Assembly: GCF_023343835.1 (NCBI RefSeq) | Contig: NC_064438.1 | Location: 21,534,077 to 21,598,076, forward strand | Source: Lagopus muta | Lineage: Eukaryota; Chordata; Aves; Galliformes; Phasianidae | DNA: 64,000 nt | Direction: 5' to 3' | Shown here: positions 1 to 64,000 of the stretch, one piece after another | Layout: every line of letters begins with the position of its first letter | Position numbering within the stretch: position 1 is the first letter of the stretch | Made by a program: the position numbers and the translations under genes | Notes under the pieces: model-generated | Database searches by the model: none | Told to the model about the DNA's origin: nothing | The model's input: only the letters and a program-made list of their open reading frames with translations

Positions 1-3000
1 AGCAGAAGGAGCCAACCTGCACACCACCAGCTGAGGCTGAGATGGGTTCTCAGTGGAGGAAAGCGTGCTAAGAACTGTGATCCTGCCAGGTCCAGCTGAA
101 CAGGCTCCTTGTCCTCAGCCGACACTACCTGCCTGCCTTTGGCACGGGAGTTGGGGTGGCCTCCAGGTGAGAGCCAGGGGCTTCTCTCTCTTCATGCCAA
201 ACTATCTGGCTTTGGGGGGTGCAGCCTTGCACTGTCTCAATGCTGGGAACATCGAACCTGAGATCACCCAACCGACAGCCCTTTCTCTTCCTGGCAGGGC
301 TTGGAGAAACCTCCTTGAGTTGGTCTTGTCTGTCTGTGAATCTTTGCAGGTCTTATGTGACAAGCTGCTGATGGCAAAACAGGCTGCTTTGAGGTGGGTG
401 TAGCAGGGATTGGCTTTTGTTTGTTTTTCCTGCTGCCAAGGCTTTGCTTATCTAACCTCCATTTCAGCCCTGTTCTGCGTGGAAATACTTTTATTTATGC
501 AGCTGGGACAGAGGCCCTTTCTCCCTTAACTCTTGTAAGTTTGAACTTGTAGAAGAGAAAATATCTCATGGCAGTTGTCTTCCTGCTGTGGAATGAAGTG
601 CAGTGCCTCAAATGGGCTGCACCAGTGTGTGCGGGTGGAGCTTGCTATCCTGTCGGGCAATGATGCCATGGTGATGGTTTTTAGGCCACTGCAACCAGGC
701 TGGGGCTGTCTGTGAGAGATCATTAGGGCAGGTTGTGCTCACAGGTGCTCTCACACCATCTGAAGGTGTAGCCGTGCATCTGGGAGGCCTCACCACTCTG
801 TCCTGCCTTTCTCTGGGTCCCAACATCCCTGGCTGCCAGCAATGACAGTTGACAGTTGTGACAGTGGGGACCTGCCTATCTTTGCCCACTGATGTGACCC
901 TTCTGAGTGTGGAAAATAGGGTGCCTACTTTTAATAAGCGATAAGAGAATTCAGTCATTGCTCAGGACCTTCTGCCTCCTCGGACACTTCATGCAGCTGA
1001 GAGCTCAACGGCCTTCAAGCCGTGGCCGTACCAAGTACTCTGTGTTCCTAGATGACATAGATGATACTGCAATAGGATAGAGAAATGAGGCTTTTTATGC
1101 ACTGCCTCCTTTCATAGCTTCTCATTGTGCTGGGTTGTGTTTTTGTTTAAATGCTCCAGCCTCTGGGCTATGCTTTGCTCCGCATAATACATCCAACACC
1201 ATGGAAATAAGTTGTTAGCTGTTCCTTTAAATGTATCTGTCTGTCTTAGCTTTTATGGACCATTCAGGTGCCTTTTTCAAAGCAAAGCTGGCCTCTGTAT
1301 ACCCTCTCCCTACCTACACTGGGTCCACAGTCATCACACAGAGCTGGCTGATGCCATCTATTCACTGTGGCCCAGTGTGTTTCTAAATGCTGTCACAAAT
1401 CAGTGAAGGAAGCAAGTGTGTATGATTTGCTACAGCTGATGCTACTGGTGACAGAATTAGACTGTCCATCTGTGTACTCAAAGAATCTGCATTGACAGTG
1501 TCCTAATGACAGTCCTTGTGTTGTCTGTTTGGGGAGTAATTGTAATTTCTGGAGCAAGAAGATCTGAATAGAGCTTGTTAAGAATGTTTCAGCAAGGATG
1601 ACGCAGTTAGAAAATGTGTATGTTGTAAAGCAGAAATGTTTTGTGGAAACATACGTGGTTTGACTAATCTTAATCATCAGTATTCTGCTGCTAGACAGCT
1701 CACTTGTACCATATGTGTGAGCTACGTGTGCACAGAAACATAGCTTCCAGGGTTTGCCCCTCTGTTACTGCCCTGTGGTCCTGGCATTTTCTGGCTGGCT
1801 AAGATAGAACTCCTCCTGGTCCAGGGAAGCTGGAAGCTTGGCTCTTCAATAACGTTGATAAAACTCTTCAGTTCTGTTGCTGCTCACTCCCAAATCAATT
1901 TGCTGCCTTTATTTGCGCTAAGCTGCAGTGATACCGGGGGAAAAAAACAACTGGCAATTTTGTTTAACAGCTACTGATGGCTGGAGCTACCTCTTATATT
2001 TTGTAAATACCACACATCAGCGTTTTTGAAATTAAATTTCGCGGAACTTATGTTTCATAGGAAACTTGCAAACCTTTTATTATGCCTGTTTGAAATTGCG
2101 TTTCAAGCAATTGTAAATTTCTACAGGAGGGAATCCTGAGATCAAACACCTGCCCCCTTGGAACTGAGATTTTGACTGGAGCTGTGGGGACAACCACTCT
2201 GCTCCTAGATAGCAGTGGCTGTCATGTATGTTATGTACTGCAGCATAAATAACAGTGCACTCTGAGCCTTTTTTGCACGCAGGCTCTGGAGGCTCGTCCA
2301 GTGGAAAATAGGTTCGGCTGTTTCTAGAACTCTGTCTAAGGATATAATAATAACTCCTCAGAGCCTGTAAAATCATTTTCTCTGTTCTGCATCTACAGAA
2401 CAAACCCAAAGATCAACAGCAAGAAATGTTAGTGCTTTCTTGTGCAGGAGATGTTACTCTCTTGGGAATTTGGTCACAGGTATGTTTAAAGTTTAGAAAA
2501 AAACAACACCCACAAGAGCCCAAATCTTTTGAGGATTTTGAGTATTACCTTCGGAGACCCAATGTCACAAGTTTACACAATTTTACTCTATTACAGTCTA
2601 GAATAAGATCTGAAATATTACATCTCTAAAGCCATGGCATGCATACCACATCCATTTCCAAGTGTCTTTATGAGGTATTGAAATTACACAGCTGTGAGAT
2701 GCTTAGTTTCTCCGTGCAGCAATTTTGTTGTAAACAAAGAGATATCTTGGAGAGGTAAGTTCCAAGAACTGCAATTGCACAAGAGAAAAGAAGAACTCAC
2801 CCACAGCCCTTAGTATTTACCTTCTAGATTAAATTGTCATGCTGGGAGGAGAGAGCTAAGGATTGAAGACGTGGCCTGGGGACAGACCAGCTGGGCTCAT
2901 GTCAGCTGCTCTGCTGCCGGCTTTATGTGCTGGTCAGGTGGTTGGTGTTAGTTTGGAAGTACAACAGATCCACCTGTTTTCCTGCAGAGCCAAGGCAGGG

Positions 3001-6000
3001 ATCCAGCTTTATCTGGAGCTGTGCAAGAAATTACAAGCTGGTTGGTCAAGACTGGGAATGGTGTGTTTTGCATCGGCCATCCTGCTGCTTTCCTCTGGGC
3101 TTGGCACACTGGGGTGCTGTGAGGTTCACCGACAGAGGTGAAACACTCAGGTTTCTCTCCTTCATCCACTGCCATTATGTCTGGCTTTGTTTCTTGCTAG
3201 CTCAGTTATTTGAATCTCTAATTTATCTAGGAGAGGTTTGTTTTTGCTTTCATGCACTGACAGCATGCTGATGCTTGTCACTTGACTTGGCTGCGTAGCA
3301 CTTCCCATGACCCTGGTAAGATATTTTGGAAAAATATTAAAACAAGTACAAACTGACCCAGGAGGAGAGCGTGTTCGGTAAGCGTGTGTTGCAAGCATTT
3401 ACGTCAAGGAAGCTAGAAAGCAGTGCTGAGCTCCTCTCCCCAAAATCCTTGGCGCAAGGTAATTTTCTGAGGCGCTGGCTGCTGGTACAAAAGGACCTTG
3501 ATGCTGTTTCTGCAGGGCATGGTTGGCCTTCCTTCTCGGGTTTGCAGCACCCTTGCCTGGTACCAGATCTCACAGCTTTATCTTAGCAGATTTGTTTTCC
3601 TTTTGAGTAGCATTCATTTGCCAAAAATTGCAGCATCCATTTACTCAAAGCTATTGATTAGTTTTGGTGAAAATAATTTAGTTTAGATAAAAACACTGTT
3701 TTAGCCATCTGTGGCGTGAGGTGCACACTGATTGATTTGTGGTGTTTCTGTAACAAAATGTTCCAGATTTCGTCCGGGACCCTGAGAGAAACTGTCTCCT
3801 TGTTACTGCAGGGTTACCATCTGCTCCCTAGGCAGAAGAAGCCTCTGGTGTATGAGAGCCATGCCCAAGCCTCCCTCTGAGAGAGCTGACATCTGGATGC
3901 TTCGACCACCTGGTGCCATGCTCTGTTGTCTCTGTTGGGTTTTGTTATAGAAATGGTGGAATGACTCCAAAAGATGTGACTGAAAAGCACAGGCAGCACG
4001 TTCTCCACTTTGATGAGGGAATCTCCAATGAGAAGGGTAATGAGAGATGTAAGCTGACAAAATTGCACGTTCTGGCTTACAAACATCAGATTTGGAAAAG
4101 GGTTCCTCCATCTGTAGTGCACAACGAGCACCAGGGCTACGCCAGCATATCAGTGAATATCTGCTGAAGGGGCCCGTGCTCTGCCCCACAGCACTCTCTG
4201 GGTCTGGGTAGATGAGGCTTTTGAGACAGGCTTTGCAGCACCTCCTTTTCTGCATCTCCGAGGATTGTGTCTGTTCCCCAGAGCTGGAGAAACTACAGCC
4301 ATTTCTTCTCATTCCTCTGGCAGAAAATGCCCCCCCCCAGAAGGGAAACCACTTGTTTCCCACCTAATCAACCACTTCATCTGAAGCCAAATGTTTTCAA
4401 TCTGCCTTACATTCCAACATACGTCAATCGCAGAGGGACTCGCAACAACATTTGCATTTTTTTTTCAATTCCACAAGGGAAATGAATTAATCATCTCCTG
4501 GGCCCACCCCCTCTCTTGCTGCAGGCATGGTGGAAGAGCATCACAGTGCTGCCTCCGTCAAAGCCCTTCCTCTGGAGCATGACTGCAGTCTCAGCTTCCA
4601 GGGCAGCCTTGGGAAGACTGGCATGGGGATGTATGGCACTGCTGAAAGAGCCCAAGGAAGGCCGTAGTGAAGGTCTGCCCTTGATTGCTTTCCTCCTCCC
4701 ACGGCTGCTGTCCTTGGCTCTCCAGTTGCCCTGTGGCTGTGATGAGCACGTTACAGGGATGCTCTCACCTCTGCTGTGAATGTCAAATCTGTGCTTTTAC
4801 TCATCCATCCTTCCTCCCCTCATCTGCTATTCAGCCCATGACAAAGCTCTTCTCAGAATGGATAGATGTGGAAGGAGGAACAAACTGTCCTCTAACAAGC
4901 GAGGCACGTAAAGCTGTGACTGCAGCTAATAAGTGCATGAAAGATGTAATTTCTCTGCCAGCACACAGTCCCCATGCAGGGACAATGCCTCTGCAAAGCC
5001 TGCTGGCAGACACTCCAGCCAGAGACAGCTGCACAGAACATCCTTATGGGGTGTGGAGAGGAGGGAATGACACGTCTCTGCTCTGCAATTAGGGCTCTCG
5101 TTTTGTCATTTCTCTTCCCTCTTGGTGGAAGCTGGCACAGTGCTTTGCTTGTTCCCGTCTCCCATCCCCACTGTAGGGTTGCACAGTGTGTGATGGCCTC
5201 TGCAGGGCTGGGGGACCCACCACCCTGCCTGCTCTCTTGTGATGTGGGTCTCGTTTTCCCAAACACTGCTTCTGGGATGCCTGTACTTTCAGCCCTGTGC
5301 CAAGGATTCCTTGTTTTTGTTTGCTCCGTGGTCTCAGCAGGGCTGCCCAAGCCTTCCCCCGTTCATTATTTAATGATTTAATTTTATTTTATTATGATAC
5401 TCTCGTCTGACCTGTGTGATTTAATATGTTCTGCTGGAGGCCCTGTATTGTAACCCATATTTCCCAGGTCTTTTCCTTTTTCAGCCTCTTGCTATCTGGG
5501 TTCTCCAAAGCCCCAAACCTTGAACATATGGGGTTTGCACTGCTCTGCAGTGACTCTGAGTGCAGGCTTCTGGATGTGACTGAGCTGGTATGATGCACAG
5601 CGCAGCAGATTTCACAGAGATTAAAACCCTGCAAAGAAATCACATCATACAAACTTTCCTATCCCATTACACTGACATGCTGCAGGTTTTCTCTGTGCTT
5701 CCGTGAGATGCTATAGCACATCATTTCTCCTAAAGCATTCACACGCAAAGATCATCTGAAGGCAGTACTGCACTGTTCGTGTCCTAACCAAGGAGTCACT
5801 TAGCTGAGTCAGTCAGTAGCACAGTCTGACATGCTTCCATCTGAACTTTTAGGTCCCAATTGTTGTTTGCACTGAGTGGTTCCTTCCTGTATGCTGAAAT
5901 CAGCAGGATTACTTGTGTTGTTTGGTTGGAAGATCTTAAAAAACAACACCACAGTTTATGGCAGGTCAGGATTCAATCAGAGGATTGAAGTGCACGAAGA

Positions 6001-6283
6001 AGTACTGGGCATGCAAACAGAGCTGGTGATGAAAGATGCCTTCACACAACCTTTCCTTGGTCATGTGTGCTTCCACGTTATTAGAGCCCTAGAGCAGGCC
6101 AGTGACCCCAGGCTGGAGTGGGACACAGGCTGGGCTAGAGAGAGGGCATCCACTGGGCACCCTGGGAATGGGAGAACACACAGATTTTGGAGAGCAGGAA
6201 GCTGGATACAGTGCTGGTCTTACATTTTCTTTCCCATAATGAAACTTTCAGAATTACTGTATTCATAGTTTTTCTTTGTTACC

Positions 6284-6305
6284 TTTTTTTTTTTTTTTTT
6301 TTTTT
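6284..6305. repeat. Homopolymer T run (22 nt)
   Basis: Uninterrupted run of 22 T followed by CCCC and further pyrimidines. It could be a simple repeat or the reverse of an old poly(A) tail, but no recognisable retroelement body is attached. Confidence 0.9.
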
Positions 6306-9300
6306 CCCCTTTCTTTCTAGGTGTTCTTTTCACGTGTATAAAAAATTCTTCTGCCATATTTGCAAGCTTACCAGCACACTTGCTTTGTCTCTCAGCCAAG
6401 TGGCAGGAACAACTCAGCTCTGACTGCTCGGATCTCTCTTGTGTGGGTTTTTCCCTTTTTCCTGAATTCCCACTTCAGCAACATCTTCCTGGTGATGTGC
6501 TGCCTGTTACTGAGCGACGTCCCAGAGGTCATCATCCACAGACCTCAGCCAGAAGGACTACCCCCTCTCTCCATTGGACCATGGTGTATTTTGTTAGAGT
6601 AGCGCTCTTCGCTATGCTGACATAGATCTGACATTTTTGAGGAGTAGTTCAGGAAGGCTTTAACCTGGCCAGATCTAGGACAAGAGACCCCTGGGGACAG
6701 CAGACTGGGTCCCAGACCTCTGATGCACTTGTGCCAAAGCAGTGGCAAGGCAGGTTGGCTACTGTGCTCCCCTGTGATCTCTGTTCTACTTCTCCTTCTT
6801 TTTTTCCCTTTTCTCTATTCATTTTCTCATGGAAAAAGCAGCTCAGTCCCTCTTTTCTAGAGTCAGTAATTTGTTTTTTATTTTTTTATTTTTTAAATTC
6901 AGCTCAATCTTCCCACGGTGCAGAGATTTTTTCCCATGTTGGCTGGGATGTCACTTTCTATATACAGAGGCCTTTCTTTCACTGTAACTTCTGAAAGTGT
7001 GGGTGAAAACTATAGCACTATATTTTGTGCAATATTTGGAGAGCATTGCAAATGATTACAAAGGCTGCAATGTTCTAATTTCCGAGCAATTAGATAATAC
7101 AGTAGGTCAAGTATATGCCTGTCCCACTTTTTCATTTTTCACTTCTTTTATGTCCTATTTCTTGTGTTTTGAATCCTCACAATAACCATTCCTCTTGGTT
7201 TAAGTACAAATCCCTTTGAAACTGGTGTACTTGGAAGATCTAGAGTAGCTTCTGCCATTGCAAGCTCTAGCTTTGCCCAACTACATAGTGTGTGTGAATA
7301 TTCTCTGGAAGTTTGTGTATCATTTGCAGAAGAAATTGTTGAGCTTAAAGTCAGCACCTCAGATAGCACAAGTCTCTGTTGCTAAACTGAAGTGCACATG
7401 CATAAGCATTGCCTGTGTACATCTCTGCTGCTTGAGAGCATGAATCTATGCATGCTGTGGGGCAGCAGAACATCTGGGTGATGTCCAAAGCAGAGGAGAA
7501 GGGAAGGAGAACAGAAATGAGACAGGAGAGGCTGGGCTATTGAGAAAGGACTAGAAGAGGGAGAATTTCCCAACCTGTCCATCCCACAGGGCAAAGGTTG
7601 AGCGTTGTGGGCTGAGCTCCTCTTCCCAGGTCCCCAGGTTCTCGGAGCAGTGGTGACAGGGCTGTGGCAGGTCTCCTGTGGACAGCAGCTTCACTGCTTC
7701 CTCTTTGGTTCCCATAGACTGCCAGCTGGAAGAGTCTCATGGGCACCCCAGACTCCAGCTGCTTTCTGTTTATTCTGCGGTAAGCTCTGCAGAGCCCTGC
7801 ATGCAATGCACTCAACAGAATTCAGTCTCTGCAGAGATAATATCCCCTGTGACTTTAGTGCTGTGGTAAAGTTGCCACCTCCTGCAGGGTCTGGGCTAGC
7901 TGACACCAGAACCTAGAGGTGGTGCTGAGCTTGCTGAGTTCAAACCCTTCTCCAAAGGCTCTGTTGCCACCCTGATGCAGGCCTTTGTGGAAGGGGACTT
8001 TGGATGGATTCTTTTCAATTGCTCTGGTCAAAATGCAGTACTAAGATCAAAGCACAGCCCAGACTGACAAGGCACTAGTGAACTCGAGCAGACTTGGCCT
8101 TTGCTGCCCAAACCAGCAAAGCTTCAGCAGGCTCTGTTCTGCTCCGCTGCTGTGTTCAGAGCAGCACAGTCTGGTTGTGCCTAATTGCTGTGGAAGAGGG
8201 AATCTGTGCAAGAGGACACAAAGCAGAGAATGGCCTTTTACAGTCTTCTAACATGAGAGGCTAGTGATTGGGGTGGGTGTCACAGGGAATTTGCAGAGGG
8301 AATTGTGATGGTGGTGGGCCTGTACGGGGGTCAGAAGCAGTCCTGTGCATCCCTGGTGACATCAGCTCCCCACTCCTCATTTGCTCTCCCATTCCTGCCT
8401 GAAGTTTCCTCCTGAGTTCAAGTGGCCTGGCATCTGGTATGTGCTTTTATTACTGCAGCTGCTCACTGCTCTGAGTGTTTCCATAATTCCCAGTTCCTGG
8501 AATACATCCCCACCACCATCCCGGAGCTCTGCGATTGCTCTGACAAGCACACGTGTCCCAGATTGGCTCCCTCTCCCTAGACACACTCGTCTGACTAATT
8601 ACCCCCTTCACTAGTGCTAGTTTATCATGAATGCAGAAATTCAATCATTACAATTTGTTCTATTCTTGACAATCCCGACGTTGCTGGATAACGATGAATA
8701 GAGAAGCCCTTTTGTTAATTCAAATCCAACAGTGAATGGCGGCAGCCCCTCCCTCCAACAGAGCTGATGTATAAGGCAGTATCTCCTGAAAATGTGAGGC
8801 TGTGGCAGCAGAGATCCAGCAGCTCAGGCAACGAGCTGTCTTCCACAGTGTAGCACACCTTCTCAATGTAGGCTCTGCCTAACAGGAACCAAGCATGGGA
8901 ATCAGCTTTCAGCTTGGAGCTGTTCTGAATGTTCCATGGTTCTTAAATTGCATACTGAGGGAACTAGGTACACTTGAGTGATCTCTTTCACAAATATTCC
9001 TGCATCTGCCCTCCCATATCCCTGCTCACCTGCCTTCTTTATCTTCTGGATCTGTTTCTTTGCAGCCCTCTCTGTGATTTTGTATAGACATATATTTCTG
9101 TGTTTCCCAGACTTGCTCATGCTTCCTTGGTTCTTTTCTATTTTAGTTGACTGTTTCTGTTGAAAGAGAAAATTGAAGACATTTGTTACACAGGACGGAC
9201 TGCTATCATTTCTATAATTGCATTGTATTTGTGGTAGCATTTTGTGATCTTTTCAACATGCCTTGAGATTGATTGTTTTTGGCCGCTGCCGAACCAAACG

Positions 9301-12300
9301 ATGTTGTTTTTTCTCCTGGATTACTCACAAGTGATTTAATTTTGTTTTTAAATTGCCACTCGAGACATCTTGCCTAGCCACCCATTGCACAGCTCTCTCT
9401 TCAGCTGAGATCTTCTGAGGCTCTTACTGGTGGCTTATCTGGGTGTTGAGTAAATTACACCAGCTCTAGTTTACCTGTTTCCATGCTGAAAATGACTGCT
9501 TTTTCTAGATGCCCACGTCGCCTTCTTGCTGAAATGGGTATTTTGAACGTATCTGGATTTGCATTCCCATTCCAATATTCACCTAATTATGGGGAAACCA
9601 AAAAAAATTATCATCATCAATTTACATATCTCTGGGAAGCACTGCAGCAGCAACTCCTCAACATCCCATCCCTGCTCTCTAGTAGGAATATGGCAACAGT
9701 GATGTCTTAGTTTCTTTTAAAAAAATGAAATAAAATAGAGCTGTAACTGCCTGAAAGAACGTAACACATTGTCTCAAAGTCCATGAAAGCACTGTTATCT
9801 TAGGACAGCTGTGAAGTGAAACCAGATCCTTTTTCTTCTGTCATGTCTTTGACTGTTGCTTTGAGGTGATGGCAATCATGTTATCTGCTGATACTTTTGA
9901 GTGTCAGATGTTCCACCCAAAACCACAAGCTGCTGTCTCTTCACCACATCAGAATGAAAAGTGAAGTTCGAAAGACAGATGCAACCAATTCCCCTTTGAT
10001 CTGTGGATGAGCAGCTCTATCATTTTCCACTTGCTTTAAGCATGCTGGTTTAAAACAGATAATTTTATTCTTAAAATGAATCTCATAGCTCTGAGTTTTT
10101 TCCTGGTAGTCCTGTCTTAGGTTTCTTCTGCAGTGTTGTGTGAGATGCAAAATGACTCTGATTAATTGTGGTTAGTTGTAGGCAGGATCTGTGAATCCAG
10201 AATCAGCCAGTGTTGGGGGAAAGACCAGGTAGACACGGCCATACAGAAAGTAAGAGAATTCCTACAAATGGAAGATTTCTCATTAGAAGTAACACCACAC
10301 TGTTACCTGTTCATTCTCGATGGTCTTCCTGGCAAGTATGAGATTGTGCTGGAACACAGAGCTTCTTCATATTATTGCCTGTGTATCATTTTCTCTTTCT
10401 CCCACTCTAGTATTTACGTTTGAGTTGAAGCTGGACACAGCAGAAGAAAGATTTGGGTTTCCCATTCCTCCTCCCTTCTGATCTCTCATCTTTTATTTAC
10501 GTCTGAAAATGCTTTGTTTTATTTGATGTACATCTGCCAGAGAAACGTTGGGCTCATCTCCAGACAGGCTTATTTCCCTCTTCCATCTTGAGATGTTCCG
10601 GAGCTGAACATGAGCTTGCACAGCTAAATATTTAGGAGAAAGCAATGAAGATGCGTCACCAAAAAGCTCAGAGCATCTCTCAGAACAGAATGAGATGAAC
10701 TTAGTTTGCGCAGTCTTGGAGCAGGCTAAGAAAGGCCTATACTTAAACCATCAACTTTTGTGATCAACATACCGTCTCAGTTATGCTCATTCCAGGTAAG
10801 GTGCCACCATCCTACTCAACTCATTTCTAACCCCAGACCACTCTGAAAAATTTCCCAGAGTTTTTTGGGTTAGTCTCTAAAGCCTGTTGATACACAACCA
10901 TATATTCCCAGTGAATGAGAGAGAGGGAAAGAACAAGATTGAAGTCAACAGCCTGACTGAACACAAGCAGGAAAGGAAGCAGGCCTATTCTGGGTTGCCA
11001 AAGACTGGATTTTTCCGTCATCCTTGTGATTGTTGCCACTTTTCTTAATGCCCCCATTCCGTAGACATATCAGTGTGTATTAATTTATATTTATGATAGT
11101 GCCTTCCTAGTTCTGGTATTTGCAGCATGAAGGTAGAAGTTGAGTGAGCCTAAAATCACTAACATCCTGAGTTAAAAACCCAACTTTATTATCATTTCCC
11201 ACCCCTCCCAAAAAAAGGAAATTTAAAGCAAGTCTTCTGGAAAAAGGTGGGTCAAGATGACTGTTTCTAAACATCTGCTAATTCAGTAATACTGATAATA
11301 AAGTCTTCGGTGGAAAACAGGCTGGTTTTAATTTCTGGTTTTATGAATCAGACTGGATGATACCCAGACCTCAGGGAATGACATATTTTTGTGTGTGTTA
11401 ATATCTACAGTTTTCATTTTAATAGTGGAGGTGATAAAAATCGACAAAAAGCTATAAGTAAAACTTGGTTCTCTCCTCCCTTCTTGGAAATTGTTCCATA
11501 AATAACTACGATTGGTTTTGGACCAGAGGCTAGACCTTGACTGTGTACTCAGCAGATCACCTGTGCTTTTTCCCCAGCATCACTTGGGGAGCATCTGGTG
11601 TGTTCTCCACATGGGACAGCCACGTGGCTTGGACCTGACTTCGGGAGGGAGGCTGCTCTCTCTCACTCTTCCCCAGTGGCTTGGAACAAAAGCCAACATG
11701 GCTAGGAGGTGACTCCAGCGTGACGGGAGGTTTGCCACCCCAGTGCCCTCTGGAGACATGTAAGCAAGAGACAACACTGCCTCCTGAGCACCAAGCAACT
11801 ACTGACGTTCCTTCAGCAAAGACTCCTGCCTCAAAGGTTGGTGATGCAAATGGGGTTTGGAGTGGTCTATAACTGGCTACAGCTAATCAAAGCAGATTGC
11901 TGGTAGCTTAAACAGACTCCGACGCTTCCTGAAAAATGTGTCCATCTGTCTGCAAAGAGGCTCAAAGTATGCTAGTGAGGAGAGCTGGCTTGAAAAACAC
12001 TGTTGTCTCTCTGAACATAATTATACTCTGATTTCTCTGTTTTCACATGTTGTAATACAGTGAACTTTAAGGAATTTCATGGAGACTGAGTTAGTAAAAT
12101 CCCATCCATCAGACTGAAGGAGTGTGGGCACAGGCAGGATACCTTTCCATGTATGATGCCTCTGCTTGCCAAAATAGATTTTGCTTCCAGTGGGAAAAAA
12201 AACAGGTTTCCTTGTGGGACAAACAGCCTGTTTCAGTTACGACCTCTGGCCCAGAAACAGTCTTAATGGTTCTTCTGTGTGGTATTCATCATTTCTAAAT

Positions 12301-15300
12301 AGCTGGCTTGCAATGTAACTAATTTCTTTCATAAAAGTTACTGTAATCTTGGTCCCTTCTGAACTAAAGCAGTTCCAGCCAAACTGAAACATGGGAAAAC
12401 AGAGGAAAGCAAGATGGTGATAACACACACATTTCAAAGGGAAGGTCTGCAGGTGTAATTACCCTATTGATAACTATACTTTTCAGCCTGTTGCAATGCA
12501 CTCAAAACCACAGGTGACAGGGTGAAGGGAAATGAACTAAGTCTAGCCAGCAAGGGATCTTTTAAGGGCAATTCAAATGTGAGTTACGTTAAAGCAAGGT
12601 CTCTTAAAGGTGGGGAATACACTCCTGATGTGCACAGGTCTGACCAAAGGATTTGAAGGTGGGAATGTGATGTAAGGCTTTTGTTTGCAAGGCTTTGATA
12701 GGAGCGTGAGTCAGACTGTTTTCTCTCCTCACCTGTCCTTAATTTAGGAAGGATGAAGGCCTGTGAGGACAGGCTTAGCTATAGACACCTGCCCCATGTT
12801 GAGGCCACTCAGCTCACCTCTTAACACTGGTGTTCTCTTTTCCCTCTTCTGGGCCAGTGAAGTTGGTGGTGATCTTGGCCACCTCCTGGTGGCCCAGACA
12901 GGGGATTTGAGTGGAGCTGACCTCTGCTCCGTGCCCACTGTGCAACTCTAGTGGCACAAAAGCCTCTCAGAAGCTTTGCCAGATGCACTGAAGACTGAAA
13001 TAGAGACTGAAAATGTTCTTTCGTCTCTTGCAGTCACCTACCCGTACCAAGATGAGCAGCAATGACGGGGAAAGTTTCCATTTGCTTCTGAGCATTGCAC
13101 ACCTCCTCTGGGTGTATTTGGGGCATGATGACCCTGACTCACTAACAGAAAAACTATTTTTAAAAATCACTTACAAAAACAGCAGATTCTTTTGCCACCA
13201 TGTACTGCACTGGAAAAACAGTGTCAGCATGTCAGCAGTGAGGACTGGTTTTCAGCAGGCTTGAGAGCCCCTGCAAAGAAGCCTCAACTTGCACTGGAAG
13301 CCAGGGTCTCAAGCATTGCTTCAACCTCTGGAACAGTAATTTGCTTGGGGCAGTCTCAGGCTAGGAAGAGATTTCTACAGAAACCCTCAGATCGCTGCAA
13401 ATCTGAATGTTGGGGTGGCAAGCAGAGTGTGTGCTGGAGTTCCTCAGGACACTGATGTCTGATTGCTGTTGATGTCTGGACCAGAGAACAGCTCAACTGC
13501 CTTTCACTTGAAAATCTAGAAATGTTTTCTTAAATGTTTTTAGAACTTTTCTGAAGTTCTTCAGAATGAATCACTGCTTGAGAACAGCTCAGTAAACATC
13601 ATCCAGTTAAAATGTCTGAAGACAGTACAGCTTGAACTGAAACAGAGTTCTTAAAGGGAAGGTTTGCCAAAAGCAGCAACACAAACTCTGTCCTCTTACT
13701 TAATGCAATAAAACCCCCCGTCAGCCTGAGAAGAATCATTTTCAGAAATTTCTAGCAATAGCTGTAATTTCCAAGTGTTCTCTTCACCCCAGGAAGCTTG
13801 TGCCCATTGATTGATAACTAATGCACATACTGCTCTTTAATAGGGCAAGGCACATGACTCTAGCTGAGGGCACAAGGACATGCCCTCTGGTTGGGAAAAG
13901 CCTGTGAGGAGGGTGTGATTCTCCCACATGCTTTTCTGGGAGCTCCTTGATGCAATCCAGGTCTAATGAGCACACCTGACAAAGTAAACAGCTATGAAAA
14001 AGAGCATTTCCTCAGCCTTTTTGTCAGAGATACAACAGGAGCTGTGCCTAGGATCCTAGGGGAACATCTGACTGATTGACTTACTGAAAGCCTATTTTTG
14101 CTGGCTAAGTCCACAGGTAAGCGCAAAATGTTACTCCAGCTGTGTTTTGCTTCAGCTATAAGGTTTGGGAAATGTTTTGGTTTGCTTTAGACAACAAATT
14201 AGCAAATGTTTACAAACATTCACCCTGACCTCCCCTTTTCTAGGAGACTTGCTTTAGAGCTCCAATTGTTAAGAAATATTAATAAAGTTAGGTTTAGATA
14301 ACAGGTCTGGCTCATTTCTGGTGTAGCCCAGATGTTCATAACTGAGTCTGCTGTAGTTGGGGCAGTGAACTTGGCCAAAACAACCAGCATCTTCTATCAG
14401 CATTTCTTTGTATATGTCCTTTTTGGAAAGCGATTGAATTGTTCCATGCCTTTCTTTCTTATAGTAGTAAGCTGGGAACCAGCTGCACAGCTGTGTTGTT
14501 GGGTTACATTCGTAAGTACTCATGAGGTATTTCCAAGTAGAAGTCAATACTGGGATGACTAGCTAGATTTTTGAGTCAATTTTTTCTTCTTTTTGGAACT
14601 GTACCAGTGCAGTCAGATGACTGTTAATCAGCTCACCATGATCTGGCTGGTGGGGGGGAACACACTGGGTATTGGGGTGCAGGAGCTGCCTGTTGGATCA
14701 GCAGAACTTTGTGAGAACCTCCTGCTTGGGTTTGCACCACTGTAATGCAAAGTCTTTGCTTGCTAATCAGTGTGTGCCGCTTCTGCAGTGCGAGTGTGAA
14801 GGAACAGTGGTGTCTGGAAAAGGTAACGAGGTCAGACCCAACATGTGTGGTGTTCTGCTTTGAGGAATGGGTTGGCTCAGAAGCAGCACTGGGGAGAACA
14901 ATCTCTGACAGATTGGAGCTTGCTGAGATATTTCATATTCACTGAACCTGATGAAGTCCAGTGTTTAGGGAACTAACTGGCTGAGACATCAGCATAAGTG
15001 TTAGGAATTATTGCTGAGATATAATGGGAAATGAATGAGATTCCAAAATGTAGGAAAAGGATGCACATAATAACTGCCTTTGAAGAAAAGAGAGAGAAAG
15101 AGGTAAAAGGAACCTAACAGAAGTCATCCCAGTTCCTGGAAAAAGTAGAACAAACGATCTGTGCGTAAGAGTCTTGAAGATAACAAGGTGATAAGTTGCA
15201 GGCATACAGGACTGTCAAGAAGAAATCCTACCAGAACAGACTGCCCTTTTCCTTTTTTCTTCTTTTTTTTTTTCCTCCGTACAGAGTAAGCAACCAGGGA

Positions 15301-18300
15301 AGAAAAAGGAGATGTCCTTTATTCCCACTACAGTAAGGCTATTCACACTCATTTGCATGATATTCACAAACCAGCTATATATACACGCTCTGGGTAAAAC
15401 TGGTGGAATATGGATGCACAGCCTCAAAGAGAAGCCTAATTGCAAGAAAGTCCTTAGGGTTTTGCATCAGATAGCTGCAGGGGACCCTCCCAGGTTGGTC
15501 AGTCTTATTGTTAGTGGCTTTGTAAATGCAACAGAGATGATGTTCATTAAGCCTGATGAAAGTATCATGCTAGGAGGAATGGGGAATGCATGGGGAACAG
15601 AATCAGAAGTCAAAGGGGTCTTCAGAAGCTGGGGGACCAAACAGGAAAGGAATTGATACGGACAGGCACAGCACAGAAGTACATAATCCACTGAAGAAAT
15701 GCAAGTTAGAGAACAGCTTGTAGGAGAGCAGGTAGGAAGGTTTTAGATTTTAATGGTCTTAACAGGTCACAATATGAATGTACTTCTCTGTTCAGAGAGC
15801 AGTGTTATCCTTGGACAGATGGACATGAGTGCAGTCCCTGAAAAAGCCTCTTCTCTCTGTTTAGCACTGATGCAGCTCTGTCAGTAGTATTATGCTTGAC
15901 TGTAGCAACCACATTTCCCTAAAGCTGTAGATTGGTTTATGAGAGAGCTTAGAGAAGAAAAACAAAAATAATCAGAAGTCTAGAGAGGATTATCTCTACA
16001 TTTTATTATTATTTTTTTTTTGAGTTTGCTGAGAAAACTGCATGCTAACCTCTTCACTTGCTGCAAAAGAATGAAGACTTTTTTCACTTGGTGGTAGATA
16101 GGACAAGAAATTTCCCTTACACCTTGTGCTGTGGTGGAGGACATACAAGCTGGACATTAGGAAACCTTTCTCATAGTGAGTATACTGAGCAGGGAGTACA
16201 CTGCTTAGGGAGACCGGGGAGTTTTTAACTGAAGATACAAAATGCCTGTGTCTTCCAGGAACTGTGTCACAGTAATGCTGCTGTAGGTAGGGAAGTAAAT
16301 AACAAGAGAGCACATCAGAGAGTGTAGACAGCATAGCTGCAAAAACCAGACGGTCCTTTGGGCCAAAAGGTTCCACTTCCAGTCTCAAGCTGCTGATAAT
16401 CTGGCTTTGCAGTGGTCTGGGCTGCGCCACTGCAGGTCCATGCCAAACAAAGAGATGATGTTCTGTAATGAGAGAAGCTTTGCAGCTCTTTTGGAAACAA
16501 AGATAGCAGAGGTACCTGCATGCATTTATTGATGACTTCAGCCTTATTTTACTTTCCAAATAGTAACTACAGGTTGCATGTCTATCAGGGCAAGAGGATC
16601 CTCTCATCTGCTGCAATTTAAGCGCCTGGAAGCTCCTGTCTTTAGAAGAATGTCAGGTTCAGATTTTGCATCCACAAGGAAAAGTGGAAGGATTTGCAGT
16701 CTTGACAGAACTGTCTTCCATCCTGTCCAGTTCTGTGTTTCCTTCCACAATCAGTTTTTTTTTTTGTTCACACACTACTCTGAAGGGAATACAGGCTTCT
16801 AGCAGAATCTGCATTCTACAAGAATCCAGACTGACAAACATCTACTTACTGGCATCAGATACTGATGCTGTTATAACTCTTGGTCATGTCTACTTTCCAG
16901 AAAGCAATCAATTCAGTGTGGTTAATTGAACTGAAATGATAAGCTGGCAAAAACTTTATGCTTGCTTAGAAATTGACTTCAGGCAGTTCAGAAGCTTCCC
17001 TGTCATTCTGTCCTTTGCACAACCACTCAGCAGTGATTTCTCCAAACCTCCTTGAAAAGTTTGCCTTATGAAGATTGGAATTTGCACACCAAGTTTGGAA
17101 AAACATGATTTAGTTGGATGAGGCACCAAGACGTCGTACAGATGGTGTAATGGGGTCAGCAGGACCATGTTGTCTCACTGTAATTCAGACTGCTTTCTGA
17201 ATGCCCTGATAGTTACAGGAGGACAGACCATGTTCCTAGAATCCAAAGAGCAATTGCAGAGTTCTTGCAGAAGGGCAACATCACTGAAGCTGTTGCACAA
17301 GATGTGGAGAATGAGGGAGGGAGAACAGAAAGGCCTGCAGCTCTCACTGTCTGGCCACAAATACAAGCAAAAAGGAAAAAGACAGAAAGGTAGCCAGAAC
17401 TGACAACATGTGAGGGGAATATTACCTTTTGGGAACTGCACCTGGATCAGGAAGAAGCCGAGTGCAGCTGAGCTTGATGGGTACGTGCATGTTACAGCCA
17501 CAGCTCTCTGTTCAGTGAGTAAACAGTGATACGAGTTTTGTGGCCTCAGCCTCTGGCACAAAGCTACCCATAAATATGAGTAGTGTGCTCTTCTCAGGCC
17601 TGGCAGAGCAGAAAAGAATGTCAGGATGAGGACAACGATCCACCATCAGCGCAGCGAGGCTGCAGCAGAATGGGGCTGAGCTGCACTGAGCCGTGAGCAA
17701 AGCAAGGACACCCTTGGCAGCGTTACAGCTGTGTGGGAAAGGTTTTGTTATGAATTCAGTTTCCCACTGTACATAAACACTTAATTTCCCCTGCAAAAAT
17801 ATTTGCTGCTGGCATTTCTGACCCCCGGTTAGGAAAGACTATGGATGAACAGGTCCTGCTCAGGTCGTGCTACAGGAAACGTGATCCCAGTTTCAGCTTC
17901 TGCCTGAAATAACTACGTGAGCTATGTAAACTGCTTGTTGTTATAAATGAAAATACAGGAGGATTCTCACCCATGGTTATATCTAACTGCTTTCCCTACC
18001 AGACCAAAAAGGAAGATCACTGTGTCTATATTTACCACTAGATAAGGGCCAGTTAGTTGGCTCCTTTCCTCGCCTTTCGTTTTTCTCTTTTAAGGCAAAT
18101 GGTGACAGATCCTTAGTATGCATTACTTGCAAGTTGGAGGGGCAAAATCTTGCAGCAAGTGGAGTGACAGTGCAGCCAGAGAGAGGGAGAAAGGCTGAGA
18201 CCTGGGTTTGTTGCATGGTTGCCTATGAAATTTTATCACTTGAGTTTGCCTCAGTGATGCAGTTTTAGTGTGAGCATGTCGTGACTTTGCAGAGCAAAGA

Positions 18301-18859
18301 AACACGTATATCCTTGCAGGCTGTCACTGTTCCCAAAGCGATTTCCTAGTGTGTTAGTGTCTCTTTACAAATAAAGGATAACCACATCAGAAAACACAAT
18401 TTTCTGTGATGAGAGCAATCAAATTATCGTATCAAGCTGGGATTTCTGAGATCCCCAGCTATTGGCTTCAAGGCCTGCAGACAGCTGAGGAGCTTCTGGC
18501 TGTGTCTGTGGGCCCTGACCTGGTCGCATCATTCTCTGGCAGTGGGCAGGGAGAAAACATTTGCATGTCTCCTTGCAAAGAACTCGCAGTACTGACCGGA
18601 TCCAGCCTGAGAAGAAGCAGTGGCCAAAAAGCAAAGAAACCAAACAAATAAAAATGCACGAGGGGCTAATATAAACAGCTTGTCAAAAGGGAAGTAGCTT
18701 AGAGTGCTCATGTACCAGTAAGAGCCATTACCTTCTTCCACTCTCTTCATCATGGCTTTCCCCCGTAGTCAGTCACAACCCACAGAAATGTTGCTATGAC
18801 AGCTGGACCGACAAGAATCCAGGTAGCTTTGAAAGAGATACCTAGATGTCTTTGAAGAA

Positions 18860-18940
18860 GGGAAGAGCCACTGATGTCTCTTAGCTGGACTCCAATAAGG
18901 CCCTCGACACAGTCCCCCACAGCACCACTGCTTCCTGCTC
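18860..18940 (+). mobile_element. Degraded CR1-type LINE reverse-transcriptase fragment
   Basis: In the frame starting at 18,885 the translation reads LDSNKALDTVPHS, which resembles the LDFSKAFDTVPHS block of non-LTR retrotransposon reverse transcriptases; CR1 is the abundant avian family with this motif. The surrounding frame is interrupted and no full ORF2 survives. Family assignment is from the motif plus the avian context, not from an alignment. The boundaries are approximate. Confidence 0.55.
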
Positions 18941-18948
18941 CAGGTAAC

Positions 18949-18973
18949 CCCATTAGTGGGATGCACTAATGGG
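18949..18973. repeat. Perfect inverted repeat, 10-bp arms
   Basis: Arms CCCATTAGTG (18,949-18,958) and CACTAATGGG (18,964-18,973) are exact reverse complements around a 5-nt loop. It sits directly after the CR1 reverse-transcriptase fragment. No function is known to me. Confidence 0.8.
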
Positions 18974-20130
18974 ATTTTGTGTGAGTATGCAGGCCTGCCT
19001 CTTACCGTGGTCATTCCCACAGAAAATGGGAAAAACACTGTTCCCCTGTTCTTTGTGCAGACAGGGCACTGAGTGTGAGGGTGGGAAACACCCAGCACTT
19101 GGGCACATCCTGCGCTCCTGCCCCAACTTACGGAAAACCCAACGTGCTGTTTAATTGGTTACAAAATTAACTCCTTCTCCCCAGCCCCCCCCCCGAAGTC
19201 TGTCTCGGGATAACAAGGTGCTTAATAACCACGATTCTCTATCCCTTCCCTTCCTTGCCCAGCTCTGCTTTACAAAGGTTTCTGGAGGCTCTCCTACTGC
19301 CCTCTGTGGGCAGCCTCGAGGCGTGTGTCGGGAACAGAGCCTCTTCCATAGCTCGGCGTCTCTCACGGCCGTATGCTGAGTCTGCTTATTAAAATAGGCA
19401 CCTGGTAGCACCAGGCAAACGGTACACCTGCTTTGGCTTCCGACGTAATAAGGAGCTTAGAAGAAGGCAGCTGTAAAGGTTTGCGTGGCAGAGATGGAAG
19501 AATGAGTGAAAAAATAGGAAGGGTTGCCTTGGGGGACGCGGGTCCAGCATTCGTTTTGGTCGATGTGCTTTATTTCAGGGATTCTCTGTGATTTCAGGGT
19601 TTCGGTCAGAAGCTCTGCCCACTAACACAGCGGCAGTGCGCGGAGCCCCGGACAGCCCGGCACTGACGGCGGCCGCGGGCACCGCCGGGGCGCTGCGATC
19701 CCGCCGGGCCGGGTGGGGTTGGCGCGGCGGGGCTGCAGCACCCCCTGCAGGGCCCGGCCGCAGCACCCGGTGCCCCAGCAGCACGGCCAGGTGCCGCGCG
19801 GGTTCTCTGCGCCGTTCTGTACTCCGCGCTCCATCGTACCCCAACGCGGACGGCGCGGCTCGTTCTGGGAGCTCCCCGTGATGTCCGCCGGGTTCCTTTT
19901 TGAAGCAAAACGGGCCGCTCCGTACAACCCCATAGGGGCCGGGCCGAGCCGAGCCGTGCCTGGCACGGCCGGGCGGGGCCACAGGGGCGGGGCGGCGGGC
20001 GGGATTGGGAGAGCGGGCACCTCCCCGAGGCGGGGCGGATCTGGCACGGCACGGCTTGGCACGGCCCGACCCAGCGCAGCCCCTACCGGCCGGGTAGGGC
20101 CGGGCCGAGCCGAGCCGAGCCGAGCCAAGC

Positions 20131-20703
20131 CGAGGGAGGAAGGCGGGGGTCGTGGAAAAGGCTCCGTGCCGCTGCGCTCAGCCCGGCGCGGCTCGGGAAC
20201 ACGGCGAGAGACTGGCACGGACTAAAGTTATCCCGGAATAAGGCTGCACGCATGTGCTGTCACCCCGGATGTGAACATGCCGGCCCGGCTCCCCACTAGC
20301 TCGCTCCGCCCGACTGTAGCGGATGGGCCGTGCCGAGCCGAGCCGTGCCGAGCCGAGCCGAGCCGTGCCGAGCCGAGCCGTGCCGATCCGAGCCGAGCCG
20401 TGCCGAGCCGTGCCGAACCGAGCCGAGCCGTGCCAAGCCGAGCCGTGCCGAGCCGAGCCGAGCCGTGCCGAGCCGAGCCGTGCCGAGCCGAGCCGAGCCA
20501 AGCCGAGGGAGGAAGGCGGGGGTCGTGGAAAAGGCTCCGTGCCGCTGCGCTCAGCCCGGCGCGGCTCGGGAACACGGCGAGAGACTGGCACGGACTAAAG
20601 TTATCCCGGAATAAGGCTGCACGCATGTGCTGTCACCCCGGATGTGAACATGCCGGCCCGGCTCCCCACTAGCTCGCTCCGCCCGGCTGTAGCGGATGGG
20701 CCG
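20131..20703. repeat. 373-bp tandem duplication in the ACCS promoter region
   Basis: A block of 200 bp (20,131-20,330) recurs at 20,504-20,703, offset by exactly 373 bp. By eye the two copies differ at one position (CCCGACTG against CCCGGCTG). The 173 bp between them is the pentamer array. Such near identity implies a very recent duplication or gene conversion, or a local assembly error; the flanking pentamers offer an obvious substrate for unequal crossing over. Confidence 0.9.
20331..20503. repeat. GAGCC/GTGCC pentamer minisatellite
   Basis: About 35 tandem pentamers of the form CCGAG or CCGTG, with a few single-base variants (for example CCGAT and CCGAA). Shorter runs of the same pentamers stand at about 20,098-20,130 and 20,696-20,728, next to each copy of the 200-bp block. 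Because the period is 5, all reading frames are open on both strands and give Ala/Arg/Glu/Pro/Ser or Gly/Ser/Ala/Arg/Leu repeats; these are not genes. Confidence 0.92.
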
Positions 20704-20929
20704 AGCCGTGCCGAGCCGAGCCGTGCCAAGCGCGGTGGCGGCGGCCGTACGTGGCCACCGAAGGGCCAGGACGGGCAGGAACCGTGAGAGAACGGGTGCG
20801 AGAGGCTCCTCCGGCCAACGGGCAGCCCCGAGGAGTCGGGCAGCGACCCCCGGCACCGCCCGGCACGGCCCCTCTCGGCCCGGGGCGCCGAGAGCCGGGG
20901 GGAAGGGCGAGCCCGCGGCCCCGGGAGGG

Positions 20930-21566
20930 ATGGATTTTCGAGGGAAGAAGTACGAGCGCGGCAGCAACTGGTCGGACCCCGAGGTGGTGGAGCTGCTCCA
21001 GCTGTGGGCGGACGAGTCGGTGCAGCTGGAGCTGGAGAGCTGCCTGCGCAACCAGCACGTCTTCAACCGCATCGCCGAGGTGCTCCGTGAGAAGGGCATC
21101 CACCGCACCGGGGACCAGTGCCGCGAGAAGATCAAGAAGATGAAGCTGGAGTACCGGCGCATCAAGGACAACAGCAAGGCCCCGCGGGGCGGCCGCACCT
21201 GGAAGTTCTACGACGTGATGGACCGAGTGCTCAACAACCGACCAGCGCTGGCCTACGGGCCCATGGGCGGCGGTGTGATGGCCAGCCAGGTGCTGCCAGG
21301 CGGCATGGTGGATGGCTACCACCACCAGTTCGCTGCCCCTGCCCTGCCCTTTGGGCACTCCCAGCACCCCGAACTGATGGAGATCAAATGCGAGGAGGTG
21401 AATTCTGATGAGCACTGCCTGAGCCCAGAGCCCCCGGCAGCCATTTCTTACCAGCAGGGTTGCCCTGAAGAGCACGAGATGGAGAGAGCCTTCCTGGAAA
21501 GGGCCCAGAATGACTCTCCCATCTCCAGGGTGGAGATCCCCATTGAAACCAGTGTTTCACCTTCAG
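20930..21566 (+). CDS. ACCS: ACCS coding exon 1: Myb/SANT-like (trihelix) DNA-binding domain
   Basis: Encodes residues 1-212, phase 1 end, donor GTAGGG. Residues 12-101 have the spacing of a Myb/SANT-like domain 4 (MSANTD / ZSCAN20-29 type): Trp14 opening helix 1, LLQLWAD with Trp26, the FNRIAEVL helix, DQCREKIKKMKLEYRRIKD as recognition helix, and Trp91 plus Tyr94 closing it. The tail (about 103-212) is Pro/Gly/His-rich then acidic and contains MEIKCEEVNSDEHCLSPEP, a linker style common in these proteins. Whether it binds DNA is inferred from the fold only. Confidence 0.9.
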
Positions 21567-24500
21567 GTAGGGATAGACTTCTGCATTCCAGCATACGGTT
21601 GCTGCCTTGTTTCCCAGAAAGAGAGGGTTTTGTTCTGGTGCACAGAGAGATGTGTTTTTTTTTCACTGATCCTTGTTTTTTGTGCCCCAAAAAGCTTTAA
21701 AGTAGAATGCTGGTAACAACATTAATTGTCTTTTGGCAGTTCCTGACACGTGTCTTGGCGCAGGTAAATAAAATCTAAAATTACTGCTCTAGGCTAAATA
21801 CTGCATATGAACTCCAAAGGACTGGAGCATCTACTCTGAGCTGGGATAGGCATTTGTGCTAGATCTCTCTGTGTAATGCAGACAGTACATGTGTTATTCA
21901 AAAAGAAAAAAAAAAAAAAAGAAAGAAAAAAAAAATTATAAGCTTTTTGGTATTGACTGAATGCGACATGGGCTGTCTGCAGTCCTCATGCTGAATTGTA
22001 TCAGGAGACCCTCCTCTTCCATTGCAACTTGTAAACCTGCAGGTGAAACTTCTCATATGTTCTACTTGAATGTTTTCCGCATCTCATCTTTTAGGATAGT
22101 CAGCAACAGAGAATACTTGGGAATAATCGTTGCTTGGCTTCCTAATCTGCTAATTAGCACTTGGAAAGAAGACACTTTTGGAAATCACTGGTAGAAACAG
22201 CTGTTCTGTTTAGAGGAGATGAGAGCTCTGTGCTGGTAGTACATTTGGCCGTTATTTGGGTGCACAGAAAGATAGACTGTAGAGATTGTGGTGATTTCCA
22301 ACCGGTCTAGGATAGGTTGATGGAAGAGTACAGCCTTCTTGGGAAGAAGAGAAGTGATAGTCAGTATGAGGCTCATTTCTGAGATCAGGAAGAGCAGCTA
22401 CGGTGATCTTAACCAAACTTTGTTTAAGGTCCCTTCCAACCCAAGTCATTCTGAGCTATGTCTTCCTCACCATGGCGAGTGCGTGGGTAGGCAAGGGCAG
22501 GATCCTTGAATTAACCCCAATAGTGATCACTGGGGTTAATTGAGAAAGCAAGTGAGAGCCAGATCAGTGGCTTGCAGCACAGTGCTGAGCCTGCCATGTG
22601 AAGTCAGAGACGGCAAACAAAGTCACAAACTCCAAGATATACTTGACTGATTTCACTGTTTTCCTAAAGATGCTGCTGTAGTGTGTTCTAGGTCAGGTAG
22701 TGGGAAGCAGCAAAGCACATCCCCACCATTTAACTTGCCTCGTGTTTCATTTTTTCCCGCTTTCACACAACCACAGGTTTCAGTGAGCCCAGCATGGCCA
22801 ACTCATCCCGGATGCAGAACACAGTTCCTCGGCCCGGCTTCTCCGCCTTGCGCCGCCTGCGGAAGAAGCGGAAAGGCCAGCGCGTGAAGGACCCACTCGA
22901 CGACCTCCTGCTGAAGACTCTGACGTCACAGCGGGCCATGGAGGAGCGTTTCTTGCAGATGGAGGAGCGGCGGTTCCAGCGGGACCTGGATGTGGAAGAG
23001 CGGCGGATGCAGCTGGAGCAGCGGCGCTTTGAGCTGGAGCGGGAGCACGAGTTCCGCATGTTCAACGTTTTCGCCCAGATGCTCAGCATCCTGAAGCGGA
23101 GCCACGGCGGCGCATCCCCTTCCCCTGCCGTGCCTCGAGGCCTGGACTTCAGCCAAATGCTGTCGGAACTGACGGGCCGGGTGGGAGGAGGCGACCAGCG
23201 GGGGCCGAGGGCTGGAGGGCTGGCCGTGAGCCGGGGTGACATGAGTGGCTTTTGCCCTCCGGAGGGGTTCCGGCGCAGCCCGTATCTCTCCGCTCGCGGT
23301 AACGTCGCCAACATCTTCCGGGGCTCTGACGACGAGGGGTACAAAGCGTACCACGCTGACAAGTATGATGAAGACACGAACCCCAACGTGAGTGTGTCTC
23401 TTAACTACCGCTCGGCACTTTTTCTGCCTGTTGCAGCTCCGCTGCTCGGTACGCAGCTCCTCGCACACCCCCTGGCGGCACAGAGGCTGAATGTTAACGT
23501 TCGGTACTGAATGAGTAACGAATAGAGTGAATGGAAATCGCGGTTTATCTGGGGATTACTTTTAAACAGATCCAGCATTCCATCCTGAACAACTTGAAAA
23601 TGTCAAGATGTTTTATTCTGACCCCTAACTGCAGTCATGGTGTGTGTGGGGGAGGAGGTGCAAACTAGATTAAGATCCAAAAGCACAGTAATTATTTGAT
23701 AAGAGATGTGTTATAAGGCACAAACTGCTAGCTCTTCTACTAACTTCTACTAACGATGTGAAAAGTAGATAAACACCTAAATTTGGACTCGACTTTTAGT
23801 AGAACCATTCATGTCCGATTGTTTAATCTTCATTTTATGTACATTTTTAATTTGTTTATCCAGCTTCTTCCAGTGTTGAGCATGTGCTGGTTTACTGGAG
23901 TTCTTCAGCACCCAATGCCATATTAAATAAGCAGAGCCGGACCCTGGCCCTGCAGTTGCAGAATTGCCTCTCCAGAGGGGAAAACTTAATGTTTTAACCA
24001 CTCTTCATGTCTGTGTGCTATGTGACATTTGAAAGAGTGAGTGGAGTGGAACAGGACTGATAAACAACTAAATTTAGGTGAAGAAATGTTTCAAAACCAT
24101 TTCTTTAAACCACTGCAGAAGCATCAACCTCAGTTTTCTCAGAACTGTTTCACATGTATTTGCAGGTAGATGCACACTGATGAGTGAATTCAAGAATAAG
24201 TTAAACATTCTGTAAAGAAGAATGAACTGTTAGTACTTTCCCATTTGTAGAAAGCTTATTGCCTGAGAGCTGGAGTGTCTAAGTCTGTGAGCACACACCT
24301 GCATATATACCTCTCTAATTATATTCTATTTCATGAACTGTGCTGTGACTTTTCCTTGGTAGGCTTTCTGGGGGCAATTCAGTGGAATGATAGCTAAGAT
24401 GGTGTACATACACGTTGATTTTGTGTGTGTGTGTCCATAAATGACACGCTATTTCTTTTTCTAGGGTATAATTAATTTTGGCACCAGTGAGAATAAGCTC

Positions 24501-27500
24501 TGCTTTGACCTGATGTCCAAACGGGTAAGTCCTGTTCCTAAGAGGAATACCAAATATAGTATGTGGTTCCTCCTCAGTGTCTTTCCTAGGGTTATTGCTG
24601 CTCTTGAGGTTTCTCTGATAAAATTTTTCCTCATGAATTTCTTACTATTGAAAGCCACTTCTGAATCCAGCTATTTGTACACTTATTGATGTTGTTTTCC
24701 CAGGAGAACAGAAACAGGGAGTTTTCTGTTCCCTTTCATTGCGTTTCCCTGGAGGGGTGTACTTGGCTCATTGAGATATTTAAGACAGTACTTAAATGAA
24801 GATAGGGTGCATTTCATTTTCTCCTACTGACAGTATTTTATTTAATACGGAGATAACTACTTCAGACTCTGCTGAATTTCAAGAATCTTCACAGCTTGGG
24901 ACAGAGGACGTTGACTCTGTCCATTGTGAAGGTACACAGTTTGAGCACCCAGTTCGCAACTCAGCTAAAGTTTGAGGGGATGGCAGCAGCAAATGTGATA
25001 TCTCATGATATCTCTTGAAATTGTACTGGGGAGCTGCTGCTTGGACGCTTTGTTCAGTTCCATGAAACAAATGGCATAACTTATTAAGAAAAAAGGCAAA
25101 AGACAACAACAGAGCTGTGCCTTCCCGGGGTGTTTCTTGATTTTTCATTAAGATTATTACTCAGATCCAGCCCCCTGGATGGGAAGGCTGCCCTTTTCCT
25201 TGCTGCAGCTGCCTGAGGGGGGGAAGGTAGCCGAGTGTCTGACAGTTGGTCTCTGCAGTTTGAAACTCACTGTGACTCCCATTCCACCAATTCCCACCCT
25301 CAAAATGTTCCTTTTATTCCTTCCCCCCACACCACTGACTTGGGGATGCTACCCCACCGCTCGGCCTTCCAGCTAAAGGAACAGGTAAGGCAGAGCTGCT
25401 GCCTGGTGGCTGTGCTCTCAGAAGGTGCCCTATGGGCTGCGTAGATTGTGCCTTCCTTCCTTCACCATCCTTTCCCTAAACTAACACAGTGTCTGCAGCA
25501 AGTAGTGCAGAGGGAGACAGTAGCAAGTCTTGTCTTCATTAGCCTTGTCGTGGAAATGAGCTGTAGCGTGATGGCAAGAAGTTACTGCTTCCAGTTTCTT
25601 CATCACAGCCCAGAGTTACAGAAAGGGTTCACTGAGTGCAGCATCAGCTGAGATTGTAAGAAGAAATAATTTGTTGCTCTTGGGGACAGTAAGTACTCAG
25701 TTTCCACAGAGTAAAGTAATGTATTGGATTTCTGCCTTCAACTTTTGGCCCTTAAATTGGCTAACAGTCTGTGGTATGAGATCTCAGATAATCTTCATTT
25801 TGATCCCATCTGGCCCATCTGGTTTCTTAGTCCTTAGACAATTATCCTTAAGGGTTCTCCTCTTCATTACTGCACAGACATTTTTGGCCAAGTCTGCTGA
25901 TAGTTTTGTGTTGCATTATCTAGATAAGTTTAGGAGGGAAGTCTAAGGAGTAGTTCTGTGCTACACAGGTATCAAGAACATCTGCAGGTGAATGAAAGAA
26001 CTTTAATCTCATATGTCGGGTTGCAGTTCTGCATGGGATGGGATGAGGACAGTGTCTTTGAACACTAGAGCTTAGCACAAGTTATTAAACACTGATACAG
26101 AATGCTGTGGATTTGTTATTACGTGGTAGACTTTTGCACTGCATGTTAAATATCCCTCCCCTTCTGCACCGTCACTTACTTGTCATGTCCTTTTAGTATT
26201 AACTCACAGACTTGGTAGTTATCAAATATTTGCAAGGTACATTGTACATAACATTTGTCTGTTCCCTTTTTGTTCATATAAAATGTCCTCTTCTCTATTC
26301 CCTGATCATGACTGCGCTTTCTCTTGCAACTTCATAGAACTGGATTATGTGAAACCCTGAAAATTACAATCCTGAAAATGTTTAGATAAAAGCGATGTGC
26401 ATACTTTATCTAAACATAAACATAAAAAGGGGCTGTGGAGCTTTCACACAGTTTGGGTGATTCTGACTTTAAGAACAGAATGAACTATTTGGCATCCTTT
26501 TTGTAGATCTCTGTGCAGTGAAGTTCTGGCTACAATAATTTGGCAGAAGCCCCCACTTCCTATAAGCTGAAGTTATCACTGGTCAGCTTGCTGTTCTTGG
26601 CCCCTCCGAGCTGCCTTAATTCTGATGGCCAGTGGCTTTCTCAGTCCAGTTTTAAGGCTTTGAAGTGTTGTGTGTGCATGTCCATGCAGAAATGTGCCTG
26701 CCCCTGGGTTCTGTCTCTCTCTGTTTCCGAAATTGGTGACTGTGCTTTTAATGTGTCTTCCTGTTGCTCACAGCTGACACAGACCGATATGAACCTCATG
26801 GAACCGCTGCTGCTTCAGTATCCTGACTGGAAGGGACACATGTTGTAAGTCCTCTCATTTCTGTAATGCTTCTCTGTTTGAGTACCTGCCTGAAAACAGA
26901 ATGGATGAGTATGAACTGCTTCTCTTACATAGTAGTTAAAACTTCTTCCAGGTCATAGAATCATATTTTTATTTTCAAAACAGTAATTGGTCATCCAACC
27001 TAAAATCCTTTGAAAATCCAGTTTAAAATCATTTTATGTAAGAGAAGATGCTAATTTTCTATACATTAACAGATGAGCTAACTCAGGAAAGTTCCTTGAA
27101 GCCCTGTTAACATCGAGGACTTTAATCCTTCAGTTCTCTTTAGTGCTCTTCAGAAATGTCTGTGCAGCCATAGCCATTGTCTGTGACGCCTTTGCCATGT
27201 GTAGCAGTCACATCTGTGACATGGGCTGTCTGCATCAGACTTTAATGTGCCCTGGCTTTATTTTCCTGAGATGTGGACCTGGGGAAGCCCAGCCTCTTGG
27301 AGAATAAGCTGAATCAATATTTGCTTTTGTGTCTTTCTCAGTTTACGGGAGGAAGTGGCTCGATTTTTGACCTATTACTGCAAGGCCCCTGCACCTCTTA
27401 AGGCAGAAAATGTGGGTAACCCACTTTCCGTTGGTGTATATTCTAATGTATTGCCATTTGTTATCAAACAATTTCATTTTATTTTTTAAACAAATGATTT

Positions 27501-30500
27501 TGTAGAATGAAGCCTTTTATCATGTAAATGAGATTGGATCATAGCCATGTTAGTTGCTTTTGATGCACACATCAGCGAAAACATTTCAGTTCTACTGCGT
27601 ATTTGCCTTATTCTTTGCTTCTATGTGCCAGCTCCTCATTCCATTGCTCCCAGTGAGGCTTTGTGTTTTTATCTCCCCGTTCAGCTCTGGGACCTTCTGC
27701 GCTCATGTCCCTCAGCCTTGACAAAGAGTGCCCATTGTTTCTGATGACTTTACTTTCATACTATTCTGCTGTTGCATCTCAGGGCAAAATCTGTCATTGA
27801 GCCAACGGTAGTTTCACCTGGCAAGAACAGATATTTTCAGAACTTGTGATGGTGTTATAAGGAAGGTGTCAACACCTGAGTCTTTGCAGGACTTTCTGAT
27901 TTGGGAGGGCTGCGGGCTGGGCTTGGTGCATGCATGAGTCCTGCTTTTGCTGGGTGCTAGAGGCAGCAGGATCCAGTACTATTGCTGCTCTTCTGGCTGC
28001 AGTAACTCAGCAGAAACTGTTGTCTCACATGAACTGAAGTCATCACTGATCAGTTTGCTGATCATTGCCTCTCCAAGGCAGCAGATTCTACCTGACGCTT
28101 GGATTGAAACTCCTGGGGCCTCTGTGCATCAGTCTTCTAGAAACAGGAGACAGACTTGCTTTTCTGTGCTTCTGTTTATGCTATTGCACAAATTTGGCGG
28201 GAGGTAGGAGCTGCTATTACCACAAAGAGAAGATAACACATAATAAAAAGGCAACGGGACAAAGTATCATGAAACAGAGTCCAGGATTGATGTTGTTTCT
28301 GATAGAAGTGAGATGTCAGCAGGAAAGTTCTGGGAACATCCATGCTAGAGGATTAGGGAGAGAATATATTTAGTTGGTTTTGTGAGAAATTTTGCGGTGG
28401 TGTTTCTATGGACATACTTATCACTAGCCTCTCCCTTTCTTCTCTAGGTGATTGTTCTGAACGGTTGTGGCTCTTTGTTTTCTGCATTAGCTACAGTCCT
28501 GTGTGATCCAGGGGGTAAGTGGTTTGCTGGAAAATATCTTTAATGGTTTTTTTTGTTATTGTTGCTCGGAAATTAATGTGTTACTTAGTTTAAATACTGT
28601 TTTGTGGAGGTGAAGTAGTGTGGAATTAGCACAGATCTACTGAAATGTAGACTACGCTTATGCTTACTTGGAATACTGAGGGTGGGTGTACAGTGTCCCA
28701 GTTTTTGCAGAAGATTGTAGAATTGATATAGAAAGAAATTGGAGAAAAGAACAGTGACATTAAAATATTTGCAAAATGCATAACTGTAAAAAAGCTTTTC
28801 ATGCTCAGCTGAAGTCCGTTAGAGGAGAAGGAAGGACAGCTATCTGTTGCTAACAAGTTTTGTTGTCTTGGTTCCAGAAGCTGTTCTGATTGCTACTCCT
28901 TTTTATGGTGGCATCACCCAGAGCGTCTTCCTGTATGGCAACGTCAAGCTGGTGTATGCCTATTTAGACAGCAAGGTAAGAGTTGAGGAACGGGAATAGC
29001 GACCTCCGCAGTTAAAAAACAATTGGCACAGGAAAGTGCCAAGCTCTGGGGACTGAAAACAAGGCCAGGCAGCAGCCTGTGGTTTCATTTATGGTTGGGG
29101 AACTGGACACATTGTTTTCAAGAAACTTGTTGAAGGCCGTACATCTAGTTTCCAGTCTTGTCCTTTTCTTGTGTCTTGTCCCTATAAATATCTCATAATG
29201 ACTCCTGGTGGGGAAAAATGACCATTTTGGTGTCAGACATATGTATTGTCCTACAGGAGATGGTCTGTCCCAGAGGTGTAAGAACGCATGGCTGTCTGAC
29301 ATTGCTTTAGTCATTAAGGATTCCCAGAGAATTCTCTGAATGTGACCAGTCTATGGTGAAAATGTCTTTGATTTTATGTATTTATTCTCTCTGTAGTATA
29401 AAGGGATAAAGGGATGGATGCCAGTCATTATTGCCGGGTTTTTATTTTGTTTATTGTGAAATGACTCGAGACAGATTGTTGAAATAACTTGGCCTTTTTA
29501 ATTTTATCTTTGTGGTGTGTTTCAGATTACTGGAACAAGCACTCGGCCTTTCCAGCTTACTGTGGAAAAACTGGAAAAGGCCTTGCAGGATGCCCAGGCA
29601 GAGGTGAGCATAGATGAGCTTCACCTTACTGGTCAAGGCTACAGTATGTTTGAGATGGCTGGTCTCAGATGTGACCTGAAGAGCAAAACGTTTTCAAAAC
29701 CTAGCACCTGGCTTTCTCGTGGTCCTTATAGACCTGAAGTCAGGCTGCTTGCAAATCCTGCCTGCTCTTGTGGAAGAATATTCAGCAGCACTTCCTGGAG
29801 GAATCCCACTGTATCATGCATACTAAAATGTAGGGTCTTTGCAGGGTTTTTCCTTCAGGAGTGCCAGCTGGGTTACCCAAAATGGGCTGCTCTACTCAGC
29901 AGTGCAGATTTATCCACTAAGAACAGCACGAATTGCAGGAGGTAGTGAGGGGCAAATCTAGAAGGTAAATTCAGATGTGTGCTACCTATCTGAATATTTA
30001 GTCTGTAAGTTTTGAGATTATCCTAAACTCAGTGTATGTTTAGCTTCATCTTTAGATCATTAGCAGCTCTGACTCCAGCCACTTGTGCTCTATCTATGAG
30101 CAATTCACATCCATGTACCTCAAATTGCTATTTTTCTTGCCTTGTTAATGGGCAATCTTCAGTAATCTGCTACTTAACAATGCTGATACAGATCAGAGAG
30201 AATTCTCTTTTATGCTGAGAATATGAGAAGGCATATTCTCATATGATTGCAGACTCACCATTTTCAAACTCACAGATTCATTCTATAATATTTTCCTCAG
30301 TTCATTTTGCAAGTGCCATCATTATAAAATGTCATTTGTGCCTTCAGCTTTTTCATACAAATGTCACTTTTGAGGTGAAAAGTCATAGTAGAGGCTGAAG
30401 GGGAATCTTGTGATATGCTCACTGCGCCTTGGAGAGACTGAAAGTTTATCCCATGGTGAATGCTCTCTTCCTATCGTGTTGTTTGTGTTCTGCAGGGTGT

Positions 30501-33500
30501 AACTGTAAGGGCCTTAATTCTTCTGAATCCCCAGAATCCCCTTGGGGACGTCTACTCCTTGTCAGAGCTATGGGATTACCTGGAATTTGCTAAAAGGTAT
30601 GCCAGTTTGGAAGGCTGAGATAACCAGAGGCAGAGATGGCTTTCAGAGCCTGGTGGTCTACTTGCTGTACCTTAATCTATCTGTGAATATCTTCTCAGTC
30701 AGGCAAGAAAAAAAACACCTGTTCTCCTCACATACAGAGGAGAGTGGGCTGGTGGGGAGAAGGGAGTGCAGACCATCCAGTGGGCTGGAGGGACAAGGCG
30801 ACTTGCATCAAGGAATACTACCAGGTTTACTGACAGTCCTAGCAAATGCTGTGGTGCTATTTGGTAGGAAACTGACTTTCTTTCCTCACGTTTTCTCTGT
30901 ATGTGCAGAGAATAAGAAATAGTTGAATATGGCTGCCCATCTTCACCACTGGATGCTCTCTGCAATTTGGCCAATTCTGAATGGACAACAACACAATGTA
31001 GTTTAGAGGGGTCGTACATATAGGAGTTAATTTTCACAAGTACATTGGAAATGACTGAAATTTTATCCCATTATACAGTTGCAGTGGGTGACAATTATCT
31101 GGATATATCTCCAATCAGTTCAGTGTGCATAGTTCAATATAATAGACCTTCTGAGTTGTGAAAAAATACTCTGTGTTGCAGAATTTGATGTATAAAGGTA
31201 GCCTTTGCAGGGTTCTGAATTTCTCTTTGCTTCTCAGCCAGAGAATTCTTTTCTAACTTCCATTTTGTCCTTTTGCAGACACGAATTGCATGTGATAGTA
31301 GATGAGATCTACATGCTGTCAGTTTTTGATGAATCAGCCACGTTTCACAGTGTCCTGGGCATGGACAGGTAAAACCAGCTCCTACTTCCCTGGCCATCTT
31401 CCAGTGACAATTCAACATGATGCCTTGCTGAGAACTTGTGACTGGAAGTTAAGTCGTGAGCTAGCAAATTCTGAATCTGCCTTATATCGTGGGCTTCTTT
31501 TTGTGTTTTTTATTTTCATAATTTCCGAATGGCAAATGCGTTTTTTTCAAGTGCAGGGAAAATTCTAGCAAGAAAAAGGTGGGTTAATTTTCTGTTATGG
31601 TACGTTTTGGTTTGTTGTTTGTTTTTTTTGTGTGTGTGTGCTTTCGTATTCACTTGTGACAGTCCCCAAAAAATTGGAAATGGCTGTTTCATTCCTTGAA
31701 AGTGAGCCTTTTTCTCTCCTACCCCAGTATTGCTACGTCTTTCTCTTATTTCTGTTGATGACTGTAAAGACCTTCTGTTGCTGTTTACATTCTGTTTTCA
31801 TAGAGTAGTGACTGATCACAGTGTTATTAGAGGTTTGAGAATGGGTTTTATTAGGTATTAATGATGATTCTTGTGTGTCCCTTGCAACTTGGGATATTCT
31901 GTGACTATGAATATCCTTCTTCAAGGTATTATTGTTTGAAGGAAAGAAAATTACTTCAAAATCTTAGAAAATGTATCAATTTTTAGTATTACATTTGCAA
32001 ACTCTGTATGTGCAGGAAATCTGCGCAAAAAATACAGCGCTTAACGTGAGTATTTGAAGTACTTACATCTGAAATACTTAAAAATGGTGTCTAAAATTAG
32101 TTCCTGGGTGTTCCTTGCTTCTAAGGACAGGTTGGATTTGGATTTTCCCTGCTTGATTGATGATCTGTGCTCCACTGCCGCTGTGTAATGCTGCCTCTCT
32201 ATTTTTGCAATGCTGCACTGGTGATCCAAAACTTCAGCACCCATGACACTAATTGCCCATCTGCATCCTTCTACATACAGATTGCCTGATCCACAGAGGA
32301 CTCACGTGATGTGGGGAATAAGTAAGGTGAGTGCCAGTTGCTGCTGTGCTTTGGCTTCCTTACTGCTGTCCTCAGGCTCCTTGGGTTATAAGGAAGAAAA
32401 TAGTGTTGGTAGGAACCCATTCCTACTTGAACTTCCTGTTCAGTACAGTAGTCTCTATGTGTCTTCTGCAGGATTTTGCTGTCTCTGGGATTCGTTTTGG
32501 TACTTTGTATACAGAGAACCAAGATGTTGCTAATGCAGTGGCTTCCTTGTGTTATTTCCATGGGGTCTGTGGACCAGTCCAGCACAAAGTTGCACAGCTA
32601 CTTAGGGACAGAGGTGAGTTGGTAGCTAATGTAGGATCCTCATGCCATCCTGTTATCTCAGTACTTCAGGAGATTCAGTCCCTTTACTTTCCCAATGCTC
32701 TCTTATTTGTGTGCTCAGCAGCCGTCCATTATCCTGAAGCTGCCTCTGTAAGCTGTGGCTGGCAGTTCAACAACAGAGGAACTCTCAGCAGAGTTCTTCA
32801 TCAGCAGATATCAGCAGATCAGCAGGAAGAGCAGCTCTGAAGAAGTGTGATAGCTATATGTGTAAAAGCAGCAGATGTTGTACCGAGCAGGGAACTCAAC
32901 CTTCTATGAAGAGGGAAATGGGAGGGGACTTTGTAGCTTTGTCCTGGTCTTGGGGTGCTAGCGCTCCAGCCACGAGCGCAGCAGCGTGGTAAAGAAGATA
33001 TGTACATGCATGAAACTGCTACAGAATTCTTGTCTCCATTTCTGCTTTTTGAGCAAACAGAAAAGGAGTTGTAAAAGGTTGAAATGTAAAAAGGCCCTGT
33101 GACTGTTTCAGAAACCTTAGTCAATTTGTGGTTGTTATCCTTAGTCACTTTGTGATTAATTTTTTTTAATCTCCTGGCTAGAATGGATCAACCAGGTATA
33201 CCTGAGAGCCAACCATGCCCGCCTGAAAGCTGCCCATACGTATGTGACAGATGAGCTGAAGACACTTGGGGTTCCTTTCCTCAACCGTAATGCAGGCTTC
33301 TTTGTCTGGATTGATTTCCGAAAGGTTGGTCTGTTAGGAAAGGAGGCTTCTCCTGGGTTGAGGGCAGCCTCATGGTGCAGCTTTGTCCAGGGGAAAGTTC
33401 AATATTGTGATAAGCTTTTTGTTAAAGCCCCATCTGTTGTCTGATGAGCAGAGGGACGGGTGGCCTGGTATTTCTGTGCATGCTTTTCCTTTTTTTCTGC

Positions 33501-34324
33501 CTGTACATTTCCCTCCTTGCAGGAATCTTACTGCTCTCAAGCCACTCTCCTTTCCATTTCTTCCTTTTTATCACAACTGCTGTATTTCAGAGGTAAAAGG
33601 TGTCTCCCTGGCCTCTGCAGACCTCATGGGAATCACAGATTGATGAGGGTGTCTGTGAATTAGCCTATAGGTGACTAACCTCTGGCCCTTCTGGTGACTC
33701 TCCTAGTACCTTAGGACAGGAACATTTGAGGAGGAGATGCTGCTCTGGAGGCGTTTTCTTGATAACAAGGTCCTCCTGTCGTGTGGCAAAGCCTTTGAGT
33801 GCAGTGAACCTGGATGGTTCCGCATCATCTTTGCTGACAAGACCCACCGGCTACAGCTGGGTGAGTGATGCTTTCTTTTGTTTTTCCTTCCGCTAGAGAA
33901 TCTGCAGCACCATTTCCTCCTCTCCTTAGTCCTAAACTACCCTATAATTATTATCCTCTTGTCTTTCCATTTTTTCTCCCTTCAATTCTCCAAATTTTTC
34001 TGGATCTGATAGAAATTTGGAGACCCTTGTATCTTAGACTTACCCACTAATGTTTCCCTTCCTTTTACCATGGCAGGTATGCAGCGGATCCGCAAGGTTT
34101 TGGAAGAACGAGAGCAGGAGATATTGTCTGAGGAAAAGGAGCAGCCTTGTCAGTCAGATCAGGATGGCAAAGCCCATAGCACAGATGAAGTCATTTCCGT
34201 ATCCCGCCACCAGGAATCTTCCTGTGCTGGTAGTTCCAATCTCAGTGACCTTATTGGCCTCCTGCAGCAGCAGATGCGTTCATCTGATTGGCTACAGAAA
34301 AACACAGCAGAACAGCTTGCATAG
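20930..34324 (+). CDS. ACCS: ACCS-type PLP-dependent aminotransferase homologue with N-terminal Myb/SANT-like domain and coiled coil (15 coding exons)
   Basis: Exons: 20930-21566, 22777-23387, 24465-24524, 26774-26844, 27342-27411, 28448-28514, 28878-28975, 29526-29603, 30496-30596, 31279-31368, 32281-32326, 32472-32613, 33182-33324, 33707-33860, 34077-34324. All junctions are GT-AG and phases join, giving 2,616 nt (871 aa plus stop). The C-terminal ~455 residues match vertebrate ACCS, a fold-type I class I/II aminotransferase homologue of plant ACC synthase. Visible PLP-fold residues: GTSEN (422-426), NPQNPLG (Asn578), DEIY (Asp606, Tyr609), the Schiff-base lysine in SKD (Lys643), SGIRFG (Arg651), and the carboxylate-binding Arg of GWFR (Arg777). 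Human ACCS is reported to lack ACC synthase activity, so the substrate is unknown. Residues 12-101 form a Myb/SANT-like domain and about 255-318 a coiled coil; both are absent from mammalian ACCS (~500 aa). The start at 20,930 has a good Kozak context (GGGATGG); an in-frame ATG at 20,696 lies in repeat sequence and is less likely. The ancestral ACCS/ACCSL split in mammals makes this a co-orthologue of both. Confidence 0.93.
21740..21763 (+). CDS. Candidate 24-nt cassette microexon of ACCS
   Basis: The segment is preceded by a pyrimidine-rich acceptor (GTCTTTTGGCAG) and followed by a strong donor (CAG|GTAAAT). Its length of 24 nt is a multiple of three, and entered in phase 1 it adds VPDTCLGA and leaves phase 1 intact, so it can be included or skipped without a frameshift between exons at 21,566 and 22,777. 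Evidence is splice-site form and frame only; there is no transcript or conservation evidence. Confidence 0.35.
21900..21935. repeat. A-rich simple repeat
   Basis: A run of A with three G interruptions, in the first ACCS intron. It may be the tail of a lost retroelement, but no body is recognisable upstream. Confidence 0.85.
22370..22462 (+). mobile_element. CR1 LINE 3' end, decayed, + strand
   Basis: The stretch AAGGTCCCTTCCAACCCAAG followed by TCATTCTGAG matches the conserved CR1 3' end (AGGTCCCTTCCAACCC then ATTCTRTG units). The element is truncated at 5' as usual for CR1; the left limit is uncertain. It lies in the first ACCS intron. Confidence 0.7.
22509..22541. repeat. Perfect inverted repeat, 11-bp arms, with palindromic core
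   Basis: AATTAACCCCA (22,509-22,519) is the exact reverse complement of TGGGGTTAATT (22,531-22,541). The 11-nt interval with the first base of the right arm contains the self-palindrome AGTGATCACT. It lies in the first ACCS intron, about 50 bp after a CR1 end. Confidence 0.85.
22777..23387 (+). CDS. ACCS: ACCS coding exon 2: basic patch, coiled coil and ACCS N-terminus in one exon
   Basis: Encodes residues 213-416, phase 0 end, donor GTGAGT. It opens with FSEPSMANSS, has a basic nuclear-localisation-like patch RRLRKKRKGQR (238-248), then a Glu/Arg/Gln-rich coiled coil (about 255-318, including AMEERFLQMEERRF and FELEREHEFRMF) of the type found C-terminal in MSANTD/Harbinger-derived proteins. 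A Gly/Pro/Ser linker follows, then SPYLSARGNVANIF and YHADKYDEDTNPN, which correspond to the N-terminus of vertebrate ACCS. One uninterrupted frame spans both parts, so the fusion is physical. Confidence 0.92.
24465..24524 (+). CDS. ACCS: ACCS coding exon 3
   Basis: Encodes residues 417-436, GIINFGTSENKLCFDLMSKR, the start of the aminotransferase fold and the counterpart of the GLAENQL block of ACC synthases. Acceptor TTTCTAG, donor GTAAGT; exactly 20 codons, phase 0 at both ends. Confidence 0.95.
26524..26609 (+). repeat. Diverged repeat pair in ACCS introns, copy 1
   Basis: From TTCTGGCT to CCCCTCCGAG this segment aligns colinearly with 27,991-28,078; the best block is CTGAAGTTATCACTGGTCAG against CTGAAGTCATCACTGATCAG. 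Roughly 70% identity by eye. Copy 1 is in intron 3, copy 2 in intron 5. Confidence 0.6.
26774..26844 (+). CDS. ACCS: ACCS coding exon 4
   Basis: Encodes LTQTDMNLMEPLLLQYPDW and KGHM, residues 437-459 plus two bases of Phe460. Donor GTAAGT; ending at 26,844 makes the join read GHMFLREEV, matching the GH-x-FLREEV of the family. Confidence 0.93.
26953..27010 (-). mobile_element. Probable CR1 3'-end remnant, - strand
   Basis: TCATAGAATCA followed about 30 bases later by TGGTCATCCAACC resembles the reverse complement of a CR1 3' end with its octamer tail. It is short and diverged, in an intron of ACCS; assignment is tentative. Confidence 0.45.
27342..27411 (+). CDS. ACCS: ACCS coding exon 5
   Basis: Encodes up to residue 483: LREEVARFLTYYCKAPAPL then KAEN. 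The donor that keeps the frame is GTGGGT at 27,412, a weaker than average site; the more consensus-like GTAACC four bases on would break the frame into exon 6. Confidence 0.88.
27991..28078 (+). repeat. Diverged repeat pair in ACCS introns, copy 2
   Basis: Partner of 26,524-26,609, same orientation, beginning TTCTGGCTGCAGTAACTCAG. Could be an old local duplication or two fragments of an unrecognised repeat family. Confidence 0.6.
28448..28514 (+). CDS. ACCS: ACCS coding exon 6
   Basis: Encodes residues 484-505 plus one base: VIVLNGCGSLFSALATVLCD and PG. NGCGS corresponds to the phosphate-binding loop region (NGxxS) of PLP fold-type I enzymes. Acceptor CTCTAG, donor GTAAGT. Confidence 0.93.
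28878..28975 (+). CDS. ACCS: ACCS coding exon 7
   Basis: Encodes to residue 538: EAVLIATPFYGGITQSVF, then LYGNVKLVYAYLDSK. The TPFYGG motif holds the aromatic residue that stacks near the cofactor in this family. Donor GTAAGA, phase 0. Confidence 0.93.
29526..29603 (+). CDS. ACCS: ACCS coding exon 8
   Basis: Encodes residues 539-564: ITGTSTRPFQLTVEKLEKAL then QDAQAE. Acceptor GTTTCAG, donor GTGAGC, phase 0 at both ends; the PFQLTVEKLE stretch is a hallmark of vertebrate ACCS. Confidence 0.93.
30496..30596 (+). CDS. ACCS: ACCS coding exon 9
   Basis: Encodes residues 565-597 plus two bases: GVTVRALILLNPQNPLGDVY, SLSELWDYLEFAK. NPQNPLG carries Asn578, the residue that bonds the cofactor O3' in class I aminotransferases. 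Donor GTATGC. Confidence 0.94.
31279..31368 (+). CDS. ACCS: ACCS coding exon 10
   Basis: Encodes residues 598-627 plus two bases: HELHVIVDEIYMLSVFDESA, TFHSVLGMD. DEIY supplies the Asp that pairs with the pyridine nitrogen (Asp606) and the Tyr that bonds O3' (Tyr609). Donor GTAAAA. Confidence 0.94.
31820..31911 (+). mobile_element. CR1 LINE 3' end, decayed, + strand
   Basis: GTCCCTTGCAACTTGGGATA followed by TTCTGTGACTATGA closely matches the CR1 3' terminal block and its ATTCTRTG tail. Only a short 5'-truncated piece is recognisable; the left limit is uncertain. It lies in an ACCS intron. Confidence 0.75.
32281..32326 (+). CDS. ACCS: ACCS coding exon 11, ends on the PLP lysine
   Basis: Encodes to residue 643: LPDPQRTHVMWGISK. 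The last codon (32,324-32,326) is Lys643, the predicted Schiff-base lysine; the rest of the SKDFAVSGIR motif is in the next exon. Donor GTGAGT, 46 nt. Confidence 0.93.
32472..32613 (+). CDS. ACCS: ACCS coding exon 12
   Basis: Encodes residues 644-690 plus one base, starting DFAVSGIRFGTLYTENQDVA. Arg651 of SGIRFG is expected to bind the cofactor phosphate. Acceptor TTCTGCAG, donor GTGAGT. Confidence 0.94.
33182..33324 (+). CDS. ACCS: ACCS coding exon 13
   Basis: Encodes to residue 738: EWINQVYLRANHARLKAAHT, YVTDELKTLGVPFLNRNAGF, FVWIDFRK. This is the start of the small C-terminal domain of the aminotransferase fold. Acceptor GGCTAG, donor GTTGGT. Confidence 0.93.
33707..33860 (+). CDS. ACCS: ACCS coding exon 14
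   Basis: Encodes residues 739-789 plus one base: YLRTGTFEEEMLLWRRFLDN, KVLLSCGKAFECSEPGWFR, IIFADKTHRLQL. Arg777 in GWFR is the predicted substrate-carboxylate arginine of class I aminotransferases. Acceptor TCCTAG, donor GTGAGT. Confidence 0.94.
34077..34324 (+). CDS. ACCS: ACCS coding exon 15 and stop
   Basis: Encodes GMQRIRKVLEEREQEILSEE and a polar Ser/Gln/Asp-rich tail ending QQQMRSSDWLQKNTAEQLA, stop TAG at 34,322-34,324. The GMQRIRKVL helix closes the aminotransferase fold; the tail is family-variable and longer than I recall for human ACCS. Confidence 0.92.
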
Positions 34325-34711
34325 AAAAAGCCAGAGATGTACAGCATGTTCAACAAACTCATGGGAAAGCAGTAGGGGCCAGTGTACCTTTAGGCATGTT
34401 CTTGAGCACTAATGGCCCTGGGCCCCTAACAGCAGCTCAGCATTGACTTCCAGCAAATAATATATTTTCTGTATAGCAAGAAAATCACTTTGTAAAACCC
34501 CTCCTCTACCCCACTTGATGTCTCTGATTTGTATTATATAGGTGATTTCCTTGGATTGGGGTGAGGGTAGGGAATGATGGGGGTTTTGTTCACCTGCTGC
34601 CCCTCATCCTGCTGCATCATTGTATTTTGTATTTCATTTCTAATGAATGTGCTCTTAACTCTCTTATAAGGTCCTGTGGTGTTGTGGTGTCGTTTTTTTT
34701 ACACTTCTCTT

Positions 34712-35037
34712 TTCACTCTTTCTGGGAAAGTGGAGGTTTGAGATTGAGATTAAAATGTGTAAGGTTTCCATTTTCCTTACTGACATTCAGAAATAATTAT
34801 TTCAGTGCCAGAGTATGGTTGCTTTCACAAAGAGATGTTTTTGGGAGATAAAATGTCAGTTCTAAGGCAGCCTCAGCTATGGGTAAATAAGCTTGCGTAC
34901 CTGGCCATCTCCGTGGAAGAGGCTCTTAGAACACGATCATTTAGTTTGAATTCTGTAAAGCTTTTTCATTTTGAGTTGGTTTCCGTTCTATTCTCAGGTC
35001 AGACAGTCTCTAACCCCCTTGGCTGGTAAAAGGCCTG
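34712..35037 (+). repeat. Duplicated segment, copy 1 (blocks A then B), in ACCS 3' UTR
   Basis: Block A (34,712-34,990) matches 40,962-41,238 at roughly 90% by eye, and block B (35,010-35,037, CTAACCCCCTTGGCTGGTA plus GCCTG) matches 40,914-40,942. Order here is A then B; at the other site it is B then A, both in the same orientation. It may be a segmental duplication or two copies of an unrecognised interspersed element. Confidence 0.9.
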
Positions 35038-35065
35038 TTTTTGTTTTTGTCCTTCACTTTGTATA

Positions 35066-35071
35066 AATAAA
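35066..35071 (+). terminator. Poly(A) signal AATAAA, probable ACCS 3' end
   Basis: First canonical AATAAA on the + strand downstream of the ACCS stop codon, about 740 nt away; cleavage would be expected 10-30 nt beyond. Confidence 0.55.
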
Positions 35072-35099
35072 AAGAGCCCATTGGCTTCTTAGCCCACTA

Positions 35100-38000
35100 T
35101 GTCCACAAAAGAACTAAGAGTGGAGAGATGATGGAAAGACAATATTCTCTCTGCAGCCTCTCAACTCCTGAGATCATCCCTTCTGGTTACCAGTGAGATT
35201 ATTCACAGGACACTATTGAGAATGTTCCTTATACCTCTGTGTTAGATGTGCCTACTTGATGCCCACAGGCTTTCAAGGTGGCATCTCCCACTGTTACCTG
35301 AACTACTAAGTCTATCATTTGGCAAAGTAGCCTTCTTGACTAAACTGTATTCTCTGGTCTCCTGTCCTTCCTCTGTTTTCCATTCTGAAGGACACTGTAT
35401 GATGATGACAAAGAACTTTTGTTGGAAAGCTTCTTGCTCAGATGCAGAAATGTTTAGTTTCTTGAATATTACTTTTATTGATATCTTAAAGGAAGTTTTT
35501 TTTCTGCATACTTATTAATTGAGAGTTAAAGGAAATGGTCCATAAAAGGTGAATGGAAGCCCATGACTCCTCCTGTGACTTGGCAGTACCAAGTTATATC
35601 TTGGTAGCATTATGGAGCCTGAATATAATGAGTTAGAGAGGTGAAAGACAAAATTCAGAGTAAAAATAATTCAAGTTATTCTTTGGTCCAGTCTTCAAGG
35701 AAAAGAGCTTTCCTTTTACAATTATTTTGTGAGATAATGTGTCAGTGATCAACTATTCTATGGTTCTGTTGATTTTGTTCTTGGGCTTTGTAGGTTTGGG
35801 CAGAAAGACAAAGTGACAAAAGCATGTGTCTGTATCGTAATTTGAGTTACCACAGCATAGGTAGCAAATAAGTGCTGCAGCTGCACTTTGGTGATGTGTC
35901 TATGGGGAAAGTGAGGGGCTGAGGAGCAAGCAGTGCTGTGGGTAGAGGGACTGCTCCATCTCCAACAACAGTGAGGGGAGGCAAGGGTAGTGGAGAGATG
36001 GAATCATCCTATTTGCTTAGTAGTTTGTTACATTTCCATGTAAAATGGTTCTAAGCACACTCTGAGGTTATTATCATTTATTTTGCATTTGCACTTGACT
36101 GTCCACAGAGAAAGATACAGCACATAGCAGCTGTCCTTACACGAGTGGGAGGTGAGACGTGCAGCCAAAATGCAAATGGACTTACTGACTTGCCCCCTTA
36201 TTTATCCTGTGGAGGATCTGAGCAACAAAAACGTACAGAGAAAGCTCCTTGAAATGACAAAGGCAGACTGTACGGCCATTTGCTGAAACTGCATTTTAGA
36301 AGACTCTTAGGACAAATTCAAACTATTAATTGCCCCCTCCTTTCTTTTCATGAGACTTTCCACTCATCCCAATGGTTGGAGTGTATTGCTATCCAGCATT
36401 CACTTAGATGTAGAGTTTTACTGTTCAGAAAGTGGATTTTTTGTACTGTCCGTGTGGAAAAGACTAGTAACACACACCTCTCTGCAGTGCAGAGGCTGCA
36501 ATACATTTTCAAGATTCTCACAGCTATCATACTGCAATGCAAAGCCACTTCTATCTGAGCTTATGGCAACTAAAATTAGCAGGGGAGATGAATATTTTGT
36601 TGCTTGGACTGTTTTTCATGGGTTTTTTTTCAGCTTTAACTCCCTGAGGAACTCCCTGCTGGGTAAAGTTAGCTTGATAATGGAAACTCGGAATATAACT
36701 GGAAATGAGGGTAGAGAAATGTGGCATTAGGAGCCTACTGCTGGAGTAGGTTTCAGTCATCCCAATGGCAGGCTGCTGCTTGCTACCTGAACGCCCTGCC
36801 AGGATGGCTGCTGCTCCAGGGAGCTGCAGCAGGGCTCCTCTGTGCAAGAGCTCCTTGGTCACTGTTTCCTTCCCCCTGCTGCCTCCCCGCAAGATACGTG
36901 CTGTGCACGCTATTGCTCCTTAGCATCAGTAACACTTTTTGGTTTCTTTTCTGCATGGCAGAAGTAAATAAATAAATAAATACATACAGAAATGAGTAAG
37001 GTCTGAATGCCCCCTGCGTTTCTTTTTCCAGCAATAGGCAAACAGAGCACTATCTGAAATGATAAAGCTGCTCAGAGCTACATTAAAATAAATAAATAAA
37101 GCAACATTTAATATAAAACATGCAAGGCCATCAAGTTGAGTATAACACATTAAGATGAGTACAAGCCTTCATGTTTATACCCACTGTAATTCTAATAAGT
37201 GATAGAATTGCCTTTGCTTATAATTTCTGTTTTCCTGTTTCCACTCATTTGAGCAGAGAAAGGATGCTGGATGGTTTCTGGCCTTTGCCAGGAGCAGTTC
37301 CAGCCTCTCAGCCCCCCTCCCAGCACGTTTATCCCACAGAGATGTTTAGAATTTTCCAGCTAGAGGAGGTAATTTCCTGCACGGTACACCTTTCTGCCAT
37401 TGGCAGGATTATATTTCATCAGAAAGATAGTGAAAAAAACCTTCTTCATGGAGTAAGCTGTGTGAATCCCTCCCCAGCCATACCTGCATCTGAAGTATTG
37501 AGCATGCAAACCAATCCAGCTGCTTTTATACATGCAGCCATTTTAGTGAGAGAGGCTCCCATAAGAGAGGATTGGTTTGGATTTTTTCCGGAGGCAATTC
37601 AGGCCACACTGTGAAGCACAAGGTAGCTTACGAGGATATGTACCAAAACACACGTATCCTGCTGGAGAAGCTCGGAGGAGCAAGGTGTGCTCATTCTTCA
37701 CTCCAATTAATTCTGTGCAGCTTACATAAAACCAGCAACCGGCCAGCGACAAATGCACTTCACTCAGAGGTGGTTATAAATACTCTGTCTTTTGTCCTCG
37801 CTTTGCCAGGACTGGTTATTTTTAGCAGTGAGCCAGTCGACCTTATCAAAATGGGGAATCAAAAATAGTCTGGAAAAACACCGTGAGGAAATGCTGTTTT
37901 TAGCAGCTCCGTCCCCTCGGCGCTGCCGGTCAGTGAGGTGCGAGCAGGCAGGCAGCGCGGTGCAGGGAGTGCTGCTCGGTGAAGCATGAATGCCTCCGCA

Positions 38001-39630
38001 CGGCATGACATCTCAGGGCTCTGGGGACAGGGAAGCACACGGAGAGCATCCCTATCCATGCGCTTCTGTCACAGCAGGGTTTCTTTGCAGGGAACGCTTG
38101 CTTGAACGAATCTCCTCATGGCTCGCGTCCTGCTGCGGGAGCTGTAGCAGCAGATTGCTGGAGTCTCTTCACGTTTCCTTCTTTGGGTTTGGGAAGGCTG
38201 GACCTCAGGTTACAGAGGTTGGCATGTTACAAGCTGCTCAGTGCTACCGGGCACAGCACAGCCCCATTGGAGGTGTGCGATGGCTCAGGAGGCTGCAGCT
38301 GTGCGGGTGGATGCTGGATGCAGATATTGCTCAGCCCAGGCATCAGCTGAATGCTGTCACTGAGCTCATTGTTCAGTTCTGACATAAGCTGAAAGGGAAT
38401 GCTCTGGCTGGTACAAAATCCTGCTTTTTCTTACACCAGAGCCAAATTGCTTCATTCATCCCAGGTCCTTGATTCCTTGTTGTAGCCGTTAGTGAGTGTT
38501 TCAGAAATGAAGTATGAGCTATGACTTACTTATGCTATGCCATAGAATGAAAGCAAAGATGGAAAAGATGTCCCCAAGACACTGAGTTTCATATTTCCCT
38601 TTTAGCACAATCTTTTATTGAGAAGTGTTTTTCAGAGCGTGCTGCTTCCAGCACTGGCTGCACCAGGTACCTCGCAGCCTCTCCTGCAGCTGCCTTGAGT
38701 GAAAGGAGACCCAGCACAAAAGGCTCTGCAGCCATTTCTTTCTGTCCCAGCAGAAAATCCGTGGGGCTGTGTGACAGACAGTGAATGTATGGCATGATGG
38801 AAAAGCACTCAGCAACAAATCCCCACACGACCTCAGGAGGGTCAGATAAGGTGAGACAGAAGAGGGCAAAGCAAGTGAGGTAAAATATCCCACCTCTCTT
38901 CTACATTTATAAAAATTGATAGCCTGTTACCCAAGATGCTGATGAATATTTTTACCGGATATAAATGGCAACAGAGTCTAAAAATAGTGCCGTGCTGCAG
39001 ACTTGTCTGGCTGAGCAGCATCACCAGCATACGAATGGGCTCCCTGAGGTAGACAGACTACGTCCTCCATTTTTTCTTGCTGTTTGGATAGAAAAAAAAG
39101 CTGATGCTGCTTGCATTCTTTTCAATCTAAGCTCTCAATAAAATGGCACTACCACCCAAATTTTCCTGTAGTGCTGAAGCCTCCGTGCATGTCAAGATGT
39201 CCCCCGGCACAGGGAGGAATGGGCTGCAGCACACGGCCCAGGGGGCTGGCAGCATGCCGGCATGTGTCTGGGCTGCAGCAAGTGCTTCTGGGCTGCCATT
39301 TTGAATGGGTGGGCAAAGGGCCCCAGCAGGCTGCACTGGGGGTGAGGGGAAAGCCTGGATGTGGTTCTGCCAGGGGCTGTCCCCACGGCTCTGTGGTGAC
39401 AGGGTCTCAAGGGGGATCATGCGAGGGGATATAGCAGCACTGACATGTTTTTGGCAAAGGGGCAATTCATTGACACCTGTTTTTTTGGCATGCCACCAGT
39501 GTGTGTGGTTCTGGCACAGAGTTTTGTGCCACGGATTTATCATGCCCTGTCAGGAGGAGAGCTCATGGTTTCCCTTGGGATAGGGGCTTTTTGTTCCACT
39601 CACTTCCTATACAGGCCTTCCTTTGCAAGA
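35100..39630. other. Intergenic region between ACCS and EXT2
   Basis: No open frame with splice-site support or a recognisable domain. Contains AAAT/TAAA microsatellite stretches near 36,963-36,983 and 37,086-37,100 and otherwise unremarkable sequence. Confidence 0.6.
36963..36983. repeat. (TAAA)n microsatellite
   Basis: About five units of AAAT/TAAA; a shorter one of the same unit is at 37,086-37,100. Confidence 0.8.
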
Positions 39631-39836
39631 TCATAGAATCACAGAATCACTCAGGTTGGAAAAGACCTTAAAGATCATCGAATCCAACCATGACCTAACC
39701 ATTCTACCCCAACTCAAACAACCCTCTGCTAAATCACGTCCCTGAGCACCACATCCAGATGGTTTTTAAACACATCCAGGGATGGTGGCTCAACCACCAC
39801 CCTGGGGAGCCTATTTCAGTGCTTAATAACAATTCC
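39631..39836 (-). mobile_element. CR1 LINE, 5'-truncated 3' end, - strand
   Basis: Begins TCATAGAATCACAGAATCAC, the reverse complement of the CR1 3' octamer tail, followed by GGTTGGAAAAGACCTTAAAG and ATCATCGAATCCAACC, a textbook avian CR1 3' region, and continues for about 200 bp to the CR1-typical GTTTTTAAACACATCCAGGG and CTGGGGAGCC. Well preserved, so relatively young. It lies about 300 bp upstream of the EXT2 promoter island. Confidence 0.93.
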
Positions 39837-39929
39837 AGATGCCTGAGGGAGAAGCACGATACGCTTCTGGACAAGGTGCGAGCAAGAGCTGACAGCTTTA
39901 AAAGCAGGCTGGCGGCGGCAGCTCTTCGC

Positions 39930-40340
39930 TACCAATTTCGCAAGCCTCAACGAACTCCACGGCAGCCTGCCTTGCCGCTGCAGCGGCGCCCTCCCGCCAC
40001 AGAGAGGCGCTCTCACAGCGTCGGGGCAGGGCGGCGCCTCTCTTGCTCCGAGTTGGCGGCGGCCCGTGCGCGTGCGTGGCGACGGTCCGGGCCCGGGGAG
40101 CGGCGGGCGGCGCGCCCGGCGCTGAGGGGCAGCCGGCGGGCTGGCTGCTCGCACCCGAGAGACTGCGGGCGGAGGTGAGTCTGGGCCGGAGGCGCGGCCT
40201 GCCTCGTCCTGCCATTCTCCGCCCGCGTCCCCGAGCCGCGGATGGGCGAGGAGCAGCGGAGGTGCCGCGGCTGTGGGGTCGGGTGACGCAAAGCTTGCTG
40301 CAGACGTGTGGCCTTGAAGGTAACGAGGGCGGTACGGCCA
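39930..40340. promoter_or_regulatory. EXT2: EXT2 CpG-island promoter
   Basis: Dense CpG and GC-rich sequence flanked by AT-richer DNA, immediately upstream of the EXT2 coding exons and just after a CR1. No TATA box is evident. Exact start site not determinable. Confidence 0.75.
39990..40174 (+). other. EXT2: Probable non-coding first exon of EXT2
   Basis: A strong donor GCGGAG|GTGAGT stands at 40,175 inside the CpG island, and the next in-line acceptor before the EXT2 start codon is at 41,670. The 3' boundary is thus well supported by site form; the 5' boundary is a guess. A 5' non-coding exon agrees with the known EXT2 structure in mammals. Confidence 0.55.
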
Positions 40341-40853
40341 GCGTGGGATAACGGGATGAGCGGTCAGAAGCATACGGAAAGCTTTTGGTTGCGAAGGTCG
40401 TCGAGACGGGGGGTCGCGGGGATGTTACTTTGTACGGTGGGCTTTAACAGCTGCTTCGCGGCTCGCTTACTCTGTCCTGACAGCCTTTTGTCAACAACTG
40501 CTAGGTCAGTGTGTCAACCGATTTCATTATGACTGTTTGTGCTTAGTGGTACTTCTTTTATTCATATTTGTTGTCTGCTGTGCAGTTGACTGCTGTCAAG
40601 GCAAGAAAATGTCCCATCTTTGTCCAGAATGTATAATTACATCACCTGCATTCTTCTTCAAGCATGGAAGCATACCAGCTGTGCAGCTTGGAGCCGTGGA
40701 TTTTTACTTAATGTGGAAGCTGGAGCAGATGACCTGAGCAGCTTTCAGCATGCTACAAGTAGCTGATCCTTCAGTCATACAGCTGGAACTGTGATTCTGC
40801 ATGTGAAAGCTTAAAGAACAGTCAGCAGTGGCAGCAGTGATGTGACTGTGTTT

Positions 40854-40898
40854 GTGACACTTTATGTTACGTCGTATTTATTGTAAAAAAAGTGTCAC
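40854..40898. repeat. Inverted repeat, 10-bp perfect arms
   Basis: GTGACACTTT (40,854-40,863) and AAAGTGTCAC (40,889-40,898) are exact reverse complements with a 25-nt loop, just upstream of duplicated block B (40,914). Confidence 0.8.
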
Positions 40899-40913
40899 TA
40901 AGACTACAGCCAA

Positions 40914-41238
40914 CTAACCCCCTTGGCTGGTATAATGCCTGTAGTAGTAATTGCATGCATGTTCACTCTTTCTGGGGAAGTGGAGGTTTGAGATTGTTAA
41001 AATGTGTAAGGTTTCCCTCTTTCCTAACTGATATCCAGAAGTAATTATTTCAGTGCCAGAATACGATTGCTTGCACAATCGGATGTTTTTGGGAGATAAA
41101 ATGTCAGTTCTAAGGTAGCCTCAGCTATGGGTAAATAAGCTTGTGTACCTGGCTGTCTCCATGGATGAGGATCTTAGAACACAATCATTTAGTTTGAATT
41201 CTGCAAAGCTTTTTCATTTTGAGTTGGTTTCCATTCTA
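40914..41238 (+). repeat. Duplicated segment, copy 2 (blocks B then A), in EXT2 first intron
   Basis: Block B (40,914-40,942) and block A (40,962-41,238) correspond to 35,010-35,037 and 34,712-34,990 in the ACCS 3' UTR, same orientation but swapped order. The A blocks share long exact runs such as GTTTTTGGGAGATAAAATGT and CCTCAGCTATGGGTAAATAA. Confidence 0.9.
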
Positions 41239-41240
41239 GG

Positions 41241-41262
41241 AAATGCCATTTCTTTGGCATTT
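41241..41262. repeat. Short hairpin at the end of duplicated block A
   Basis: AAATGCCA (41,241-41,248) and TGGCATTT (41,255-41,262) pair perfectly around 6 nt, directly abutting the 3' edge of the copied block. Confidence 0.7.
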
Positions 41263-41541
41263 TTCTGGTCGATCACGTGCAATTTGATTTGAAGGTCACT
41301 TGGTGTTAGAAACAGTATCCTGATACCAAGTTCTGCTTGTTACATGCTATCCACATTGTGTCTCTTCACTCACATCTAAGCTGGGCGTGATGGTTTTTTT
41401 GGTGTTCACTGTGTGTACACTCCAGAGTGCCACCTGTGCAGAATCAGAGCTTCAGGTGGGCTTCTTGTCGTTGCCAAGTGGCAGTCACAACATATAACCA
41501 ACCACTGGCATCTTATGTTCCAGAGGGACGTGAGCATCTGA

Positions 41542-54789
<13,248 letters not shown>

Positions 54790-56022
54790 GTAAAATAATG
54801 AACTGTATTTAGATTATCCTTTATTTGCAGTTAATGTGGGTTTATGTCTGCCTTACTGTGTAATTTGTTGGAATGCTGAGGCATTGATTGTTCTCTCATG
54901 TTAATATTTTGATTATTCTACCTTCTTTCTTTATGCTCAGCATATGCATTCACCATTATTTTTCAATATTTTATCTTTACCCTTCACTGATGCAGCTAAA
55001 TCTGTTAAACAGCAGCTGTTGAGCGGTACTACATTATCCTTCAGGTCAGGAAGTTAAGAATACTGCATGTGATTGCAATTGCAGAAGAACACTTGAGTAG
55101 GCAGATTCCAGTTACTCAGATTGGAATTTCACCAACCTATTTTAATTTACATGCTATTGTGAAATATATTATAGGATTCTCAGTATCCACAGTGATCAAA
55201 GCCTCCCCATCCTGGGTTGCAGCACATCTGAAATTGAAACTGATGTTTTGACAACCTGCTTTTTCATATGAAGATTTTTACAGTGGGTGGGGAATGCATG
55301 TTCCTACCAATCCAGTCAAACTAAACTTTCAGAAACTTCTTTCTTGTTTTCCTTTCTGCTTCCTAATACACACTGGGCTGGAGGCTCTGCCTGAAGGCAG
55401 ACTTAATACCTACTCTAATTTATTAACATGTTTTTGATGAAATTATAGCATATATGTATTTTTTCTACATAGTAACTAAATTGTCTGAAAGACAGTATTT
55501 GAGTCTACCTGTGTCCCAGGAGCTTTGTCTTGTAGATAAATTTTAATCCTCCAAAATGTGAGGGATATATCAAGTGAAAAATGTTTTAAATATTTTAACT
55601 AAATTGATGATTGCTGTGAGAGGGAGACTTTACTTATTTTGTGATTTGAAGAGCAGAGATCTTAAATTGTCCAAACTTGTGATTGAATTCTGTGTAGTTG
55701 GAGGCAAAAGAAACTATTTCGCTCCAGCTGATGCTGATTCTTGTTTGTTACTGTCAAAACTTTGCTTCTGTGGACACAGCCATCATCAGCTCCTTTAACT
55801 CAAGAGCTCGTACATATCAACACTGAACAGAATTGGCACTGTGAGGGTTTTCATGGTGTGAAAAGTTTTGTTGTCAAATTACATGGATTCAGCCATGTTC
55901 TTCTGATCGCTGTGCTATATGGATCACATTTTGGGGCCAGAGATGAATACAGTAAGATGTTGGCATGTATTGTAAACGCATAACTAGGATCTGTAATCCT
56001 CGTCACCTTATTGGCATGATAG

Positions 56023-56050
56023 ATGTTTAGTGCATGATGTTTAGTGCATG
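56023..56050. repeat. 14-bp direct tandem duplication
   Basis: ATGTTTAGTGCATG occurs twice back to back. Confidence 0.9.
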
Positions 56051-59000
56051 GTAGGGGGCTTCTGGTTTTGTGATGAGGAGCTGAGGCAAAGAATAATTAA
56101 GTGCTGGGTATGTGGGGAAAAAAGTAAACCACTTGATTTCAGATGACTTTTAAAGATGCATGGGATTTCTGTATTCAGATTTCTCCACAGGCTTTGGAGA
56201 TGTTTCTGAAATCCCTTTGCATGTCACTGATGAAGTCATCTTCTGTGTGATTCTTGTAAAAGGTGGCCCAAGGCATGGTTTCTCAGGCTGTGGCCTGTAA
56301 TACTAGTGTAATTGTTTCTACCTAGGCAGTGCTAAAATTTGCATAGTTACGTTAATAATGGATATGGGTGAAGAAACTACTCTGAAATGTAGTTATATTT
56401 CATGCCTGAGATTTTTTGCCAGCTTGACTTCTCTGTTCTGAGTGTCTGCAAATATCGTATCAGCCATCAGGGGTCTCCTTTCTCTTTAGTCCCTACAGAC
56501 AAATGAACTGTTTTGGTAGGGCCCATTGGCAGCACTAATTTGCTGCAGAGAAGTGCAGAAGTAGCTTCATAACTGCAACTCCTAGAAACAATATTTTGCT
56601 TGATTTTTCTTGTTTTTCTGTGACTTGAACATAAAAATACTAACGCAGGGGTCTTTAGCCTGATAAAACTAGAACTGACATGAATAGTTCATGAAAGCAT
56701 ACATTGATTTTCTTGTCCGTTTTACTAATGTCATAAAATAATCAGATCAAGATAATATTCTCCTACAGAGAAGGTGCTTTAAACAGTAAATTTAAAGTGT
56801 GAAATCAGGAAACTTCACTAGTTTGTATATTTTTCTCTTTCACTTTTCCCTTTGCATTCACAATATATATTTCTCAGATGCTTTGTAGCAAACCAATTAA
56901 GCAACCTTAATTCAAGTAAATTATCTGTATCATTGGTAACTCCTGAATTTAAGCTAAAATAGAAGATATTTAATAAGCAGAATATGATATTGGTCTGTTT
57001 CTGGAGAGAATTTTGTGAACTGTAGGTGGTTTGTACTGGTCACTGTCATTGGATCCAAAACATCACTGAATATAACAGAAACACTGATTCAATTGACTGG
57101 AGGTGAGAAGTACCTCTAAAGCTTGCTCTCACATCTTGATGAATTTAGTTGGGAATATAGTTTTATGTTTTGGTGTTGAGAATACTGCGATGAAATTATA
57201 AGGTCTGTCTTCCTCTTGTCTTCCTCAATTTGTTTCTGACTGTATACTGAGAATACTTGAGCATGTTATCCATATGTTTCATGCACTGTCAGCACTATTT
57301 ACAAGGTGGAATCTCAGTCTAAGTACCTGTGAAATTCCCTTGCTGTACGTGGTTCTATGTCCTAGAAATCTCATATGGTGAAAAGCTACTTATGGACTGA
57401 TATTGTGCTGACTACCAATAACTTGATTGCTTTTCCTCATTGATAAATGTGCAGTAATATTCCACCTGTGCTACAGATTTGTTTCCTTCCTCCTCATCAG
57501 CCTCACAATAGGGAGCAGTTGCATGTCTTACTTACTCTCTTACAATTTGAATGACTCAGGAAAAAAAAAAATGTTGTAGGGTGTTTTGACTGGCCAAAAT
57601 ACCCAGCCAGTTTTTTTCAATGTCTTGACTTTATTTCTGTGACAGTGTACAGGGACAAAGCAAAAAAGATTCATAGTCTAAAGATGAAATGATGCTAGGA
57701 GGTGAGAGAATTTAGAATTGGAATGAAACTTCTGAAGAGACCGGTGCTTAGGCTAGTTCAAAAGGATATATATACAAATGTTGGTTGGTTGTTTTTGTTT
57801 TTTTTGTTTTTCCAGGTTAAAATAGACTGACTGCTTTTAGGGAGTAAAGTATTTTTTGCTTTGTTTTTGGCACTTTAAGCCATGCATCTGCTGAAGTAAA
57901 GAAGACACTTTAAGATAAGCCACTGCAGTATATAGGAACCCGTACTCAAAAAGATTTTCTTGCACTTTGTACACTGATCCATGAGCATCAGAAAGTACTG
58001 TCATGGAAAGGATTTAATGCAGGTGCTTTAGATTTGGAGCTACCTGCGAGGATGTACTGCAGGTATGACCTGGGCTGTGATTTCCTATAGAACAACTTCA
58101 TTTGTCCAGTTGCTTCGTAAGGCAGTGTGTAGTATCAGCTCAGAAAAAGAGTAAATGTCATTTAGTGATTTGAACAGAGCTTACTGTGTGGGAAATCTTG
58201 CAATTATACATGGTTGTATTGAGTTCTCTGAAGATTAACCATGTTAACATATGCTTTTACTGTTTGAACTTGTGGAACATTTTGTTGTCAACAATTCCTG
58301 ATTTGATTTCCTAGAAACTGGAAGCTAACATGTTTTAGTTCTCCAATGCATTGAGCATCAGAAAAAAGTCCCCACTGCTTGAGCTTCTGAAGTTAATAGC
58401 AGTCTGGATGAAATCTGCCCATCTTTGGGACTGCTGTCTTGTCTCCTTTGTACAGTAATGTTGTCATACTCGTTTTCTTTGAAGCTTCCTTGAACAGTCC
58501 CCCTCTCACAAGTAGTTCCATATGGAATCTGAAATACTGGCTGAAATGCCCAGAGGCAAGTTGATGAGCAACTCAGCTGCACTGCTACTGACCCAGCAGA
58601 CTTGACACTACATCCTTATGCTTTCATTTTGCCTGCACCACAAAGCAGCACCCACTTAATAGCGAAGTCCTAGAAGTGGAGTGATAAGAAATAGAAGTGA
58701 ATGTTGTAGATGTGTGTAATAGAGTGAGAACAGAAGTTTCTTTGTCCTGAACAGTAGGACTGACATAGGTGGGAAGAAAAGGCAAAAATAAACTTGGCTG
58801 ATGTCTGCTTATCCCATGCCTTGTATAGTTTCCCTGTCAGCTAAGGTATTTCTAACCTGTTGCTTTGAAAGTCTGCTAATCTACAGAAACATACCTCAGT
58901 ACTGTCATTGATACAGAAATGTCTTCAACTTGTATAACAGTTTTCCACACCTTAAATCTGACCATCTTCATTTTATCCCCTTTCTTTTTCTGAAATAAAT

Positions 59001-62000
59001 GTCCCAGCATACAGGTGTTTTGTTAATGTTTTTCCCCATTGAATATCAGCCTACTTGGAAGTCTTTTAACACAGAAAGCCTCATTAAATTAAGAGATCAG
59101 AATATGAAAATAGTCAAGTGTTGGGAATAGAAGAGTCGTTCCTTCATTTATTTAGATGTTCTTTCTTGGAAAATGGTTTTCAGGTAAAGAGATTATTTTC
59201 CAGAGAAGGCTTAGTGTGTTCTTTAGTGACTTTGTAACACTTTTCCACCTTCCAGAAGTAAAACTTTTGAATTAATATCCAGTCTGGAAGGCAGAATGAC
59301 TTCATGTATTCTAACAGTACAAGAACAAAGAGCTAGCTAGAGCTCTTGAAGGAAGGAAGTCTCTTCATCCTGGTTTCCTGAGGAAACAAGGGCATGATCA
59401 TAGTGTCTGAATGCTGTTTCGTTCCACTTTGGATTTCTGTTGTTGTCTGATTTCTTCCAATCTCACTTTGTGGTGGAAATCTTGGAGATAAGAAATTCCA
59501 CAAAATTGTATAACTTTGTGCAAGGTAAGCATCCTGGAATCACATTACTTTTAAGGAAAAACTTGCAGCTCAAGCTCATAGCAAAAGCTCTTTGCACATC
59601 CTCCTCATGAATGGCTGTTCTTTGGGAAATATTTTATTTGGAAATAGTACCTCCTTAGGCCAAAGAAGCTAGAGTACAGCACAACTGAATGATAAGTGAC
59701 AAATGAAATTCAGTGTAGATTTAAAAAGGAATATTTGTGCAAGGAAGAATAGCTCTCATATATGCAGTTTTGGCCTCTCAGCTGGGTGCAGTCATTTGAA
59801 AGAGTTCTTATAGCTATGATAAGCAGTTCAATGAAAATACAAGTTCCATGGTCAGCTGTGATTAAAAAAAAATGACGAAGAATTTTTATAAAAGAGGTAG
59901 AGAACACCACAGAATAAATCTGTTGAATGCCTGCACCCTTAATAGGCTGCAGTAGTTACAGTTCTCCCATCTGGATGAGAGCAGGGGCAATGAGAATTTT
60001 CATGAGAGGATAATCAAGTAGTCCAGACTCTTCATCTTGAACATGAATGATAGGGGATAAGATAGCGAGCTAGAATATAGTGCCATGCGTAAAGTGAATG
60101 GCCAAGACTACTCACTGTTTGATACAATTTCATCTGACATGCCCTAGGATTTTACTATTGAGAATCTGTTCTATTAAAAACATGAGAGGAGATGGCCTTG
60201 TCACAGAACTTCAGTGTAGTCTGTGGGACTTGTTGCTTCAGTACCTTGTGAGTGAAGGATTTTAATCAGCTTAGGGGAGTGAATGAAAAAATCCAGGGAA
60301 GGAAAATCAATCGAGATGAATGCAAAGACAGGAACTTCCTAAGCCAGAGGACATAAGTTGCAAACTTATGGCAGTTAGAGAGTACTTAGGAAAGTGGTGG
60401 CTTGTGCCTGGGATGCCTGTAGGTGAGAGCTCCTACCTGCTGCAGACTGCTGTCAGAACGTGGGAACAGCTGGATGCGTTGCAGCTGATCCAGCTTCAGG
60501 GCTCAGATTTGCCAGAGACCTTGGTTCTGTGTTGCCTTGTGGAATAACTTCTGCAGATTTTCAGTGTGCTTTTCTTTTGAAAAAAAAATGTATCTCCACT
60601 TCAGTGACTGTCAGGCACTTCAGTGACAAAAAATCTTGATTGTGATGTCTGTTTTCCTCCTTTGCGTAAATCAGTAACTCACTTTCCTGAAGTCCCTCAA
60701 GGTATTTTCCTCAAATAATGGCAATATGACATTCTTGATTTTGATTAATTGTTTAGATGATTCCAATCTTTTGTCTTTTCAGCCTAGGTAGACAATTAAA
60801 AGCTCATAAAAGATACAAGTTTAGTTTTTAAATAAAGTGCAATTTAAATAATATAATAATCAAGGGAAGTTAGGAATAGGAATCATATATTTTGCAGTGT
60901 TTTTTCCCACAGTCAGAATATCTGGACAAGCTATTATGTTTTTTGTGGTGCCTGTGCCATGTCCCACAGCCCTGACTTAAAGAAAATTTCAGACTCCAGG
61001 TCAAGCAGAGCTGAAGACACATCCATAAATCAATGACTTGTTTTAGTGCCACGTTAAGACAACATGAGTGGCTGGCTTTTCTGACCCCTCCTCCCTTTCA
61101 TTTAATGTACTTCTTTGGCTCTTCTTTAAAGAGGGCTCTGCAGAGTAATTTCAGCTCTTATCAGCTTGCTGACAGCTATATGAGCCTTTCTGCTGGCTCC
61201 AGGCAATGAGTGCAGGCGCGTGAAATTTCCCATTCTTCAAGTGAAACAGTCCTGGATAGAGTTAAGGCAAATGGATGGTGGAATTCTCTTGTGGGTGGTA
61301 CAGCTCACATGAAGGAGGTGGGATTTAGTTCTTATTAATCAATTAATCAGAACCTCATTTCAGTATCTAAACACTGGAAGTTCTTCAAGTATGGTTAGGT
61401 TTTACAACTCTTTTAGTGAGAATGCTCAACTTCCAGCTGCTGCTCTTTCCCTGAGAGGGGACAACTTCTGTCTCGGGTTCTTTAGACTCATCATTATCAA
61501 ATTTAAATGAACTTTCATCTGTCTGCCATTTGTAGCATTTTAAGGAGTGTGATGGGAGAGGCTAACCCTGCATTAATCCTCCCAGAGTGCTTCAGTGGAG
61601 CTCCAGGTCCCCCATAAATGTCAGACCTGGACAATTTGCCATCTTATCAGATGCAGTGAAGTTAGCTGCAGCCCTCTCACCCCTCCTCCAGAGGAAAGAT
61701 TTGTTGCTGCAAACAGCAAAGGAAAGAGAAAACTTTTTCCTGGATTACTGCCAGAGTCACCAGGGGAGTTGTAGAATCCTTGGCATTTGTGTATGAGACT
61801 TTCATTGCTCCCCCCCTGCCCTTCACTTGCTGTAGCGAGTATTCTTATCCTAGACTTTTTTTCCTATTGTTTCTTCTGCCATTACTTTTTTGAACGAAGA
61901 AAACTGTTTTTAATCTTGCTTTATTACAGAGTGGGCTTCATGGCATAGCTGACAAAGAGCTCTGAAAACTGAGAGCCGTCAACACCATATTGAGTAATTT

Positions 62001-62104
62001 CTCTAGGATGCAGTTGTGGTGCTTTAGTATCTAGGTTTGTAGCCTCTGAACAAAAAAAGGTTAAACTTGAACTGTAGAAGCAAAATAATGCTATTTTAAG
62101 ACTC

Positions 62105-62125
62105 AAAAAAAAAAAAAAAAAAAAA
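62105..62125. repeat. Homopolymer A run (21 nt)
   Basis: Uninterrupted A run in the last EXT2 intron, no retroelement body recognised upstream. Confidence 0.9.
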
Positions 62126-64000
62126 GTTTGTCTTTATGTTTTTGTAAAGTAGGCCTGTGGTACTTACCCCTTGCAGATCACTATACACAGCTTGAATATC
62201 CTGCAGAAAACCCAGGTGATCCAAAAATTGGAGAAGCGTGAACTTCTTTTAAAAGTGTATTAGAGAGTGGTTTGTTTTGTACCAATAAAGTAGCTAGCTA
62301 TACATGATTAGTTGTTCCACTGGTTCTCACTACTCTCTGTTCTCCCTCTGCATAGTCTATATCACATCACACTTCTTTATCAAATTTCCTTGCTTCTCTA
62401 AACCTTTCCTTCGTTATTCAAACTGTTATAAGGATGTAAATGCTCTGTATTACTGTAGTATTTGCATTTGAGTGTGTTAAACGCTAATAGTAAATACAAC
62501 TTTGTCTTGGATCCATTTTCATGATGAGTGGATAGAGATATAAATAACTTTCCCAAGGTCAAACTACAGTGTTAATAATGGAACTTAAAAGTCTTGGATC
62601 CAGTTTTAATGACTACATCAAATGTATCTTGCAACACAGTGGAAATGTTTGGCTTTAAGTTACAAAGGCTTTGCATGTTCTGTAGAGGCAACCTGCTGCC
62701 AGATAATCTTTAAATACCTTTTCCTTTAGTCTTCCTAAGTTGTGCAGATGTATCTAAGAGCTACTTAGATGTCTGTGTGTGTATCTTTGTTAGGACTGAA
62801 GAAGTGGACTGTGCTAGAAATATACTGTAATGCCTTTTAGCTGACAAGCAGTATAACTTGTATTATATACTTGTGAGGGTTGGTTCTTTCCTCTTGTTAA
62901 AGTGCTGTTAAGCTTCAAAAATAGTTTCCTGCAACTCGACTCAGCTGGGTAAGGGAATTCTAGTCTCACAGGATCCATGGAATACATCATCTCTGTTCCC
63001 TCACACAGCACAGTCTACTGTAAGATGCTTCCCAACACTGTAGCAAACAGTAACAGGAAAATGTCAATGGTCCTTGGTTGAGATACTGGTTAAAAACTTT
63101 CCTGATCCTGAATCTGGTGATTAGGTTAAGCCTGAGAATGAGTGAAAAACCTGTTAACCAATTGTCTGAAATACTTCAGTAAGCTAGCAGCACCAAACCT
63201 GGGCTGTGCACTCTTCCTCTTACTACTCATTTGTTTCTGATCTATTGCTACCTGTGTTTAGCAACCAGTGCTTTATGGAATCCCCTGAGAATTGAGTTCC
63301 ATCTCTTGCAGATGCTACGTTACATATCTGTCAAGAGGGGAACAATAGCTACTTCCTGACACTCTTACTAATACAGAATGAATAGTCAAACACAGGTCAG
63401 CGGTGTACTTTCCATCTTTATTTTGAGATAGCAGGGACTCTGTGAAGAGACTTCATGCTTATCTTTATGATTACTTTTTTTTTTCTCCAAACTCCACTTC
63501 ATGTAGTAAGGAACATTCCTCTTGTAGCACACTATTTCAGATGTTCTCCAAGATTAAATGAAAGACTTTAGTTGGTGTCTATCAACTCTTTTGTTTATGT
63601 AAAATTATTTTCAACCCCTTTCCTTTGCAATGTGACCATCTGACAGTGTTAACACAGCCAGCAATTATGGAGTCACAAAGGATGAAGTGTGTTTACACAG
63701 CTTAAGGTTATGTCACTTAATTTTTAAGATGTTGAGGAAGAAGTCAACACCAAGTTGTAAACTGATTTTTTTTTCCTATAGATGCACAGTGGGGAAAAAA
63801 AAAAAAAAATGACACGACTACGAGTCCTTCAGGTTTTATCCTCATAGAATTTAGTAAGACACATTTGTATTGAATCAAAGCAAGCAGTAATGCTCACTTA
63901 AAATTGCTCAGTGTTTAGAACTGTTTGAGCGGGGTATATATATGTTTATGCTCACTTAAAATAGAGCTATATAGCTTACAGGAAACATGAAAACGTGTCT

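Follow-up and report, generated by a model that had tools for sequence, protein, structure and literature searches.

Gene structure at the ACCS locus

The window, a stretch of 64,000 nucleotides (contig C9, 21534077-21598076) from a genome that we searched in full (1,026,658,476 bases, 165 contigs), carries an ACCS gene of 16 exons on its plus strand (20930-34324). The predicted product has 875 amino acids and the coding sequence contains zero internal stops. A model with 15 exons reproduced exactly the 871-residue product of the initial annotation, which had missed a micro-exon of 12 nt encoding LKEQ (25373-25384, plus strand, AG/GT ends). The micro-exon is backed by chicken ACCS qPCR primers (record XM_015287196.4) published in PMC12847875. 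The reverse primer runs from exon 3 through CTAAAGGAACAG into the following exon, an order that needs the micro-exon, and it spans this exon with 0 mismatches. Against the spliced gene one primer showed 2 mismatches and the other 0, and the amplicon on the 16-exon model is 137 bp long, the same as the published size. The primer matches suggest a bird near the reference chicken, though probably distinct from it. Both primers lie downstream of Met368 and their support covers exon 2 onward only. Residues past 436 gain +4 in the 16-exon model relative to the 871-aa numbering.

Exon 1 (20930..21566, plus strand) comprises a start codon in a strong Kozak-like context, a SANT/trihelix domain and an acidic linker, and ends at a GT donor in phase 1. 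Exon 2 (22777..23387, plus strand) holds a basic patch, a long helix, a linker and the ACCS N-terminus in a single open frame. As the initial annotation had proposed, the phases of the two exons join: their ends are canonical (GT/AG) and both are in phase 1. The exon 1 donor ranked in the top 1.1% of GTs at 20-36 kb and had the highest score among donors at 21251-21700. The exon 2 acceptor is weak (top 9.7% of AGs in the same interval; both sites were scored with generic consensus frequencies) and scored the same as the acceptor of the primer-backed micro-exon. The join of the SANT exon to exon 2 thus rests on canonical, phase-matched predicted splice sites. Because helix and ACCS sequence both lie inside exon 2 in the same frame, the helix-ACCS join is independent of splice prediction.

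Intron 1 contains a candidate optional exon 1b of 24 nt (21740..21763, plus strand, AG/GT ends), which would keep the frame and add 8 residues; an AATAAA at 21767 directly follows it. Two open frames on the antisense strand, 295 and 218 aa long, also overlap exon 1, so the length of its open frame alone is little proof of coding. GC3 was 0.83 in exon 1, 0.81 in exon 2 and 0.36-0.70 in the later exons (15-exon model). High GC3 extends to the ACCS side of exon 2 (0.76), and GC3 is therefore no marker of the fusion point. Using 400-base windows we identified one CpG island that covers exon 1 and the sequence upstream of it (19301..21500) and a second one over exon 2 and Met368 (22701..23600), a possible internal promoter.

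Inside the upstream island there are tandem arrays of GCCGAGCC/GCCGTGCC at 20099-20134, 20327-20507 and 20700-20731. By eye, the array at 20327-20507 is flanked by two near-identical stretches of ~190 bases (about 20130-20320 and 20505-20700).

Domains of the predicted fused protein

The N-terminal module ahead of the ACCS part is 367 residues long. It starts with a Myb/SANT-like trihelix domain (PF13837, residues 12-99; 20963..21226, plus strand), which Pfam matched at 79.8 bits against a curated cut-off of 27 (E 2.1e-22 for exon 1 alone, 3.3e-21 for the whole protein) and which the genome scan located at the same place. Two plant GT-1 sequences were the only PDB sequence relatives of the domain at E <= 1. 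Its predicted model, of modest confidence (pLDDT 61), has a three-helix layout with a further helix. Foldseek E-values of the model were 0.39 and above, and its best fold matches by VIA-align among the 96 chains supplied by Foldseek were DNA-binding Myb/trihelix domains. In profile match, and tentatively in the layout of the model, the domain resembles the PF13837 trihelix proteins, be it plant GT-1 or those of other loci in this genome.

Two short motifs were found by pattern match only, a SUMO-consensus-like IKCE at residues 152-155 (21383..21394, plus strand) and an NLS-like basic patch, RRLRKKRKGQR, at residues 238-248 (22851..22883, plus strand). The patch is followed by a continuous helix at residues 252-321 (22893..23102, plus strand; exon-2 residues 39-108), predicted by single-sequence AlphaFold2 from exon 2 alone with pLDDT block means of 94-98 over exon-2 residues 41-100. 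The initial annotation had placed a coiled coil and the ACCS N-terminus in one frame of exon 2. The shared open frame was borne out and the helix is confidently predicted, whereas a simple hydropathy-periodicity test for a coiled coil gave p 0.19. Exon 2 had no other genome match at E <= 0.01 among the best candidates scored. Searches of genome_contigs and viral_contigs confirmed no relatives of either exon 1 or exon 2, and the 25 of 61 NCBIfam families listed were all below their cut-offs.

The ACCS part runs from the last portion of exon 2 through exon 16 (23241..34324, plus strand; stop codon 34322-34324) and is supported by matches to PF00155 and to ACC synthase structures. PF00155 matched residues 419-785 with E 7.1e-60 and was covered from profile position 4 to 351 of 361 (Pfam). 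Six ACC synthase sequences headed the PDB list (E 1.7e-64 to 6.6e-62). The full aminotransferase domain is present, then, and ACC synthases are its closest relatives. These data uphold the claim that a SANT/trihelix domain, a basic patch and a long helix are fused in frame to ACCS. Two of the profiles expected at the outset, PF13837 and PF00155, matched far beyond chance; the third, PF13873, had no match at E <= 1.

The equivalent of the PLP lysine Lys273 is Lys643 (871-aa numbering), and the equivalents of Asp230, Asn202, Tyr233, Arg281, Glu47 and Arg407 are kept as well. We take the PLP-contact set of ACC synthase to be Tyr85, Asn202, Asp230, Tyr233, Ser270, Lys273 and Arg281. Five of these seven positions are kept, with Trp in place of Tyr85 and Gly in place of Ser270, and the earlier claim that all cofactor residues are present does not hold. 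The Gly at the Ser270 place is shared with a second ACCS-like gene on contig C10. Assignment as a true ACC synthase by a complete PLP-contact set failed at the altered Tyr85 and Ser270 equivalents. Compared with vertebrate ACCS and plant ACC synthases (PF00155, fold type I PLP enzymes), the fused protein is alike in the whole aminotransferase domain, the catalytic lysine and the Glu47 equivalent, and differs in the 367-residue module and the two substitutions. To our knowledge, animal ACCS is a PLP protein without a settled function and mammalian ACCS does not carry a SANT/helix module.

The unfused paralog and the origin of the module

Searching the whole genome for the ACCS domain returned 17 pieces, 12 of which belong to the fused gene and 5 to the gene on C10 (22563349-22567991, minus strand; within L026-L028, G000:C10:22561001-22591000). 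This second, SANT-less ACCS gene in the same genome is an addition to the initial annotation. Its ACCS pieces follow the same order as in the fused gene (tblastn, 30 kb). The first coding exon reads MSGGGGFPARPGPALSARG, starts with MSGGGG...LSARG, has its own CpG island at the start ATG and is split off at the corresponding place, NPE preceding GIVNLGTSENK in the paralog and NPN preceding GIINFGTSENK at the end of exon 2 in the fused gene. In contrast to the fused gene, no SANT or long-helix sequence was found in the ~15.8 kb upstream of the paralog, where residues 1-377 of the fused protein had no convincing match, and C10 has none of the 9 PF13837 matches found genome-wide. Open frames on the same strand upstream of the paralog resemble the AAA protein PEX1, a tentative label.

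At residue 368 the fused gene reads MSGFCPPEGFRRSPYLSARG in frame, and the Met368 codon (23241..23243, plus strand) is the counterpart of the start of the SANT-less paralog (MSG...LSARG). Shuffling the exon 2 residues upstream of LSARG put MSG at that place, give or take one residue, in 263 of 200000 shuffles. The residues just before Met368, GRVGGGDQRGPRAGGLAVSRGD, resemble a translated CpG-island leader, which would agree with read-in from an upstream gene. On the sequences compared here, the simplest reading is that both genes descend from an ACCS that started at this MSG and that the C9 copy was read into by an upstream trihelix-plus-helix gene. Most likely, the module would have been added ahead of an already complete ACCS frame; it may instead have been lost from the C10 copy. 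An ACCS-only product of the fused gene is possible.

Where might the module have come from? PF13837 occurs at 9 loci, a low-copy set. By phmmer, those closest in sequence to the domain of the fused gene are three loci on C7 (L004, L003 and L005 with 62.8, 61.1 and 58.8 bits) and L002 on C1 (58.1 bits). No aminotransferase was seen joined to the other loci within ~3.2 kb around each. The three C7 loci form a tandem PF13837 cluster of ~16 kb on the minus strand (G000:C7:45.095-45.111 Mb).

The initial annotation had labelled the module NAIF1-type and Harbinger-derived. NAIF1/MSANTD3-type proteins are alike in having a SANT-like domain in low-copy host genes. PF13873, which we take to be the profile of this kind, was absent at E <= 1 from exon 1 and from the full protein (Pfam). 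It matched 10 other places in the genome, one of which, on C20, also matched PF13837. PF13359, the Harbinger-type transposase domain, had 7 genome matches, none of them in the window and the nearest ~1.8 Mb away on C9, although an old event would leave no trace. Together with the plant GT-1 relatives, these results leave the label unsupported. Given the missing PF13873 match and the distance of the transposase domain, an origin from a host gene appears no less likely than direct capture from a transposon; the module may still have an ancient Harbinger origin. Two adjacent Harbinger-type transposase pieces (L030 and L031, G000:C9:23.354-23.356 Mb) lie on the same contig as the window and presumably represent HARBI1 in two exons.

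A possible DNA-tethered PLP protein and its alternatives

The fused gene joins two known domain families. Both profiles lie in one frame, the helix and ACCS share one exon, and the start of the module-less paralog matches Met368. We found no description of a SANT-ACCS fusion in the literature titles, abstract openings and passages seen; a published description or an annotation in gene databases may exist. The explanation that we favor, and hold to be somewhat more than evenly probable, is a single chimeric gene, in which a SANT/trihelix-plus-helix protein is joined to a whole ACCS, with a history of read-through and a present role as a nuclear regulator that senses PLP or a ligand. Loss of the stop codon of an upstream trihelix gene would have let its frame continue into what was then the first ACCS exon, and that exon retains its former start and a CpG island. 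The basic patch would carry the fused protein into the nucleus, where it would dimerize via the ACCS fold and perhaps the helix too. ACCS-type enzymes form dimers whose active site lies at the subunit interface, so that two trihelix domains would be presented together and face DNA. The PLP-bearing domain would act as the dimerizer and, instead of being a true ACC synthase, would probably sense PLP or an amino-acid ligand. Internal initiation at Met368 may also yield untethered ACCS. As Met368 is kept and lies under a CpG island, a dual output of tethered and free ACCS is a specific possibility.

A precedent for such a layout exists in bacteria. MocR regulators bind PLP and couple a DNA-binding domain to a sensory domain that resembles aminotransferases, according to PMC5320631. 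In MocR/GabR proteins, as described there, and in the fused protein alike, the DNA-binding domain is N-terminal and a domain of aminotransferase fold comes after it. Unlike the fused protein with its trihelix, MocR/GabR proteins carry a GntR winged helix, and the closest enzyme here is ACC synthase. No GntR family was among the Pfam matches at E <= 1, and the likeness is therefore one of layout only and not of kinship. Since MocR proteins pair DNA binding with a PLP-binding sensory domain, one may reasonably suppose a regulator that responds to PLP or another ligand, and by this analogy we infer a nuclear, DNA-tethered PLP-binding regulator of MocR-like layout. That the protein would be an independently evolved animal counterpart of MocR, acting on transcription or chromatin, in which the ACCS domain reads vitamin B6 or an amino-acid ligand and alters DNA binding by the paired trihelix domains, with free ACCS as second product, is a bolder proposal that we regard as rather doubtful.

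If the fusion is expressed as predicted, a DNA-binding module on ACCS would point to the nucleus and make the question of ACCS function testable. The locus would also illustrate clearly how read-through can join two genes within a single exon, and the retained start codon and the unfused paralog of this genome offer comparison material. It is this natural control that gives the locus its real interest.

The internal CpG island (22701-23600) and the AATAAA at 21767 in intron 1 leave room for two separate products and in this respect argue against a chimera. A short SANT protein would then end in intron 1 and an ordinary ACCS would arise from a promoter within exon 2, with the joined protein rare or absent, and Met368 as the counterpart of the paralog start fits this as well. 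The helix, however, is in frame with ACCS with no stop in exon 2, the two ends of intron 1 match in phase and no other donor at 21251-21700 scores as high as that of exon 1, which makes two products seem unlikely to us. A different view accepts the fusion and limits the module to localization at the nucleus or chromatin, leaving ACCS an ordinary PLP enzyme without sensing. This is in line with the retained catalytic lysine and most active-site residues, and the human homologue, in work by Koch in 2001 cited in PMC2748086, reportedly lacked ACC synthase activity. For mammalian ACCS, PMC12363045 describes an action on L-vinylglycine. Against these points stand the changed Ser270 and Tyr85 equivalents, the Gly at the former place being found in the C10 paralog too, and we consider a merely localized enzyme distinctly unlikely.

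That ACCS directly captured the Myb-like gene of a Harbinger transposon, the initial proposal, draws on the fact that Harbinger elements encode Myb/SANT-like trihelix proteins (PMC9179366 and PMC8616336). With PF13873 unmatched, the domain counted among 9 low-copy PF13837 loci and the closest of 7 transposase-domain matches ~1.8 Mb away, such a capture appears quite improbable. Lastly, the examination of one genome and the zero relatives in other collections would be compatible with an assembly artefact or a decaying gene. This we hold to be very improbable, as 16 exons join without an internal stop, the exon order from exon 2 on fits the chicken primers and an EXT2 coding sequence follows downstream on the same strand.

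Of ten long open frames from other parts of the window that were compared with Pfam, only this EXT2 coding frame (41542-42309, plus strand; Exostosin_GT47, E 1.4e-10) had a match. It is preceded by a CpG island at 39701-40600, and a small island window was also present at 37801-38200.
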